Source: Oceanidesulfovibrio indonesiensis (GTDB lineage: Bacteria; Desulfobacterota; Desulfovibrionia; Desulfovibrionales; Desulfovibrionaceae). From it: a DNA stretch of 64,000 nt. The stretch covers positions 62,001 through 126,000 of the forward strand of contig NZ_QMIE01000008.1 of NCBI RefSeq assembly GCF_007625075.1, read 5' to 3'. Below are positions 1 to 64,000 of this stretch, piece by piece. Numbering within the stretch: the first letter of the stretch is position 1; every line of letters begins with the position of its first letter. A model generated the notes under the pieces. It had not been told where the DNA came from. It ran no database searches and worked only from the letters and a program-made list of their open reading frames with translations. The position numbers and the translations under genes were made by a program.

Positions 1-243
1 GATGAGGGGTATGACATCCCGAGTCTGGGTATTTATGTCACGCCTGCCATGCGTGGGACATCTGCTGCTCGTTTCCTCATGAACTCTCTTCACGATCTGG
101 CTGCCAGCCACGGGGCTGAGAAAATACGTCTCACGGTACATCCGAACAACCAGGCTGCTTTCCATTTATACAGCAAGTTTGGCTATGTCTTCGACCGTGA
201 TGAAAACGGACAACTCATCGGGTTCCTGGATTTGAACAGATAG
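1..243 (+). CDS. GNAT-family N-acetyltransferase, C-terminal part (5' end outside window)
   Basis: The reading frame is open from base 1 to a TAG at 241-243, so 80 residues are visible and the start lies upstream of the window. The visible part fits the C-terminal half of a GNAT acetyltransferase. It has a beta-strand with IYVTPAMRG, the position of the acetyl-CoA pyrophosphate loop, followed by a helix and then the typical VHPNNQAAFHLYSKFGYV ending (the N-x-x-A-x-x-x-Y-x-x-x-G-F/Y signature). The acceptor substrate cannot be deduced. It lies upstream of an HlyD-like adaptor and a glycan cluster, so a role in sugar or peptide modification is possible but is inference only. Confidence 0.85.
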   Translation, partial: DEGYDIPSLGIYVTPAMRGTSAARFLMNSLHDLAASHGAEKIRLTVHPNNQAAFHLYSKFGYVFDRDENGQLIGFLDLNR

Positions 244-412
244 GGTAGGGGACAGCCCAAGCGGGCTACATTCCTTTCTGGGTTGTCATCTAACATCTTC
301 GGCTGTACGGTATGCACTTGTCGGGAATAATGTTAGATATAGGCTTCAATTCGTTCAGCAATTTTGTATGGGAACTTCATTTTTCCGGCAAAGTAGCCTC
401 CAGGGTGAATGC

Positions 413-1348
413 ATGCGTGTTTCTGTATATGTTTTATTAATCTGGGCAATTGTCTTGTCTGCCATTTGCGCGGATTGTTTAGCTCAGGACACTTCGGCAA
501 CTCCTCAAGTCACTGATATTGCAGATGAAAATTCCGTTGTTACTTTTCAGGGCAAACTTTTCTCTGCCCAAAAGTGGGATGTGCAGAACCATGATAAGGG
601 AATCATCAGGACTTTGAACATCCCTGTCGGCAAACGTGTGGAGAAGCGCGAGACCGTGGCGACGATCGATCTCGATCGAAGTGATTATCTGCAATACATG
701 CAGGACGTTTCGACAGATTCGCTTTACGACATCGAAACACAAATTATGTCGAACGACGCGGATATTCGTGAGGTTCAATCTCGTATTGAGGAAGTACGCA
801 GCCTTATCGACAACGACTTGGCGACTACGAATGACTTGATAAACCTGCATAGTGAATTGTCGCTTCTACAGAATGAACGAGAGGCTCTCTTACGCAAAAA
901 GATGAATGAGGAAGAGGACCTGGATGATAATGTGAAGCGTTTACGCAGGCTACTCGGAAATGAGGTTGACCGTAACACAATCCCTTCTTCATTTGATGTT
1001 AAAGCGCCAATTTCCGGTGTCATTATCGACGTCAATCGAGATTTACGTCCCGGAATGAAGATACCCAAAGGCACAAACATCGTTACAATAGGCGTTCTTG
1101 ATACTCTGAAAATCAAGGCCAACATTTTCGAATCGGATGCCAGGCGTATTCGAGTTGGCGCGGATGCGTTGTTTACAGTAAGTGCTATACCAGACAGACA
1201 GTTTGAGGCGAAGGTGACGTATTTATCTCAAACGCCAATAGCTGCGGACATCAATCAGCCATCCTACTACGAAGTGGAACTCGAAACCTCAAATCCGGAT
1301 CTGATGTTATTGGAGGGTTATGTAGCCCAAGTCCTCGTGCCTGATTAG
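413..1348 (+). CDS. HlyD/RND-type periplasmic adaptor (membrane fusion) protein
   Basis: Predicted exported adaptor that would link an inner-membrane transporter to an outer-membrane channel. I chose the ATG at 413 over the in-frame ATG at 368 because it has a purine-rich site (AGGGTG, 402-407) and opens directly into a signal peptide (MRVSVYVLL..., ending near AQDTS). The protein is 311 aa. After the signal comes a half-lipoyl (barrel-sandwich) segment, a long coiled coil at about residues 85-180 rich in Glu/Arg/Leu heptads, the second lipoyl half (KAPISGVI) and a beta-barrel domain to the end. No inner-membrane pump gene or outer-membrane factor is adjacent, so the partner is unknown. It could serve glycan export given the downstream cluster. 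Confidence 0.8.
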   Translation: MRVSVYVLLIWAIVLSAICADCLAQDTSATPQVTDIADENSVVTFQGKLFSAQKWDVQNHDKGIIRTLNIPVGKRVEKRETVATIDLDRSDYLQYMQDVSTDSLYDIETQIMSNDADIREVQSRIEEVRSLIDNDLATTNDLINLHSELSLLQNEREALLRKKMNEEEDLDDNVKRLRRLLGNEVDRNTIPSSFDVKAPISGVIIDVNRDLRPGMKIPKGTNIVTIGVLDTLKIKANIFESDARRIRVGADALFTVSAIPDRQFEAKVTYLSQTPIAADINQPSYYEVELETSNPDLMLLEGYVAQVLVPD

Positions 1349-1697
1349 ATCAGACATTGCGCGCACCGTTTAATATGCAAACATGGATCATTCGCTGAGT
1401 TCGACCTTGAAACAACTTCCTTGAAAACAAGATAACTGCCCCATAATATACGGGCTATATTTCTTGCTCCCAGGTCTCTCCGGCTCAGGAAAGACGGCTC
1501 ATTCAAGAACTTCATTGCGCAGTCCCCGTCTAGAGTTTCTTTGGACACCGCTCTGTAATATTCATCAGAGCCAGGGTGGTGACGAGATGGCAAATGAGGA
1601 TCGCAAGGATGCAGAGCCGCCGAATGATGAGCGCAGGGTGATTGTTTTGTGCCTCTTGGCAGAACAAAGTCTCCACGTGAAATGACATGGACAGATA
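1349..1697. other. Intergenic stretch without a convincing gene
   Basis: About 350 bases that are less GC-rich than the genome norm. A frame here reads through GLSGSGKT, which resembles a P-loop, and on to a stop at 1685. It lacks a start with a ribosome site and has no continuing domain, so I do not call it a gene. The region probably carries the promoter of the downstream glycosyltransferase operon; I see no clear -35/-10 pair. Confidence 0.5.
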
Positions 1698-2786
1698 ATG
1701 GCGAATAAGCGGGTAGTGCTGCATGACTATTTCGCCGTTCCGGATGGGGGCGGACGGCTGGCGCTGACCCTTGCCCGCAACTTGGATGCGGACCTGGTCC
1801 ATGGATTCCGCAAACCTGAGCACCCCTATTTCACTGGAGACACGCCCGGACCTCGAGAAAAGACACTCGCTTCGGGCAATCTCCCTTTTCCGTTGCTGCA
1901 ACTGGGGCTCATCCAGGCGTTCTCGCGAAAGACAGCCTTTCTTTCCCGCTATGAGGTCTGCGTTTTCAGCGGCAACTACTCGGTGCTGGGCGCACATCAA
2001 GCCGGCAGCGCCCGTACGGTCTACTACTGCCATACGCCACCGCGATTTCTTTTCGAGGAGCTCGAGCTTTTCACGCGCATGGTCCCAAAGTGGCTGCGCC
2101 CGGCAATGCGCAGCTACCTTGCTGGTTACCGCGGCCGTTATCTGCGGTCCGTGGACGCCATGGACGTGGTCGTCGCCAACTCGCAGACAGTCAGCCGGCG
2201 GATTGCCCAGAATCTCAATCTGAATGCTGTAGTAGTGCACCCGCCGTGCGACACATCCAGTTTTTCGTGGTGCGAGCAGGGGGATTTCTACCTGTCAACG
2301 GGCCGCCTCGATCGGCTCAAGCGCATCGACACGATAATCGCGAGCTTCCGCGCAATGCCAGACAAAAAGCTCGCGATCGTCTCAACGGGCCCGGAGGAGG
2401 GCCGTATTCGATCCCTCTGCGAAGGGGCGAGGAATATCAGATTTCTCGGCCGGGTCAGCGACGCGGAGCTCAAGGCTCTGGTGGGATCGTGTATCGCCAC
2501 CATCTACATCCCTACGGATGAGGATTTCGGGATGAGCCCCGTGGAGTCGATGGCCGCAGGCAAACCCGTTATCGGCGTTCGGGAGGGCGGCCTCCTGGAG
2601 ACGGTAATCGAAGCCGAGACGGGCATTCTCATCTCCCCTGGTGCTCCGGCCGACGAACTCATCCAGGCGGTGTGCGACATGACTCCAGATCGGGCGCTAT
2701 CCATGCGCAAGGCATGCGAAAACAGGGCGCGAGAATTCGATGTCGCCGTCTTTATGAACAAAATGCGCGGGATCATCGATGGGTAA
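1698..2786 (+). CDS. Glycosyltransferase family 4 (group 1), GT-B fold
   Basis: Transfers a sugar from an activated nucleotide donor during surface-polysaccharide or O-antigen synthesis; donor and acceptor are unknown. The protein is 362 aa. The N-terminal half opens with a Rossmann strand (VVLHDYF) and a glycine-rich GGG loop. The C-terminal half holds the group-1 signature around residues 275-290 (DFGMSPVESMAAGKPV), with the conserved Glu and the AxGxPVI segment that bind the nucleotide sugar. LSTGRLDRLKR near residue 197 is the usual start of the donor domain. It overlaps the next glycosyltransferase by 8 bp, which indicates translational coupling in one operon. No signal peptide or membrane segment, so it acts at the cytoplasmic face. 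Confidence 0.9.
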   Translation: MANKRVVLHDYFAVPDGGGRLALTLARNLDADLVHGFRKPEHPYFTGDTPGPREKTLASGNLPFPLLQLGLIQAFSRKTAFLSRYEVCVFSGNYSVLGAHQAGSARTVYYCHTPPRFLFEELELFTRMVPKWLRPAMRSYLAGYRGRYLRSVDAMDVVVANSQTVSRRIAQNLNLNAVVVHPPCDTSSFSWCEQGDFYLSTGRLDRLKRIDTIIASFRAMPDKKLAIVSTGPEEGRIRSLCEGARNIRFLGRVSDAELKALVGSCIATIYIPTDEDFGMSPVESMAAGKPVIGVREGGLLETVIEAETGILISPGAPADELIQAVCDMTPDRALSMRKACENRAREFDVAVFMNKMRGIIDG

Positions 2787-3741
2787 CGCAACGACATGCG
2801 TCGTGGTCCTGAATTACGGCCATTGGCAGGCTACCTGCCAATGCCTCGATGCCCTCTGGGCCATGGACAGAACCCCCGAGGTCGTCGTGGTGTGCGACAA
2901 TGCATCCCCGGATGATTCCGTGAAGCGCATCAGAGATCACATCGATACGCACCATCCCCCTTCCGGTGTGACTTTCAAGCTGATCGAGAACCCGGAAAAC
3001 AAAGGCTACGCCGCTGGAAACAACCCGGGCGTACGGTTCGGCCTCGACAGGGGGTGCGACTTCATCTGGATTTTGAATAACGACGCCTGCCCGGATGCGA
3101 CGGCCCTTTCAGCTCTTCTGAAATGCCAGGAATCGGGCATCGATGCCGGTATTGTCGGCTCGACCCTGGTGTATGCGGACGCGTCCGGGATCGTCCAGTC
3201 GGCAGGCGGCTGCCGCTATAATTCGTGGACCACGATGTTCAGCGCAAATCATGCAGGCAGGCATGTCGACGAAGTCCACGACCTGCCCTGCGTCGCTCTG
3301 GATTACGTGTCCGGTGCGTCCATGTTCTGCAGTCGGGAGGTGTTCGAGGACGTTGGACTGTTGAGCGAGGAATTCTTCCTTTTCTATGAAGAACTCGACC
3401 TGTGCTGTCGAGCCCGGAAGGCGGGGTATTCGCTCGCATGGTGCAGAGACGCAGTGGTGTTCCATGAAGGGGCGCTCAGTATAGGCAAGCCAGGTCAGGA
3501 CAAAGACCGTACTGCCATTGCAAATTATCACGAGAACCTGTCAACGCTGATATATACGAAGAAGCACCATCCGTGGCGTTTGCCCGTCAGTATGAGCGTG
3601 CGTTTTTTGGGCAAGCTGTGTGTTATAATGAAAACGCGTCAATGGTATTTGCTGAACCCGCTATCGCGGGCGTTTCTTGATTTTGCAACAGGCCGCCGAT
3701 ATTCCAGATCAATGGACACTACACGCAAACCTTTCCCATAG
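2779..3741 (+). CDS. Glycosyltransferase family 2 (rhamnosyltransferase-like)
   Basis: A 320-aa GT-A glycosyltransferase. Diagnostic features are the opening VVVLNYG strand, CDNASPDDS around residue 35, the ENKGYAAGNN motif around residue 73, and WILNNDACPD near residues 95-104, where the acidic pair is the DXD-like metal and nucleotide-sugar site. The later FFLFYEELDLCCRARKAG and the FHEGALSIG segment are typical of WcaA/WbbL-like rhamnosyl or related transferases. The start overlaps the upstream glycosyltransferase by 8 bp, and the next gene begins 5 bp after its stop, so all three are one operon. The linkage formed is unknown. NNPGVRFGL in place of the usual NNxGIR is a small deviation without obvious consequence. 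Confidence 0.9.
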   Translation: MGNATTCVVVLNYGHWQATCQCLDALWAMDRTPEVVVVCDNASPDDSVKRIRDHIDTHHPPSGVTFKLIENPENKGYAAGNNPGVRFGLDRGCDFIWILNNDACPDATALSALLKCQESGIDAGIVGSTLVYADASGIVQSAGGCRYNSWTTMFSANHAGRHVDEVHDLPCVALDYVSGASMFCSREVFEDVGLLSEEFFLFYEELDLCCRARKAGYSLAWCRDAVVFHEGALSIGKPGQDKDRTAIANYHENLSTLIYTKKHHPWRLPVSMSVRFLGKLCVIMKTRQWYLLNPLSRAFLDFATGRRYSRSMDTTRKPFP

Positions 3742-3746
3742 TCATT

Positions 3747-4883
3747 ATGCGCATTCTTCATGTCGGCAAGTTCTTTCCTCCGATCCCTGGCGGCATCGAA
3801 AATTTTACCGCGGATCTGTCGTCAGCCCAGCGCCGATCCGGACACGAAGTCGCCATCCTGTTTCATGGCCGGCCCGGGCACGTCTGGCCGGAGATGTTGC
3901 CAGACGGGCGGCGCCTCTACGTGAGCAGGACATACGGCGACATCGCATTCGCACCCGTGGCGCCCTGGTTCTGCTTGGACTTGCGACGCGCGATGCGGGC
4001 GTTTCGACCGGAGGTGCTCCATGTGCATATGCCCAATGTTTCGGCATTTTCGGTGCTCATCGGCCGAAAGCCGAAAATCCCCCTGGTTGTTCATTGGCAT
4101 GCGGACGTCGTAAGCTCTGCGTACGACAAGCGGCTCAAGATGCTTTACCCGTTCTATCGTCCGTTTGAGACAAGACTTTTGCACATCGCAGACATGGTGG
4201 TTCCCACATCGCAGAATTATCTGGATTCGAGCGAGCCGTTGCAGCGATTCCAGGGCAAATGCCGCGTCGTCCCCCTGGGCATAGACACGGACAGGATGGG
4301 CGGCAGCGCCCCTCCTGAAGCCAAACGCGAACGGCCGCTGGTGCTGAGTGTAGGTCGCTTCACGTACTACAAAGGATATGAGCATCTCATCGAGGCTGCC
4401 GAGCACCTTCCCGGTGTGGATATAGTCATTTGCGGTGATGGACCACAACGGCCGGCCCTGCAGGATCTCGTCGAACGCAAAGGACTTGCCGACCGCGTGC
4501 GCCTTCCTGGTTTTGTCAGTGACGCCGGGGTGGCGGAGTATCTCCGCCAATGCGACCTCTTCTGCCTGCCCTCCATCGAACGCACGGAAGCTTTCGGCGT
4601 GTCGCTTCTGGAGGCGATGGCGCATGGCAAGCCGCTCGTCACCACAAACATACCCGGCTCCGGAGTGACTTTTGTCAATCAGGACAATGAGACCGGGTTG
4701 GTCGCACCTCGCTTAGATTCAAAAGCTCTGGCGGAAGCGATCTCCCGGCTGCTATCCTCTCCGAAGATGCGGAAAGCCATGGGAAGGCGGGCGCTGGAGC
4801 GTTTTAACGCGATGTTTCAGATAGACGCTGTGGCGCAACGCATGGATGAAGCCTACTCAAGTATGCTCAGTCTGCAACAATAG
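3747..4883 (+). CDS. Glycosyltransferase family 4 (group 1), GT-B fold
   Basis: A 378-aa GT-B enzyme of the large group-1 family. The N-terminus carries the classic acceptor-domain start (ILHVGKFFPPIPGGIE) with the glycine-rich loop. The donor domain begins near residue 195 (LSVGRFTYYKG) and ends with ERTEAFGVSLLEAMAHGKP near residues 277-295, containing the two glutamates of the EX7E motif. CGDGPQRPAL near residue 230 is the usual nucleotide-binding loop. It is the third glycosyltransferase in the same operon and starts 5 bp after the GT2 gene. It probably adds one residue of a surface glycan repeat unit; donor sugar unknown. Confidence 0.92.
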   Translation: MRILHVGKFFPPIPGGIENFTADLSSAQRRSGHEVAILFHGRPGHVWPEMLPDGRRLYVSRTYGDIAFAPVAPWFCLDLRRAMRAFRPEVLHVHMPNVSAFSVLIGRKPKIPLVVHWHADVVSSAYDKRLKMLYPFYRPFETRLLHIADMVVPTSQNYLDSSEPLQRFQGKCRVVPLGIDTDRMGGSAPPEAKRERPLVLSVGRFTYYKGYEHLIEAAEHLPGVDIVICGDGPQRPALQDLVERKGLADRVRLPGFVSDAGVAEYLRQCDLFCLPSIERTEAFGVSLLEAMAHGKPLVTTNIPGSGVTFVNQDNETGLVAPRLDSKALAEAISRLLSSPKMRKAMGRRALERFNAMFQIDAVAQRMDEAYSSMLSLQQ

Positions 4884-4911
4884 ACACGGGCAATAACCAC
4901 CGCCTGGGCAT

Positions 4912-7665
4912 ATGAAACATTCACCAATTTTTGACATACGCCTCGTCTCCGTATCTCTGGTCGTTGGTGTATTGCTTGGTGTCGTTGCATGCATGCTGCT
5001 TCTGCTCCCACGAGAGGCCGAAGAAGCGATCGAACTCCTGCCACGGGAACGGGAGCAGGGATTGTATCATCCCGAACAGAAAGGACCCGGACATTTCGAA
5101 ATACCCGTCTCGCTCACCATCCCGGTTTCCTGGAACAGAATCGACCGTCTTGAGCTGCTCGTTTCCTTGAGCCGGCGCGCCCTGCCATTGGCAAACGCTC
5201 ATCTCACTTTTCCCCAAGCTGGGTGTAGCTTCGAATCCCGCCAGTCTACGCTCTACGATAATGGCGAGCTCATTCTCATCCCCTCGCAATGCGACCGGAA
5301 TATTACCACGGGAGAAGCGCTAGAAGGGCGATTGATAATCGAGCTCGCGTCCCCCCACACCCTTGCGCTCATTGCATCGCACCGTTCACACGAGACCGGC
5401 AGGTTGCTCCGCCTTGGAGTGCGCGAGGCGAATGGGCAAGCCCCATATGCAATGGGCCGTTTCATGGTTGTTCCGGTTGACGAGCCTGTATCACGAGCGC
5501 AGCAGATTGCGGCGATCTGGACTCTGCCGTGGCTTTCGTGGGCCGCTCCCCTCGCCGTGTCATGCTCCATACTTCTGGCGACGATAGGCGGTGCGCTTTT
5601 GAGTCTTCAACCGAGGGTGCGCACAGACATATGGTGTCGCGCCATTGCTGCGGGCATGTTCGCGTTGTCACTCGGACTTGTCTACGGGGTTCTCGTGCCC
5701 CCTTTTCATGCGCCGGACGAGCCCGACCATTTCCTGTCTTTTGCGCGACTCGCCGAAATGCCCGAGCTGGAATCAGACGCACGAATCCTCGCCCGGAAGG
5801 GACACTTCGAACGCATCCATTTTCATCAGTGGGAGCGCTTCCTGCCCAGACACATGGAGCAGCCGTACCCGGACGCTTGGACCGAGGTCGATGAGAGTGG
5901 CATAATCCAGGTTGCTGATTCGGCCATGGAGACGCGTTCCACGCTCACGACCGGAATATGGAAAGCCTGCGCGTTCCTGTTCAAGGGCGCAGGCGCTGCG
6001 AAAACGCTGCTCGGTCTCAGGCTTGTCAACACTGCATTCTGGGCACTGGCATGCATAATCGGAGTCTTGCTCATCGAGAAGGCCGCTCCGAAGAATCGTG
6101 TCTTTCCGGCGTTTCTGTTCCTTGTGCCGAGCCTGCCTTTCTTCGCAATGCACCTTTCCAACTTCGCTCAATACACGCATGTTCTCACCATGCTCAGCTG
6201 CTTCACGCTGGGATTGTATTTGCGAGGAAAGAGACTGCAATGCGGAGGTCTGTTGCTCGGCTTATTTAGTGCGGCTGTCGTGTTGGCGGCATCGAGCGGC
6301 ATCGTGATGTTAGGGTGTATTGGCTGCATCGCGCTCGGCAGACTGGTGGTTGTCATGGGCAATGGGGCCGCACGCTTTCGAGAAGCCGCAACATTCTGGT
6401 TGGGGATGGTGCTGGGATGGGCTCCCATTCTTTTGTTCATTGACGGACCGCAGTTCGAACGTCTCGAAGCTTCTCTTCGCACGGTCCTCGCAGTTGCCGA
6501 CCCTTCGGCCGCAAACGTTTTCAATGCCCCATTCATCATCACCGTCTTTCTCGCTTCAGGACTGATCGGCGTGACGGCTGAGATGCTCCTCTCGCGGACA
6601 GGAGACGCACTGCGTGCGCTTGTCCGGCGCCTCATCACCTGGGTGAACTGGATTGCGGCACTCGCCGTAGGAGTGCTGCTCGTGTATGCGCCTTACACGC
6701 AGTACGTAAATGTACCGAGCGAAATGCGACAGGTAGGTGTTGAGAAATATATCAACATTGCCATTTACAATCTATTTTCGTCACTCACGTTTCGTGAGCC
6801 TGACCTGATGCTTTCGACCACGTTCTGGTCAGGCTTCGGATGGCACGACGTTTTCTTCGATCCGCTGGTCGTGCAGATCATGGCGGGCATCGCAGGGTGC
6901 GGGCTATTTCTGGCACTCATGAGCGCCGGAGCGGATTATCGGCGTTCGGCCCGCCTGCTGGCGGCACTCTTTGGCGCCCTTGTCTCCGGCATCCTCATGG
7001 TGTTTGTCGTCGCCTCGGGAGCCGGCGGGGGACAGCCGAACGTCCATGGCCGTTACCTGCTCGGGACATATCTCGTGGTGCTCAGTCTCGCCTTTGCCGG
7101 CTTTGCTCCGGCAGTATGGCGCTTTGCTAAGGCAGAAAACCAAAGAGAGGCGTTGGATCTGGACTGGCGGGGTCAGCGCACAGGAGTTGAACTGCTGATG
7201 ACCTGGGGGGCGATCACGGCCGGCGGAATGACAATGTACATGGCAGGCTGGCCCTGGATTTTCCCGACGCTTCCAGTGCCACTGGCCTGGCTCTACTTCC
7301 TGTTTGCCATAGTTACACCCTTCTTTTGTGTCGCTATGATCCGCAGCTCCTTGCAAGGGATTACGCTCAATGCACGAGAGTATCTCAAACGATCTCCACG
7401 GCCTGGTTATTATCTGGCTATCGGACTTGTCGTATTCAGTACTCTTGCATTTACAGAGCTGACAGTGAACCTGCCCAAGGCCGTTATATACAATTTTGAT
7501 TTTTATACGCTGCTGCCAACAATCATGGCGCTGCTGTTTATGTTGTGGTATTACAAACCAACACTTAAAAAAGCCGCATCGTGGGTGACGACAACGACGT
7601 ACATTGCTGGCTCTGCAGTACATCTCGGAAGTTTAGCGTTCCTGCTCAAGCGTTATTTTGGCTAG
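4912..7665 (+). CDS. DUF2142-type large integral membrane protein, glycan cluster
   Basis: A 917-aa polytopic protein. It starts with one transmembrane helix (about residues 9-30), followed by an extracytoplasmic beta-rich domain to about residue 195, and then a dozen or more hydrophobic helices. The loop after the third helix contains PPFHAPDEPDHF near residue 264, an acidic/aromatic motif seen in DUF2142 proteins and reminiscent of the first periplasmic loop of GT-C glycosyltransferases, where acidic residues bind the lipid-linked donor. Position at the end of the glycosyltransferase operon fits a lipid-linked sugar transferase or a glycan-processing membrane protein. That role is inferred from fold and context only; no substrate can be assigned. 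No terminator hairpin was seen directly after the stop. Confidence 0.75.
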   Translation: MKHSPIFDIRLVSVSLVVGVLLGVVACMLLLLPREAEEAIELLPREREQGLYHPEQKGPGHFEIPVSLTIPVSWNRIDRLELLVSLSRRALPLANAHLTFPQAGCSFESRQSTLYDNGELILIPSQCDRNITTGEALEGRLIIELASPHTLALIASHRSHETGRLLRLGVREANGQAPYAMGRFMVVPVDEPVSRAQQIAAIWTLPWLSWAAPLAVSCSILLATIGGALLSLQPRVRTDIWCRAIAAGMFALSLGLVYGVLVPPFHAPDEPDHFLSFARLAEMPELESDARILARKGHFERIHFHQWERFLPRHMEQPYPDAWTEVDESGIIQVADSAMETRSTLTTGIWKACAFLFKGAGAAKTLLGLRLVNTAFWALACIIGVLLIEKAAPKNRVFPAFLFLVPSLPFFAMHLSNFAQYTHVLTMLSCFTLGLYLRGKRLQCGGLLLGLFSAAVVLAASSGIVMLGCIGCIALGRLVVVMGNGAARFREAATFWLGMVLGWAPILLFIDGPQFERLEASLRTVLAVADPSAANVFNAPFIITVFLASGLIGVTAEMLLSRTGDALRALVRRLITWVNWIAALAVGVLLVYAPYTQYVNVPSEMRQVGVEKYINIAIYNLFSSLTFREPDLMLSTTFWSGFGWHDVFFDPLVVQIMAGIAGCGLFLALMSAGADYRRSARLLAALFGALVSGILMVFVVASGAGGGQPNVHGRYLLGTYLVVLSLAFAGFAPAVWRFAKAENQREALDLDWRGQRTGVELLMTWGAITAGGMTMYMAGWPWIFPTLPVPLAWLYFLFAIVTPFFCVAMIRSSLQGITLNAREYLKRSPRPGYYLAIGLVVFSTLAFTELTVNLPKAVIYNFDFYTLLPTIMALLFMLWYYKPTLKKAASWVTTTTYIAGSAVHLGSLAFLLKRYFG

Positions 7666-8317
7666 GCGTCTGGCTGTTACATACTGCAACGAAGAGTACA
7701 GGTGGGCAAAATTACAAAATAGATGAATGGAAGGAATTTTTTGCTCAGAGTAGGGTGCTTCAAGAAATTTCCTCTCGCGGTGTCCGCTTCGTGGCCCGAT
7801 TTCTGAGTTGCTGTGCCTGTAGCTTTAAGCAACAGAGCGTTAAACAATGTGTGCTCTCAGGAATAATAGTCTGATTGTGTGTTGCGGCACTGAAGAATTC
7901 AGGATTATTCACAAAAATATTGAGACGGCTGGAATGAGCGCGCTCAGCAAAGGATCTCGGCTCTCGGCTTGAGGATTGCTTCATGGGCAGGCGTCAAACC
8001 TGGAGGCGCTTCAATGAACCCGTATCTTTCTTCAGACCCTGCGCTATGCGGCATTTTTTGCTTGGCACGCGCCATGCAATTCATTCGAATGCTGCGGCAC
8101 GCGTAGTGCGTTCAGGCTATTCTTGACCGGTAGGGCGGCCCATTTTATGGTGCAACTATTACTGGGAGCAGAACATTTTGGTATGTTCGCTTGCCATTCA
8201 TCAGTTCACGCTCTCGGCGTGGATTCGCGGCAGATGCTGCGGGAACATAGAGGTGTATGTGCTTCAGGCAATGCTCCGGAGTCTGCACAAAATTCATCCC
8301 GGTACGGGGTATAGCGT
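7666..8317. other. Long intergenic region upstream of fliM
   Basis: About 650 bases with only short frames that show no recognisable protein. The left part is AT-richer, like the glycan cluster. The right part contains a sigma-54-type promoter (separate entry), leaving a predicted fliM leader of about 230 nt whose role is unclear. Confidence 0.5.
8062..8078 (+). promoter_or_regulatory. Sigma-54 (RpoN) -24/-12 promoter candidate for fliM
   Basis: TTGGCACG at 8062-8069, four bases, then ATGC at 8074-8077. This matches the RpoN consensus (TTGGCACG-N4-TTGC) at every -24 position and at three of the four -12 positions, including the invariant GG and GC at the correct distance. It points toward fliM, whose start is about 240 bp downstream. 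Flagellar genes in many polar flagellates use sigma-54 with an enhancer-binding activator; no enhancer site was identified. Confidence 0.6.
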
Positions 8318-9298
8318 ATGAGCAAGATTCTCGCACAGGACGAAGTCGACATTCTGTTGCGCGGCCTTTCCGGCGGCGAAATTGAGGTGGAGTCCGAGGT
8401 GTCCGAGGACGATTCCGGCATCGTGCCGTTCGACCTCGCCAACCAGGACCGCATCATCCGCGGCCGCATGCCCGTTCTGGAGATCGTCAACGATCGCTTC
8501 GCCCGGCTGTGCACCAACGCCTTGTCCAATGCCGTGCGCAAGCGCGTGGAGCTCAACCCGATCTCCATCGACATGACCAAATTCGGGGACTTCATGCGTT
8601 CGCTCCCCGTGCCCACGTCCATTAACATTTTCAAGATGGATCCGCTGCGCGGCAATGCCATCATGGTGGTGGATTCGCGACTCGTCTTCGCCCTCGTGGA
8701 AAATTTCTTCGGCGGCACCGGCTCCCAGCCCAAGATCGAGGGCAGGGAATTCACCGGCATCGAGCAAGCCATTGTGGACCGCGTCATCAAGATCGCTCTG
8801 GACAACATGGAGGAGTCCTGGCGGCCCGTGCACGACGTGAACATGGAACTGGTGCGCTCGGAGATCAATCCTCAGTTCGCGGCCATTGTGCCGCCCTCGG
8901 ACGTGGTTGTGGTCATTACCTTTGAGGTCGAGTTGGAGAACTCTATCGGTTCCCTCGTGCTGTGCCTGCCGTACGCCACCATCGAACCCATCCGCTCCAA
9001 GCTGCACGCCAGCTTCCAGACCGAACGGCTGGAGGTGGACCACGCCTGGGTTTCACGGCTCAAGGAACGGCTCCTGGAAACGCCAGTGGAAATGCTGGTG
9101 CGATTCGGCCGCTCGAAAATTACCGGGCGGCAGTTGCTGAACCTGGAGGAAGGCGACATCATTCTGCTCGATACGGACACGGACGATCTGTTCGAGGCAG
9201 AGATCGAAGGCGTGCTCAAGTACCACGGCATCACCGGCACGGTGAAGGGCAACAAGGCCTTCCAGGTGATCAACGAGGAAGAGTTGCGCACCACGTGA
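8318..9298 (+). CDS. fliM: Flagellar motor switch protein FliM
   Basis: Core component of the C-ring that binds phospho-CheY and, with FliG and FliN, reverses flagellar rotation. At 326 aa it has the family length. The N-terminus shows the conserved switch peptide (LAQDEVDILLRG, the CheY-binding element), followed by the CheC-like middle domain (INRF-type segment NDRFARL; FGGTG near residue 130) and a C-terminal SpoA/FliN-like domain (LEEGDIILLDTD; VKGNKAFQV) that binds FliN. It appears monocistronic: the neighbours are a glycan gene far upstream and grx 222 bp downstream. The ribosome site is weak. Expression is probably driven by the sigma-54 promoter at 8062. Confidence 0.97.
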   Translation: MSKILAQDEVDILLRGLSGGEIEVESEVSEDDSGIVPFDLANQDRIIRGRMPVLEIVNDRFARLCTNALSNAVRKRVELNPISIDMTKFGDFMRSLPVPTSINIFKMDPLRGNAIMVVDSRLVFALVENFFGGTGSQPKIEGREFTGIEQAIVDRVIKIALDNMEESWRPVHDVNMELVRSEINPQFAAIVPPSDVVVVITFEVELENSIGSLVLCLPYATIEPIRSKLHASFQTERLEVDHAWVSRLKERLLETPVEMLVRFGRSKITGRQLLNLEEGDIILLDTDTDDLFEAEIEGVLKYHGITGTVKGNKAFQVINEEELRTT

Positions 9299-9334
9299 CG
9301 CAGGCGACAGCGTAACTGCAGACGGATTTTCTGT

Positions 9335-9372
9335 GCGGCGCATGCGGTGGCTCAGGCCGTCACATGCGCCGC
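9335..9372. repeat. Inverted repeat downstream of fliM
   Basis: GCGGCGCATG at 9335-9344 is exactly complementary to CATGCGCCGC at 9363-9372, with an 18-base loop. There is no T-run, so it is not a canonical intrinsic terminator, but it could end or stabilise the fliM transcript. Confidence 0.55.
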
Positions 9373-9520
9373 TTCGCGTATTGTTCCGCCACGGCCTTGA
9401 CACCACTCGACATCCGGATAAACCAATACGTATGAATATCCGTCCATCGTGGGACGGCAACCGCACCCGTCAACAACCCGGCAAAGCGCCGGATGGCCAT
9501 GTCCGCACAAGGAGCTGCTC

Positions 9521-9772
9521 GTGAACGTCACAGTCTACGCCCTTTCCACCTGCATCCACTGCAAGAACGCCAAGCAATATCTCGATGAACGCAAGGTCCC
9601 CTATGAAGCGATTCACGTGGACAAGACCGAGGGCGACGAACGCAAGAAGCTTGTCGAAGAGGTCAAAAAGTACAACCCTGCCTGCTCCTTCCCCACCATC
9701 GTGGTGAACGGCGGCGATCGCGTGATAGTTGGCTTCCGCAAGAATGAGCTCGAGGAGGCGCTGGGCTTATGA
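9521..9772 (+). CDS. Glutaredoxin-family thiol-disulfide oxidoreductase
   Basis: An 83-aa small thioredoxin-fold protein. The GTG at 9521 is chosen because AAGGAG lies 8 bp upstream and the protein then begins with the first beta strand (NVTVYALSTC). The dithiol active site is CIHC at residues 10-13, followed by a helix (KNAKQYLDERKVPY), the cis-Pro loop (CSFPTIVV) and a C-terminal helix. It overlaps by 4 bp (ATGA) with a ferredoxin:thioredoxin-reductase-like gene, so it is probably the protein partner reduced by that enzyme rather than a glutathione-dependent glutaredoxin. That partnership is an inference from gene coupling. Confidence 0.9.
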   Translation: MNVTVYALSTCIHCKNAKQYLDERKVPYEAIHVDKTEGDERKKLVEEVKKYNPACSFPTIVVNGGDRVIVGFRKNELEEALGL

Positions 9773-10122
9773 GCGCCAAACAGATGACCGCGCAGCAGTT
9801 GTACCAAGCCCTGAAGAAGATCCAGGAGCCCAAGGGCTGCTACTTCAACAGGGACCTCGAGAATATGACCATGCCGCTGCTCGAAAGTCTGCTGGAGAAC
9901 AAGACTCGTTACGGCTACATGGCCTGCCCCTGTCGCATCGCCTCCGGTGACTACGAGCAGGACCGGGACATAATCTGCCCCTGCGTGTACCGCGAACCGG
10001 ACATGGAAGAGTACGGCGCGTGCTTCTGCGGCCTGTACGTGACCCGGGAATGGAACAACGAACCCGCCGAGGAGCACGCATACGTGCCGGAGAGGCGACC
10101 TCCCGAGAAGATCGTGTTCTGA
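9769..10122 (+). CDS. Ferredoxin:thioredoxin reductase-like catalytic subunit
   Basis: A 117-aa Fe-S protein matching the catalytic (beta) chain of ferredoxin:thioredoxin reductase. The three diagnostic Cys-X-Cys pairs are CPC at residues 53-55, CPC at 70-72 and CFC at 85-87 (usually CHC in plant FTR), which together hold a 4Fe-4S cluster next to an active-site disulfide. The known reaction takes electrons one at a time from ferredoxin to reduce a thioredoxin-fold protein. The start overlaps the glutaredoxin gene by 4 bp, so the two proteins are likely made together and work as a pair. There is no variable (alpha) subunit nearby, as in other anaerobe versions. A clear terminator follows 31 bp after the stop. 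Confidence 0.92.
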   Translation: MSAKQMTAQQLYQALKKIQEPKGCYFNRDLENMTMPLLESLLENKTRYGYMACPCRIASGDYEQDRDIICPCVYREPDMEEYGACFCGLYVTREWNNEPAEEHAYVPERRPPEKIVF

Positions 10123-10152
10123 TTGGGATATGCTGGAAATGGTTATACATTG

Positions 10153-10188
10153 AAAAGCCGAATCATCGATGGATGGTTCGGCTTTTTT
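10153..10188 (+). terminator. Intrinsic terminator of the grx-ftr operon
   Basis: A stem with AAAAGCCGAA at 10153-10162 pairing with TTCGGCTTTT at 10177-10186, extended inside by CATC/GATG, followed by T residues. It lies directly downstream of the ferredoxin:thioredoxin reductase gene. Confidence 0.85.
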
Positions 10189-10349
10189 CTTGGGAGGTTG
10201 TGGATAAGAGCAGACAAGACATACGAAAAAGGGGCCGATGATGGTGTGCCTGGTTGGGATGATACTGCCGCCGCCCCTGAAAAAAACTCAAGCTGCTGAT
10301 CCAACAAGGCAAAAGCACTGCCTCAAGGCGCCATTTTCGACAAGGCAAT
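10189..10349. other. Intergenic stretch without a recognised gene
   Basis: Between the ftr terminator and the fossil transposase fragment. It holds a loose inverted pair GGGGC (near 10233) and GCCCC (near 10275) flanked by A-runs, which might act as a weak bidirectional terminator for mltG. Nothing else is evident. Confidence 0.35.
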
Positions 10350-10500
10350 GCTGTGATTCAGTTACAATACGGCCACACCCTGCTCGGGGTGATGGGCCAG
10401 GCACTGCGGCTGACTGAAACATGTCCTGCGGTGGCCATGTGCGACCGGAGCTACCTGGTTAGCTTCCCGTCAATGGGACGCTGCGTACGCAAAATCATGA
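10350..10500 (+). pseudogene. Transposase fragment, degenerate (IS5/IS1182-like)
   Basis: The frame starting around 10353 reads YGHTLLGVMGQALRLT, then CPAVAMCDRSYL, and then degenerates. This matches the spacing of the conserved middle-to-late block of IS5/IS1182-group DDE transposases (DGHTL...Q...RLTG...A..D+GY), with Asp-Arg-Ser-Tyr in place of the catalytic-region D-R/K-G-Y. There is no start codon context, and no catalytic Glu region or inverted terminal repeats are visible, and the frame runs into the 3' end of mltG on the other strand. I treat it as a fossil; a chance resemblance cannot be excluded. Confidence 0.4.
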
Positions 10501-10512
10501 AGATACAAGGCC

Positions 10513-11529
10513 TTACCGCTTCAGCTGGTACTTGCGTACGGCATTGTTGTGCTGGCGCAGGTTCGTGGAGAACTGGTGCGAGCCGTCGCCTTTGGAAACG
10601 AAGTAGAGATAGTCGTGATCTTCGGGATTTGCAGCAGCGAGCAGGGCGTCCAGTCCGGGCGAGCAGATGGGACCGGGCGGCAGGCCGCCGTGACGGTACG
10701 TATTGTAGGGATTGCCGGAATCTTCGAGGTGGCGGCGGGTGATGTTGCCGTCGAATGCGGTGCCCAGGCCGTAGATGATCGTGGGGTCGGCCTGCAGCGG
10801 CATCCTTCGTTCGAGCCGCTTGGCAAAGACACCGGCGATGGTGCCGCGTTCTTCCGGGACGCCTGTCTCTTTCTCCACCACGGAGGCGAGAATCACGACT
10901 TTCTTGAGGGTCTCGGCATCGGGCTTTCCGTCGGGCCAGACCTTTTCCGCATTTTTCCAGAAAGTCTTGAGCAGCAACTCTACGATGAATCTGGGATCCT
11001 GCGATTCCTTGCGCGTGAGCAGGTACGTATCCGGAAAAAGAAAGCCCTCGGCCGAATCGAACGGAATGTCGTACTTGTCCAGCAGTTCGGGGTCGTGGAC
11101 AAGGTCCTTGATCTCGGTGGCGTTGGCGTAGCCGGTGTTTTCGATGACCGCGGCCGTCTCCCACCAGGTGAGCCCTTCACGCAGGGCAAGCTTGTACATG
11201 ATGGGCTTGCCCCGCAGCAGTGTGTCCAGAACTTTGGACGGAGTCCAGCTGGTGTTCATGACGAATTCGCCGGCCTGGATGGATCCCGCGGCCTTTTCCC
11301 ACTTGCCGTACATGGCGAAATAGTTGGCGTCCGTCACGAGATTCTGTTCGGCGAGCATGCGCGACACGGCGTCGAATGTGGTGCCGGGCTCGATGATGAC
11401 TGTGACTTCGCGGCCGGGCATCTCGGGCGGCGTGTTCAGGAAGCGGTGCGCTTCATAAAGCGCGGTGCCGGAGATGCCAATGATGATCAGCAGAAAGAGC
11501 GCCACAAGGGCGAGAATGAGCTTGCGCAT
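10513..11529 (-). CDS. mltG: Endolytic murein transglycosylase MltG
   Basis: Inner-membrane lytic transglycosylase that cleaves nascent glycan strands and sets their length during elongation. The protein is 338 aa, with a single N-terminal transmembrane helix (about residues 4-25), a LysM-like region (PGTTFDAVSRMLAEQNLV) and the YceG catalytic domain. The catalytic glutamate is E219 in the VVEKETG motif, and the LQADPTIIYGLG segment near residue 245 is also conserved. The gene follows ruvX by 9 bp on the minus strand. The ruvX-mltG pair is a common arrangement in bacteria, and both belong to a run that starts with the FAD/Fe-S oxidoreductase gene. The protein is complete and shows no anomaly. 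Confidence 0.95.
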   Translation of the reverse strand: MRKLILALVALFLLIIIGISGTALYEAHRFLNTPPEMPGREVTVIIEPGTTFDAVSRMLAEQNLVTDANYFAMYGKWEKAAGSIQAGEFVMNTSWTPSKVLDTLLRGKPIMYKLALREGLTWWETAAVIENTGYANATEIKDLVHDPELLDKYDIPFDSAEGFLFPDTYLLTRKESQDPRFIVELLLKTFWKNAEKVWPDGKPDAETLKKVVILASVVEKETGVPEERGTIAGVFAKRLERRMPLQADPTIIYGLGTAFDGNITRRHLEDSGNPYNTYRHGGLPPGPICSPGLDALLAAANPEDHDYLYFVSKGDGSHQFSTNLRQHNNAVRKYQLKR

Positions 11530-11538
11530 GGGATGTCT

Positions 11539-12000
11539 TCAAAGGTTCTCGCCGCGGGCGAGGTACGTCTCCAGAATGTGAACGGCGGCTTGCTGATCCA
11601 CTACCTCGGCAAGCGCCGTGCCGGACAGGCCACGGGCTTTCAGGGTTTCCTCGGCGTCGAACGAGCTCAGGGTCTCGTCCTCGAAGAGGATTGGCCGGTC
11701 CGTGCGGCGCGCCAGGCTGGCAGCGAGGTTCCTTATCTGCCGCATAACCAGGGTCGAGTCTTCGGGCGCCTCGGCCACGGCATTCAGGGCCTGGTCTGTG
11801 GAAAGACCCTGTTCAGGCACGGGCAGCCCGATTACCACGGCGTCCACGGCATGCTCGTCCATGAGCGCGACGAGCTCATCGGCAAGCGCCTTTTTCCCAT
11901 GATTATGCAATGTTTTGAAGGGAAAAGCCAGCTTTCCGGCAGGGTCGCTCACTGCCAGGCCCACCCGTTTTTCCCCGTAGTCCACTGCCAGGTACTTCAT
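11539..12000 (-). CDS. ruvX: YqgF/RuvX-family RNase H-fold nuclease
   Basis: Putative pre-16S rRNA processing nuclease, also described as a Holliday-junction resolvase-like protein. The frame is open further upstream, but the ATG at 12000 is the correct start because the family begins exactly at the first strand of the RNase H fold (YLAVDYGEKRVGLAVSD). The protein is 153 aa. The first catalytic Asp is in VDYG (D6), the VIGLPVP strand follows, and FEDETLSSFDA supplies the conserved Glu/Asp with DQQAA providing the last acidic residue. It lies between the class V aminotransferase gene (25 bp upstream) and mltG (9 bp downstream). Confidence 0.92.
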   Translation of the reverse strand: MKYLAVDYGEKRVGLAVSDPAGKLAFPFKTLHNHGKKALADELVALMDEHAVDAVVIGLPVPEQGLSTDQALNAVAEAPEDSTLVMRQIRNLAASLARRTDRPILFEDETLSSFDAEETLKARGLSGTALAEVVDQQAAVHILETYLARGENL

Positions 12001-12025
12001 GATTTCCGCGGGTAAAGCCAGTGTC

Positions 12026-13174
12026 CTAGCCGCGCGCCTCTTTGAGCACCGGGCCGAGTTGCGCCAGAAACTCTTCGAGCATGAGCATGGTGGTGTCACC
12101 CATGTGGCCAATGCGGAAAACCGGCTGTCGGCCGCTGTCCTCCATGGCCGTGTTCAGCTTGCCGTAGCCGGGGTCGAACAAGTATCCCCTGGCGCGCATG
12201 GTCTCCTTGATGTTCTTGAGGTCCGCGGCCTTCAGCGGCTGTGGAACCTGCACGCATGTGACCGTGGGCGAACGATAGCCCTCAGGCGCGAAAAGCTCGA
12301 ATCCATCGAGGCTCTCGATGAACTCTGCCACGCGGTCGCGCATTTCGATATGCCGCCGGAAACGATTCTCCATGCCCTCTTCGTTCAGGATATAGTCCAG
12401 CTGGATGGCGAGTTGGTTGGCCAACGTAGTGTTGGGCGTGGTCAGGGTCTGCTTTTTGGCGGCGCGGCCCAGATGCGCGCTAAGGTCGGTTATCCAGCCC
12501 TTGTGCGGCACAGTCTCGGCCTTGGCCACGGCCCTCGGGCTCACAAAGGCGATGCCGAAACCAGCCGGCAGGCCCAGGCTCTTCTGTGTAGCCGTGGCAT
12601 AAATGTCCGGCTGCATTTGCGGCAGATCGATGGGAGCGCCGCCGAAGATGGACACGCCGTCCACGGCGGCGAGAGCGCCGTGCGCGTGCACCAGCGCCAC
12701 GGCTGCGGCTACGTCGTTGGCCACGCCTGTGGAAGTCTCGTTGTGAGTGAGCAGCACCAGGGAGGGGCTCACCTCGTCCAAGGCGCGCTCCAGGCTGGCA
12801 AGATCCATGGCCTGGCCCGGCTCGTAGTGGAGTGTTTCCGTGTTCTTGCCGTTGGTCACGGCGAGTTTGTGGAAGAGGTCCCCGAAAGCGCCCACGGACA
12901 CGGAAAGGATGATGTCGTCCGGTCCGGCCAGTGAACGAACCGTCGTCTCCATGGCGCAGGTGCCGCTGCCGTTGATGATGGCGACCTGGTAGTCGGAGTC
13001 TTCCGGGAGGCCGGCCAGCGCGGCGAGGTTTTCGAAGATGGGGCCGAATCGCTTGACAGCCTCGGAATCGCGGTGGCCGAACTCAGGCAGCGAGCCGGCG
13101 TTGCGGACTTCGGGCCGGATATATGTAGGGCCGGTGATAAAAAGCTTCAGGTCGGTGAAATCGTTCGTGTTCAT
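12026..13174 (-). CDS. Class V aminotransferase (serine-pyruvate / alanine-glyoxylate type)
   Basis: PLP-dependent aminotransferase of 382 aa. It starts with the family opening ITGPTYIRPEV. Other features are NGSGTCAME near residues 68-76 for phosphate binding, HNETSTG at 144-150, D172 in AAVDGVS, which contacts the pyridine nitrogen, and the Schiff-base lysine K198 in TATQKSLGLPAG. This pattern is shared by serine:pyruvate/glyoxylate aminotransferases and by the small subunit of some soluble hydrogenases, an old misannotation. The true amino donor cannot be set from sequence. It sits between azlD (72 bp upstream) and ruvX, in a transcription unit with a lactate-dehydrogenase-like enzyme, so a role in serine, alanine or pyruvate metabolism is plausible. 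Confidence 0.9.
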   Translation of the reverse strand: MNTNDFTDLKLFITGPTYIRPEVRNAGSLPEFGHRDSEAVKRFGPIFENLAALAGLPEDSDYQVAIINGSGTCAMETTVRSLAGPDDIILSVSVGAFGDLFHKLAVTNGKNTETLHYEPGQAMDLASLERALDEVSPSLVLLTHNETSTGVANDVAAAVALVHAHGALAAVDGVSIFGGAPIDLPQMQPDIYATATQKSLGLPAGFGIAFVSPRAVAKAETVPHKGWITDLSAHLGRAAKKQTLTTPNTTLANQLAIQLDYILNEEGMENRFRRHIEMRDRVAEFIESLDGFELFAPEGYRSPTVTCVQVPQPLKAADLKNIKETMRARGYLFDPGYGKLNTAMEDSGRQPVFRIGHMGDTTMLMLEEFLAQLGPVLKEARG

Positions 13175-13246
13175 ATCACAATCCTTGTTTCGGAGTCGGC
13201 ACTATGCCACGGCCCGGGCATCCGGTAAAGATGCGGGATATTACAA

Positions 13247-13582
13247 TCACCCAAGAAAGAACCGCGCCAGTGCGACCGTGGCCATGCCCAGAATAACCGC
13301 GCCGAAGAAGCTCTTGAACCGCCAGGCCATGACGAACGCCGGAACGGAGGCCCACAGGAAGACGTTCTCCGCCAGGCCGATGCGCACGCTTCCCTCGGAC
13401 ACCAGGATGCTGGGCGCCAGCAGGGCGGCGAGCACTGCCGTGGGCACAAAGGAGAGAAAACGTTCCAGGGCGGGCGGCAGGCTGCGCGAGGCGAAAAACA
13501 GCGCCGGGATGAGCCGCGGAAGATACGTGACGCCGGCCATGCCTGCGAGGACCAGGAACAGCTCCACAGGTTCGAGGTTCAT
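13247..13582 (-). CDS. azlD: Branched-chain amino acid exporter, small subunit (AzlD family)
   Basis: A 111-aa hydrophobic protein with three to four transmembrane helices. The opening MNLEPVELFLVLAGMAGVTYLPRL has the family motif T-Y-L-P-R, and LxxVPTAVLAAL near residue 45 is also typical. The start overlaps the azlC stop by 4 bp, so the two subunits are translationally coupled. AzlC and AzlD together form an LIV-E type efflux permease for branched-chain amino acids and analogues. The gene is followed by the class V aminotransferase gene, consistent with amino-acid metabolism. Confidence 0.88.
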   Translation of the reverse strand: MNLEPVELFLVLAGMAGVTYLPRLIPALFFASRSLPPALERFLSFVPTAVLAALLAPSILVSEGSVRIGLAENVFLWASVPAFVMAWRFKSFFGAVILGMATVALARFFLG

Positions 13583-14337
13583 ACGTCGCTCCTGAGCCTG
13601 GAGAGCGCGAGGCCGGCAAGCGCGCCCAGGACGGTCGCCGCCATCACGTTCCAGCGAGTCAGGCCGACATCGAAGAAGAGCAGGGACAGGCCGCCGCTGA
13701 GAAGCGCCACGACAACGTGGATGCGGTCGCGTATCTGCGCCACCAGCAGGGCGATGAACATGGCGGGCAGGGCGAAGTCCAGCCCCACACGCCCGGTATC
13801 GGCCACAAGGTCGCTTGCCGCCACGCCGAGCACCGTACCGGCGACCCAGGCGCCATGAGCCAGCATGTTGCAGCGCAGGACGCCTGTCGTATCCTCGGCC
13901 GCCGCCGGATTGGCGGTGAAGCGCGAGGCGTGCAGAGCGAAGGTCTCGTCTGTGAGTTGGAACCCGAAGAGGGCGATGCGCGGTTTGGGCCAGCCCGCGA
14001 GCCGTGGTCCCAGCGCAGCGGACATCAGCAGGTGGCGCAGGTTGACCACGAATGTCGTGGCGATGACCGAGAGGGCCGAGGCCCCGACGCCCAGCAGTCC
14101 CACCGCTATGAGCTGCGCCGAGCCGGCAAAGACTATGACCGACATGAGCACCGCGTTCACCGGGTCCAGTCCGTGCTCGCGCGCCAGGACGCCGTAGGCG
14201 AAGCCCACGGGCACGTAGCCCAGGATGATGGGCAGGGTCAGAGAGAACGCCCCGGCCCATGAGGTGGTCTCACGGGCCGGGGCGGTGGCAGCGGAAGAAC
14301 CGGCGGTCCGGCTCGAAGCCGACGGATCGTGTTTCAT
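13579..14337 (-). CDS. azlC: Branched-chain amino acid exporter, large subunit (AzlC family)
   Basis: A 252-aa membrane protein with a soluble N-terminal stretch of about 27 residues, then several helices. Family hallmarks are the PIILGYVPVGFAYGVLA start, the FAGSAQLIAVGLL segment, and VNLRHLLMSAAL near residue 100 followed by FGFQLTDETFAL. It starts 3 bp after the stop of the FAD/Fe-S oxidoreductase gene and overlaps azlD by 4 bp. Known family role: large subunit of the AzlCD (LIV-E) exporter. Specificity cannot be read from sequence, and some family members export other metabolites. Confidence 0.9.
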   Translation of the reverse strand: MKHDPSASSRTAGSSAATAPARETTSWAGAFSLTLPIILGYVPVGFAYGVLAREHGLDPVNAVLMSVIVFAGSAQLIAVGLLGVGASALSVIATTFVVNLRHLLMSAALGPRLAGWPKPRIALFGFQLTDETFALHASRFTANPAAAEDTTGVLRCNMLAHGAWVAGTVLGVAASDLVADTGRVGLDFALPAMFIALLVAQIRDRIHVVVALLSGGLSLLFFDVGLTRWNVMAATVLGALAGLALSRLRSDV

Positions 14338-14340
14338 GGT

Positions 14341-17300
14341 CTATGCGGGTTGTTCCACCTTGCCGGTCTGTTCCTCCAGATCGATGAAGCGGATGGATTC
14401 CTTGGGGTGGGACGCGGCGGCCGCCTTGCGGATGCGCTTCTCCCACTTGGGTCCGTATATCGATTGCGCGAGGAACTCCATGGTGTGCAGCACGGGCTGG
14501 TGGTTTTTGAGAGCCAGCAGGCAACGGCCCACGCCGATCTTGCAGGATGGGCAGCCGACGATGACGGGCTGGTCCTGAGGGTAGGACGTCAGGTCGTTTG
14601 CGAGCTGCTCCTTCTTGCGGGTGCGCACCCGGTTGTAGATGCCGGGAGCCGTGACCGCGCCCAGACCGGACTCGCCGCAGCATCCGGGCGAGAGCTGCAC
14701 CGTGCGGCCGGTGATTTCCTCCAGGCCGTTGCGGTATGCTTCCGAGGCCTTGGGACCGGCCACGCCTGACCATTCCGCGTGGCAGGAGGCGTGGTACAAC
14801 AGCGGCGGCGCCTGTTCGGTGCCGTTCATGAACTTCGCGCCGGTAGCGATCTGGCGTTTGAGCAGGAATTGGGCCACATCCATGTGCGCAAGCTCCTCGC
14901 GCAGGAAGAGGTCCAGCTCGTAGTGCGCCAGGCCGTCGCGGCAGGAGCCGCAGGCGGTCAGCATGGTCCGCACGTTGAGGCCTTCCGTGGCGGCGTCGGT
15001 GAGCAGCTTCTTCATGGCGTAGAGGTTGCGCGCCTGGTTGGTGTGGAACGCCTCCTCGCTGCCGTTGACGAGCAGCGGGTAGCCGCAGCACAGATGCTCG
15101 CGCGGGACGACCACGCCGAGCCCCTGGTCCAGGAGCATCATCACCGTGGCCAGGCCGATGGTGCGGTAGAAGAGCCCGCCGCCGCACCCCGGGAAGTAAA
15201 AGACCGACTCGATGGGCGGCGCCTCGCCTTCCTTGGCGCCTCGCCTGGTGTAGCGCGCATGGGCCTCGGCCAAATGCGCGGGCAGGAACAGCGAGCCGCG
15301 TTCCAGATGCAGGCCGGACGCCAGGTTCTTGAGCCCCAGGCGTGGACCCGGCTGTAGCAGCGGCGTTTCCAGATGCCGGCGCCAGCGCGCGGGGATGAGC
15401 CCCACAGTTCTGTTGGCGATATTCTGCCCCACGGCCGCGCGCTTTGCCGCCTTGGGCACGCGCTGGCCGGGAGAGCGCGCCAGGTAGTTGAGCACGCCGG
15501 ACTTGATGGGGTGGCCGCCTGCGCCCTTGGATTCCAGGAACGCGCGCATGTCCAGGATGACGCGCGGAGTATCGATCTTCACCGGACACACGGAGGTGCA
15601 CTTGCCGCAGCCGGTGCAGTGCTCCATAAGGTCCTTGAGCTCGCCGAGCAGCTTGGCGTCCGGCTCGCCCTTGCTGACCTGGGTGTAGTAGACCGCCTCG
15701 ATGAGCGAGCCCAGGCTGATGTTCTTGTTGCGCGGATGCGCGATGAGCGACTGCTGCGGATAGAACATCGGGCAGACCTGCTTGCACTTGCCGCAGCGGG
15801 TGCAGACCTGGATGGAGCGCAGCAGGGAGATGAGCCGGTCCTTGTCCGGCAGGCCGCTCATGCGGATGTCCTCGATGAGCCGGTTGAAGGAGAAGGTGAA
15901 CGGCGCCACCGGCGGATTCTTCTGGGTGAGCTTGCCGGTGTTCAGCACGTTGTTCGGATCCACGTCCTTCTTGTACTTTTTGAGCGCGGCGATCTTGTCC
16001 TCGGAGAGGAAGCTGATCTTGGTGATGCCGATGCCGTGTTCGCCGGAGACGGCGCCATTGAGCGAGAGGACCTTCTCAAAGATGCGCGCCGCGGCCTCCT
16101 CGGCATTGTGCAGCATTTCAGCGTCGTTGGAGTTCACCGGCAGGTTCACGTGGCAGTTGCCGTCGCCCGCATGCATGTGGTTGGCGATGATGATGCGCGT
16201 GGCGTTCATGCGATCGCGGATGCGCAGCAGCTTTTCTTCGAGGTCCGGATACCGGGACACGAGATCCAGGAAGAAGAAGCCGGCCTGTATCTGCAATTCG
16301 GCGTCGGTCAGGTCCTTGGCGTCCACCTTGCCGGCGGAAATGCGCGAGGTGAACTCCATCTCCATGCGGATGAAGTCGTCGTCAGGGGCAACGCCGTCCA
16401 GTCTGCTCACTTCCTGGAGGGCCTTGCGGTAGGCCTTGGCCATGTATTCCAGGTTGAGCTGTTCGAGGAAGTCCGAGAAATCCGGGATCACGTCGAGCGG
16501 GATGACGATGTCCTCGTTGATCTTGAAGCCGGAGGTGCGCTTGGCGATGGCCGAGAGCTTGTGGCGATCCTCCCAGAACAGCTCGGCCTCGCGTTCGTCG
16601 TCCGCCGTGAAAACGTCCACCTGGTCGTAGGGGTCCACGATGTCCACGATGTTTGCCGCAGCCTGGTCCAGGGCCTCGGCGTTGTCCGAGTCCAGCTGGA
16701 TGATAAGCACGCTGATGGGATCGCCCTCGTATCGGTCCGACTTTTTCTGGTATTCGATGGCCTCCACGTACTTGATGCCGAACTCTTCGAGGGCGGAGAT
16801 CTTCACCAGGTCGCCTTCACGGCGGATGGCGTCGCGCAGGGCCACGATGTCGCGGATTACAAGCATGGCGTTGTGCATGGAGCGGCCGTAGAACTCCAGG
16901 CAGAGCACACGGGAGCGCGAAAGCTTGGGGTAGAGGATGAAGCATCCTTTGGTGATGATGCCGTCCACACCCTCTTTCTGCACGCCCGGCAGGCCGCCAA
17001 GGAACTTGTTGGTCACGTCCTTGCCCAGGTTCAGCCCGCGTATCTGGTCGCCCGGCAGGCTGATGGTGCGCAGGAGCGCGCCGTTTGCGTCGAAAACCTC
17101 GAAGACGGCGTCCTCGGAGGGCAGAATCTTGTGGCGGGGGTGGTCCTTGCGCTGCACCTCGATGACCTCTCCGGTGGGGGTCACCATGGTGTAGGAGTAG
17201 ATGTTGTCCAGTGTGGTGCCGTACTCGAAGGCGAAGGGGCCGCCGGCGTTTTCCGAGATATTGCCGCCCAGCGACGAGGCGGCCTTGGAGGCCGGGTCCA

Positions 17301-17985
17301 CGGTAAGCAGCAGGTTCTTTTTGGCCGCGGCCTGGATGGCCTGCAATGTAATGACGCCGGCCTGGGCGCAGAGGATGCTGTTTTCCTCGTCTATGTCGAT
17401 GATCTCCTTGCACTTGGCAAGGGAAAGGATGACGGTGCGCTGGTGCGCGGGAATGGCGCCGCCCGTGGCTCCGGAACCGCCGCCGCGGGGCACGATGACG
17501 AAATCCATCTCGTTGGCCAGCTTGACCACATGTTGAATCTCGTCCGTGTTCTTGGGCATGACCACGAGCATGGGCAACGCCATGCGCAGGTCCGTGGCGT
17601 CCGTGGAAGCCTGCACCAGGGAGGCGGGCCTGTCGTCGATGGAGTCGCGGTCCAGCGCTTCGCCCAGGCGGCGTTTGAGCTCTTTGCGGAAGCGGACATC
17701 GTCCTCGAACTCACGCCAGAAGCGTTTGATGCCCCTGTCCAGGAATTTCGTGTACTCCCGGGAGAGAGAAGCGCGCTCCTGGCGGAAACGCGAGCGGACG
17801 GAGTTGAGCACAATGCTCGGATCGATGAACGGATTGTAGCGCACGAGGAAGAGCTCTTCGGACAGTGCGGCGGCGAGGTTGCGCACCGACTCCGGCCATG
17901 TGGCGAGCTCGGCGGGCGAGAGGCCCAGCACGCGCGATACGAGTTGCTCCGATGGAATGGAGATATGTGGTCCCTTGTGTGGCAT
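14341..17985 (-). CDS. FAD- and 4Fe-4S-binding oxidoreductase (D-lactate dehydrogenase-like, DUF3683)
   Basis: A very large (1214-aa) fused flavin/iron-sulfur dehydrogenase. Order: an N-terminal charged helical region of about 130 residues that fits DUF3683; an FAD-binding type 4 domain (PKNTDEIQHVV at about 142, PRGGGSGATGGA, and later NISENAGGP); and the FAD-oxidase C domain, ending with MHAGDGNCHVN and SGEHGIG. Two ferredoxin motifs follow (CTRCGKCKQVCP near 725 and CTGCGKCTSVCP near 787), then two CCG-type cysteine-rich domains (CCGYPLL, CGSCRDG, CCGESG). The layout combines GlcD/Dld with GlpC/LutA-like parts. The likely reaction is oxidation of a 2-hydroxy acid such as D-lactate, with electrons leaving through Fe-S clusters. 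It leads an operon with azlCD. Confidence 0.9.
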   Translation of the reverse strand: MPHKGPHISIPSEQLVSRVLGLSPAELATWPESVRNLAAALSEELFLVRYNPFIDPSIVLNSVRSRFRQERASLSREYTKFLDRGIKRFWREFEDDVRFRKELKRRLGEALDRDSIDDRPASLVQASTDATDLRMALPMLVVMPKNTDEIQHVVKLANEMDFVIVPRGGGSGATGGAIPAHQRTVILSLAKCKEIIDIDEENSILCAQAGVITLQAIQAAAKKNLLLTVDPASKAASSLGGNISENAGGPFAFEYGTTLDNIYSYTMVTPTGEVIEVQRKDHPRHKILPSEDAVFEVFDANGALLRTISLPGDQIRGLNLGKDVTNKFLGGLPGVQKEGVDGIITKGCFILYPKLSRSRVLCLEFYGRSMHNAMLVIRDIVALRDAIRREGDLVKISALEEFGIKYVEAIEYQKKSDRYEGDPISVLIIQLDSDNAEALDQAAANIVDIVDPYDQVDVFTADDEREAELFWEDRHKLSAIAKRTSGFKINEDIVIPLDVIPDFSDFLEQLNLEYMAKAYRKALQEVSRLDGVAPDDDFIRMEMEFTSRISAGKVDAKDLTDAELQIQAGFFFLDLVSRYPDLEEKLLRIRDRMNATRIIIANHMHAGDGNCHVNLPVNSNDAEMLHNAEEAAARIFEKVLSLNGAVSGEHGIGITKISFLSEDKIAALKKYKKDVDPNNVLNTGKLTQKNPPVAPFTFSFNRLIEDIRMSGLPDKDRLISLLRSIQVCTRCGKCKQVCPMFYPQQSLIAHPRNKNISLGSLIEAVYYTQVSKGEPDAKLLGELKDLMEHCTGCGKCTSVCPVKIDTPRVILDMRAFLESKGAGGHPIKSGVLNYLARSPGQRVPKAAKRAAVGQNIANRTVGLIPARWRRHLETPLLQPGPRLGLKNLASGLHLERGSLFLPAHLAEAHARYTRRGAKEGEAPPIESVFYFPGCGGGLFYRTIGLATVMMLLDQGLGVVVPREHLCCGYPLLVNGSEEAFHTNQARNLYAMKKLLTDAATEGLNVRTMLTACGSCRDGLAHYELDLFLREELAHMDVAQFLLKRQIATGAKFMNGTEQAPPLLYHASCHAEWSGVAGPKASEAYRNGLEEITGRTVQLSPGCCGESGLGAVTAPGIYNRVRTRKKEQLANDLTSYPQDQPVIVGCPSCKIGVGRCLLALKNHQPVLHTMEFLAQSIYGPKWEKRIRKAAAASHPKESIRFIDLEEQTGKVEQPA

Positions 17986-18108
17986 GGGAGAAAAACCTAC
18001 CCGACAATGTTGAAAGGTTTACGGAACTCGCCACTGTACGCGGGAGTATGGTGAACTGCAAGGCGCACGCCATGCAGCGGAAAAATGAAGGATATACAGC
18101 GCGTTGCG

Positions 18109-18675
18109 CTACATGGTCTTCGCCTCGCCCTCTGGAGGGGGCGGGGAAGAGGGAGCCGGTTCCGGCTGTGGAGACGCTTCCGGGCCCAGAAGTTTGCCGA
18201 AGGCGTCGAGCATTTCGTTCACTCCCTGGCGGATGATGTTCTTGGTGCGCCAGGCCACGTATTTGTCGTACGAAGAAAATCCAGGGAACATCAGAGTCTT
18301 GGCCTGGGTGTCCAGGGGGCCGGAATCGGCAATGGGTTCCGCGACCAGCACAGGAGCAGAAGCGCTACGATCCACGTAGAAAATGGTCATTTTTCGCAGA
18401 TTGTCCAGCCGACCTTTCTCTATGCAAAGCTTGAGGATGGGCTGATTGTCGGGCATGAGATCCTTGGAGCGCACTTCGCCGATCTTGATGCCTTCGAGCA
18501 TGACAGGTGACGGTACTGGAAGATCCATGGCCTGATCCATGGTGACCTGCACTTGCCGGGAGAGCAACGGCATGCACATGGAGCCGATGCCCACCTCGTC
18601 GCACGCGGTGAGCCACGATGCAGCCAGAATGCACAAAAGGCAGGCAAGCAGTCGGCTGTGAATCCGTTTGACCAT
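18109..18675 (-). CDS. Lipoprotein with a short MCE/MlaD-like segment
   Basis: A 188-aa predicted lipoprotein. The N-terminus is a type II signal with lipobox L-T-A-C and the modified cysteine at residue 25. The middle reads V-x-L-E-G-I-K-I-G-E-V, resembling the core turn of MCE/MlaD domains (G-V-K-V-G-x-V) that bind lipids. The C-terminus is a Pro/Glu-rich tail (PEPAPSSPPPPEG). It lacks the full MCE length, so the resemblance may be superficial. An ABC-type lipid trafficking locus is not nearby. It reads toward the FAD/Fe-S oxidoreductase gene 123 bp further on, but co-transcription is uncertain. Function unknown. Confidence 0.7.
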   Translation of the reverse strand: MVKRIHSRLLACLLCILAASWLTACDEVGIGSMCMPLLSRQVQVTMDQAMDLPVPSPVMLEGIKIGEVRSKDLMPDNQPILKLCIEKGRLDNLRKMTIFYVDRSASAPVLVAEPIADSGPLDTQAKTLMFPGFSSYDKYVAWRTKNIIRQGVNEMLDAFGKLLGPEASPQPEPAPSSPPPPEGEAKTM

Positions 18676-18758
18676 GAGAGAACTCCTTTATGAGGACAGG
18701 GCCGACGCCCTGAACATTCGAAACATGCATGCGGACGCGTTCCGCACAGGAAACGTCC

Positions 18759-19925
18759 ATGGAAGCACCCTACAGCAATTCACCGGAGGATGCCAAGGCC
18801 GACGCGACCGGCGCAGCTGCGCCCCATGGCGGCAGGCTTCTGGCCGTGGCTCGCGAACGCGGTGTCCGTCCGCAGGATGTGCTTGATTTCTCCAACAACA
18901 CCGACGTGCTCGCCGAGCCTGTGAGCGAACGTCTCCTTGCCGGCGCGGACACGGATTACCGGCATTACCCGGAAGCGGAAGCTCCGCTGCTGACCGCTGC
19001 TCTGGCCCGGCACGAGGGCGTTGAGTCGTCGCATATCCTGCCCACCCACGGGGCGGCCGAAGCCATCCTCGTGACACTCGCCGGATTGCGCCCGCGCCGC
19101 GTGCTGCTCGTGGGGCCCATATTCTCCGAGTACGAACGCACGGCCCGCGCGTTGTCCATCCCGGTGGAAATTCACCCTCTCGACCCGGACGAGGACTTCG
19201 CTCTATCGAAAACCGCGCTCGAAGCCATACGCAACCGCATGGCCGAGACAGGAGCGGACGCCGTGGTCCTGTGCTCGCCGAACAACCCCACCGGCCAGGT
19301 GTACGAGCGCCTGCCTGAACTCGCGGCCTCGCTACGGCATGCAATTCTGCTGGTAGACCAGGCCTACCGCGACCTGGCGCAAGACGAGGAGGACCGTCCC
19401 GCCCCGGTGGCGAGCTATACCGAGTTGGCCGCCGCTGCCGGAGAAGGCGTGGCCGTTTGCTGCATCGGCTCCCTGACCAAGACCTGCGCCTGCCCGGGAC
19501 TCAGGCTGGGGTACGTGGTGGGGGATGAGGACCTGGTGCGGACCATTGCCGCGCTCAAGCCCCCGTGGTCGGTCACGGCGCTGGCGCAGCATGCCGGCGC
19601 GCTTTTTCTGGAGCACGCCGCTGAGTACGCCGATTCGCGGCGCCGCATGCCCGCCTTGCGAGGGGAGCTCGCGGCTGCCCTGGCTGCGCTGCCCGGCGTG
19701 GCGCGGGTGCTGCCCTCCAAGACGAACTTCCTCTGTGTGCGGCTGGCGGACGGGCTGCGGGCAGGGGACGTGGCCCGGGCGCTGGAAGAGAAACTCATCC
19801 TCGTGCGCGACTGCGACGACATTACGGGCATGGCCCCGGGCTTCCTGCGCATCCAGGTACGGACAGAAAGAGATAATGAACGGCTTGTGGATGCGCTCGG
19901 AGATGTATTGCGGCCGCGAGCCTGA
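18759..19925 (+). CDS. Class I/II aminotransferase of the CobD/HisC type
   Basis: A 388-aa PLP enzyme. I chose the ATG at 18759 over the upstream ATG at 18729 because AGGA sits about 9 bp before it. HGGRLLAVARERGV near residue 25 and DFSNNTDVLAEP are the hallmark opening of threonine-phosphate decarboxylase (CobD) and its HisC relatives. Later come CSPNNPTGQVY (phosphate/aldimine Asn region), VDQAYRDL, the Schiff-base lysine K241 in SLTKTCACPGLRLGY, and the C-terminal Arg in RIQVRT. CobD makes (R)-1-aminopropan-2-ol phosphate for the cobalamin nucleotide loop. A cobalamin riboswitch lies just downstream but controls metE, not this gene. A HisC-like or unrelated aminotransferase role remains possible. 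Confidence 0.8.
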   Translation: MEAPYSNSPEDAKADATGAAAPHGGRLLAVARERGVRPQDVLDFSNNTDVLAEPVSERLLAGADTDYRHYPEAEAPLLTAALARHEGVESSHILPTHGAAEAILVTLAGLRPRRVLLVGPIFSEYERTARALSIPVEIHPLDPDEDFALSKTALEAIRNRMAETGADAVVLCSPNNPTGQVYERLPELAASLRHAILLVDQAYRDLAQDEEDRPAPVASYTELAAAAGEGVAVCCIGSLTKTCACPGLRLGYVVGDEDLVRTIAALKPPWSVTALAQHAGALFLEHAAEYADSRRRMPALRGELAAALAALPGVARVLPSKTNFLCVRLADGLRAGDVARALEEKLILVRDCDDITGMAPGFLRIQVRTERDNERLVDALGDVLRPRA

Positions 19926-19930
19926 ATAGT

Positions 19931-19959
19931 TTGACAAGGTCGGGGCCATCTTCCATACT
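19931..19959 (+). promoter_or_regulatory. Sigma-70-type promoter of the metE riboswitch transcript
   Basis: TTGACA at 19931-19936 is a perfect -35. After a 17-bp spacer comes CATACT (19954-19959), four of six matches to TATAAT. The predicted start at about 19966 lies 10 bases before the first stem of the cobalamin aptamer, supporting the assignment. Confidence 0.65.
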
Positions 19960-19975
19960 CCGCCCAACATTGGAA

Positions 19976-20137
19976 CTCCGAGAAACGGAAGACGGTGAGA
20001 ATCCGTCGCAGACGCGCTGCTGTATTCGGGATCAGCGCCGGGGACAGCTCCACTGGACATGATGATTTGTCCGGGAAGGAGCCCCTGCCGAGGCCGGGCT
20101 ATAAGCCCAATCCCGTAAGCCAGAAGACGTCTCGGAG
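19976..20137 (+). ncRNA. Cobalamin (B12) riboswitch aptamer
   Basis: The closing P1 stem is exact: CTCCGAGA at 19976-19983 pairs with TCTCGGAG at 20130-20137. Inside are the conserved blocks of the family: GGAAGACGGTGAGAATCC followed by GCTGCTGTA for the core, and AAGCCAGAAGACGTC, the B12 box region. The element sits between a sigma-70 promoter and an intrinsic terminator in front of metE, the cobalamin-independent methionine synthase. The expected logic is that bound cobalamin favours termination, so metE is silenced when B12 supports the B12-dependent enzyme MetH (not in this window). Confidence 0.88.
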
Positions 20138-20222
20138 AGTTATCGCAGGCACGCCTCGCGCCTTGGGCTGCTGACGCCGGATTGCACTCTAACGTGTCTT
20201 CGGCGCTCGCCGAGACAGACAG

Positions 20223-20253
20223 CCCATTCTCAATTTGAGGATGGGTTTTTGTT
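20223..20253 (+). terminator. Riboswitch-controlled terminator before metE
   Basis: CCCATTCTCA at 20223-20232 pairs imperfectly with TGAGGATGGG at 20236-20245, followed by TTTTTG and a further T-run. It lies between the aptamer and metE, so it is the likely expression platform. Confidence 0.8.
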
Positions 20254-20343
20254 TTTTTTCAGCCCATAGCGTTTGAGCACCTGCCTGCCAAACCTCTTAT
20301 TGCGCGCGCGAAATCGCGCAAGCCCATGGGGCAAGGAGAAAGC

Positions 20344-22614
20344 ATGCAGACGCACTTGTTGGGGTTTTCCCGCATGGGGAAACTGCGGGAACTGAAACGG
20401 GCTCTGGAAACGTATTGGAAAGGCGAAATCGGAGCTGAGGAACTCATCGCCACAGGCCAGGAACTTCGGGCCAGACATTGGAAACTGCAACGCGGCGCAG
20501 GTATTGAGCTGCTGCCCGTGGGCGATTTCTCTTGCTACGATCACATGCTGGACATGACCGCCGCCCTGGGCGCCGTGCCCGCACGCTACGGCGCGCCTGA
20601 CGGCGGCGTTGATCTGGATGCCTATTTCCAGATGGCCCGCGGCGGGCAGGGCGTACCGGCCATGGAGATGTCAAAGTGGTTCGACACCAACTACCATTAC
20701 ATCGTGCCCGAGCTTGCGCCGGACCAGCGCTTCTCCGTGAACGTAAACAAGCTGCTGACCGAAATCGAGGAGGCCAAACAGCTGGGCGGCCCGATCAAGG
20801 CCGTTCTTCCCGGCCCGATCACCTTTTGCACGATGTCCAAGTCGACTGATCCGGGCTTCGACCGTTTCGAACTGCTTTCGGCCATTGTCGAGGCGTATGA
20901 AGAGCTTTTGGGCCAAATCGGCGGGCAGTGCGACTGGATTCAGCTGGACGAGCCAGTTCTGGCCCAGGAACTGCCGGATGAGGTCAAAGGCGCGTTCAAT
21001 AACGCATATGATGCACTGCTGAAGGCTGCGAGCCCGGCCAAGGCGATGTTGGCCACATACTTCGGCTCAATCGCGCACAACCTGGACGAACTCGAAGATT
21101 TGCCGCTCCACGCCCTGCATGTGGATCTGGTGCGCGCGCCCGGACAGCTTGACGCCGTGCTGGAGTCGCTTCCCAAACAGACAAAGCTCTCCCTGGGCGT
21201 GGTGAACGGCCGAAACATCTGGAAGGTCGATGCCGACAAGGCTTTGGAGCAGATACGACAAGCCGTAAACACGCTTGGATCGGACAGGATCATGCTCGCC
21301 CCGTCCTGCTCGCTGCTCCATGTGCCTGTTGACCTGGAGGACGAGCCCGAACTGCCCACAGACATCAAGCGCTGGATGGCCTTTGGCGTGCAGAAATGCC
21401 AGGAGGTCGGCAAGCTCGCCGCCGCGGCAACAGGCCAGGATGTGGCGACGTGGCTCGATGAAAACCGCGCAGCCTGGGACTCTCGCCGTTCCGACCCCGC
21501 ATTGCACAGGCAGGACGTGCGCGAGCGGATCGGGTCCCTTTCCCCGACCATGTACGCCCGGCCGCTGCCTTACGCGGAACGCAGACCGGCACAGCGAGAG
21601 CGGCTGGGCCTCCCCCTGCTGCCAACCACGACCATCGGCTCCTTCCCCCAGACAACGGATATCCGCGCCGCACGGCGGGACTACAAGCGCGGTGATCTTT
21701 CGGAGGAGACGTATCTGCAGCGCATGCGCGACTGCATCCGGGGCGTGGTCAACCGCCAGGAAGAGCTTGGTCTGGATGTGCTCGTGCACGGCGAGCCGGA
21801 GCGTAACGACATGGTGGAGTACTTCGGCGAGCAGCTCGACGGCTTCTGCTTCACCAATAACGGCTGGGTGCAGAGCTACGGTTCCCGCTGTGTCAAGCCG
21901 CCGGTCATCTACGGCGATGTCGCCCGCAGCAAGCCCATGACCGTGACCTGGAGTGAGTTCGCCCAGTCCCTCACGGACAAGCCCATGAAGGGAATGCTCA
22001 CTGGGCCTGTCACCATTCTGTGCTGGAGCTTTGTGCGCGACGACCAGCCGCGTAGCGAGACATGCCGGCAGATTGCCCTGGCCATCCGCGACGAGGTGGC
22101 TGATCTGGAGCAGGTAGGGCTCGGCATCATCCAGGTGGACGAGCCAGCCTTGCGCGAGGGCGCGCCCCTGCGGGTATCCGATTGGGACGAGTACTTCCGC
22201 TGGGCCGTGGATTGCTTCCGCTTGGCCGCCAACGTGGCCGCCCCGGAAACGCAGATTCATACGCACATGTGCTACTGCGACTTCAACGACATCATCGAGC
22301 ATATCGCGGCCATGGACGCCGACGTTATCAGCCTGGAAGCCAGCCGCAGTAGAATGGAGCTGCTCGAAGCGTTCCGGTTGTTCGAGTACCCCAATGAGGT
22401 CGGTCCGGGCATCTACGACATCCACAGCCCGCGCGTTCCCAGTGTGGACGAAATGGCCAACCTGCTGCGCCGTGCGGTGGCGGTGCTGCCGGTGGATCGG
22501 CTGTGGGCGAATCCTGATTGCGGCCTCAAAACCCGCGGCTGGGAGGAAACCACTGCCTCCCTGCGCAACATGGTGGAAGCGGCGCGGATTATGCGCCAGG
22601 AGCTTCGTCCGTAA
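20344..22614 (+). CDS. metE: Cobalamin-independent methionine synthase MetE
   Basis: Transfers a methyl group from 5-methyltetrahydropteroyl-polyglutamate to homocysteine, giving methionine without B12. The ATG at 20344 is preferred over 20326 because AAGGAG lies just before it; this gives 756 aa, the usual length. Zinc ligands sit at the same numbers as in the E. coli enzyme: H641 and C643 (in HMCYC), E665 (SLEAS) and C726 (NPDCGLKTRGW). The two-barrel architecture is complete: the N-terminal barrel starts FSRMGKLRELKRALE and the C-terminal barrel opens with TTTIGSFPQT. Expression should be controlled by the upstream cobalamin riboswitch. A small unknown gene follows 21 bp downstream. Confidence 0.97.
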   Translation: MQTHLLGFSRMGKLRELKRALETYWKGEIGAEELIATGQELRARHWKLQRGAGIELLPVGDFSCYDHMLDMTAALGAVPARYGAPDGGVDLDAYFQMARGGQGVPAMEMSKWFDTNYHYIVPELAPDQRFSVNVNKLLTEIEEAKQLGGPIKAVLPGPITFCTMSKSTDPGFDRFELLSAIVEAYEELLGQIGGQCDWIQLDEPVLAQELPDEVKGAFNNAYDALLKAASPAKAMLATYFGSIAHNLDELEDLPLHALHVDLVRAPGQLDAVLESLPKQTKLSLGVVNGRNIWKVDADKALEQIRQAVNTLGSDRIMLAPSCSLLHVPVDLEDEPELPTDIKRWMAFGVQKCQEVGKLAAAATGQDVATWLDENRAAWDSRRSDPALHRQDVRERIGSLSPTMYARPLPYAERRPAQRERLGLPLLPTTTIGSFPQTTDIRAARRDYKRGDLSEETYLQRMRDCIRGVVNRQEELGLDVLVHGEPERNDMVEYFGEQLDGFCFTNNGWVQSYGSRCVKPPVIYGDVARSKPMTVTWSEFAQSLTDKPMKGMLTGPVTILCWSFVRDDQPRSETCRQIALAIRDEVADLEQVGLGIIQVDEPALREGAPLRVSDWDEYFRWAVDCFRLAANVAAPETQIHTHMCYCDFNDIIEHIAAMDADVISLEASRSRMELLEAFRLFEYPNEVGPGIYDIHSPRVPSVDEMANLLRRAVAVLPVDRLWANPDCGLKTRGWEETTASLRNMVEAARIMRQELRP

Positions 22615-22635
22615 ATTGAAAAGAATGGTTCCGAA

Positions 22636-22986
22636 ATGGACTACTACCGCAAGAAAGCGCAAGTTGAGGCGCTGCTCCTGGAAATGAACCCGCCGCCAAC
22701 AGTGCGGCAGTATTTCCGGGTCGTCAAAGAAGTCTATGCGCACGAGCGCTACGAGCTGACGCTTTCTTTGTGCGAGGCCTTTGTTCTGTCCGTGCTGCCG
22801 CGCGGGCAGGGCCAAGGGTCTTTGATGCGTTCGGAGAGCGTGGACAATGCGCGTGCCGCGACCTCGTTTGCCGAAAAAGAGATGGCGACGCTGGAAGCCA
22901 TCTGCGCCGCTGTGGCGCTGGCGCTGGTCTTTGGCGTGTCGTTTTGCTCGACCAGTGTGCGCGGGTGGAAAGGGAGTATGTATTGA
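22636..22986 (+). CDS. Small hypothetical protein downstream of metE
   Basis: A 116-aa frame starting 21 bp after metE, so possibly co-transcribed and under the same riboswitch. The N-terminal 60 residues are mixed charged and helical (YYRKKAQVEALLLEMN...). The C-terminal third has one hydrophobic stretch (AICAAVALALVFGVSF), suggesting a single membrane segment or buried helix near the end. I recognise no domain, and the ribosome site is weak. It may be a real small gene or a spurious frame in GC-rich DNA. Confidence 0.45.
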   Translation: MDYYRKKAQVEALLLEMNPPPTVRQYFRVVKEVYAHERYELTLSLCEAFVLSVLPRGQGQGSLMRSESVDNARAATSFAEKEMATLEAICAAVALALVFGVSFCSTSVRGWKGSMY

Positions 22987-23053
22987 CGAAAGGGACGAAG
23001 TCCCCAAAAGAACACGTTTAGTAAGGGAGAGCGCGAGAGGGAGAATCCTTTTC

Positions 23054-23080
23054 AAAGGGTGTCCCTTTCGCCTTTTTCTT
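23054..23080 (+). terminator. Intrinsic terminator after the metE unit
   Basis: AAAGGG at 23054-23059 and CCCTTT at 23063-23068 form a short stem with a three-base loop, followed by a T-rich run (23073-23082). It lies just before the convergent hypF stop, so it separates the two opposing genes. Confidence 0.55.
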
Positions 23081-23082
23081 TT

Positions 23083-25464
23083 CTAGCCCTTCGCCAGCAT
23101 GAGCCGGCCCCAGGCGGCCTGGCCCAGGGCGATGCAGCCGTCGTTGGGCGGGACAAAGCCGTGGCGGAGCGGGGTGAGGCCGCGGGCGGCGAGAGCCGGG
23201 GGCAGCCCGAGGGCGATGGTGCGGTTCTGGAACACTCCGCCGGAGAGAGCCACGTTTGAGACGCCGAGGCGCTGGGCGTGGTGCGCGGCCCAGGCGGCAA
23301 GTCCCTGGATGAGTCCGAGGTGGAAACGCCGGCTGATAACTCCGGCAGGGACCCCGACCTCCCAATCGGCATGGACCTGGATGAAGAGGGCGAGGGTGTC
23401 CAGCGCGCCGTCCTCGCGCATGGGGCAGGCGTAGGCGGCTGTTTCGGAGGAATCCTGAATTCCTTCCAGCCGGATGGCGGCCTGGCCTTCGTAGCTGGCG
23501 GTGTTGGCGATGCCGAGCATGGCGGCGACGCCGTCGAAGAGCCGGCCGCAACTGGTGGTGACAGGCGCGTTGATCTTTTTTTCGAGCATCTGCGGGAGCA
23601 TGGAGCTCATGGCGCCGAACTCGTCGAGCCATGGCCATGGTCGCGTTCCGGGCTTGGTGATTCCGAGGGCGTGCAGGCAACTCTGGGCGATGCGCCAGGG
23701 TTCCTTCACGGCGGCGTCGCCGCCCGGCAGCAGGATGGGCGCGAAATGCGCGACGCGCTCGTGTGCAAGGGCCCCGGTGTCCACAAAAATCGCCTCCCCG
23801 CCCCAGAGTGTGCCGTCCTCGCCGAGGCCGGTGCCGTCCAGCGCCAGGCCGAGAGCCGCGCCGCGGAAACGGTGCTCGGCAAGCACGGCGTGAATATGCG
23901 CCACATGGTGCTGGAGCGCCATGGTTGGCAGACCGGATTCCTCCAGGGCCCAGCGGGTGGCGAGGAAGTTCGGATGGAGATCGTGAACCACGAGTTCCGG
24001 CGCGACCTGGAGAATGGACTGGAGATGTGTTGTGATCTCCCGGAAGAATCCCAGGGTTTCGAGATTTTCAAGATCGCCGATGTGCTGGCTGAGAAAAGCC
24101 TGCGCTCCCTTGGTGAGGCAGATGGTGTTCTTGAGCTCGGGGCCTGCGCCCAGCACCACGGGCGCGCCGTGTTCGAGCGGCTGGATGTCCACGGGCGAGG
24201 GGGTGTAGCCCCGCGCGCGGCGGAAGTACAGGAGCGGCGGGCCATGCTTACTGGCTGCCTCCGGCTGGCCCGCGGCGTCTTCGGGACGCAGGGGCATGAC
24301 CACAGAGTCATCAGTGCGGATGAGGATGTCGCGGTCGTGGAGCAGGAAGCAATCCGCGATGTGCGCGAGCCGGTCCAGGGCCTCGCGGTTGCCCAGAGCG
24401 ATGGGCTCGTCCGACATGTTGCCTGAGGTCATGACCAGCGCAGGAAACGCGCCGGCGCCGGATTCTTTGAGAAATCTGAAAAGGACGTGGTGCAGGGGCG
24501 TGTATGGCAGCATCACGCCTACGAGATCCGTATCCGTTGCGATGGACGCGGCAAGGGGCGCGCTTTCGGGTCGAGGTTTCGATCGCGGCAGCAGGGCGAT
24601 GGGCCGGACCGCACCGGTGAGCACGGTTTTCGCGTCATCGTCGATGTGCACGTACACCGCCGCGGCATCGATGTCCGGAACCATGACCGCGAGGGGTTTA
24701 TGGGGTCGGAGCTTGCGCTCGCGAAGCAGTTGGACGGCGGTGTCGTTGGTCGCGTCGCAGGCCAGGTGGAAGCCGCCCAGGCCCTTGATGGCCGCGATTT
24801 CGCCGGCAACGAGCCTGCGGGCGAGCTCGCGCAGGGCGTCCATGCCCTGGCAGACCGAGCCCCCGTCCGCATCCTGCAGCCAGATGCGAGGTCCGCACAC
24901 CGGGCAGGCGTTGGGCTGGGCATGGAACCGCCTGTTCAGCGGGTCCTCGTACTCGGCGGCGCAAGCCTCACACAGGGGAAAGCAGGCCATGGACGTGGTG
25001 GCGCGGTCGTACGGAATGGAGCGGGTGATGGTGTAGCGTGGCCCGCAGTTGGTGCAGTTGGTGAACGGATAGAGAAAGCGGCGGTCCTGCGGATCGTTCA
25101 TTTCGGCCAGACAGTCCGCACAGGTGGCGGTGTCCGGACTGATGAGCACGGCGTGGCCCTCGCCAGTATCGCTCTTGAGAATACGGAATCCGTCGTCCGG
25201 CATGGCGTCAGCCTCGAATATCCGATCATCCAGGGAGACGATGCGCGCCAGCGGCGGCACTTCGTTGACGAGCGCGCTGCGAAAGGATTCGGTAACGGAC
25301 TCGGGGCCGGTCACCTCGATGACAACGCCTTCGGGCGAGTTTTTCACGAAGCCGGCAAGGTCGCGTTCCACGGCGATGCGGTAGACAAACGGCCGGAACC
25401 CCACGCCCTGGACCTGACCCGTGACCACGAAACGGCGCCTGGCAAGAGAAGATGCGGTGGGCAT
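23083..25464 (-). CDS. hypF: Carbamoyltransferase HypF (NiFe-hydrogenase maturation)
   Basis: Transfers the carbamoyl group of carbamoyl phosphate, via an adenylate, to HypE for cyanide-ligand synthesis of the NiFe active site. The frame is open upstream to 25554, but I place the start at 25464, just before the acylphosphatase domain (RRFVVTGQVQGVGFRPFVYR); this gives 793 aa. Domain order: acylphosphatase, two zinc-finger-like CxxC pairs (CADC, CTNC, CEAC, CPVC), a YrdC-like domain (IKGLGGFHLACDA), and a Kae1-like carbamoyltransferase domain with the HHVAHIHAV metal site and a GGVFQNR end. No other hyp or hydrogenase gene is in the window. Confidence 0.95.
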   Translation of the reverse strand: MPTASSLARRRFVVTGQVQGVGFRPFVYRIAVERDLAGFVKNSPEGVVIEVTGPESVTESFRSALVNEVPPLARIVSLDDRIFEADAMPDDGFRILKSDTGEGHAVLISPDTATCADCLAEMNDPQDRRFLYPFTNCTNCGPRYTITRSIPYDRATTSMACFPLCEACAAEYEDPLNRRFHAQPNACPVCGPRIWLQDADGGSVCQGMDALRELARRLVAGEIAAIKGLGGFHLACDATNDTAVQLLRERKLRPHKPLAVMVPDIDAAAVYVHIDDDAKTVLTGAVRPIALLPRSKPRPESAPLAASIATDTDLVGVMLPYTPLHHVLFRFLKESGAGAFPALVMTSGNMSDEPIALGNREALDRLAHIADCFLLHDRDILIRTDDSVVMPLRPEDAAGQPEAASKHGPPLLYFRRARGYTPSPVDIQPLEHGAPVVLGAGPELKNTICLTKGAQAFLSQHIGDLENLETLGFFREITTHLQSILQVAPELVVHDLHPNFLATRWALEESGLPTMALQHHVAHIHAVLAEHRFRGAALGLALDGTGLGEDGTLWGGEAIFVDTGALAHERVAHFAPILLPGGDAAVKEPWRIAQSCLHALGITKPGTRPWPWLDEFGAMSSMLPQMLEKKINAPVTTSCGRLFDGVAAMLGIANTASYEGQAAIRLEGIQDSSETAAYACPMREDGALDTLALFIQVHADWEVGVPAGVISRRFHLGLIQGLAAWAAHHAQRLGVSNVALSGGVFQNRTIALGLPPALAARGLTPLRHGFVPPNDGCIALGQAAWGRLMLAKG

Positions 25465-25777
25465 GCAGCGGGTGTAACCATTCGCGGCAGGAAATGGAAG
25501 TGATTGTGAAACCTTCGTAAACATGGGGTCAGAAAAAGGGGACCGGGTAGACATGGCGCGTCCAGGGAATTAATACTTGGATCAGAAAATCCTTAAATTA
25601 CGCTCCTCAGTTACTATGGATGGCCACGTCTTCCTCTGGGCCACGCGGCGAATGACAGGGGAACACGGAGTCGAAAACTTCGTGCTTCAGTAAATCAGGT
25701 GTGGCGGTGAAGGCCGCTGCCAGTTTGTCCCATGACCGACCAATCATGATTGTACGCAAGGAAATCGAGACGTTTTT
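25465..25777. other. Divergent intergenic region between hypF and the cysteine-cluster gene
   Basis: About 310 bases that should carry two divergent promoters. No strong -35/-10 pair or operator was seen. Reading frames here are short and unconvincing. Confidence 0.5.
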
Positions 25778-26371
25778 ATGACGTGCTGGACCGACATGTT
25801 TCCAGGTGAATCCGTGGCCGCGAAATGCGCCAAGGAGGACCCCGCCATCTGCGCGCGTTGCGCCCTCACCGGGCCCACGTGCTGCACTGTTGCGCCCGGC
25901 AGCGAGCCGAACTGCTTTCCTGTATCCGAGATGGAATGGGAGCGTGTTCTGGACTATGCCGGCGAACGCGGGGCCTTTGTCCGGGAGGTGAACACCCAGC
26001 CGTTCCGGAACATGGTCGCGCGCCTTTTTCCCGGCGAGCGCAACCATGTCGAGACACTGTTTCCTCACCACAAGGTTCATCTGCGTCTGGCCACTGGCAC
26101 AAACGGCCGGTGCATATTTTCCTCGGCCGGGGGCTGCGAGCTCCCGCGCGAGGCCCGGCCGTACTACTGCCGGCTCTTTCCCCTCTGGGTGTACGGCGAA
26201 CGGCTCACGGTTTTCGATGCGGCCGGTTGTGTGGCCGTGCGCGAGGGCCGCGGCGTACGCGGCGTGCTGAGCCGGCTCGGTACGACGGAAAGCGAAGTGC
26301 GCAGTCTGTTCGGCCGGCTGCGGCTGGCGTGGGGCCTGGACCCCGGACCCGGATTCCCAGCCACTACGTAA
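25778..26371 (+). CDS. YkgJ-type cysteine-cluster protein
   Basis: A 197-aa soluble protein with eight to nine cysteines in the N-terminal two thirds. Two pairs matter: CARCALTGPTCC near residues 25-36 and CIFSSAGGCELPREARPYYCRLFP near 111-134. The latter matches the CxxxxxxxxC-x(n)-RPxxCRxFPL signature of YkgJ-family proteins, thought to bind zinc or an Fe-S centre. The function of the family is poorly defined. The gene starts 15 bp upstream of the PBP1A gene and is probably co-transcribed with it; whether it relates to peptidoglycan synthesis is unknown. Confidence 0.8.
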   Translation: MTCWTDMFPGESVAAKCAKEDPAICARCALTGPTCCTVAPGSEPNCFPVSEMEWERVLDYAGERGAFVREVNTQPFRNMVARLFPGERNHVETLFPHHKVHLRLATGTNGRCIFSSAGGCELPREARPYYCRLFPLWVYGERLTVFDAAGCVAVREGRGVRGVLSRLGTTESEVRSLFGRLRLAWGLDPGPGFPATT

Positions 26372-26386
26372 CATGTACATATTCAT

Positions 26387-28825
26387 ATGAAAAAGAAAAT
26401 ATTCATCGGAACTGCCATCGTCCTGCTCGGACTGGTGACCCTGGCCGCGGCAGGAGCGCTGGGATTGTACCTGTGGGCGGCGCGCGACCTGCCCAGCTTC
26501 AAGGAAATCACGGACTACAACCCCTCCCTGGTAACCACGGTGTACGCCCGCGACGGCGAGGTGCTCGGCCACTTTTATCGCGAGCGTCGTTTTCTGGTGC
26601 AACTGGACGAAATGCCGGACTTTCTGGTGAAGGCGTTTCTGGCCGCCGAGGACCGCGGGTTCTACGAACATCCTGGCATCGACGTCACGGCAATTTTCCG
26701 CGCCATGGTCAGGAACATCCGCGCCGGCGACATCCGCCAGGGCGGTTCGACCATAACCCAGCAGATCATTAAACGGCTGCTGCTCACGCCGGAAAAGAGC
26801 TACGAGCGCAAGCTCAAGGAAGCGATCCTCGCCTATCGCCTGGAGAGCTATCTCTCCAAAGATGACATCATCACCATCTATCTGAACCATATCTATCTGG
26901 GCGCGCGATCCTACGGAGTGGAGGCTGCGGCGCGCAGCTATTTCGGCAAGCACGTGGACGAACTCAGCCTGGCCGAGGCCGCTGTGCTCGCCGGGCTGCC
27001 CCAGGCGCCTTCGCGGTACGATCCGTATCGCAACCCGCAGTCTGCCAAGGCGCGGCAGGAATATGTGCTGGGGCAGATGCTGACGGCGGACTGGATTACC
27101 CGGGAGGAGTACGACGAGGCAATAAACGCGCCTCTCGAATACACCTCCATGCCCGATCCATCCTGGAAGACAGGCGCCTACTATCTGGAAGAAGTCCGGC
27201 GTTGGCTCGTAAATTACATGAGCCGCGAAAACATGGGGTCCATGGGCATCACTCTGGACCGTTACGGCGAGGATGCCGTGTACGAGTCCGGTCTGCATGT
27301 GTACACTGCCGTAGACCTGGACCACCAACGCGCGGCCGAGCAGGCGGTGCGCGACGGTCTGATCGCCTCCACCAAGCGCCGGGGCTGGCGTGGTCCGATC
27401 AAAAAACTCGCTCCGGGCGAGATGGCGGAGTTCCTCTCCAGCCAGAAAGACGTCCTGCAGAAGCTCGCTTCCGGTGAGTGGGTGCAGGCCGTGGTCAACA
27501 AGGTTTCCGATTCCGGCGCCGAGGTGCAGTTCGGCAACTTCGAAGGCTGGATTCCGGTGAAGAGCATGAGTTGGTGCCGGGAGCCTGATCCCAAGAAGGC
27601 CCCGGAGCAGGTGCCTGCAGTATCCGATGCGCGGAAGGTGCTGGCCATCGGGGACGTTGTCTGGGTATCCCGCGCCGATCTCGACGCCATGGACGACAAG
27701 GACAAGAAGGCGTTCAAACCTTCGGCGGAAGGGCAGGTTCCTCTGAACCTGGAGCAGGAGCCCGTGGTCCAGGGGGCCCTGGTCTCCCTGGAGCCGCCTA
27801 CTGGCGAGGTCCGCGCGCTTGTCGGCGGATACGATTTCCAGAAGAGCCATTTCAATCGCGCCACCCAGGCGCATCGGCAACCCGGCTCAGCATTTAAGCC
27901 CATTGTCTACTCCGCAGCGCTGGACGCAGGCTTCACCCCGGCGTCAGTCGTCATCGACGCGCCCGTGGAGTATCGGTTCGGCGGCAGGGTCTGGCGGCCA
28001 GGCAACTTCGAAAACGAGTTTTTCGGACCCACCCTGTTCCGGACCGCGCTGGTCAAGTCGCGCAACACGGTGACAGTGCGCATTGCCGAGCGCATGGGCG
28101 TGGACCAAATAATCAGGCGGGCGCACTCCTTGGGCCTCGATGCCGAATTCCCGCGCAACCTTTCCATCTCCCTGGGGTCCGTGGCCGTCACGCCCTACAA
28201 TCTCTGCGAGGCCTACACCGCCTTCGCCCGCGGCGGCACGGCCGTGGAGCCGCGTATGGTTCTGGCCGTCAAAGGCGCATGGGGAGACGATCTGTTCATG
28301 TCCGCTCCGGACGTACGCGAGGCCATCAGTCCCCAGAACGCCTACATCATGACGAACATACTGGAAGATGTGGTGCAACACGGCACGGGCTGGCGGGCCA
28401 AGGTGCTGAACCGCCCCGTGGCCGGCAAGACAGGCACCACCAACGACGAGCAGGACGCCTGGTTCATGGGCTTCACCCCGTACCTGCTTACCGGCGTCTA
28501 CGTTGGTTTCGACCAGCTCACGCCCATGGGCCGGTTCGAAACGGGCTCGCGCGCCGCGTCGCCCATCTGGGTCCAATACCGCCAGGCCGTGGAAGAAAGC
28601 TATGCGCCAGAAGAGTTCCCGGTGCCCCCTGATATCGTGCATGTGAATATCGATCTGGCTACCGGCAAAGTGGCGGACGGAACCGGCGGGGAAAGCAAGT
28701 TCCTCCCCTTCATGGCCGGGACTCAACCCATGACGTCGGTAATCGGCGCCGTCCCTGTCGGCGGCAATGAAACCGGTGTCTCTGCCAGCCCCCTCAGTCC
28801 GGAAGACCTGTTCAAGCAATTCTGA
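26387..28825 (+). CDS. mrcA: Bifunctional penicillin-binding protein 1A
   Basis: Class A PBP (812 aa) that polymerises lipid II and cross-links the glycan. A short cytoplasmic tail is followed by one transmembrane helix (about residues 5-28). The GT51 transglycosylase domain carries the catalytic Glu in AEDRGFYEHPG (E88) and GGSTITQQ. An OB-like insert follows the linker. The transpeptidase domain has S501 in the SxxK motif (PGSAFKP), SRN (KSRNTV) and KTGTT near residue 683. The stop overlaps the cupin start by one base (TGATG), so translation is coupled. Length and all three transpeptidase motifs indicate an intact enzyme. Confidence 0.95.
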   Translation: MKKKIFIGTAIVLLGLVTLAAAGALGLYLWAARDLPSFKEITDYNPSLVTTVYARDGEVLGHFYRERRFLVQLDEMPDFLVKAFLAAEDRGFYEHPGIDVTAIFRAMVRNIRAGDIRQGGSTITQQIIKRLLLTPEKSYERKLKEAILAYRLESYLSKDDIITIYLNHIYLGARSYGVEAAARSYFGKHVDELSLAEAAVLAGLPQAPSRYDPYRNPQSAKARQEYVLGQMLTADWITREEYDEAINAPLEYTSMPDPSWKTGAYYLEEVRRWLVNYMSRENMGSMGITLDRYGEDAVYESGLHVYTAVDLDHQRAAEQAVRDGLIASTKRRGWRGPIKKLAPGEMAEFLSSQKDVLQKLASGEWVQAVVNKVSDSGAEVQFGNFEGWIPVKSMSWCREPDPKKAPEQVPAVSDARKVLAIGDVVWVSRADLDAMDDKDKKAFKPSAEGQVPLNLEQEPVVQGALVSLEPPTGEVRALVGGYDFQKSHFNRATQAHRQPGSAFKPIVYSAALDAGFTPASVVIDAPVEYRFGGRVWRPGNFENEFFGPTLFRTALVKSRNTVTVRIAERMGVDQIIRRAHSLGLDAEFPRNLSISLGSVAVTPYNLCEAYTAFARGGTAVEPRMVLAVKGAWGDDLFMSAPDVREAISPQNAYIMTNILEDVVQHGTGWRAKVLNRPVAGKTGTTNDEQDAWFMGFTPYLLTGVYVGFDQLTPMGRFETGSRAASPIWVQYRQAVEESYAPEEFPVPPDIVHVNIDLATGKVADGTGGESKFLPFMAGTQPMTSVIGAVPVGGNETGVSASPLSPEDLFKQF

Positions 28826-29205
28826 TGAAAAACAGCTACGAAAGCGCCGCACCGTATGTGACGAAGGACGGCTCTACCATTCGGGAGCTCATGCACCCGG
28901 CGGAACACGGCAACGAGAACCAGAGTCTTGCCGAGGCGCGCGTGGTCCCAGGCGGTCGGACGCATCCACACAGGCACGACGTGAGCGAGGAAATATACCA
29001 CGTGGTGGCCGGATGCGGCATGATGCGCCTGGGGGCGGAATCCTTCCCCGTCGTGCCGGGTGATACCGTGTACATCGCCCCCGGGGTGGTCCACAGTCTT
29101 GTCAACGATGGCGACGAAAAGCTCGTGGTGCTCTGCTGCTGTGCACCGCCCTACAGCCATGACGACACCGAGCTCATTGAGAGCGAGGACGAAACGACGT
29201 CGTAA
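28825..29205 (+). CDS. Cupin-domain protein
   Basis: A 126-aa single-domain cupin. Motif 1 reads PGGRTHPHRHDVSEEIYHVVAG with the two histidines and the Glu of the metal site; motif 2 is PGDTVYIAPGVVHSLVNDG with the third histidine. Members bind a divalent metal and have isomerase, dioxygenase or regulatory roles, so the reaction cannot be assigned. It starts on the last base of the PBP1A stop codon and is followed 25 bp later by a MIF-like tautomerase gene, suggesting a co-translated small-molecule module downstream of the PBP. Confidence 0.85.
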   Translation: MKNSYESAAPYVTKDGSTIRELMHPAEHGNENQSLAEARVVPGGRTHPHRHDVSEEIYHVVAGCGMMRLGAESFPVVPGDTVYIAPGVVHSLVNDGDEKLVVLCCCAPPYSHDDTELIESEDETTS

Positions 29206-29230
29206 GCGCGCCAACGAAAGGAGGGACCCC

Positions 29231-29578
29231 ATGCCGTGTCTGCGAATCGAAACGAATATCGAGCTGGACGGCGGCCAGGCGCAGGACCTGGCGGCCAAAG
29301 CCACAAGCCTTGTGGCGGAAAGCCTCGGCAAATCCGAACGCTACGTGATGGTGATGGTGCATCAGGGCGCGTTAGTGACCTTCGACAACGATCAGAGCCC
29401 GGCGGCGTATTGCACGCTTGGTTCCATCGGGCTTGAAGAATCCCAATGCCCGGTGCTTGCCGAGTCCCTGTGCATGTTCCTGGAGACGCGCACCGGCATA
29501 CCGCAGGACCGCATCTACATCGAGTTCAAGGATTTGTCCCGCTCCATGTTCGGATGGAACGGCAAGACGTTTGCCTGA
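29231..29578 (+). CDS. MIF-like tautomerase (phenylpyruvate tautomerase-related)
   Basis: A 115-aa protein whose ATG at 29231 is preceded by AAAGGAGGG. The first residue after Met is Pro (PCLRIETNI), the catalytic N-terminal proline of the tautomerase/MIF superfamily. The length matches MIF/D-dopachrome tautomerase, as do the later ALVTFDNDQSPAAYCTLGSIG and the IYIEFKDLSRSMFGWNGKTF ending, which keeps the W-N-G-x-T-F hallmark. Known biochemistry is keto-enol tautomerisation of phenylpyruvate-like substrates; the bacterial role is unclear. Confidence 0.88.
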   Translation: MPCLRIETNIELDGGQAQDLAAKATSLVAESLGKSERYVMVMVHQGALVTFDNDQSPAAYCTLGSIGLEESQCPVLAESLCMFLETRTGIPQDRIYIEFKDLSRSMFGWNGKTFA

Positions 29579-29604
29579 CGAGCTGCCGGAAACGTCGGGT
29601 TGAT

Positions 29605-29692
29605 GGGCTGCTTCAAAAAAAATCAACTCACGCATAGAAGTTCTCTCCTGATCTTTTCCGAAGCGTGCACTCGAATTTTTTGAGCAGCCTGC
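29605..29692. repeat. Dispersed repeat, copy 1 (short form, ~88 bp)
   Basis: Ends are inverted copies: GGGCTGCTTCAAAAAAAAT at 29605-29623 and ATTTTTTGAGCAGCCT at 29675-29690. The interior (TCACGCATAGAAG, CTCCTGATCTTTTC, GAAGCG, GCACTCGAA) aligns with the right half of copy 2 at 37005. It lies between the tautomerase and MuiA-like genes and may also act as a terminator. Confidence 0.65.
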
Positions 29693-29833
29693 GGTGGTGG
29701 TTTATTCAAAGGCCAGCGCGAGAGACGCCGGCAGGATATTGTAAAGGTTTCGTCAATAACCTGCTTCCATGGTTTCGTTTTTTTTGGGAGACATGCTATA
29801 GTGTTCTTCTTACGACAACCAAGGAGCATACCT

Positions 29834-31381
29834 ATGACTTCTCATATCGTTTCCCGGCTGTCCGCCGGGGTTCTCGTTGTGTTTCTGCTTGTCGCGGCGA
29901 CACCTTCTCGCGCCGAGGTCGTGGAGGCGACCCTCTATCCCAACTCCGCCCGCGTGGTGGAAGCCCTGATCCTCAATGCGGAGAACGGCTCCGTCGAATG
30001 GACCATCCCCTTGTCCGCCGATCCGCAAACTTTGCGGGTGGACCCGCGAACCGAGGGCGTGGAGTTGGTGGACGTGCAATGGGAGAAGGTGCCGGCGATG
30101 CCTTCGGCCGAGGCTGAAAATCTTCGCAGCGAGCTCAACGCGACCCGCACCCGGCTTGCCGAGGTCCAGGGCGGTCTCGATGCCATCGCCACCCAACTCT
30201 CGTTCTGGAATGAACTGCCCGAATTCAAGCCAGAGGCGGCCCTGGAGCTGGAGCGCACGGCTCAGGCCATGGGCCGGGAAATTTCGCGCCTCGTTGCTGA
30301 GCGGCATCCTCTGACCGAAGAGAAGAAAGAACTCGAAAAGACCATCCAGGAACTGGAGGCCAAACTTAATGACCTGACCGGCCAGGCCAGGGACAGCTGG
30401 CTGGTGCGCGCCGTGCTGGCCGGCGCCGTGTACGGCGACGAAGTTGAGGTGTCTGCGGCATACATCCTTTCCGGTTGCGGCTGGGAGCCGATGTATCGTC
30501 TTGACGCAAAACCGGACAAGGCGGCGGTGGACTTCGGATTCGATGCGCGGATGTGGCAAAGCTCCGGCGAGGACTGGGTGGACGTGGACATGGAGCTGGC
30601 CACGGTTCGGCCCGAGCTCGGTCTGGAGCCGCCGTATATGCCGGACTGGGTAATCCAGGAGCAGCCAGAGGTCCGAACCATGTTGCGCAAGCAGATGCTC
30701 GACGCTCCTGCGGACGATATGCGCATGATGGAAGCCGCACCCAGCGTGGCCCAGGCTCCTGCGCCGCAACGCAAGGCCAGCTACACCGTATGGAAGCTCG
30801 GACGGCGCACCCTGCCTGCCGGCGCTCAGCCACGGCTTTCGGTGATGGAGGAGTCCTGGCCGGCAAGGTTCCTGTACACCGTGCGGCCTTCCATGAACGA
30901 CATGGCTTTCCTTACCGCCAGTGTGGATCTGCCTCAGGCGCGCGACCTGCCGCCAGGGACGGCGCTCTTCATGGCCGACGGCGCCGTCGTGGGCAACCGC
31001 ATCTTCTCCCTGGGCGAACGTGAGACCGACATCTACTTCGGCGCCGATCCGCTTGTGGTGGCCGAGATGACTCTGGACGCCAAGCAGGCCGGGGACGCCG
31101 GAATCATTTCCACCAAGCAGACCTACCTGTGGGACTGGACCATCGAGGTCCGCAACGGCGAGAAGCACGGAGCGACCATCCGCGTGGAAGAGCCTGCTCC
31201 CCAGATTCGCAACGAGAACATCAACCTGGAGATAAAATCCGATCCCGCGGCGAACAGGACCGAAGACCAGCTGCTGGTGTGGGAAAAGACCCTGCCTCCC
31301 GGCGGAACGTGGACCATCGACCACAAGGTCTCGCTCACAGCGCCAGGCAACATGGACCTGGATATGGGCATCCGGCGGTAG
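29834..31381 (+). CDS. MuiA-like (DUF4139/DUF4140) exported protein
   Basis: A 515-aa secreted protein. The ATG at 29834 follows AAGGAG by 7 bp and opens a signal peptide (HIVSRLSAGVLVVFLLVAATPSRA). An N-terminal beta domain with the VxxATLYPNSARVVE start is typical of mucoidy-inhibitor A-like (DUF4140) proteins. A coiled coil spans about residues 85-185 (LRSELNATRTRLAEV...LEKTIQELEAKL), and the large C-terminal DUF4139 beta domain ends with WTIEVRNGEKHGATIRVEE and NLEIKSDP. The family occurs in many bacteria, but its molecular function is not established. The gene is flanked by a repeat upstream and a strong terminator downstream, so it is a single-gene unit. Confidence 0.85.
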   Translation: MTSHIVSRLSAGVLVVFLLVAATPSRAEVVEATLYPNSARVVEALILNAENGSVEWTIPLSADPQTLRVDPRTEGVELVDVQWEKVPAMPSAEAENLRSELNATRTRLAEVQGGLDAIATQLSFWNELPEFKPEAALELERTAQAMGREISRLVAERHPLTEEKKELEKTIQELEAKLNDLTGQARDSWLVRAVLAGAVYGDEVEVSAAYILSGCGWEPMYRLDAKPDKAAVDFGFDARMWQSSGEDWVDVDMELATVRPELGLEPPYMPDWVIQEQPEVRTMLRKQMLDAPADDMRMMEAAPSVAQAPAPQRKASYTVWKLGRRTLPAGAQPRLSVMEESWPARFLYTVRPSMNDMAFLTASVDLPQARDLPPGTALFMADGAVVGNRIFSLGERETDIYFGADPLVVAEMTLDAKQAGDAGIISTKQTYLWDWTIEVRNGEKHGATIRVEEPAPQIRNENINLEIKSDPAANRTEDQLLVWEKTLPPGGTWTIDHKVSLTAPGNMDLDMGIRR

Positions 31382-31405
31382 GAAGCTGCGAAAATAATAC
31401 ATGAA

Positions 31406-31445
31406 AGACGGGAAGGCTCTGTTCGGACCTTCCCGTCTATTTTTA
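31406..31445 (+). terminator. Intrinsic terminator after the MuiA-like gene
   Basis: AGACGGGAAGG at 31406-31416 and CCTTCCCGTCT at 31428-31438 form an exact 11-bp stem with an 11-base loop, followed by ATTTTTA. Confidence 0.93.
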
Positions 31446-31609
31446 TGACACTCCGGCAGCTGGAGGAACCATGTTCCTCTGGTTCGCCCCACTCCTTGGG
31501 CTCGCCTTCGGGTTATTCGCGTTGCCCACCGTTTGGATTTTTCAGGATTATCGCTCCCCTGTGGGGAGACCGAAAGACGGCGTCCCCTTGGAGTACTACT
31601 GTATGGAAG

Positions 31610-32452
31610 TTAAAAATACCGGCGGCGGATGGTGTCCAGCACGGCAGGGTCTGCGGCGAAGGGATTGAGGCCGGGCAGCGGTGCGTCGATGCGTCTGGCC
31701 GCGAACGGGGTGCGCTCCAGGTGGAGGTTGAAGGCCGTGGTCGCCAGTACCTCCAGGGCGATGACGTCCTCCACATTGTAGGCGATGAGCGTGTCGAGCA
31801 CGGCTTCGTCCTTCGTGGCTTCAAACTCCCGCCAGAGCAGGACGGCCCAGTACCCGTCCACGCCGTCCAGATCCCCGCGGGAAAGTCCCAGGCTGCGTTC
31901 CACCTTCTTGAGCCCACCGGCGATGCCGGCCGCCTTGAGCACGAAGCGCAGGTCTATGTGCGCCTGGTCCAGCACGCAGTCGAACTGCCGTTCGATGAAG
32001 GGCACGTCGAAGCATTTGCCGTTGAAGGTCACGAGCAGATCGTACGCCGCGATATCCGTGACGAAATCCTCGAGATTGCGGCCATGCACGTATGTCTTCA
32101 CCTCGCGACCGTCGTACAGGGCGATGGTGGTGATGTGGTCGTAGCCAGCGCCGGTGCCAGTGGTCTCTATGTCTATGTAGGCGGCGTTGTGCCGGAAATG
32201 CGGGTATATGCGCCACTGCTCCTGCGGCGGCAGTTCGTGGTAGAATGATCGCGCGTCACCGGCTTGCAGGGCTGCGCGGCAGGATTCAATCCGGGTGCGG
32301 GCAGTGGCGAGCTTGCCCGGCCCCACGGGCCAGGAGCCGGCGGCCGGTGTGTCCTGCTCCAGGTCGTCCCAGGAGAGGATGCCGGCGCCCCACAGTTTGG
32401 CTTCGGTCTTGAGGCCAATGCCCGGAAGATGGCAGAAAGTGTTTTCAAGCAT
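31610..32452 (-). CDS. YprB-type RNase H-like 3'-5' exonuclease
   Basis: A 280-aa protein. The frame is open to 32530, but I favour the ATG at 32452 because GAGGA lies about 10 bp upstream; the protein then begins with an HhH-like stretch (HLPGIGLKTEAKLWGAGI). The second half is a DEDD exonuclease domain. The first acidic pair is in YIDIETTG (about residues 91-98), then LVTFNGKCFDVPFIE with the second Asp, LRFVLKAAG, GYWAVLLW and the final YNVEDVIALE (DEDDy/h-like). The arrangement matches YprB, a poorly characterised nuclease family. It is divergent from the nitroreductase gene. The HhH-like start suggests nucleic-acid binding. Confidence 0.88.
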   Translation of the reverse strand: MLENTFCHLPGIGLKTEAKLWGAGILSWDDLEQDTPAAGSWPVGPGKLATARTRIESCRAALQAGDARSFYHELPPQEQWRIYPHFRHNAAYIDIETTGTGAGYDHITTIALYDGREVKTYVHGRNLEDFVTDIAAYDLLVTFNGKCFDVPFIERQFDCVLDQAHIDLRFVLKAAGIAGGLKKVERSLGLSRGDLDGVDGYWAVLLWREFEATKDEAVLDTLIAYNVEDVIALEVLATTAFNLHLERTPFAARRIDAPLPGLNPFAADPAVLDTIRRRYF

Positions 32453-32995
32453 GATGTGTGCGTCCTCAATGGAAAAGTGAACCGGACCGTACTGGGCTTT
32501 GGGGCCTCGGGCAAGCCCTGCGCCATACATCCGGAATGCCAGGATAAACGTGTGAAGCGCTAGGCGACCCGATGTGCTGCGGATTCGGCTTCTCCATCCC
32601 CCGCGCCGGGCGTGGGAGCTTTTTCAACGAGTGGAGATGATCGGGTCCGAGACGCGGCGGAACCTCCTGCCCGGCACGGATGTCTCTGTTGTCGTGCCGG
32701 GAAACGATGACAGGAACAGGCGCGTGAACGATCCGAAAAACCAGGATATCGGACCGGAGTCATGTCTATTGTCGTAGACGGAAGTAGTCCAGTTGTTGAG
32801 ACGTCTGGATGAACTTGATCCGGGCCGGACTCCGCGACAAGGTGTCCCGGATGTGTGCACAGTTGCAGGAGTGCGCACAGGATGGTTTTCAGAGGGCCTT
32901 GATAACCGCCCCGGCGAAAGGTATTCAAATACGGTGCGGCCGAGCCATGCACACGTTCATCCTTTCGACCGCGCGGAATCCACCGAGGAGACAGC
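32453..32995. other. Divergent intergenic region (~540 bp)
   Basis: Between the exonuclease start and the nitroreductase start. It must contain divergent promoters for both. GC-rich short frames exist, but none has domain-like content or a ribosome site, so I call no gene. GAGGAG near 32982 is the ribosome site of the nitroreductase. Confidence 0.5.
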
Positions 32996-33520
32996 ATGAC
33001 TGAAGATACTCGAAGCGCCGTGCTCAAGGCGTTGCATGAAAGGCGCAGCATCCGCAGGTTCAACGCATCACCCGTAAGCCGCGAGGACGTGCATGAAATA
33101 TTGGACGCCGGCCGCTGGGCGCCTTCCGGCAAGAACAACCAGCCCTGCCGGTTCCTTGTTGTCCGCTCCGGAGACGAGCGCCAGGGCGCATTGAGCGACT
33201 GCACCAAGTATTCGCACATTGTGGACGGCGCGGCCATCCTCATCTGCGTGTTTCTGGACAGGCAGGCCTGCTACGACGTTCGCAAGGACCACCAGAGCGC
33301 CGGCGCGTGCATCCAGAACATGCTTCTGGCGGCGCATGCCCTGGGCCTGGGCGCGGTCTGGCTGGGCGAGATCATCAACCAGGCGGATGACGTTGCTGCC
33401 GTGCTCGGCGTGGATGGGGAGCGCTACGAACTCCAGGCGGTCATCGCCTTGGGGCATCCAGACCAGGACGGCAAGGCGGTGCGCAACGATCTGGCCGACT
33501 ACATGCTGGAGGCGTTCTGA
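32996..33520 (+). CDS. Nitroreductase-family flavoprotein
   Basis: A 174-aa FMN-dependent oxidoreductase of the small nitroreductase class. The opening HERRSIRRFNASPVSREDVHEIL holds the RRSxRxF motif that contacts the FMN phosphate, followed by AGRWAPSGKNNQPCRF. The central AGACIQNMLLAAHALGLGAVWLGE carries the second FMN/dimer signature, and the end has VIALGHPDQ. Substrate unknown; some relatives are azoreductases or iodotyrosine-deiodinase-like. It shares its last base with the MBL-fold start (TGATG), and two more redox genes follow, so it belongs to a coupled operon. Confidence 0.9.
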   Translation: MTEDTRSAVLKALHERRSIRRFNASPVSREDVHEILDAGRWAPSGKNNQPCRFLVVRSGDERQGALSDCTKYSHIVDGAAILICVFLDRQACYDVRKDHQSAGACIQNMLLAAHALGLGAVWLGEIINQADDVAAVLGVDGERYELQAVIALGHPDQDGKAVRNDLADYMLEAF

Positions 33521-34164
33521 TGCCGGCTGCGGACACGATGCAGATTCGCACGTTTGCGCTGGGGCCATTGCAGACCAACTGCTATCTTCTTTCCCGCAAC
33601 GGGGAGGCCGTGGTGGTGGACCCGGGCGGAGACCCCGCCGCCGTGCTCGGCGCACTCGAGAACGACGGTCTGACGCTGACCCACATCCTGAATACTCACT
33701 TCCATTTCGACCATGTAGGTGGCAACAGGAAGCTCGCGCAGGAGACGGGCGCGCCCATTCTGGCCAGTTCCGAGGACGCGTACCTCATGGAGACGGAGCT
33801 CGGTCTCGGCGGGTTCATGGGCCTGCCCAGAATCGAAATGTTCGAGTACGAGAACATCAAGCCGGGCGCGCACCGGTTTCTCGGTCTGGAATGCACGGTG
33901 TTCCGCACCCCGGGGCATTCGCCGGGCAGTCTGTCGTTCTATTTTCCGGACGCCGCCGCAGTTTTCGTGGGCGACCTCGTGTTCTATCGCTCCGTGGGCC
34001 GCACCGATTTTCCGGGCGGTGACTTCGACACGCTCAAGCATTCCGTGATGGAGAGTATTTTCACTCTCCCGGACGAGACGGCCATCTACACCGGCCATGG
34101 CGAAGCGACCAACGTGGGCGACGAGAAACGGAACAACCCGTTTTTCAGCGATTTTCATCTGTAA
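33520..34164 (+). CDS. Metallo-beta-lactamase-fold hydrolase (glyoxalase II-like, YcbL type)
   Basis: A 214-aa MBL-fold hydrolase. The opening MQIRTFALGPLQTNCYLLS is typical of the YcbL/glyoxalase-II-like group. The metal-binding motif is H60-F-H62-F-D64-H65, with the next ligands in FRTPGHSPGS, VFVGDLVFYRSVGRTDFPGG and IYTGHGEATN. In this group substrates are thioesters or persulfides. The start codon overlaps the nitroreductase stop and the next ORF begins 18 bp downstream, so the gene sits in the middle of the redox operon. A function with a sulfur-carrier protein would fit, but that is inference. Confidence 0.9.
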   Translation: MPAADTMQIRTFALGPLQTNCYLLSRNGEAVVVDPGGDPAAVLGALENDGLTLTHILNTHFHFDHVGGNRKLAQETGAPILASSEDAYLMETELGLGGFMGLPRIEMFEYENIKPGAHRFLGLECTVFRTPGHSPGSLSFYFPDAAAVFVGDLVFYRSVGRTDFPGGDFDTLKHSVMESIFTLPDETAIYTGHGEATNVGDEKRNNPFFSDFHL

Positions 34165-34181
34165 CCGACAGGAGCGAGCCC

Positions 34182-34406
34182 ATGTCGCAGACGCATATCG
34201 ATCTGTCCCAAAAATGTTGAGGGCTCGCGCTGGAGATCGGGTGGCATCTCCGTTTCAGCAAGGGCGAGTCCATAGCCTTCACCGTTCAGCAGTCGAGCCG
34301 CGAACTTCTGTATGAGGTCTTGACCATGCAGCCCAACTGGTCCCTCGACGTGGAGGAGAGCGGGCCGGACCGGCTGCACGCAACATACCGACGCAAAAAA
34401 CGTTGA
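34182..34406 (+). CDS. TusA/SirA-like selenoprotein candidate (in-frame TGA as Sec)
   Basis: Read with the TGA at 34218-34220 as selenocysteine, this is a 74-residue protein with a GGAG ribosome site 7 bp upstream. The N-terminus is MSQTHIDLSQ, then K11-C12-U13-G14-L15. The remainder follows TusA/SirA secondary structure: a helix (LALEIGWHLRFSKG), SKGESIAFTV in place of the PGE-strand, a helix over ELLYEVLTM, and a final strand (DRLHATYRR). Counting from D7, Sec falls where TusA has its catalytic Cys (Asp plus 6). Eleven nt after the TGA a hairpin GGAGAT/ATCTCC (34232-34251) with loop CGGGTGGC resembles a bacterial SECIS. The gene lies between MBL and flavodoxin-like redox genes. The alternatives are a true stop or a pseudogene; see findings. 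Confidence 0.72.
34232..34251 (+). promoter_or_regulatory. bSECIS-like hairpin after the in-frame TGA
   Basis: GGAGAT (34232-34237) and ATCTCC (34246-34251) give a 6-bp stem around an 8-base G-rich loop (34238-34245) with G as its second base. An outer GCT/AGC pairing (34229-34231 with 34257-34259) can extend it past a 5-base bulge. It begins 11 nt after the TGA, which puts the apical loop 18-25 nt downstream of it, inside the range known for bacterial SECIS elements. Confidence 0.7.
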
Positions 34407-34422
34407 TGACCCGGGACGAAAT

Positions 34423-35022
34423 ATGAGCAGGATGACCCTCTACGGCTGCAGCCCACGCCACGGCGGAAACAGCGATACGGCGCTGGATCTGTTTCGTGAT
34501 GAACTGGCCGAAGCGGGGGTTGCAACGGATCCGATCTGGCTGCGCGAACATCCCTTGCTGCCGTGCCGGGGCTGTGCGGTGTGCACGGACAAGGGACGCT
34601 GCGCTTTGTCAGGACGTGACGATGCGGATGTCCTGTTTGCGCCGCTTCTGGGCTCGGGGCCGGTGTTATTTGCCTCGCCCATCTACTTCTACCATGTGCC
34701 GGCCGGTTTCAAGAGCTTCATCGACCGCGCCCAGGCCTACTACATGCGCAAGCTCCGCGGGGACGAGACGATGGTGAATCTTCCCCGGCGCGAAGCGTTT
34801 TCCATATTCGTGGCAGGCAGGCCGCAGGGGGAGAAACTCTTCGAAGGCTCGCTCCTCACCCTGCGCTATTTTCTGGAGCCGTTCAACGTGACGCTGGCTG
34901 AACCGCTCACCCTGCGGGGTATCGACGGCAAAGACGATCTCGCCGGAAGCAGCGTGGCCGGCCTGGCGGTTCGGGAGTATGCGCGCACGGCTGCGGAACG
35001 GATAGCCGGCACGACGTCGTGA
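34423..35022 (+). CDS. Flavodoxin-fold NAD(P)H-dependent FMN reductase
   Basis: A 199-aa flavodoxin-like oxidoreductase. The opening TLYGCSPRHGGNSD is the phosphate-binding loop for FMN (S-P-R-x-G-G-N-S). It is followed by a cysteine pair CRGCAVC with a third cysteine in GRCALSG, a pattern of NADPH-dependent iron-sulfur or quinone reductases of the IsfD/WrbA-like group. VLFASPIYFYHVPAGFKSFIDRA is the conserved central motif that closes the flavin pocket. It is the fourth gene of the nitroreductase operon, and comF starts 12 bp downstream. The electron donor and target are unknown. A physical role with the selenoprotein candidate is suggested by gene order only. Confidence 0.85.
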   Translation: MSRMTLYGCSPRHGGNSDTALDLFRDELAEAGVATDPIWLREHPLLPCRGCAVCTDKGRCALSGRDDADVLFAPLLGSGPVLFASPIYFYHVPAGFKSFIDRAQAYYMRKLRGDETMVNLPRREAFSIFVAGRPQGEKLFEGSLLTLRYFLEPFNVTLAEPLTLRGIDGKDDLAGSSVAGLAVREYARTAAERIAGTTS

Positions 35023-35034
35023 CGCGGGCAACGT

Positions 35035-35766
35035 ATGGCGCAGGGTGCGACGTTTCCGGATAATGGGGGCCTGAGCCGCCTGGCGGGTTTTCTGGGGATC
35101 GGCGGACGTTGCCGTCGGTGCGGCGACACCCTGCGGGTCGGCAGCGATCTCTGCGAGACGTGCTCTGCAGCTCTTACACCGCGCACGGGCGGATATTGCC
35201 CTGTATGCGGGCTGCTCTTTGCCGAAGAATCATTGCCGATCTCGCGTTGCGCCGAGTGCCGTAAATCGCCGCCGCCGTGGTCTGCCGTGGTGTTTCATGG
35301 CAAATACGAAGGGATGCTCGCCGACCTGGTGCAGGAGCTCAAGTACGGTCGCCGTCTGGACCGCGCGGCTATTCTTTCCGATCGCATGGCGCGGGCGTTT
35401 CTGGAGTCGGGCTTGGCCGTTGACGTGGTGATGCCGGTTCCGTTGCATCCCAGGAGGCTCAGACGGCGGGGATTCAACCAGAGCGCGGTGCTGGCCCGGC
35501 CGTTGGCGCGCACGATTGGCGCGGACTATGCATCGAAAGGCCTCAGGCGCGTTCGGGACACGCCGCCGCAGGTGAGCCTGCCGCGCAAGGATCGGCTCAG
35601 GAACATCGCGGGTGCGTTCGAGGCCGGCACTGAGCAGGCGGCGAACCGCCGCGTACTGCTGGTGGACGACATCATGACAACGGGGGCCACGGCCCGCGAA
35701 GCGTGCCGGGCGCTGATCAAAGCAGGGGCGCGCGATGTGGCGCTCTGCGTGGTGGCCCGGGCCTGA
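35035..35766 (+). CDS. ComF-family phosphoribosyltransferase-like protein
   Basis: A 243-aa protein. Two CxxC pairs (CRRCGD, CETCSA) and a third pair (CPVCG, CAEC) form an N-terminal zinc ribbon, followed by a PRTase domain. VLLVDDIMTTGATAREAC is the PRPP-binding loop. VMPVPLHPRRLRRRGFNQS and a KDRLRNIAGAF segment are the recognised ComF/GntX signature. ComF is required for DNA uptake in competent bacteria; in others the function is uncertain. The gene starts 12 bp after the flavodoxin-like gene and shares an operon with the MltB-like gene downstream (32 bp gap). No other competence genes are nearby. Confidence 0.9.
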   Translation: MAQGATFPDNGGLSRLAGFLGIGGRCRRCGDTLRVGSDLCETCSAALTPRTGGYCPVCGLLFAEESLPISRCAECRKSPPPWSAVVFHGKYEGMLADLVQELKYGRRLDRAAILSDRMARAFLESGLAVDVVMPVPLHPRRLRRRGFNQSAVLARPLARTIGADYASKGLRRVRDTPPQVSLPRKDRLRNIAGAFEAGTEQAANRRVLLVDDIMTTGATAREACRALIKAGARDVALCVVARA

Positions 35767-35798
35767 CGCAGCACCAATTATCCGGCGGGGCAGTATCT

Positions 35799-36740
35799 AT
35801 GACGTATCATATCCGGCAGAACGCCGCCCTCACCCTGGGCCTTCTTCTGACGCTTCTGTGTGCAGGATCGGCGCATGCCATGGGCAGGGACGTGCCATCG
35901 CTGCCGCCGCGATGGGAGTCCCTGGCTGAAAAGCTCATACGCGACGGGCTGCCCGGCCACCAGGTTACAGCGCTTTTCAGACGGGGCGACGTGCTTTACA
36001 AGTCCGAGTTCATGGGCAAGAAGATCCGCGCGTTGTCCCGCACCAAGTACGGCGTGCCCGCGCGGGAGCCCGAGCCGGTGAAGGAAATCGCTCCAACCCG
36101 TCGCGACAAGCGCTCACTGTACGATGTGCATCTCACGCCGGACCGCCTTGCGGCGGTGCGCGTTTTCTACCAGGAACATGAACTCGCCCTGAGTAGTGTG
36201 GAGCAGCGGTTCGGCACGCCAAGGCAGCTCGTCATGGCCATTCTCGTGGTGGAAACGAGGCTTGGCGAGTATCTGGGCGAGCAGAGCGCGTTCAACTCGC
36301 TGGCCAGCATGGCCGCCACCAGGAGCCTCGGGGACATCGCCGCATTTCTTCCCGAGACGCTCACGACCGAGCAGCGACAGTACCTGACCAGGCGGACCCA
36401 GGACAAGGCAGACTGGGCCTACACGCAGCTCAAGGCGCTTATCCGGTTTTCCGAGCAAAGCGGTCTGGACCCGGTGGCCATGCCCGGCTCCATCTACGGC
36501 GCCATCGGCCTGTGTCAATTCATTCCCACCACAGCGCTGGAGCGGGGAGTGGACGGCGACGGCGACGGCTGCGTCGACCTGTACAACCCGGCGGACGCGG
36601 TGCATTCCGTGGGCAACTTCCTGCGCAAGGCCGGGTGGAAATCCGGTTTATCCAGCAAGCAGCAGGTGCAGGTAGTCCGCCGTTACAACAACGACGAGTA
36701 CTATGCGCGAACCGTGTTGCGGCTGGCGTCTTTGTTGTAG
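35799..36740 (+). CDS. MltB-like lytic murein transglycosylase
   Basis: A 313-aa exported protein. The ATG at 35799 opens a signal peptide (ALTLGLLLTLLCAGSAHA); an upstream frame to 35703 is not used. The catalytic domain has E152 in ILVVETRLGEY, the MltB-type Glu, followed by FNSLASMA and the GSIYGAIGLCQFIPTTALERGVDGDGDG block that is characteristic of the family. The protein cleaves the glycan to 1,6-anhydro products. It lies just after comF and before a strong terminator (36784). No LysM or SH3 domain is visible. It is soluble after signal cleavage; there is no lipobox. Confidence 0.92.
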   Translation: MTYHIRQNAALTLGLLLTLLCAGSAHAMGRDVPSLPPRWESLAEKLIRDGLPGHQVTALFRRGDVLYKSEFMGKKIRALSRTKYGVPAREPEPVKEIAPTRRDKRSLYDVHLTPDRLAAVRVFYQEHELALSSVEQRFGTPRQLVMAILVVETRLGEYLGEQSAFNSLASMAATRSLGDIAAFLPETLTTEQRQYLTRRTQDKADWAYTQLKALIRFSEQSGLDPVAMPGSIYGAIGLCQFIPTTALERGVDGDGDGCVDLYNPADAVHSVGNFLRKAGWKSGLSSKQQVQVVRRYNNDEYYARTVLRLASLL

Positions 36741-36783
36741 CTTCTTTGCCTGATCGGCGCGGACGATACTCCGGTTCGAGAAA

Positions 36784-36817
36784 GGCGGCGCTCCCCATTT
36801 GGGAGCGCCGCCTTTTT
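36784..36817 (+). terminator. Intrinsic terminator after the MltB-like gene
   Basis: GGCGGCGCTCCC (36784-36795) pairs exactly with GGGAGCGCCGCC (36801-36812), loop of five, then five T. It ends the operon that starts at the nitroreductase gene. Confidence 0.95.
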
Positions 36818-37283
36818 GCGTCAGAGGCGGCCGGTGGGGGGAACCGGCCGCTTTGATTCCCCGATGTGGGGAAGAGGAGAGTCCCTCAGAATGAGGGATG
36901 AAAGCCACGCTGTGCGGTATGGGGGGGAGTCCGCCGCAGCGCAGCTTCCGTTCGGAGACCGAGTTGGGGGGGGAACTCGGTCCCCGAACGTACATCCGAG
37001 GCGTCAGCAGGCTGCTGAAAACGTCCGACTGCTGCGCTGCATCACAAAGATCAAATCATCACGCACTGGAAGCACGCTTCGACCCCGATCAGTTTTCGCG
37101 CCGAGCACTCGAACCCTCCCGTAGGAAACCTGCATGAATAACGTAACCAATGGTCAGTCAGGCCTCGCTCCTCTGCTTTTCGATCCGGAGGATGGGGGGG
37201 AAAGGAACCTCCGGATCGGAAAAGAACCAGTCGCCCGTTCTGGAGCAGGACGGGCAATTCAGAAGCCGGATAAGCGGCTCCGC
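36818..37283. other. Gene-poor stretch with an array of hairpins
   Basis: About 465 bases with no convincing gene. It contains consecutive hairpins: GCGGCCGGT/ACCGGCCGC (36827-36851) around a GGGGGGA loop; TTCCCC/GGGGAA (36857-36872); TCCCTCA/TGAGGGA (36882-36898); GCGG/CCGC around a G7 tract (36915-36933); a 15-bp stem with one mismatch around GGGGGGGG (36951-36988); and CGATCCGGAGG/CCTCCGGATCG around a G-rich loop (37181-37218). Repeat copy 2 lies at 37005-37133. Confidence 0.7.
37005..37133. repeat. Dispersed repeat, copy 2 (~129 bp)
   Basis: Begins CAGCAGGCTGCTGAAAACG and ends near GGAAACCTGC, giving weak inverted termini. The interior (CTGCTGCGCTGC, AGATCAAATC, ATCACGCACTGGAAGC, ACGCTTCGACC, GAGCACTCGAA) aligns throughout with copy 3 at 39362 and its right half with copy 1 at 29605. 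Confidence 0.7.
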
Positions 37284-37682
37284 TCAGATCATGTGCAGGC
37301 TGTCCAGCCGGTGGATAGGCCGCATGGTCATTACCCGCATGAGCACCGGAATAAGATTTTCCGGCGTGGGCGGCCCCTGAAGAACCGCATACACGCCGCT
37401 CAATTCAGCCAGCTTCGCCGGTTCGGTCTCTTCGGTCTCTACCCACAGGATGACCGGCACGCCCGGCGCCACGTTGTTGCAGAGCTGCAGAAAGTCCTCG
37501 CACCGCATCCCTGAGATGGGGTAGCTGCTGATAACGGCCGCCACGGCAGGTCCCCGGAATGCGAGTGCGAAAACGCTCGCCACGACCGAGGAAAAGACCT
37601 TGCTGATGATCCCTGCTTTTTCCAGATCTCGGCGGCATTGCTGCAACGCAGCTGGATCGGCGTGTAGAAACTGCACGTTCAT
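37284..37682 (-). CDS. Pseudo-receiver (degenerate response-regulator-like) protein
   Basis: A 132-aa protein. The fold can be recognised from AVAAVISSYPISGMRCEDFLQLC, which aligns with the receiver motif V-I-S-D-x-x-M-P-G-M-x-G: the phospho-accepting Asp is a Ser. The next strand GVPVILWVE is like the usual P-V-I-L-x-T segment, but the conserved Thr and the later Lys (Leu-Gln-Gly region) are absent. It should therefore not be phosphorylated in the classical way and could act as a docking or regulatory partner. It is the last gene after the NtrC-type regulator and two kinases on the same strand. Function unproven. Confidence 0.6.
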   Translation of the reverse strand: MNVQFLHADPAALQQCRRDLEKAGIISKVFSSVVASVFALAFRGPAVAAVISSYPISGMRCEDFLQLCNNVAPGVPVILWVETEETEPAKLAELSGVYAVLQGPPTPENLIPVLMRVMTMRPIHRLDSLHMI

Positions 37683-37868
37683 TGGACTCGCTCTCCGACA
37701 TTACCCTTTCTATATTACAAGGGGCATGCCAGGGCTTTCCGCAACGAGCGAAAAAACCTAAGTTGCCGAATTGCCTGAATAGTGCCGGGAGCATTCAGTT
37801 CTGTCGGCGAGTGGCGGGACGAGCCTGCCTGAGCGGATTCGCCCTCGGTGTGAGCGGATTCGCGCAGC

Positions 37869-39341
37869 CTACTTTTGGACGCGACGGTGCAGGGCGTAGC
37901 GCGACAATCCCAGGTATTTGGCAGCGCGGGATTTGTTGCCTCCGAACTTGTCCAGGGCCTTGTTGATGAGCGTCTGATTGAGTTCTTCGAGGTTCAGGCC
38001 GTCGTCCGGCAGGATGAACTTGTCCGGGTCGTTGAGGCAGACGGCGCCTTCGGCGAAGTGTTCCGAACCTTCGAATATGACTTTGCGGCGGTTCTGGTCT
38101 TCGCTGAAAAGGAAGTAGATGTGGCCGGGCAGGAGGGTTTCACCGTCGCTGGTGAGCACTGCGCGTTCGATGGCGTTCTCGAGTTCGCGAACGTTGCCGG
38201 GCCAGCCGTAGGAGAGCAGAATCTCGCGCGTGGTGGAGTGGATCTCCCGGAAACGCTTTTTCTTTCGCGCGGCCTGGCGTTGCAGGAAGTGCATGGCCAG
38301 AAGGTCTATGTCCTGTGGCCGTTCGCGAAGTGGCGGGATGACCATGTGGCCGACCTTGAGGCGGTGATAGAGATCGCGTCGGAACTTGCCGGCGTCCACG
38401 AGTTCGCCGAGGCGGCGGTTGGCGGCGCAGATGACCCGGGCCCGGAACGGAAGCTCCTTGCTGCCGCCCAGGCGGTAATAGCTGCGCTCTTCCAGGACGC
38501 GCAGAAGCTTGGGTTGCAGGGATTGCGGCATCTCGGCGATTTCGTCGAGGAAAACCGTGCCCTTGCCGGCCAGCTCAAGCTTGCCCTTGGCTCCCTGCCG
38601 TGAACTGCCGGTGTAAGCGCCGGGATCATGGCCGAAGAGTTCGCTTTCGAACAGTTCCGTGGGGATGGCGGAGCAGTTGATGGCCACGAAAGGTGCGCTG
38701 TTGCCTTTGTTGCCGTAGTGGATGAGCCGGGCGAGGACCTCCTTGCCCGTTCCTGTCTCACCTTCCAGCAGCACGGGCACCTCGGGGTCCTCGTGGTAGA
38801 TGAGGCACTCTCGCAGAAGCTTCACCATGGCCGGGGATTCGGCGACGACCTCGGATATGCCGGTGGTGTCGCGCAGCCGTTCCTGCGCCAGGGTCAGATG
38901 CTGGCGCAGGCTTTGCGTCGCCTCCTCCAGACGTGAGTGGAACTGGGTGCGCCAGGACTGGTTCTCCAGCAGCAGGGCCTGGTGTTCGGTGCAGCGCTCC
39001 ACCACGGCGGCGAGTTCCTGGGCTGAGAGAGGCTTGCTGAGGTAATCGTAGGCGCCTTTGCGCAGGGCTTCTATGGCGGTGTCCCTGTCGCCGTGGCCGG
39101 TGATGAGCACCACGTCCGAGGTGATGGAGTTCTGCTGGGAGCGCAGGCGGCTCAGCAACTCCAGGCCGTCCATGCCCGGCATGCGGATGTCCGAGACGAT
39201 GAGCGGAAAGTACTCCGCGTCCACCGCTTTCAGGGCGTCTTCGGCGCTGGTCAGGGCCACGGGCTCATGGCCCAGGTCGGTCAGAACGAGTTCGAGGCTT
39301 TTGAGGCTGTCTTGGTTGTCATCTACGATGAGTACGCGCAT
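37869..39341 (-). CDS. NtrC-family sigma-54-dependent response regulator
   Basis: A 490-aa transcription activator. The receiver domain opens VLIVDDNQDS and has the phospho-Asp D51 in IVSDIRMPG with the Lys in YLSKP. The central AAA+ domain has Walker A GETGTGKE (about residues 192-199), the Walker B-like TVFLDEIAEMP, R-finger segment FRRDLYHRL and PLRERPQDI. The sigma-54-contact loop reads GAYTGS rather than GAFTGA: Tyr is common, Ser in the last place is unusual. A Fis-type HTH ends the protein (GNKSRAAKYLGLSRYALHRRV). It lies downstream of the PAS kinase gene, its probable partner, with a dispersed repeat between them. The target genes are unknown. Confidence 0.93.
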   Translation of the reverse strand: MRVLIVDDNQDSLKSLELVLTDLGHEPVALTSAEDALKAVDAEYFPLIVSDIRMPGMDGLELLSRLRSQQNSITSDVVLITGHGDRDTAIEALRKGAYDYLSKPLSAQELAAVVERCTEHQALLLENQSWRTQFHSRLEEATQSLRQHLTLAQERLRDTTGISEVVAESPAMVKLLRECLIYHEDPEVPVLLEGETGTGKEVLARLIHYGNKGNSAPFVAINCSAIPTELFESELFGHDPGAYTGSSRQGAKGKLELAGKGTVFLDEIAEMPQSLQPKLLRVLEERSYYRLGGSKELPFRARVICAANRRLGELVDAGKFRRDLYHRLKVGHMVIPPLRERPQDIDLLAMHFLQRQAARKKKRFREIHSTTREILLSYGWPGNVRELENAIERAVLTSDGETLLPGHIYFLFSEDQNRRKVIFEGSEHFAEGAVCLNDPDKFILPDDGLNLEELNQTLINKALDKFGGNKSRAAKYLGLSRYALHRRVQK

Positions 39342-39361
39342 TGTCTGTCTCGGAAAAAAGT

Positions 39362-39488
39362 TAGCAGGCTGTTGAAAAACGGCCGATTGCTGAGTTGCTT
39401 TGCAAGGTCAGATCCTCACGCACCGGATTACGCTTCAGCTTTGATCTGCATTCGCGTCCAGGACCGGGACATTTTGGAGCACCTTGCG
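39362..39488. repeat. Dispersed repeat, copy 3 (~127 bp)
   Basis: Starts TAGCAGGCTGTTGAAAAACG and runs through CCGATTGCTGAGTTGC, TCAGATCCTCACGCACCGG and ATTACGCTTCAGC to CATTTTGGAGCACC. It aligns with copy 2 along its length and lies in the gap between the NtrC-type regulator and the PAS kinase. Confidence 0.7.
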
Positions 39489-39510
39489 AAAAAGGCATTA
39501 AAAAAACCAG

Positions 39511-42228
39511 TTAGTAGGAAGGCCGCATGCGGACGGTGAAAGCCGCGCCGCCCCATTGGCTCTGCCCGGCGCATATCTCGGCATCCCAGGACCGCACCAT
39601 GGTATGCACAATGGACAGACCGAGCCCCATGCCTTTGCCGGGATCCTTGGTGGTGAAGAACGGATCGAAGAGCCGGTCTTCCATGCCTGCAAAGCCCGGG
39701 CCATTGTCCTGTACGCTCAGGACGATGAGGTCGGCCTCGCGGTGGGTTCGTATATACACGAACTTTTCCGGTAGCTCCACATCTGCGCATGGATATATTC
39801 CCGCGCCGATTTTACCATTATGGACGTCATGATCATCCAGCGCGTTCATGGCGTTGACTACGAGGTTGATGACCACCTGCTCCACCTGGACCGGGTTGGC
39901 ATGTACGGCAGGCAGGTTTTCCTCCAGGTCCAGACTCAAGACAATGTCATGGGACTTGAGCTGCGCGGTGACCAGGGAGAGTGCGCTTTCCAGCGCCTGG
40001 TTGAGGTCCACCCGGCTGAGGCCTCGTGTTTCCTGCCGTACGAGCGAGCGCATATGCACAATGATTTCGTTGATCTTGTCGCACTCTTTCAGGATGAGGC
40101 CGAGCCGCTTTTCCACGAAGCTGCGGTCCACATGTTCGTTCTGGCGGACCAGCATGTCGAGACTGCTCACGTAAAGACGGAGCGCGTTGAGAGGCTGGTT
40201 GATCTCATGGGCTATGCCGCCTGCGAGTGTTCCCATGGCCTCGAGTTTTTGGGCGCGTTGAAGCCGCGCCTGATCACGCAGGCGGTCCGTCACGTCGTCT
40301 ATCATCAGGATGAGGGAACCGATTTCTCCGCCGCCGTGGCGTATGGGGCAGAAGTTGAAGCGCATGGCGCGCGTTCCGTGGGCCAGCGTCACTTCCTCCA
40401 GGATTTCCGACTGTGCGACGGACTCCAGGGAGCAGCGGCACGTCCGGTCCGTGGTGTCTTCGCCTTCACAGGGCGGAAGCAAACTGCGGCACGATGGAAA
40501 GGAATTGAAGTCGATGTGCGAAAACCATTCGCGCAGCTTGGGGTTGGCGGCCACCACCCGGAAATCGCTGTCCACCATGGCTATGCCCATGGCCAGGTTG
40601 TCCGTAATGGAGCGGTAGCGCTGTTCGCTGGCCTGGAGCGCGTCCAGGGCGCGGCGGGACACGGTGACGTCGATGCCCAGCTCCAGCACCAGGGGGGAGC
40701 CGTCCACATCTTCGAACGGATAATCAAAAATCTGAAAAATCTGGCCGGTTTCCTTGTAGGTCCACTCCCAGACAGCGAGGCTGCGAGTATCGAACACTTC
40801 GAACGTGGGACAGGACAGCAGCCGGCTTTCGGGATACGCCATGATGCACGGCGGCGCATCGGCGTCATGAAACTGCTCTGCGAAGTAGCGGTTTTTAAAT
40901 CGCAGGGTCTTGTCCGGCGCGATGAGACAGACGAACGCCGGGAGGCGCTCCAGCAGTGAGAAAAGCCGGCGCCGCTCCACTTCCACGGCCTCTTCGGCCA
41001 GCTTGCGGTCGGTGATGTCGAGGTTGGTGCCGGTTACGGATACGGGTTTGCCGTCGGCATCGAATGTGGCGATGCCCCGCGTGAGCATCCAGACCACGGA
41101 ACCGTTCTTGTGGATCATGCGGTGCTCGGCATCGAAAAAGGGAGTATCTCCGGCAAAGTGCGCGTAAAGCTTATCCCTGATGAATTCACGATCATCAGGG
41201 TGAACGTGCTGGGACCAGTCCGAAATGTGCGATTCGATCTCCCATTCCTTGTAACCGAGCATGTGCTTCAGGTTCACGTCCAGGTACATGTCGCCGGTGG
41301 CGATATCCCATTCCCATACGCCGATGTGGCCGGCCTCCACGGCCATGCGGTAGCGCTGCTCGCGTTTGCGCAGGTTGCGCTCCGTGGTGCGGGATCTGGT
41401 GACATCAACATATATGACAGCGACGCCGTAGCCCTCCAGCGGGATGGGCGCGGCGAAGAGCGACATCCAGGTGACTGCGCCGTTTTCCCGGACGAAGCCG
41501 ATCTCCTGGCCGAGGAGCGTCTCCTTGTTGTGCAGCACCCGAACGCAGGCGTAATCTTCGTCGGGAAGGGGGGATCCATCCGGCCGGATGACCTGCCAGT
41601 CGTCGTGGATGGATTTGCCCACCAGCGTGTCGGAGGGCATGCCAAAGAGGCGTTCGCACACGGCGTTCACCTCGATGATGGTTCCCTTGTCGTCGGTGAT
41701 GGTTACGCCGATGGGCAGGATCTCGTACAATACGCGATGCTTTTCGCGCATGGCGATGAGATGCTCGTAAACATCGCCGGTGGGGTCTGTCGGTACAGGC
41801 TTTTGGGGGAGCGGTTCGATCACCGCGATGTTCGCTTCGGGGTCGAAAGGATCATCCTGCGTGGGTCCGGCATGCCGCGAAGGGCGCGTGTGGATCATGA
41901 AAAAGCAGGGCTGGCCGTCGCAGTCCTCGATGACGATGCGATATGGAACGTGGCGGCCGCGGCACCGTTCTTCCCGGGCCGCGGTCAGAGCCGCCGCGTT
42001 CTCCACGGCCTCAGCACGGGAAACGAGACGTTCCAGCGAGGACTGGTGGTCAAGGCGGAGCGCCGGTGCGATGATCGACGCAGCATACCCCAGTGATTCC
42101 GGAACGGAGTGAACCTTTCGGATCTGATCGATCCAATCGTTCGGCAGCGGACCGTCGGCAAGGTCTGCGATGAGGAAGCGTGCAAACCAGGAGAGGGTAT
42201 GCGGGGACATGCTGGATGGTGTGCTCAT
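39511..42228 (-). CDS. Multi-PAS sensor histidine kinase
   Basis: A 905-aa soluble sensor kinase with no obvious transmembrane segment. An N-terminal region (about 150 aa) is followed by four PAS-like domains (for example ILPIGVTITDDKGTIIEVNAV; GHIGVWEWDIATGDMY with YKEWEIESHI; FVCLIAPDKTLRFKN; GIAMVDSDFRVVAANPKL). The HisKA H-box is LAGGIAHEINQPLNALR with the phospho-His; HATPase motifs are NLVVNAMNALDD, DNGPGF and GKGMGLGLSIVH. Architecture is typical of cytosolic redox/energy or small-molecule sensors. The ligand is unknown. It lies between the hybrid kinase and the NtrC-type regulator, so the three probably form one pathway. Confidence 0.9.
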   Translation of the reverse strand: MSTPSSMSPHTLSWFARFLIADLADGPLPNDWIDQIRKVHSVPESLGYAASIIAPALRLDHQSSLERLVSRAEAVENAAALTAAREERCRGRHVPYRIVIEDCDGQPCFFMIHTRPSRHAGPTQDDPFDPEANIAVIEPLPQKPVPTDPTGDVYEHLIAMREKHRVLYEILPIGVTITDDKGTIIEVNAVCERLFGMPSDTLVGKSIHDDWQVIRPDGSPLPDEDYACVRVLHNKETLLGQEIGFVRENGAVTWMSLFAAPIPLEGYGVAVIYVDVTRSRTTERNLRKREQRYRMAVEAGHIGVWEWDIATGDMYLDVNLKHMLGYKEWEIESHISDWSQHVHPDDREFIRDKLYAHFAGDTPFFDAEHRMIHKNGSVVWMLTRGIATFDADGKPVSVTGTNLDITDRKLAEEAVEVERRRLFSLLERLPAFVCLIAPDKTLRFKNRYFAEQFHDADAPPCIMAYPESRLLSCPTFEVFDTRSLAVWEWTYKETGQIFQIFDYPFEDVDGSPLVLELGIDVTVSRRALDALQASEQRYRSITDNLAMGIAMVDSDFRVVAANPKLREWFSHIDFNSFPSCRSLLPPCEGEDTTDRTCRCSLESVAQSEILEEVTLAHGTRAMRFNFCPIRHGGGEIGSLILMIDDVTDRLRDQARLQRAQKLEAMGTLAGGIAHEINQPLNALRLYVSSLDMLVRQNEHVDRSFVEKRLGLILKECDKINEIIVHMRSLVRQETRGLSRVDLNQALESALSLVTAQLKSHDIVLSLDLEENLPAVHANPVQVEQVVINLVVNAMNALDDHDVHNGKIGAGIYPCADVELPEKFVYIRTHREADLIVLSVQDNGPGFAGMEDRLFDPFFTTKDPGKGMGLGLSIVHTMVRSWDAEICAGQSQWGGAAFTVRMRPSY

Positions 42229-42273
42229 GCGTGCGCTGGTATGGTCGCAGCTCTGATGCCGGCTCGCAAAAGC

Positions 42274-43887
<1,614 letters not shown>

Positions 43888-44047
43888 GGGTGCGTCTCTG
43901 GAAAGGTTCACAGCTGTTGATGAATTGCTGGGAGGCACGCAGCACGATGCACGATATCCACTGTTTCATCAAGGAGTCGATACCTGGACTTCCCGGTGTT
44001 GCGCCGCCATGCGTGGGGAGCTATCCTGCTCGCCAGGAGGAAAGATC

Positions 44048-45130
44048 GTGCGCAAGCGCATTCTCAGTCTGGATATCGGCAGCGGCACGGTGGACGTGTT
44101 GTATTACATCACAGCGGATGACGGCGGCCCCTGCGCGGAACCGGAGAATCTGCCCAAGTTCGTGCTGCCCTCGCCGGCGCAACGCATTGCCGCACGCGTG
44201 CGCGAACTGACCGCGGCGAAAAGGGGCTTCTACCTGCATGGCGAGAACATGGGCGGCGGATTCTTTCGGGCCGTGTCCGCGCATCTCAAGGCCGGCCTGC
44301 CGGCGGCCGTGCACCCCGATTCGGCCTGGGCGCTGTCCGACGACCCGGCGCGGCTGGAGTCCATGGGCCTGAAAATCTCCACACGGCCGGCTCCGGAGCT
44401 GATTCCCGTCCACACTGCCGACTATGACCCCGGCTACTGGCGCAGTCTGCTCGCCATGTGCGGCCTGGAGCCGCCGGACCTCATACTCGCCGCCGCGCAG
44501 GACCACGGCTACCATCCCCAGGGGAGCAACCGGCTGGGGCGCTTTGAGCTGTGGCGCAACCTTCTCGCGCGGGAAGGCGGCAGGCTGGAAGCGTTGTTCT
44601 TCGAGGAGGCGCCGGAGGAGATGACCAGGCTCCGGACGCTCCAGCGGGCGACCGGCGGCGGCCCCGTGGCTGACACGGGCGCGGCGGCCGTGCTCGGGGC
44701 GCTGTTCGATCCGCAGATCGCCGACCTCTCGCAGCAATCCGGGGTGATGGTGGTGAACGCAGGGAACAGCCATTTCCTGGCGTTTCTCGTGTTCCGGGAG
44801 CGCATCTACGGCGTGTATGAGCACCATACCGGCATGCAGGCTCCGGAAGCGATCGCTGCCGACCTTGATGCGTTCCGCCGCGGGACGTTGGCCAACCAGG
44901 ACGTGCTGGACAGCGGAGGGCACGGCGTGCACACCCTGGAGCTGCCGAATGAAGCCAGGACCTTTTCGCACGTGTGCGTTATGGGACCGCGCCGCCGTCT
45001 CGCGGACGAGGCGTTGCGTGACGCCGCCGGATCGTATGCGAGCGTGCTGCACCCGGCGCCGGGCGGGGATATGATGATAGCCGGCTGCTTCGGGCTTGTC
45101 CGCGGCTATTACATGACGCGGCGCGTGTGA
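44048..45130 (+). CDS. DUF1786-like actin/ASKHA-fold protein
   Basis: A 360-aa protein. The GTG at 44048 follows AGGAGGAAAG, a strong ribosome site. It opens LSLDIGSGTVDVLYY, which matches the phosphate-1 loop of the ASKHA (actin-like ATPase) superfamily; AAVLGALFDPQIADLSQQSGVMVVNAGNSHFLAFLVF and GGDMMIAGCFGLVRGYYM supply later ATP-site-like loops. This length and pattern fit the DUF1786 family, sometimes annotated near pyruvate-formate-lyase-activating proteins. The specific substrate is unknown. It is a single-gene unit divergent from the signalling genes. Confidence 0.75.
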   Translation: MRKRILSLDIGSGTVDVLYYITADDGGPCAEPENLPKFVLPSPAQRIAARVRELTAAKRGFYLHGENMGGGFFRAVSAHLKAGLPAAVHPDSAWALSDDPARLESMGLKISTRPAPELIPVHTADYDPGYWRSLLAMCGLEPPDLILAAAQDHGYHPQGSNRLGRFELWRNLLAREGGRLEALFFEEAPEEMTRLRTLQRATGGGPVADTGAAAVLGALFDPQIADLSQQSGVMVVNAGNSHFLAFLVFRERIYGVYEHHTGMQAPEAIAADLDAFRRGTLANQDVLDSGGHGVHTLELPNEARTFSHVCVMGPRRRLADEALRDAAGSYASVLHPAPGGDMMIAGCFGLVRGYYMTRRV

Positions 45131-45298
45131 CGCGTGTAGGCTTGCTGCGTCCCGGCAACTGGAGAGGTATTACCGGGCCAGAAAATCTGTGCATTTTCGC
45201 CCCGGGTAATCAGAGCGCCACGCCTTGGCTGAGTGGAAAATGTCGCCGGAGCGCAAAATCAACTGCTTGGAACTCCAGGCAATATCGTCAACAACCCG

Positions 45299-45898
45299 TT
45301 AGCCGCAGGGGTTCTTCCAGGAGGGGGAAAGGGCGCTCGCCGGCACCAGGTTGAAGTGCTGGAGCAGTTGCAGGGCTTTGTCCGAGAGGATGACGCCTTT
45401 TCTTTTTCTGCCCTTGCCCATCTCAGCCTTCACATGGATGAGATAGCCGTTGCCCGAAAGTGAACTGGTATCTTTCGGATCGTATGCTTCCAGGATATCC
45501 GCGGGCATGAGGCCGCCGAATGAGTGGATCTTGGAGTAGTGGTAGATGTCCGAGAGCAGGATGCACTGCGCCCTGGTCAGCTCCGTCGCGGGTTGCGGCT
45601 CGGCGTCCGGGCCGGAGCCGGATGCCTGCTCGCCTTCCTTGGCGTCCTCCTCGTAAATAGGCAGCAGCTCTTCCAGCAGTTCGTGGCCGCGCTCGGTGAG
45701 CTTGAGCATGACGCGTTCCGAGCCGCATGCCAGGGAGATGACGATGCGTTCCACGCACTCCTCGTCCACGAGTTCCTCGACTTTGTCGGGGTTGTGGAAG
45801 ACGGCCAGTTTGGCAGGCAGCATTCCGCGGTAGCGCTTGATGCCTGAAAACGCGCTGATGTCCTTGAGAACCTTGAAGTGTTGGTGGTCGAACTGCAT
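45299..45898 (-). CDS. Hypothetical protein with two winged-helix-like units
   Basis: A 199-aa protein without a recognised name. It has two comparable halves. The first ends with VMLKLTERGHELLEELLPIYE, the second with VILSDKALQLLQHFNLV; each is preceded by a helix-rich segment with a conserved ILL/VLK start. An acidic linker (EEDAKEGEQASGSGPDAEPQ) joins them. The pattern resembles DNA-binding winged helices repeated in tandem, but no helix-turn-helix of a known family is obvious. It lies 19 bp downstream of fabZ and is likely co-transcribed. A regulatory role is possible but unproven. Confidence 0.6.
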   Translation of the reverse strand: MQFDHQHFKVLKDISAFSGIKRYRGMLPAKLAVFHNPDKVEELVDEECVERIVISLACGSERVMLKLTERGHELLEELLPIYEEDAKEGEQASGSGPDAEPQPATELTRAQCILLSDIYHYSKIHSFGGLMPADILEAYDPKDTSSLSGNGYLIHVKAEMGKGRKRKGVILSDKALQLLQHFNLVPASALSPSWKNPCG

Positions 45899-45917
45899 CG
45901 ATAATCGCTGATTCGGC

Positions 45918-46397
45918 TCAGAGGTCGTCGCGGGAAACGAGGGCCGCGGCGAGGCTCGCTTCCGCCACGAGCTGACCGTCCACTCGGGCGTCGCAGGTCA
46001 TCTTGTAGAAGTTGCGGCGATGGCGGATGTCCCAGCAGTTCAGGATGAGTTGGTCTCCGGGACCCACGGGCCGGCGGAACCGCGCTTTGTCGATGCCGGT
46101 GAAGATGAACAGGGAGTCGTCGTTTTTGTCCTGAAGGCTCAGGCTGATGAGCAGGGCGCCGGCCTGCGCCAGGGCTTCTAGCACGAGCACGCCGGGCATG
46201 ACGGGATTTTCAGGGAAATGCCCCTGAAAGAAGGGCTCGTTCATGGTCACGTTCTTCAACGCCGTGAGTTGCGTTCCAACTTTGTAGTCGAGAACGCGGT
46301 CGATGAGCAGAAAAGGATAGCGATGCGGCAGGAGCTCGAGAATCTTCCGGATCTGCACCGGACCCAAGCCCGAAGCCTCATGAGTCGTGTCGGTCAT
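45918..46397 (-). CDS. fabZ: 3-hydroxyacyl-ACP dehydratase FabZ
   Basis: Dehydrates (3R)-hydroxyacyl-ACP in type II fatty-acid synthesis; 159 aa, the family length. The start LGPVQIRKILELLPHRYPFLLIDRV is followed by the hot-dog catalytic motif NEPFFQGHFPENPVMPGVLVLEALAQAG with the catalytic His and Glu. The gene normally neighbours skp/bamA and lpxA in gram-negative bacteria. Here it follows skp at a distance of 191 bp, and the usual lpxD and lpxA are not adjacent. It lies 19 bp upstream of an unknown gene. Confidence 0.96.
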   Translation of the reverse strand: MTDTTHEASGLGPVQIRKILELLPHRYPFLLIDRVLDYKVGTQLTALKNVTMNEPFFQGHFPENPVMPGVLVLEALAQAGALLISLSLQDKNDDSLFIFTGIDKARFRRPVGPGDQLILNCWDIRHRRNFYKMTCDARVDGQLVAEASLAAALVSRDDL

Positions 46398-46497
46398 TGT
46401 CGCTCCGTCAATTATGGAAATGTCGTGGTAGTCCGGCGCGATGGGAAGGCGACGAACGGCATTTGCTTACCCTGATTCGCGAACGCCGTAAAGTATG

Positions 46498-46551
46498 AAG
46501 ACCCGCCTGGCCGACTTTGCATTTCTGCAACGAACCGGCCGAGCGGGTCTT
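46498..46551. repeat. Inverted repeat between skp and fabZ
   Basis: AAGACCCGC (46498-46506) and GCGGGTCTT (46543-46551) are exact complements; a second pair TGGCCG/CGGCC lies inside. No T-run follows on the minus strand, so it may be an RNA-processing or attenuation hairpin rather than a terminator. Confidence 0.5.
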
Positions 46552-46588
46552 GAAAAATCACGCCGTGAGTCGGCGAAGAATAGTTGGG

Positions 46589-47104
46589 CTAGAACGCCGC
46601 GTTGAAGCGCTGCATGATGTCCGGGGTCACGTCGATGCGCTTGGAAGCCCAGACCACACCGCCGCTGACGTCGGTGAGGATGAGGTCGAACTTGTTTTCC
46701 TGCCCGTATTTCTGAATGATCTCTACAAGCTTTTCCTTGAGCGGATTCAATACGCGCTCTTCTTCCTCGGCAACTTTCTGCTGGAACTGCTGCATCTTGT
46801 TGGAGTGCTCGTAAACCTTGCGCTGATAGGCCGTGAGCTTTTCCTTTTTGGCATCCTGAGAAAGGACGGCGGCTTGCTTTTTGAGTTCTTCCATTTCAGA
46901 TTGCAGAGCCTTGTCCTGCTCCGCAATCCTGTCGCGTTCGGGCTGGAGCGAGCGGCGCAGTTCAGCCTGGGCCTTCTTGCCGGGCTCGGATTCCATGAGA
47001 ACCCGGCCGAGCGATACGACGCCGACCTTCACATCCTCCTGGGCATGCGCGGTAGCAGCAAAGAGGAGGCAGAATACAAAAAGGAAGGCAATAACTTTAC
47101 GCAT
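46589..47104 (-). CDS. skp: Skp/OmpH-family periplasmic chaperone
   Basis: Escorts unfolded outer-membrane proteins to BamA. The ATG at 47104 (not the in-frame start at 47191) opens a signal peptide (RKVIAFLFVFCLLFAATAHAQ). The mature 150 residues form the alpha-helical tentacle region (KKAQAELRRSL...QKVAEEEERVLNPLKEKLVEII) bracketed by strands (VKVGVVSLGRVL; FDLILTDVSGGVV), as in Skp. The gene follows bamA with a terminator-like hairpin between them. Downstream is fabZ. Confidence 0.9.
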   Translation of the reverse strand: MRKVIAFLFVFCLLFAATAHAQEDVKVGVVSLGRVLMESEPGKKAQAELRRSLQPERDRIAEQDKALQSEMEELKKQAAVLSQDAKKEKLTAYQRKVYEHSNKMQQFQQKVAEEEERVLNPLKEKLVEIIQKYGQENKFDLILTDVSGGVVWASKRIDVTPDIMQRFNAAF

Positions 47105-47224
47105 ATTTGGTGCTCCCGAAAGTTCTTTTACGCAACGCATGTTAATTCGGCGCAGAGTTGCGCTTGCTGCGATGCGGTGTGTCGTAAGCAAAAGCGATTC
47201 AAAATAACCGAGTTCTTTTGTGTA

Positions 47225-47267
47225 ATAAAAACGAGCGGGCTCTTCAAGAGGAGATGGCCCGCTCGTT
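47225..47267 (-). terminator. Intrinsic terminator of bamA (minus strand)
   Basis: AACGAGCGGGC (47230-47240) pairs exactly with GCCCGCTCGTT (47257-47267). On the minus strand the stem is followed by TTTTATTA, as required for a bamA terminator. Skp may have its own promoter after it. Confidence 0.8.
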
Positions 47268-47300
47268 GAGTTTCTAACAAATGTTTAGGGGAGACATGAA

Positions 47301-49979
47301 TCAGAATGCCTGTCCCATGGAGAATTCCAGCCGGTGCGGGCTGCCCTGTCCGGGAATGCGATCCAGTGCATATCCGTATTCGACGCGGAGCAGGCCGAAG
47401 GGGGACGCCCAACGCAGGCCCGCGCCGACGCTTGTCTTGAGGTGCGGGACGTCCTCGCCGAACCCGCCCCAGGCGTCGCCGGCATCGAAGAACGCCACAC
47501 CCTGCAGGCCAAATTCCTCGGAAAGCCGGAAGAGGTACTCGAAGTTCGTGAAGAACTGGTACGTGCCGCCGCGAACCTGGCCATAGATGTCGCGCGGACC
47601 GATGGACATGCCTTCGTAGCCGCGGACAGAGTTCATGCCGCCCAGGTAGAAGCGTTGGTATATCGGCACGCTGCCGCCACCTGGTGTTTCCAGCAAGGCG
47701 CCGGCCTGGCCGCGCCAGTGGAAGATATGCTCATCGCCCCAGGGCAGCAGGTAGTACCAGTTGTGGTCGGTAATGAGCTTGATGAACTCGTCGTCCCCCC
47801 CGAAGATGCCGCCGGCAGCGTACATGGCGACCGAGTTTCTCCAGCCGCTGGTGGGGTTCATGTTTCTGTTGGTTGTGTTTCTGCTGAGGCCGAGATTCAC
47901 GATACTCGACCAGTTTTCGTCACTGGAGGTGTTGTAGAAGTAGTAGTAGTTCAGGTCGGTAAGCTTGTAGCGCTCCAGTGTGTAGCCCCAGTGCAGCGTG
48001 GAGTAGTTGCCGATGGGGTGAGAAAAGCGAACGCCGCCGCCGATGGCTTCCCTGTCGAAGTCCGGGAACGACTCTTCCGTATAATACGCATCCAGTCCGA
48101 AACCGAGATAGGAGTCGTAGACCCGCGGGTTGGTGAAGCTGAAGTCGAAGCGTGTTTTCTTGCCGCTGAAGGAACCGGTGAGGCCGATGAAGTAGCCGCG
48201 GCCGAAGAGGTTGCGTTCGTTGACCTTGGCGGTGACGAATACGCCGTCGTAGCTGCCGTATCCCAGACCGCCCGAGATCATGCCTGTGGCTTTCTCTTTC
48301 ACGTTGACCTTGAGATCCAGCTCCTTCGGGTCATCGGTGGGCACGGTCTCGATGTCGTAGCTTTCGAAAAGGTCCAGGTTTTCGAGCCGAATGTTGGAAG
48401 CCTGCAGGGCGCTGCCGTTGAACAGGTCGCCGTCTGCGAGCACGAGTTCGCGGCGAATGACGTTGTCGCGGGTTTTAGTGTTGCCGTCGATAGTCACCCG
48501 TCGGATGAAGACCTTCTGGTTTTTTGTCATGGTGAAGGTCACGTCCAGGGTGGGCTCTTCGGCTGCGGCTTCGTTGAAGCGCACGTTGGTCTCGGCGTAG
48601 GCGTATCCGAGATCGTTGTAGAGCATGGTGAGCCTTTCCGAGTCTTCGCGCAGCATCGAGCGGTCGAACCACTCGCCCTTGTCGGCAAGGTCGTCGATGG
48701 AGGTGATCTTGCGCAAATCTTCGTTGGGCACCAGGAGGTCGCCGGCAAAGGAAACCTCACCCACCTTGTAACGCGGGCCTTCGATGATGTCGTAGCTCAC
48801 GTGAATGCCGTCCTCGGTGTAGTCCACCTGGGCCGGAGATACCTTCACGTCCACGAATCCGTGGTTCGCGTAGTACTTTTCGATGGCTGCCGCATCGTGC
48901 TCCAGAAGCTCTTCCTTGAGCACGCCGGTGCCGGTGAGCCAGGATATGATGCCCCGAGTGCCGAGCTTCATCTCGCCGCGCACTGCCGACTCGCTCATGG
49001 CCTCCACGCCGTTCAAGGTGATCTTGGTCACGTAGAGGCGCTTTGTCTCCTTGACCACGATGTTGAGGCGCGCCGAGCTGTCCTGGACTTCTTCGAGTTC
49101 GTAGGAGATCTCGGCCAGGTAGTAGCCCTTGTCGCGATAGAGGCCGCGAATCTTTTCGAGGTCGTCCGCCAGGATGCTCGGGTTGAGCACCGTTCCGGGC
49201 TGGGTGTTCATGGCTTCGATGATTTCGTCATCATCGATGGCGTCGTTGCCAACCACGCCGATGGCGCGGATGCGCGGTTTTTCCTCGAGGTCGAAGATGA
49301 CTTTTTTGCCCTGGGGAACGTCCTGCACGCTCACGCGCACGTCCTCGAAGTAGCCGAGGTCGAAGACGCGCTTGATCTCATCGTTCATGGCCCGTGGGTT
49401 GAAAGGGTCGCCCTCGCGTATGGACAGGCGAGACAGAACGACGTCCTGGTCAAGATACGCCAGGCCGCGGACTTCGATCTCGGCGATGGAGTCTTCCGCG
49501 TAGAGTTCGTCCGAAAGCTTCTGGGTGAGTTCGCCCACGGCGAGGCCCAGGTTGCCCATGCCTGTCTGGCTCACGTAAAGCGGCGTTGCTGGTCTGGTCC
49601 CTTCCACGTTCACCAGCCGTACGTCCAGGCTGATGGATTCGCCGATCTGGCTGAAGCTGCCGTAGACGGCATACTGCGCCCCGGCGGCCTGGGCCAGGGT
49701 GCGGGCGGTGGCCAGGTCGAGGAAGGTCACGTTCTGCTCCCGGATGAGGGTGCGGACGCGATCCTGCGAAACGGCGTTGAACCCTTGCTCGCCAAGGCTC
49801 TGGGTGAGCAGTTCCGGCAAGGAAGCGTTCAGGTAATCGTACTTGGGGTCGGCGTTGACCTGGAACGGCAGGACCACGACAGTGACGTCGTTTTGCGCCG
49901 GGGCGGGTTGGCCGTGAAAAAGGACAAGGGTGAACGCAACCATGGCCAGCATGGCTGTACGCAACAATCTACACTTCAT
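47301..49979 (-). CDS. bamA: Outer-membrane assembly factor BamA with an extra N-terminal domain
   Basis: Inserts beta-barrel proteins into the outer membrane. Start at 49979 opens the signal peptide (CRLLRTAMLAMVAFTLVLFHG...PAPAQ). The protein is 892 aa. Residues of about 30-160 form an additional domain that resembles the TolB-N/CsgG-like fold (VVVLPFQVNADPKYDYLN...LLTQSLGEQGF; AQYAVYGSFSQIG), which is not in E. coli BamA. POTRA domains follow (IAEIEVRGLAYLDQD; IRAIGVVGNDAI; YVTKITLNGVEAMSE; YKVGEVSFAGDLLV; VFIRRVTIDGNTKTRD), five in all. The C-terminal barrel holds the VRGYEGMS motif and ends in Phe. The start overlaps lolD by 11 bp. Confidence 0.95.
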   Translation of the reverse strand: MKCRLLRTAMLAMVAFTLVLFHGQPAPAQNDVTVVVLPFQVNADPKYDYLNASLPELLTQSLGEQGFNAVSQDRVRTLIREQNVTFLDLATARTLAQAAGAQYAVYGSFSQIGESISLDVRLVNVEGTRPATPLYVSQTGMGNLGLAVGELTQKLSDELYAEDSIAEIEVRGLAYLDQDVVLSRLSIREGDPFNPRAMNDEIKRVFDLGYFEDVRVSVQDVPQGKKVIFDLEEKPRIRAIGVVGNDAIDDDEIIEAMNTQPGTVLNPSILADDLEKIRGLYRDKGYYLAEISYELEEVQDSSARLNIVVKETKRLYVTKITLNGVEAMSESAVRGEMKLGTRGIISWLTGTGVLKEELLEHDAAAIEKYYANHGFVDVKVSPAQVDYTEDGIHVSYDIIEGPRYKVGEVSFAGDLLVPNEDLRKITSIDDLADKGEWFDRSMLREDSERLTMLYNDLGYAYAETNVRFNEAAAEEPTLDVTFTMTKNQKVFIRRVTIDGNTKTRDNVIRRELVLADGDLFNGSALQASNIRLENLDLFESYDIETVPTDDPKELDLKVNVKEKATGMISGGLGYGSYDGVFVTAKVNERNLFGRGYFIGLTGSFSGKKTRFDFSFTNPRVYDSYLGFGLDAYYTEESFPDFDREAIGGGVRFSHPIGNYSTLHWGYTLERYKLTDLNYYYFYNTSSDENWSSIVNLGLSRNTTNRNMNPTSGWRNSVAMYAAGGIFGGDDEFIKLITDHNWYYLLPWGDEHIFHWRGQAGALLETPGGGSVPIYQRFYLGGMNSVRGYEGMSIGPRDIYGQVRGGTYQFFTNFEYLFRLSEEFGLQGVAFFDAGDAWGGFGEDVPHLKTSVGAGLRWASPFGLLRVEYGYALDRIPGQGSPHRLEFSMGQAF

Positions 49980-50652
49980 GGAGCACTCCGGAATAGAGTT
50001 CCAACCGCCGTTGCATGCGGTTTGCGAGAGCATGGTTATGGGTTACCACCACGAGGGTGGCTCCTGTTTCTTCGTTCAGGCTGACGAGCAGGTCGGTGAC
50101 GAGTTCGCCGGTGCGCTCGTCAAGGTTGCCGGTGGGCTCGTCGGCCAGCAGGGCTTTGGGCTGCATGAGCATTGCGCGAGCGATGGCGGCGCGTTGCTGC
50201 TCGCCACCGGAGAGAGTCGTCACACGGTGGTCCAGACGGTCGCCAAGACCCATGCGGAGCAATGACTCGGCGGCGCGCTCGTATGCTTCGCTTTTTGTCA
50301 TGCCGGCAATGAGTCCCTGCATCGCAACGTTTTCCAATGTGGTGAACTCGGGTAGCAGGTGGTGGAACTGAAACACGAAGCCGAGATCCTTATTGCGCAT
50401 GGCCGCCTTGGTGGATTCGTCCATGGCGCCGATATCGCGGCCGCGAAATCGGACTTCCCCCCGCGAGGCCACGTCGAGGCCGCCCATGAGATGCAAGAGC
50501 GTCGTCTTGCCCGAACCGGATGAACCGAGGATGGCTACCGATTCGCCGGCGTCCACACGGAGGTCGATGCCATCAAGGATTGTCAGTTCTTCCCGGGGAC
50601 CCTGGAAAGTCTTGCCTATCCCGCGCAGTTCATAGAGTTCAGACTCGGCCAC
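49969..50652 (-). CDS. lolD: Lipoprotein-releasing ABC transporter ATPase LolD
   Basis: ATP-binding subunit for release of outer-membrane lipoproteins from the inner membrane. The protein is 227 aa: Walker A GSSGSGKT at residues 43-50, Q-loop FVFQFHHLLPEF, signature LSGGEQQR, Walker B ALLADEPTGNLD, and H-switch VVVTHN. LEFT-like segment (LPEFTTLENVAM) is the usual LolD mark, which separates it from MacB/FtsE. It lies between lolC/E (61 bp upstream) and bamA, which it overlaps by 11 bp. Confidence 0.94.
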   Translation of the reverse strand: MAESELYELRGIGKTFQGPREELTILDGIDLRVDAGESVAILGSSGSGKTTLLHLMGGLDVASRGEVRFRGRDIGAMDESTKAAMRNKDLGFVFQFHHLLPEFTTLENVAMQGLIAGMTKSEAYERAAESLLRMGLGDRLDHRVTTLSGGEQQRAAIARAMLMQPKALLADEPTGNLDERTGELVTDLLVSLNEETGATLVVVTHNHALANRMQRRLELYSGVLHEV

Positions 50653-50713
50653 AGATATCTCGATTTGCGGGTGTTGGAAACCCTTTTTTCTTTAGAATTT
50701 TTTAAGACTCGGC

Positions 50714-51946
50714 TTACTCGAATCGCAGAATTTCGGCCGGGTCGAGCCGCGCCGCATGGCGCGACGGATACATGGTGGCCAGATAACACAACAGGAACGC
50801 AGCCGCCATCACAATGCCAAGGTCCAGAATTTCGATGCGGATCGGCAGGTGCGACAATGGGTAAACGCCTTCCGGCAGCTTGATGATCTTGTATTTCTGC
50901 ACCACCCAACTCGCAGCAAGACCAAGCGCGAGTCCCGTCACCGCGCCGAAACCGCCCACCAGCATGCCCAGCATCATGAACACCTGCTTCACCTGCCGGC
51001 GACGGGCGCCCATGGCCACGAGAATGGCGATGTCCCGCGTCTTTTCCATCACCAGCATCACCAGCGCGGCCACGATGGAAAAGGATCCTACGATGACGAT
51101 CATCACCATGATTATCGAGAGGCCGGTCTTTTCCAGCTCCAGCGCCGCAAAAAGGTTTGCGTTCATTTCTTTCCAGTGGCGCACCTCGAACCGCTCCTGG
51201 CCCAGAGCTTCGGCAATGCGCAGAGCCACCCGGTCCGCCTCGAAGACGTCATTGCAGCGGACCTCGATGCCTGTGGCGGAACCGTCGCGGAACCCGAGCA
51301 GGCTGCGCGCTGCATCCAGGGAAACGTAAACCCGCACGGAGTCGTACTCGTACATGCCGGTCCTGAACGCGCCCGCCATTACGAAACTCGCTTCCTTGGG
51401 CGCGAATCCGGCCGAGGACGATCTCCCGGACGGCGAAAGGAGCTCCAGCGAACTGCCCAGAGCGATGCGCAACCGATCGGCAAGTTCCCGACCCATGAGA
51501 ATGACAGGCTGGCCATGCCGGAACTCATCCAGACCCGCCAGGCCGATTCCAGCCTCCACGTGCTGGTCCACGGTGAGCACGTTGTCGGCGGTTCCAGGGT
51601 CCACCCCGCGCAGGGCCACGCCTTTGACCGCCCGGCCACTGGAAAGCATGACCTCTGCTTTGATGAATGGGGTGGCCGCCTCGACGCCGCCTACGTCGCG
51701 GATTGCCCGGAGCGCCGGCTCATAGTCGTCGAATGCGCCTTGGCGAGGCGTGACCACGATGTGCGACGTAATGCCGAGCATTTTTTCGCGCAGTTCGGTG
51801 GAAAAGCCGTTCATCACCCCTGTGACCACGATGAGCGCGGCCACGCCGAGAGCAACCCCAGCCACGGAAACGAGCGAAATGATCGAGAGAAAAGAGCGTT
51901 TCCTCGTGGACAGGTAGCGCAGGGCGATGAAAAGCGGAAAGCGCAT
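50714..51946 (-). CDS. Lipoprotein-releasing permease LolC/LolE type
   Basis: A 410-aa inner-membrane permease. Four transmembrane segments: one near the N-terminus (FLSIISLVSVAGVALGVAALIVV) and three near the C-terminus (MVMIVIVGSFSIVAALVMLV; MLGMLVGGFGAVTGLALGLAASWVV; LGIVMAAAFLLCYLATMYP). Between them is a large periplasmic domain. The first residues FIALRYLSTRKRSF are the LolC/LolE hallmark. One permease gene suggests a homodimer (LolF-like), as in many non-enteric species. The gene ends 61 bp before lolD. Confidence 0.94.
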   Translation of the reverse strand: MRFPLFIALRYLSTRKRSFLSIISLVSVAGVALGVAALIVVTGVMNGFSTELREKMLGITSHIVVTPRQGAFDDYEPALRAIRDVGGVEAATPFIKAEVMLSSGRAVKGVALRGVDPGTADNVLTVDQHVEAGIGLAGLDEFRHGQPVILMGRELADRLRIALGSSLELLSPSGRSSSAGFAPKEASFVMAGAFRTGMYEYDSVRVYVSLDAARSLLGFRDGSATGIEVRCNDVFEADRVALRIAEALGQERFEVRHWKEMNANLFAALELEKTGLSIIMVMIVIVGSFSIVAALVMLVMEKTRDIAILVAMGARRRQVKQVFMMLGMLVGGFGAVTGLALGLAASWVVQKYKIIKLPEGVYPLSHLPIRIEILDLGIVMAAAFLLCYLATMYPSRHAARLDPAEILRFE

Positions 51947-51956
51947 CGGGTCCTGG

Positions 51957-53546
<1,590 letters not shown>

Positions 53547-53700
53547 AGCGTGGACTCCGTTTGCGAGAATAGATGCATGCGGCGCCCGAAAAAGCGCGCC
53601 TGACGTAAACGCAGACAACTACGGCAAAGAAAATGCCGCGTCAAGAATAGGCCGGCGGAGTGGGTTGTGGAGAGACGAGAAATTTTTTCTGCCGGAGCGC

Positions 53701-53729
53701 TTGACGACCTCGGGAGACGTCTGTATATA
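53701..53729 (+). promoter_or_regulatory. Sigma-70 promoter of tRNA-Asn
   Basis: TTGACG at 53701-53706, a 17-bp spacer, then TATATA at 53724-53729. The predicted start is about 12 bp before the tRNA. Confidence 0.8.
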
Positions 53730-53747
53730 CGCACCTCTCAAGCGCGT

Positions 53748-53823
53748 TCCTCGGTAGCTCAATCGGCAGAGCGGGTGGCTGTTAACCACTAGGTTGGGTG
53801 TTCGAGTCACCCCCGAGGAGCCA
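53748..53823 (+). tRNA. tRNA-Asn (GUU)
   Basis: A 76-nt tRNA with encoded CCA. Acceptor stem TCCTCGG (53748-53754) pairs with CCGAGGA (53813-53819); discriminator G; CCA at 53821-53823. D-arm GCTC...GAGC, anticodon loop CTGTTAA with GTT at 53781-53783, and the T-arm GGGTG-TTCGAGT-CACCC. It has its own strong promoter and terminator. Confidence 0.97.
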
Positions 53824-53832
53824 GATAATACA

Positions 53833-53866
53833 GGGGCTTAGCCAAATCGGCTAGGCCCTTTTTTCG
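53833..53866 (+). terminator. Intrinsic terminator of tRNA-Asn
   Basis: GGGGCTTAGCC (53833-53843) and GGCTAGGCCC (53849-53858) pair to a stem with a small loop and a T-run (53859-53864). Confidence 0.9.
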
Positions 53867-53944
53867 TTGCAGCCTCTCCTGCGCATTCCCGTCCTGTACT
53901 GAAGCGATTTGCTTTTGACACTTTTCCAGCATGGCCCTGATGTG

Positions 53945-53959
53945 TGAGATGACATCTCA
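53945..53959. promoter_or_regulatory. Palindromic operator-like site before the PIMT gene
   Basis: TGAGATG-A-CATCTCA is an exact 7-bp inverted repeat with one centre base, about 130 bp upstream of the PIMT start. It may bind a dimeric regulator, but no known operator is matched. Confidence 0.35.
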
Positions 53960-54086
53960 TCTGAGTAATAAATCACGCTGACCCGTTCCATCCATCCCCA
54001 TAGCCGTGCTATTCTTGCTCAGGGCCTTCCTTGAGAAGTTGTCGGAATCAGCTGTTTCGCATTGCTTCAACCACAGGGCGTGCACC

Positions 54087-54821
54087 ATGAAGCACTTTTC
54101 GTATCGGGTCATCATTGTTGTTTTCTCGTGCCTGTGCGCTGCGGCGGACGCACACGGACAGGAGTATGCCGAGCAACGCGCCGCGTTAGTGGACGCCATC
54201 CGCCAGGATGTCTCCAACACTGTTGAGCATATTCTGGGCACCCCCATGGAAACGCAAGTGACGGAGGCGCTGAAGTCCGTGCCTCGCCACGAGTTCGTTC
54301 CCGATGCCCAACGCAACCTCGCTTACCTGAACCAGCCCTTGCCAATCGGCTACGGCCAGACCATCTCCCAGCCGTATGTTGTAGCGCTGATGACTGCGCT
54401 GCTCGATCCACAGCCCGGCGACGTGGTCTTCGAGTTGGGCACAGGCTCCGGCTACCAGGCCGCGGTGCTTGCTGAGCTCGTGGCTGATGTCCATACGGTG
54501 GAGATCGTGCCGCCGCTGGCGGAATCGGCCACGGAGCGACTGGCGCGGCTCGGATACGACAACGTGCAGGTGGCGCAGGGCGACGGGTACTACGGGAAGC
54601 CCCAAGCTGCCCCCTTCGACGGCATCGTAGTCACCGCGGCCGCCTCACACATTCCGCCGCCGCTCGTGGAGCAGCTCAAACCCGGCGGCCGGATGATCAT
54701 TCCCGTGGGGCCTGCGTATCAGCTCCAGCATCTCATGCTCGTGGAAAAGGACGAATCCGGCGAGGTGCGGACCCGCAGCGTATTGCCCGTGGCCTTTGTT
54801 CCGCTCACAGGAGGGCATTGA
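54087..54821 (+). CDS. pcm: Protein-L-isoaspartate O-methyltransferase with signal peptide
   Basis: Repairs isoaspartyl residues using S-adenosylmethionine. The ATG at 54087 starts a signal peptide (KHFSYRVIIVVFSCLCAAADAHG), so the 244-aa protein is probably exported. After it come the PIMT marks: FVPDAQRNLAYLNQPLPIGYGQTISQP, the SAM loop ELGTGSGYQAAVLAEL, VHTVEIVP and AQGDGYYGKP. Export is unusual, because the periplasm is not known to contain SAM. The stop codon shares its last base with the next start (TGATG), so the two genes are coupled. Confidence 0.88.
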   Translation: MKHFSYRVIIVVFSCLCAAADAHGQEYAEQRAALVDAIRQDVSNTVEHILGTPMETQVTEALKSVPRHEFVPDAQRNLAYLNQPLPIGYGQTISQPYVVALMTALLDPQPGDVVFELGTGSGYQAAVLAELVADVHTVEIVPPLAESATERLARLGYDNVQVAQGDGYYGKPQAAPFDGIVVTAAASHIPPPLVEQLKPGGRMIIPVGPAYQLQHLMLVEKDESGEVRTRSVLPVAFVPLTGGH

Positions 54822-57346
54822 TGCCCCCCTCGCGAAAGCCGGGGCCGCGCGCTCCGTATCTGGACGGGCGCCGACCGGCGCTCTGGGCCATCGCCCTCAT
54901 TTCGGCCGCGGCAATCAGCCTGGAGATTTCGTACATCCGCCTGTTCTCGGCGGCGCTGGGGCATGACCTGGCCAGCATGGTCATAAGCCTTGCCCTGCTC
55001 GGAGTGGGCGCGGCCGGATCGGCCCTGGCCATAGCGGGCGATCGCGCCACGAAACGCGCCAACGCGCTGCTGCCGTTCGCTGCCGTAGCCTTCGGGCTGA
55101 CGGGGACACTCTGCGCGGCGTGGGGTCTTGGTTGGGAGATCGTGCCTCAATCCTTTTCCTGGGAGCCGCTCCGGCTCGTCAAACTCGCGGGGTTGTACAT
55201 CCTGCTTGCCGTCCCGTTCGTCTTCTCGGGCGGGGCCATTGGCCTCTCCCTGGCGGCATTCCGGCAGTCCGTGGGCAGGGTCTATCGGGCCGATCTGCTG
55301 GGCGCGGGCCTGGGCGGATGCGCCGCGCTGGCCGGTTCCTACTGGCTCGATCCCGGCCACGGCACCATCCTCGCCGGAGCGTTGGGCTTCGCTGCGGCGT
55401 TTGTGTTCAGCATGCGCGGAGGCTGGCGGTGGATGCCTCTGACCTCGCTGGTTCTCACGGGCGCGAGCATCGCTGTCATCCTCCTGCTGCCCGGCATGCG
55501 GCCGCAACCGCAGTTCTCCACGTACCGCGATCTCGGGCAAACCCTGCTCGCGCCGGAATCCGGCGTCGAATGGCAGTCGTGGGACCCGCTCGGCCTGGTC
55601 ACGGCCGTTCGCTCACCGCAAATTCCGATCCGCTTTGCGCCTGGCCTCAGCCTCATGTGTCCGCATTCCATACCGGATCAGCTCGGCCTGTTCCTGGACG
55701 GCGGCGGCTACGGCGCCGTCACCCGTGCGGACGGCGCATCATCGGAGTTCGTGCGTTGCCTGCCCACAGCGGCGCCGTTTCGTCTGCGGCTGCAGGCAGA
55801 GACCCTGGTGTTGAACAACGCCGGCGGGTTGCCCGTGCTGGAAGCCCTGGCCGGCGGGGCCTCGCGGGTGGATGCCGTGGAACCGCTCATCCGCCTGCGT
55901 GAGGCGCTGCACGAGGATTTCGCCGGGTTCGCCGGCAATATCTACGAAAGGCCGGGCGTGCGCCTGTTGCCGGGCACGGCTCGCGAGTACGTGGAGCGGT
56001 CCGGCGAGACGTATGACGTGATCCGCGTGAACGTCCACGTCCCGGGCGGCACCGGTCTCTCCGTGACAGAGGACTATCTGCGAACCAGGGAAGGCCTGGC
56101 CGCCGTGCTGCAACGGCTGAACCCGGGCGGGATCCTTGCGTTTTCGCGGCCCATGGAAGCGCTGCCCTCGGCGAGTATCCGCCTTATCCCGCTCGTGGCC
56201 GATGCTCTGGAGTCGCACGGCCTGCCGGAGAACGCCTCGGCCGGGGATTGCATGGCCATGTTCCGCGGACCGTTCACCATGACGCTGCTGGCGAGCACAG
56301 CGCCGTTCAGCGCGGACGATCTGACCATCCTGCGCGGGTTCATCGATCAGCTCGGGCTGGATATCGTGTGGCTGCCGGACATGCGGCCCGAAGAGGCGAA
56401 CCGGCGCAACGTGCTGGACCAGGGGCAGTACGCCGAGGCCGCCCGGGCGCTGCTGGGGCCGGATCGGGATGGGTTCATTGCCGGCTACCCCTACGACATC
56501 AGCGTGCCGCGGGACGAGCGGCCGTATTTCCCGGCCCTGTTCCGCTGGGAGAGCGCCAGGAACCTCTACGGCGAGCGCCTGCGCGGCGGCATGGGGCTCA
56601 TCCAGTGGAGCTATCTGCTCATCCCGGCCACCCTGGTGCAGGCAGCCTTCGCCGGCATCCTGTTCATCCTTGCGCCTCTTGTGGCGGCGCGAGCATCCGG
56701 CCGCATGGAGGAAACACGGCTGGGTGCGGGCCGCGCCGCGCGGTTCACTTTCTATTTCGTGGCGCTCGGGCTCGGGTTCATGATGCTCGAGATCATCGCC
56801 ATCAAACGGCTTACGTTGTTCATGGGCGGGCCGATCCAGGCCACGGCCGCCGTGCTCGGGCCGTTCCTCGTGTTTTCGGGCATCGGTGCGGGGTGGGCGC
56901 AGCGCTGGGTGGAGGCCTCGCCGCAACGTGTCCGGCGGGTGCTGGGGCTGGCGATTCTTGCCGCGGCCGTGTCGGCTTTGTTTCTGTTCGGCATGGCGGA
57001 CCGCATGCCCGCATGGATGAACATGCCGGTTGCGGGCAAGGCCGCACTGGTGGCGGTATCTGTCGCGCCGCTCGCGCTGTTTCTGGGATTCCCGTTTCCG
57101 CTCGGGCTGGCGCTCGTGTCGCGCAAAGCGCCGCGCTGGGCGGCCTGGGCCTTCGGGGTCAACGGCTGCGCGTCCGTGGCCGGTCCCATCGCAGCCCAGC
57201 TCATCGCCATAGAGGCCGGCTTCGGCACGGCCGCGCTCCTGGGCATGGGGCTCTACCCCCTGGCCTGGTGCTGCCTGCTGGGCGAACGCGAAGACAGGAG
57301 CCGGCGCCGCCGGAAACGCCGGCCACCCGAACGCCGTGCGGAGTGA
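54821..57346 (+). CDS. Membrane protein with spermidine-synthase-like domain
   Basis: An 841-aa protein. The start at 54821 overlaps the PIMT stop. The N-terminal 220 residues hold about six transmembrane helices, a Rossmann-like spermidine-synthase domain follows (about 230-585; NNAGGLPVLEALAGGASRVDAVEP, then YDVIRVNVHVPGGTG), and five to six helices complete the C-terminal 240 residues. In aminopropyltransferases the nucleotide-loop motif is GGGDG and the catalytic Asp follows YDVI; here these are NAGGLP and YDVIRVN, so the enzyme activity is doubtful. Large proteins of this layout are widely annotated spermine/spermidine-synthase-like. The basic, Arg-rich C-terminus faces the cytosol. Confidence 0.78.
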   Translation: MPPSRKPGPRAPYLDGRRPALWAIALISAAAISLEISYIRLFSAALGHDLASMVISLALLGVGAAGSALAIAGDRATKRANALLPFAAVAFGLTGTLCAAWGLGWEIVPQSFSWEPLRLVKLAGLYILLAVPFVFSGGAIGLSLAAFRQSVGRVYRADLLGAGLGGCAALAGSYWLDPGHGTILAGALGFAAAFVFSMRGGWRWMPLTSLVLTGASIAVILLLPGMRPQPQFSTYRDLGQTLLAPESGVEWQSWDPLGLVTAVRSPQIPIRFAPGLSLMCPHSIPDQLGLFLDGGGYGAVTRADGASSEFVRCLPTAAPFRLRLQAETLVLNNAGGLPVLEALAGGASRVDAVEPLIRLREALHEDFAGFAGNIYERPGVRLLPGTAREYVERSGETYDVIRVNVHVPGGTGLSVTEDYLRTREGLAAVLQRLNPGGILAFSRPMEALPSASIRLIPLVADALESHGLPENASAGDCMAMFRGPFTMTLLASTAPFSADDLTILRGFIDQLGLDIVWLPDMRPEEANRRNVLDQGQYAEAARALLGPDRDGFIAGYPYDISVPRDERPYFPALFRWESARNLYGERLRGGMGLIQWSYLLIPATLVQAAFAGILFILAPLVAARASGRMEETRLGAGRAARFTFYFVALGLGFMMLEIIAIKRLTLFMGGPIQATAAVLGPFLVFSGIGAGWAQRWVEASPQRVRRVLGLAILAAAVSALFLFGMADRMPAWMNMPVAGKAALVAVSVAPLALFLGFPFPLGLALVSRKAPRWAAWAFGVNGCASVAGPIAAQLIAIEAGFGTAALLGMGLYPLAWCCLLGEREDRSRRRRKRRPPERRAE

Positions 57347-57358
57347 TCCTGATTGAAG

Positions 57359-57389
57359 CGCCCCCCAGAGCGCTGAGCCATGGGGGGCG
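57359..57389. repeat. Inverted repeat downstream of the membrane protein gene
   Basis: CGCCCCCC (57359-57366) and GGGGGGCG (57382-57389) form an 8-bp stem with a 15-base loop. No T-run follows. It may stabilise the 3' end of the transcript. Confidence 0.5.
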
Positions 57390-57572
57390 GAGAAAGAGCC
57401 TTGCACACAATCTCGCCATGGTTCGCGTGGCGAGCCCGGCGCCTGGGTAGGTCGGTCTGCCTCGGCGCTGGCCCTGGCGTACCTGCTTAGAAATACACGG
57501 TTCAGGAGTTGGCGCCGACGCGCAAGCAGGGCGATGATGCCTCAGGGCTCTGGATCGAATCCGGGCGGGGGG

Positions 57573-58007
57573 CTAGTCGGACTCGATGTACTCCTCAAAG
57601 GGCCAGCCCTCCTGGCCTTTCTCCAGGATGAAGAGGCGGCTTTCGTCCACGCCCCTGGATGTGAGGTGGGTGTAGCAGCGCTCAGCGCCGCCACCGCCGC
57701 GGGGGCAGACGATGACCACAGGCGCGTCGTCGGCCTGGATTGTATCGATCACGGCGTCGACCCTGGCCTTCTCCTCCGCGGACTTGAGCGGGTAGGCGTA
57801 TGTGGGCACGGCGCCCGGCAAATGGTGTTTCTCGAACTCGCCCTCCACCTGGATATCCACCAGGTGCATGGGTTCCTCGGCGTCGATCATCCGCTTCACT
57901 TCTTCAGGGCTCTTGTATTGGTATTCGTCGGCCATTGCCGCGCCGGGGATGGCCGTGGCCAGGATCAGCGCGCAGGCCAGAATGGCAAAAAAGGAACGGG
58001 GTTGCAT
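57573..58007 (-). CDS. Periplasmic rhodanese-like protein
   Basis: A 144-aa protein with a signal peptide (PRSFFAILACALILATAIPGAAMA). A single rhodanese domain: YKSPEEVKRMIDAEEPMHLVDIQ at the start, HLPGAVPTYAYPL, and the active-site loop VIVCPRGGGGAER with Cys at residue 101. The loop has seven residues after Cys with three extra Gly, unlike the usual C-x-x-G-x-R(S); sulfur transfer is plausible. No partner is adjacent. Confidence 0.88.
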   Translation of the reverse strand: MQPRSFFAILACALILATAIPGAAMADEYQYKSPEEVKRMIDAEEPMHLVDIQVEGEFEKHHLPGAVPTYAYPLKSAEEKARVDAVIDTIQADDAPVVIVCPRGGGGAERCYTHLTSRGVDESRLFILEKGQEGWPFEEYIESD

Positions 58008-58207
58008 GCAGACTCCTTTGGTCAGGGGGATGGTTCAACGTAGCGAACCTAACCATGGGAGTGGAGAATGAGAAATTGAAAGATTCGATGGTTTTCTATG
58101 GGGTGGATAGTGAAATTAAATAACAACAGAAAAAAGGTTGAATTAAAATAAGTATACATGTAGTTCATAAGTTCTAAAATAAATAGATGGAACGCGAAGG
58201 AGATGAG
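58008..58207. other. Boundary of the AT-rich island
   Basis: Base composition drops sharply from about 58060 onward. A 22-codon frame (MGVENEKLKDSMVFYG...) near 58054 has no ribosome site and is not called. No direct repeats or tRNA end marks the boundary. Confidence 0.45.
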
Positions 58208-60029
58208 ATGATCCCCCCGAGTCTATCAAAATGGGATAATGATAAAAACTTAAATGGTTTGTTGTTCTTTGCGCAACGCATGTGCGAGTTGCTTTATGAC
58301 CAAACTTTGGATTCTTATAAGGTCCCTGCTTTAAATACACATACTAGCATTCTTGAGGTGAGAGCTTTAATTGAAAGGTTTGCATCTGGACATATTCCGC
58401 AAAGAACGTATTTTTTCGCTTTGGCTGAGGCCAAAAAGAAGATTAGCGATGAAGCTATTTTTTCGCTAAAGGAAAAAGAAAGGCTTCTTAGGTATGTTAA
58501 AAGTATAGAAATTAAAGAAGATAAGTCAAAGATAAGGAAGGATGCTGCTGTTTTGGCGGCCGAGGTTTATGCTAATTATTGGACCAAGCTCAAACAAAAG
58601 GTAGTTGAAGTTGTTAGCGTGCCTAATAAAAAAAAGGAAATAGAAGCACTTTGCACCAACTTAGCAGTAGAAATACAGAACAGGGGCTACCATAAAGGAT
58701 ATATGTTTCATAAGACAGCCAAGTTTTTTTTTCAGTAGTAATGTTGAACCTAAGAAAATTTCCGCCCCTAATGTTGTAGAAGAGTACCTTGCGATATTTG
58801 ATGGAAAGCCTAGGGCTTATGAGGTCGTTTTTCGAGGCAGATCCATACCTGTTAGACTGAGGAGTCTGGCGAAAACATTTGGAATAAATATTAAAACAAA
58901 AATGCCAAATTCTTATTTGAGGGCACGTAAGTTTACAGATTTTCTTGACGAAACAGAGGGCGAGAAGCAAAAACTTTTTTTTATTCACAAAGTAGATAAA
59001 GTTTTAGACCCTCATCAAGCAAGGGAGGATGCTTATAAACAAATACAGTTTTTTTTCGATGTATGCCGGTTTCATAATCATGACATTGAATTTGAGGTCT
59101 TTGCCCACGCGTATTGCTATCATGATGAAAAAAAAGAAGGTTACTTGATAAAGCCACCCCGTGCACCAATGCAGTGTGGCTTAATTAGTCTCAAAACCGA
59201 AGAAGAAGATAGAATTGAAACCAATCTCAAAATTTTAGCGGGGTTATATTTTTCTTTAAATGATCGCATCCGGTTTATTAAAATGATGGATTATCACCAT
59301 GCAGCAATGCAAACATCTAGCTATGAAAATCAATTGGTTTCACTTTGGGTGGCCATGGAAAGTTTCTTGCCGGATCCTCCAAGGCGCGCAAAGCGTATAG
59401 ATCATTTTTGCCAACAGCTTTTGCCAGTATTAACATTGAGCTATAATGAGAAAATTATTTACAATCTTGCCAACGATTTGTTCGCAGCTGGAGAATGTGT
59501 GCAGGCACATATAGAGCATGCACCCGTTGATGGTGACAAGTATAGTAAGGTGCTAAAAATAATAACAACAAAAGAAATGAAAGAGTGGAGGAAGGAGTTG
59601 TATTCGTTGATAGGTCGTCATCCGCTGCTCATAAATAGATGTTTTACAATTATGGAGGCATATTCAAGTGCTACAAAGATTCATGAAACGGTTGTTTCTC
59701 ATAGGAACAAAGTTGAACTGCGAATATATTCAGCACGCAATATGATAGTGCATAATGCGCGGCATTTGCCTTACATTAAGACGCTAGTCGAAAACATGCA
59801 TGGGTATATAGACACGCTGGTTCTTGCTATGGGTATGGTTGGCAATTACTGCAATAATAATATTACAATCCAAAGCGCTTTAGAAATATTAAGAGTGCGC
59901 GAAGAAGAATATCTTGGTATGCTTAAGGATGCTGGGAAGAGCAGGACAAGTTTAGAGAATTGCAATGAATATATACTATACTCTGAAAATCCGTTGTTGT
60001 CTATGGCGTCAAGGGTTGAAGTGATTTAG
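58208..60029 (+). pseudogene. HEPN-domain protein gene, split by a +1-type frameshift in a T9 tract
   Basis: Two frames make one protein. The first (58208-58738, start by AAGGAG at 58197) ends in ...HKTAKFFFQ just after T9 (58724-58732). In the next frame the coding sequence continues as FSSNVEPKKISAPNVVEEYLAIF... to 60029. Removing one T yields an uninterrupted frame of about 606 aa. The C-terminal third carries WVAMESFLPDP near 59350 and the HEPN signature R-N-M-I-V-H (R-x4-H) near 59740, the RNase motif of many toxin and defence HEPN proteins. The DNA is far more AT-rich than its neighbours. This could be a sequencing error, a phase-variable tract, programmed slippage, or a decayed gene. 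Confidence 0.72.
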
Positions 60030-60115
60030 CTGTGCTGTTTCGTATAGATTGAAATTGATTTTCCAGATTGTACAGAAACATTGATACCATTGCAGGAGAG
60101 AACGCCCCGCCCCCC

Positions 60116-61000
60116 TCACACCCTGAGTGAAAACCCCGTGCTCGGTCGCCCTTCGACCGGTCCGGTGAACAGTTCCGACAGGAGCTGGCCCGAGCCGGGC
60201 GGCAGCGGCGTGACCGAGAGCACGTCCACGCGGTCGAGCTCCTTGACGCCGGCGAGGCGGCCGGCCGCAGCCCGCTCCACGAGTCGGGGCAGGATGCGCT
60301 TGAGCGGTTCCGCATGCTCGGACCGTTCCAGGAAGACCCGCGCCCCGGCCACAGGTTTGTGGAACAGGAGGCGCACCTGGCAGTGGCCCCAGCGGGGCAG
60401 GGTGAAGGCCCAGGCGAGTTCGCTGCCGTGGACGTTTGCGAGCAGTTCATGGTCCCACGCGGCGGGCATGAGCTCGGGACGGTAGCTGAGCATGAGGTCG
60501 CGGCCCGGGACGAGCTCGGCGTTGATGGTCTCGGCCATGGCCTGCGTTCGCAGCCACGCGGCGAGCAGGGCGGGGTGGGCGAACAGATGATTGCGGAAAC
60601 ATTTCCGCGGCTTGGACATGTCGGCGATGCCCTCGGGCAGGGGGAACTCGCGCAGGATGTGCTCGAATTCGGCGCGGGCGGTCCAGAATCCGGAGATGGA
60701 CTCGGCGAGCATGCCTTGGCCGCCGCCGGACGTGGGCAGCTCCTGGAGCACGATGTCCGGGTCGAGGGATTTGACGAGAAAGGCGAGTCTGGCGCCGAGC
60801 TCCGGGCCGGAATCGAGCGCCGCCAGGAGTTTGACCCCGGAGACCTCCACCCAGGCCAGGCCGGGGGATTCCCAACCGACCATCACCCCGCGGACTCGGT
60901 CGCCCACGCGGTGCTTACGCCGGAATGCCCGGCGACGTTCGTCGCTGCCGCCTGGGCCGCCGTGGCCGGATGCGCCGCTGCCGGAACCGCGGATGCGCAT
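60116..61000 (-). CDS. Hypothetical protein of the flagellar cluster
   Basis: A 294-aa protein of no family I recognise. The N-terminus is basic and glycine-rich (RIRGSGSGASGHGGPGGSDERRR). It is followed by an OB/PilZ-like beta segment (RVRGVMVGWESPGLAWVEV...LGARLAFLVKSLDPDIVLQEL) and a helical region. The C-terminal part (ELAWAFTLPRWGHCQVRLLFHK) has a strand pattern reminiscent of FliK-type C-terminal domains, which also read w-x-L-x-P-x-x-L-G-x-v-x-v. A hook-length-control-like role would fit its place behind fliL and fliA, but this is speculative. It starts 4 bp after the stop of the next upstream gene. Confidence 0.6.
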   Translation of the reverse strand: MRIRGSGSGASGHGGPGGSDERRRAFRRKHRVGDRVRGVMVGWESPGLAWVEVSGVKLLAALDSGPELGARLAFLVKSLDPDIVLQELPTSGGGQGMLAESISGFWTARAEFEHILREFPLPEGIADMSKPRKCFRNHLFAHPALLAAWLRTQAMAETINAELVPGRDLMLSYRPELMPAAWDHELLANVHGSELAWAFTLPRWGHCQVRLLFHKPVAGARVFLERSEHAEPLKRILPRLVERAAAGRLAGVKELDRVDVLSVTPLPPGSGQLLSELFTGPVEGRPSTGFSLRV

Positions 61001-61004
61001 GGCG

Positions 61005-61421
61005 CTACCTCGATCCCGTCTCCATGAGCATGAGTTCGACCTCGTCCACGGAAAGGTTCATGGACCTGGCTATGTCGCGCGGCTTCATGCCCCGGCGGTA
61101 GGCGTTGAGCACGGCCTGGCGTTTGGTGCGCGGAGAGTGTGAGATGGACTCGGCCTGCTTGATGAGTTCGCGAAGCTCATCGGATTTGCGTTCGATGTCC
61201 TCGGCCAGGTTGATGAGTTCGTCCTGTCGCTGGCGGAACGTGTCCACGAGCTGTTCTTCGAGCCTGGCGTTGAAGTCGAGCTTGTTCAAGAGGTTCTGCT
61301 GCTTGTCCTGGAGGGCGTTGAGCACGGACTCGGACCGCTTGAGCCGCTGGAAAAAGACGATGACGAGGGCGAGCAGGACGACCTCGAGACAGGAGAGGAG
61401 AATGAAGGCCCACTGGAGCAT
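61005..61421 (-). CDS. Membrane-anchored coiled-coil protein with C-terminal HTH-like motif
   Basis: A 138-aa protein: one N-terminal transmembrane helix (WAFILLSCLEVVLLALVIVFF), then a coiled coil (LNALQDKQQNLLNKLDFNARLEEQ...), then RRGMKPRDIARSMNLSVDEVELML, which looks like a small helix-turn-helix as found in DUF6115/DUF2802-type proteins often located in flagellar loci. The function is not established. It lies between a hypothetical protein (downstream) and another small gene on the minus strand. Confidence 0.7.
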   Translation of the reverse strand: MLQWAFILLSCLEVVLLALVIVFFQRLKRSESVLNALQDKQQNLLNKLDFNARLEEQLVDTFRQRQDELINLAEDIERKSDELRELIKQAESISHSPRTKRQAVLNAYRRGMKPRDIARSMNLSVDEVELMLMETGSR

Positions 61422-61443
61422 AACGTGATCGAAGACGTCCCTG

Positions 61444-61758
61444 TCAGATGTTGCGGTTGATGATGTTGCCGGACCACGGGGTCTTGCCCTGGTCCTCGGC
61501 CGGTTCTTCGGGCTCGGGCTTCTTCCTGCGCCGGCGCGTGCCGTGCCGTGCGCCGCCGCCGTGGGCGCCGGCCTCGAAGTCGGCCTTCACGTTCTCGGGC
61601 TTGTCGGCGCCGGGCACCTGCTCGCGCTGTTTGCGCAGGGCTTCGAATGCCATGTGCGAGGCGGCCGCGGCCTGCGCTTCCGGAGCCGACATTTCCGCGC
61701 CGGCCACCTGGCCCACAAGCGGCATCTGCTGGAAAAGAAGGCTGATCTGGAAGGACAT
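61444..61758 (-). CDS. Small hypothetical protein, charged C-terminus
   Basis: A 104-aa protein with a helical hydrophobic start (FQISLLFQQMPLVGQVAGAEM) and a Pro/Glu/Lys/Arg-rich disordered tail (RHGTRRRRKKPEPEEPAED). CAGGAGC lies shortly before the ATG. No domain is known. It is part of the flagellar unit behind fliL. Confidence 0.6.
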   Translation of the reverse strand: MSFQISLLFQQMPLVGQVAGAEMSAPEAQAAAASHMAFEALRKQREQVPGADKPENVKADFEAGAHGGGARHGTRRRRKKPEPEEPAEDQGKTPWSGNIINRNI

Positions 61759-61905
61759 GGGCCTGCTCCTGTTGCGTTCAACACAAAGCTATCGAATCTG
61801 TGCTTCCGCGGCGTTCGCCGCATGGCCCGCCTTGGCGTGGCAGTCCGTATTGGCTGAGAGCAAGAACGAAAAAGGTATCTGCTCCCGGCAATATGGCGCG
61901 CAGGG

Positions 61906-62625
61906 CTATTTGACCAGGTATTCCTCGATAAGGATCGTCTCCAATTGCGCGTTTCCGAGATACTGGTTGACGACGGAGAGCAGATCCTGCTTGAGCTGCT
62001 CCACATTGTTCTTATCGGCGAGAAATGTCAGGTCTTTATTGCGTAGATAGTAGAATATGGCGTCGCGCAGGACAACTTTTTTGTGACGTATCTCCCAGGC
62101 GAGCTTTTCGGACGGCGCCGGCGCGGCGAACTTGCAGTAGAGGAAGCGCACCGTGCCGTCCTCTTCCTCGTGCTCCACCCAGAACGGCTCGAAACCGACG
62201 ATGAACTCTTCCTTTTCCTGGATAATTTGCTGCGTCGCGTTTGTAGCGTTCTGCTCCGAGACGGTGAGCGAGTCGGGCATGTCGATGGCGATGTCGGGCG
62301 GCGGCTTCTGCTCCGGCCAGAGGAAAATGAGCGCAAGCAGCAGCACGAGCAAGCCGGCCCCGGCGCCGATCTGAAACCGCCGATCGTTCAGCAGCGCTTT
62401 GATGTCGAATTTTTTCGGCTGCTTGCCAAGGTCCTCGTATGTCTCTTCGCCGGTTGCGGCTTCTTCCTCTTCCTCCTCCTCGTCCTCCAGGAACGGGGCA
62501 TCCTCGAGATCCAGCTCGACCTTGTCCGCGTCCGGAGGGACGGGCGCGTCATCGACCCCGCTCAGTTCTTCGGTGTCGAGGAGAGCCTTCTCGTTTTCGG
62601 AGAGGAATTCGGACTGGTCTGCCAT
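61906..62625 (-). CDS. fliL: Flagellar basal-body protein FliL-like
   Basis: A 239-aa single-pass membrane protein. An acidic N-terminal cytoplasmic region (EDEEEEEEEAATGEE) precedes a transmembrane helix (FQIGAGAGLLVLLLALIFLW) and a periplasmic SPFH/FliL domain: FLYCKFAAPAPSEKLAWEI, VVLRDAIFYYLRNKDL, and LKQDLLSVVNQYLGNAQLETILIEEYLVK, where the last block matches the FliL C-terminus. It associates with the stator and the basal body to support torque. It is 27 bp downstream of fliA on the minus strand. The N-terminal acidic region is longer than in enteric FliL. Confidence 0.85.
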   Translation of the reverse strand: MADQSEFLSENEKALLDTEELSGVDDAPVPPDADKVELDLEDAPFLEDEEEEEEEAATGEETYEDLGKQPKKFDIKALLNDRRFQIGAGAGLLVLLLALIFLWPEQKPPPDIAIDMPDSLTVSEQNATNATQQIIQEKEEFIVGFEPFWVEHEEEDGTVRFLYCKFAAPAPSEKLAWEIRHKKVVLRDAIFYYLRNKDLTFLADKNNVEQLKQDLLSVVNQYLGNAQLETILIEEYLVK

Positions 62626-62652
62626 GGCCTGAGCGCCCCGGCGGGGCTGAGC

Positions 62653-63459
62653 TTAGAGGGTGAAATCGGCGCCGTAGCGTTCGCGGAACAGCTGGCGGAG
62701 CCTCGCCATGGCCTGGGAGTGGAGCTGTGAGACGCGGCCTTCCGTGATGTCCATGACCTCGGCGGTTTCGCGCATGGTGAGCTCGTCGCCGTAGTAGAGT
62801 GACATGACCATCTTCTCGCGCGGAGTGAGCTCCTCGATGAGGTTGGCGACCTTGTCCACTACCTCCTGCAGGGCCGTGGCGTGGTAGGGCTCGTCGCCGG
62901 CCTGGCCCTTGCCCTCGGCCGAGAACGTCTCCTGGATGGCGTCGATGTCCAGGCACAGCTGGTTCTGGAGCGCTTCGAGCCCTGTGCGGACCTCTTTCCG
63001 GGTGAGGCCGGTCAGCTCCATGAGTTCTTCCTCGCTGGCTTTGCGGCCGTGGCGGTTCTCATACTGCTTGGAGGCGTCTTCCAGCGCGCGCACACGCTGG
63101 CGCAGCCCGCGGGAGAACCAGTCCATGCGCCTGAGCTCGTCGAGCATGGCGCCGCGAATGCGGTTCTCCGCATAGGTCTCGAACTTGATGCCCAGGCTGG
63201 GATCGTACTTGCCCAGGGCCTCCATCAGGCCCAGGGTGCCGGAGGAGATGATATCGTTGAGCTCGACGTTCTGGGGCAGCTTCGCCTTGAGACGCAAGGC
63301 GAGGAACTTGATCTTGGGCGCATAGTGCTGGACGACGTGGCGGCGATCCACCGCGCCCATGTTCTCCCACGCAACAGCGCCAGACTCCAACAACTCCCAG
63401 GAAGAGATGTCAGGCTTGCTGAAAGAGGAGCTTTTTCCAGAAGAACTTGATGTTGCCAT
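62653..63459 (-). CDS. fliA: Flagellar sigma factor FliA (sigma-28)
   Basis: Directs RNA polymerase to late flagellar genes. The protein is 268 aa from the start at 63459; a shorter start at 63360 (MGAVDRRHVVQHYAPK) is also possible. Region 2 is recognised from VELNDIISSGTLGLMEALGKYDPSLGIKFETYAENRIRGAMLDELRRMDWFSR and region 4 from LTPREKMVMSLYYGDELTMRETAEVMDITEGRVSQLHSQA. The longer start overlaps flhG by 50 bp, so both genes are translationally linked. It is followed by fliL. Confidence 0.96.
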   Translation of the reverse strand: MATSSSSGKSSSFSKPDISSWELLESGAVAWENMGAVDRRHVVQHYAPKIKFLALRLKAKLPQNVELNDIISSGTLGLMEALGKYDPSLGIKFETYAENRIRGAMLDELRRMDWFSRGLRQRVRALEDASKQYENRHGRKASEEELMELTGLTRKEVRTGLEALQNQLCLDIDAIQETFSAEGKGQAGDEPYHATALQEVVDKVANLIEELTPREKMVMSLYYGDELTMRETAEVMDITEGRVSQLHSQAMARLRQLFRERYGADFTL

Positions 63460-64000
63460 CGAGATTCGTCGCCACGTCCCAGGTTTGAATACGTTTTGCC
63501 GCTTCGCGGACAGCCTTGGACGCGGGGCTGTCCGGCGCGTGCTTCAGAAAGGGAACCTGCTTGATCACAGCCTTTCGCACAGCGGAGTCGTGGGGTATCG
63601 AGCCTAGCAAATCGAGCGAGACGCCGTCCAGAAAGTGGTCGCAGGCGCGGTACAGCCGGGTGAAGACCTCTTTGGCCGCATCCGGGGTCCGCGCCATGTT
63701 CACGAGGATCTTGAAGTGCTCCATGCCGTGCTCCAGCTTGAGCACCTTGATCAGCGCGTAGGCGTCGGTGAGCGAGGTTGGCTCCGGCGTAAGCACCACG
63801 ATGCGCTCCTGCGCAGCGAGATTGAAATAGACGACGTTGTCGTTGATGCCCGCGCCGGTGTCCACCACCAGGTAGTCCACCTTGTCTTCCAGGTAGTCCA
63901 TGGCCTCGAGCAGTTCGAGCTTCTGGCCCGTGGAGAGGGACAGCATCTCGGACACGCCGGAGGAGGCGGGCAGGATATCGAACCCGTAGCCGGTGTCCAG
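63410..64000 (-). CDS. flhG: MinD-like ATPase FlhG/FleN, C-terminal part (5' end outside window)
   Basis: Controls flagellar number and, with FlhF, placement. The frame is open to base 64000, so only the last 196 residues are visible. The ParA/MinD fold is recognisable: YLEDKVDYLVVDTGAGINDNVVYF (Walker B and switch region), VLTPEPTSLTDAYALIKVL, KILVNMARTPDAAKEVFTRL, and LLGSIPHDSAVRKAVIKQVPFLKHAPDSPASKAV, the FlhG-typical ending. The gene overlaps fliA by 50 bp, the standard flhG-fliA linkage. Confidence 0.93.
   Translation of the reverse strand: MDTGYGFDILPASSGVSEMLSLSTGQKLELLEAMDYLEDKVDYLVVDTGAGINDNVVYFNLAAQERIVVLTPEPTSLTDAYALIKVLKLEHGMEHFKILVNMARTPDAAKEVFTRLYRACDHFLDGVSLDLLGSIPHDSAVRKAVIKQVPFLKHAPDSPASKAVREAAKRIQTWDVATNLDGNIKFFWKKLLFQQA

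Follow-up and report, generated by a model that had tools for sequence, protein, structure and literature searches.

An in-frame TGA at 34218-34220 raises the question of whether a short open reading frame in the window (the whole 64,000-nucleotide stretch of Oceanidesulfovibrio indonesiensis DNA analysed here) ends at this codon or continues through a selenocysteine (Sec) residue and, in the latter case, what kind of protein is made. The frame starts at ATG 34182, is interrupted by the TGA and then stays open to the stop TGA 34404-34406, giving a read-through product of 74 residues that begins MSQTHIDLSQKCUGLALEIGWHL and carries the pair Cys12-Sec13. This agrees with the sequence-only reading, which had described an open frame with a ribosome-binding site, a single internal TGA and a normal stop, and had proposed a selenoprotein. 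The proposal is now supported by a TGA conserved among relatives, an ortholog with Cys in place of Sec, a covarying SECIS-like hairpin, the Ka/Ks values and the presence of Sec machinery, and on these comparisons the window gene almost certainly encodes a genuine selenoprotein. Our explanation as a whole, held with good confidence, is that of an uncatalogued Desulfovibrionales selenoprotein with a TusA-like fold, which would act as a small redox or chalcogen carrier. Coordinates are collected in Table 1.

Table 1. Features of the Sec gene and its conserved cluster, in positions of the window
Feature	Position	Strand	Basis
Nitroreductase-family protein, first gene of conserved cluster	32996..33520	+	PF00881 1e-32; synteny
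Metallo-beta-lactamase-fold (MBL; glyoxalase-II/YcbL-like) hydrolase	33520..34164	+	PF00753 1.3e-35; PDB 7ev5, 2zwr, 2xf4; synteny
Shine-Dalgarno sequence AGGAG	34170..34174	+	7 nt 5' of ATG; read from sequence
Selenoprotein gene, 74 aa, Sec at codon 13, stop TGA 34404-34406	34182..34406	+	conserved TGA, Ka/Ks
Cys-Sec pair, TGT TGA, residues 12-13	34215..34220	+	columns invariant in 56 aligned orthologs
SECIS-like hairpin, 6-bp stem 34232-34237/34246-34251, loop CGGGTGGC	34232..34251	+	covariation in relatives
FMN_red/flavodoxin-like protein with CX2CX2CX5C (iron-sulfur-flavoprotein-like)	34423..35022	+	PF03358 1.6e-13; motif
ComF-like phosphoribosyltransferase-family protein, last gene of conserved cluster	35035..35766	+	synteny

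The Sec protein is encoded in 80 of 149 sampled genomes of the window's family, and all 80 copies contain exactly one internal stop, which is always TGA. Across the order, a search with a profile of 56 aligned rows found the family in 120 of 199 genomes, from four taxonomic families; setting aside one genome with a Cys form (G583) and one with a paralog only (G082), 118 genomes carry TGA at the same codon, where TAA or TAG never occurs. Identity of the orthologs to the window protein ranges from 25 to 70%, and D7, C12, the TGA codon and L23 are invariant in the 56-row alignment even at 25-30% identity, so that the Cys noted earlier as preceding Sec (C-U-G) is found in 56 of 56 aligned orthologs. 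Ka/Ks 3' of the TGA is 0.04-0.32 in 12 ortholog pairs and 0.17 against the congener; as judged from these alignments, the downstream sequence is under purifying selection. A plain 12-codon ORF, or a nonsense pseudogene followed by a coincidental frame, would fit the expectation that standard gene calling would stop at 34218 and the existence of decayed copies in two genomes, but it retains next to no probability, given that all orthologs but one have TGA at that codon and never TAA or TAG, that selection acts 3' of it and that the hairpin described below covaries; the conserved TGA and Ka/Ks rule out both nonsense pseudogene and chance read-through.

The stub before the TGA is about 10-20 residues long across genomes (12 codons in the window gene), and because only this short stub lies 5' of the TGA, automatic annotation is likely to miss the family in many genomes. 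In a 395-genome sample of the phylum there were no matches outside the window's own family, while a scan of a genome collection returned 42 loci, labelled Desulfovibrionales or unplaced delta-/proteobacterial metagenome-assembled genomes (MAGs). A plasmid collection searched for the Sec protein gave no match.

The sole ortholog without TGA (L208, in G583) has C-P-C, one residue longer, at the site of C-U, and reads ACPCTLTRD where its congeners G156 and G586 read VCUGLMRD or VCUGLTRD. selA was not matched in G583 (85% complete), from which it is likely absent on this sequence evidence, and the two congeners keep both the Cys-Sec pair and selA. Sequence comparison thus identifies the G583 ortholog as a natural Sec-to-Cys replacement. 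The comparison of homologues at residue 13, suggested by the sequence-only reading, therefore gives TGA throughout and Cys in the sole exception, with coding conserved past the TGA. Decoding of the TGA as something other than Sec, either as Trp or by a near-cognate tRNA in a non-programmed manner, is an equally negligible prospect: TGA-less orthologs and paralogs have Cys there, not Trp, which rules out Trp; tRNA-Sec, selA and selB are present and a SECIS-like hairpin follows; and the gene's own stop is TGA.

Of the Sec machinery that the earlier reading had named, tRNA-Sec (anticodon TCA, 81.6 bits), selA and selB, the last close downstream of selA on the same contig, were found in the window's genome, but selD was not found in its assembly, either by model or with the congener's protein as query. 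selD scored above cut-off in 26 of 29 genomes searched, in most of these with an in-frame TGA of its own. In the congener G010 (locus L240) it is full-length and followed by a typA-like gene, and a 3-kb query of this selD-typA region against the window's genome (G000) recovered only short paralogous GTPase matches. Since the typA-like neighbour is likewise undetected, the absence of selD is probably an assembly gap. Among the TGA-bearing genomes of the order nearly all have selA; the two that lack it are MAGs of 77% and 63% completeness, and in a further one (82%) only a selA fragment is present.

The hairpin begins 11 nt 3' of the TGA. This placement, proposed earlier, holds and the stem covaries among relatives; folded alone, however, the window hairpin is no more stable than shuffled sequences (z +0.3 to +0.7), so its support comes from comparison. 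Across 71 orthologs the stem reads G-C/G-C/A-U/G-C/(A-U or G-C)/U-A, with one more pair in many. In the fifth pair a Val/Ile codon contributes its first base and a Tyr/His codon its third; this pair is G-C in 34 rows, A-U in 27, G-U in 10 and A-C in none. The Val/Ile first base has undergone at least eight changes on the protein tree, and as a control, with an Ile codon in the stem, the third bases of Tyr/His codons elsewhere in the same genes are C or T in the ratio 35:34. The outermost pair has switched from G-C to C-G in one clade, along with an Arg to Gly change, and for 34 diverse rows the covariation score of the stem exceeds that of all 500 shuffles and of every slid register. The covariance-model check proposed for this region did not add to this, as Rfam returned neither a SECIS family nor any other match at the locus. 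The single TGA in 80 of 80 homologues and the covarying stem nevertheless place the in-frame TGA of the window gene beyond chance. On this comparative evidence, the hairpin at 34232-34251 would direct SelB and tRNA-Sec to decode UGA 34218-34220 as Sec. In family f4 (L222 and L227 of genus g52, L223 of genus g297) a hairpin in shifted register, GAUGCC/GGCAUC, lies at the same place 3' of the TGA.

The AlphaFold model of the Sec protein (pLDDT 90.8, pTM 0.77) has predicted strands at residues 4-7, 30-36, 53-59 and 64-71 and predicted helices at 15-25 and 37-49, in agreement with the beta-alpha-beta-alpha-beta-beta fold of TusA/SirA. The three best Foldseek matches in the PDB are YeeE-YeeD (YeeD/TsuB) entries (TM 0.76-0.80), YeeD being TusA-like, and the top nine also include the SirA-like 3hz7 (TM 0.75 both ways) and TusA 3lvj (TM 0.67); the E-values run from 6e-3 to 4e-2, and methyltransferases and Alba proteins come close behind the TusA-type matches. 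A TusA-like fold is therefore predicted, and the model makes it quite probable. As in TusA/SirA proteins (PF01206; for example E. coli TusA and D. hafniense DSY4693 with structure 3hz7), which have about 75 residues and the same order of strands and helices (TM 0.67-0.80), an Asp stands six residues ahead of the active Cys or Sec, which lies just ahead of helix 1. In a forced global profile alignment, too, Sec falls in the column of the TusA Cys, and Cys12 in that of a variable residue.

In contrast to TusA, the protein has Sec for Cys, an extra preceding Cys, C-U-G-x in place of the CPxP active-site motif and a conserved WYLR-type helix, and in the samples searched it is confined to Desulfovibrionales. 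PF01206 matches none of the 56 aligned members, Pfam and NCBIfam scans of these members and of the window protein gave nothing significant, the profile-profile probability against 27 TusA domains from relatives is 58-73%, and a search of PDB sequences with the family profile yielded chance matches only. The earlier description as TusA/SirA-like is thus upheld for the fold and for the register of Sec on Cys, but it does not extend to recognition by sequence. With no TusA profile match and no CPxP, we refer to the protein as TusA-like, not TusA; it is probably homologous to TusA, yet not a member of the TusA family. The window's genome has a separate PF01206 protein (L111). YedF (TIGR03527), a SirA-like protein tied to selenium metabolism (PMC5322559), is comparable in having a TusA/SirA-like domain linked to Sec-using bacteria, but it uses Cys, within CPxP, and contains a DsrE-like domain as well, whereas the Sec protein is one 74-residue domain with Sec and without an NCBIfam match.

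The MBL hydrolase ends 17 nt upstream of the Sec-gene ATG and the flavoprotein starts 16 nt downstream of its stop. The position between a glyoxalase-II-like hydrolase and a flavodoxin-like protein, recognized from the window by itself, is conserved across the order: the arrangement nitroreductase-MBL hydrolase-Sec gene-flavoprotein-ComF is largely kept in 61 loci of the window's family, where the flavoprotein is a neighbour in 47, the MBL hydrolase in 44, ComF in 44 and the nitroreductase in 38, and it also occurs in families f2, f4 and f6. About a quarter of the Sec loci, with varied neighbours, are without the cluster, which leaves the assignment of partner proteins uncertain. By PDB comparison the hydrolase resembles glyoxalase-II/YcbL-type structures and, more weakly, persulfide dioxygenase. 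For the flavoprotein the only PDB sequence match is 1rli, and 52 of 58 homologues have CX2CX2CX4-9C, the remaining six having a longer final spacing. This resembles the compact motif of iron-sulfur flavoproteins (Isf), which share the FMN_red-like character; by this motif the flavoprotein is a putative member of that group. The last gene of the cluster is probably ComF-like, judged from features of its sequence.

Weaker TGA-less matches (L209-L217) are Cys paralogs, most of them with the pattern D-L-[RK]-x-x-x-C-G-L-[VI]-P. The Cys of these paralogs falls in the Sec column, and the residue before it varies (C, T, V or A). Because the paralogs keep a Cys in that column even where the neighbouring Cys is lost, these alignments suggest that the essential residue of the pair is the one at the Sec position. 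In three genomes, a paralog (L210, L214 and L216; VTCGLVPAI, TVCGLVPA) follows mnmE at a distance of 5-19 nt, and khpB/jag is found farther upstream; this adjacency suggests a link of the Cys paralogs to tRNA wobble modification. TusA works in mnm5s2U synthesis, and the paralogs could be taken to mean that the Sec protein likewise serves as a carrier in the thiolation or selenation of the tRNA wobble position. This is rather improbable, as mnmE is near the Sec gene in none of the 61 family loci, nor in the other Sec loci examined, and the neighbours of the Sec gene are different genes.

An explanation that carries more weight, though it too is unlikely, is that the selenoprotein is unrelated to TusA and has a convergent small alpha/beta fold, serving the cluster as a thiol/selenol reductase or as a peroxide/electrophile scavenger. 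The missing PF01206 match and CPxP motif and the weak profile-profile score are what it would lead one to expect, and the neighbours are of redox type; at one atypical locus, in G009, the downstream protein resembles, in sequence appearance, a VKOR/DsbA-type redox fusion. It has to contend with the three best Foldseek matches together with 3hz7 and 3lvj, all TusA-type and of similar domain length at TM 0.67-0.80, with an Asp-to-Sec spacing equal to the Asp-to-Cys spacing of TusA, and with the retention of that Cys in the paralogs.

We return to a TusA-like carrier. The product would be one small domain of predicted TusA-like fold, with Sec just ahead of helix 1, at the place of the TusA catalytic Cys and after the invariant Cys. 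Since an invariant Cys precedes Sec, the pair may switch between Cys-SH/Sec-Se(-) and a selenenylsulfide. The carrier could take up electrons or reduced sulfur/selenium species and be recycled by the co-encoded iron-sulfur-flavoprotein-like reductase; such a small redox or chalcogen (persulfide/selenide) carrier is our tentative proposal, and we would put it at somewhat less than an even chance. Narrower and more doubtful is a dedicated selenide/persulfide relay in Desulfovibrionales, in which Cys-Sec would bind and release S or Se and the co-encoded iron-sulfur flavoprotein would recycle it; if true, the TusA sulfur relay would have a counterpart based on selenium. Owing to the natural Cys ortholog and the conserved operon, a redox or S/Se role is directly testable in sulfate reducers.

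An inventory from May 2026, covering 119 families of prokaryotic selenoproteins, contains no TusA/SirA-type family (PMC13188914, Table 1). The bacterial selenoproteins with a CU motif listed there (SaoC, SaoB, SaoL, HgcA, MbdU, the Csac_0668 family and KCU-star) share the vicinal Cys-Sec pair but differ by family name and domain identity, and none is TusA-like. The deep-Sep paper, which screened Salidesulfovibrio onnuriiensis IOR2 (PMC12013277), does not report the family there; a copy with an extra in-frame TAA, as in G635, could account for this. NCBIfam (June 2026) and Pfam hold no model matching the family, and searches of the openly accessible literature found no TusA/SirA-like selenoprotein. 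Within this scope of inventory, family models and open papers, the family has very probably not been catalogued before and is probably undescribed; it is most likely a new selenoprotein family. It would be an addition to the bacterial selenoproteome and, as far as we have found, the first Sec version of a TusA-like fold, one in which a Cys-Sec pair occupies a site known for sulfur transfer.

The two decayed copies of the Sec gene differ in kind: the one in G635 (L236) is interrupted by an additional in-frame TAA following ...ATLDI, and from the one in G616 (L241) several conserved residues are gone. A Cys paralog is present in both genomes as well. At another locus (L083, in G031), a SelB-like ORF, identified from its sequence, lies about 1.3 kb from the Sec gene on the same contig.
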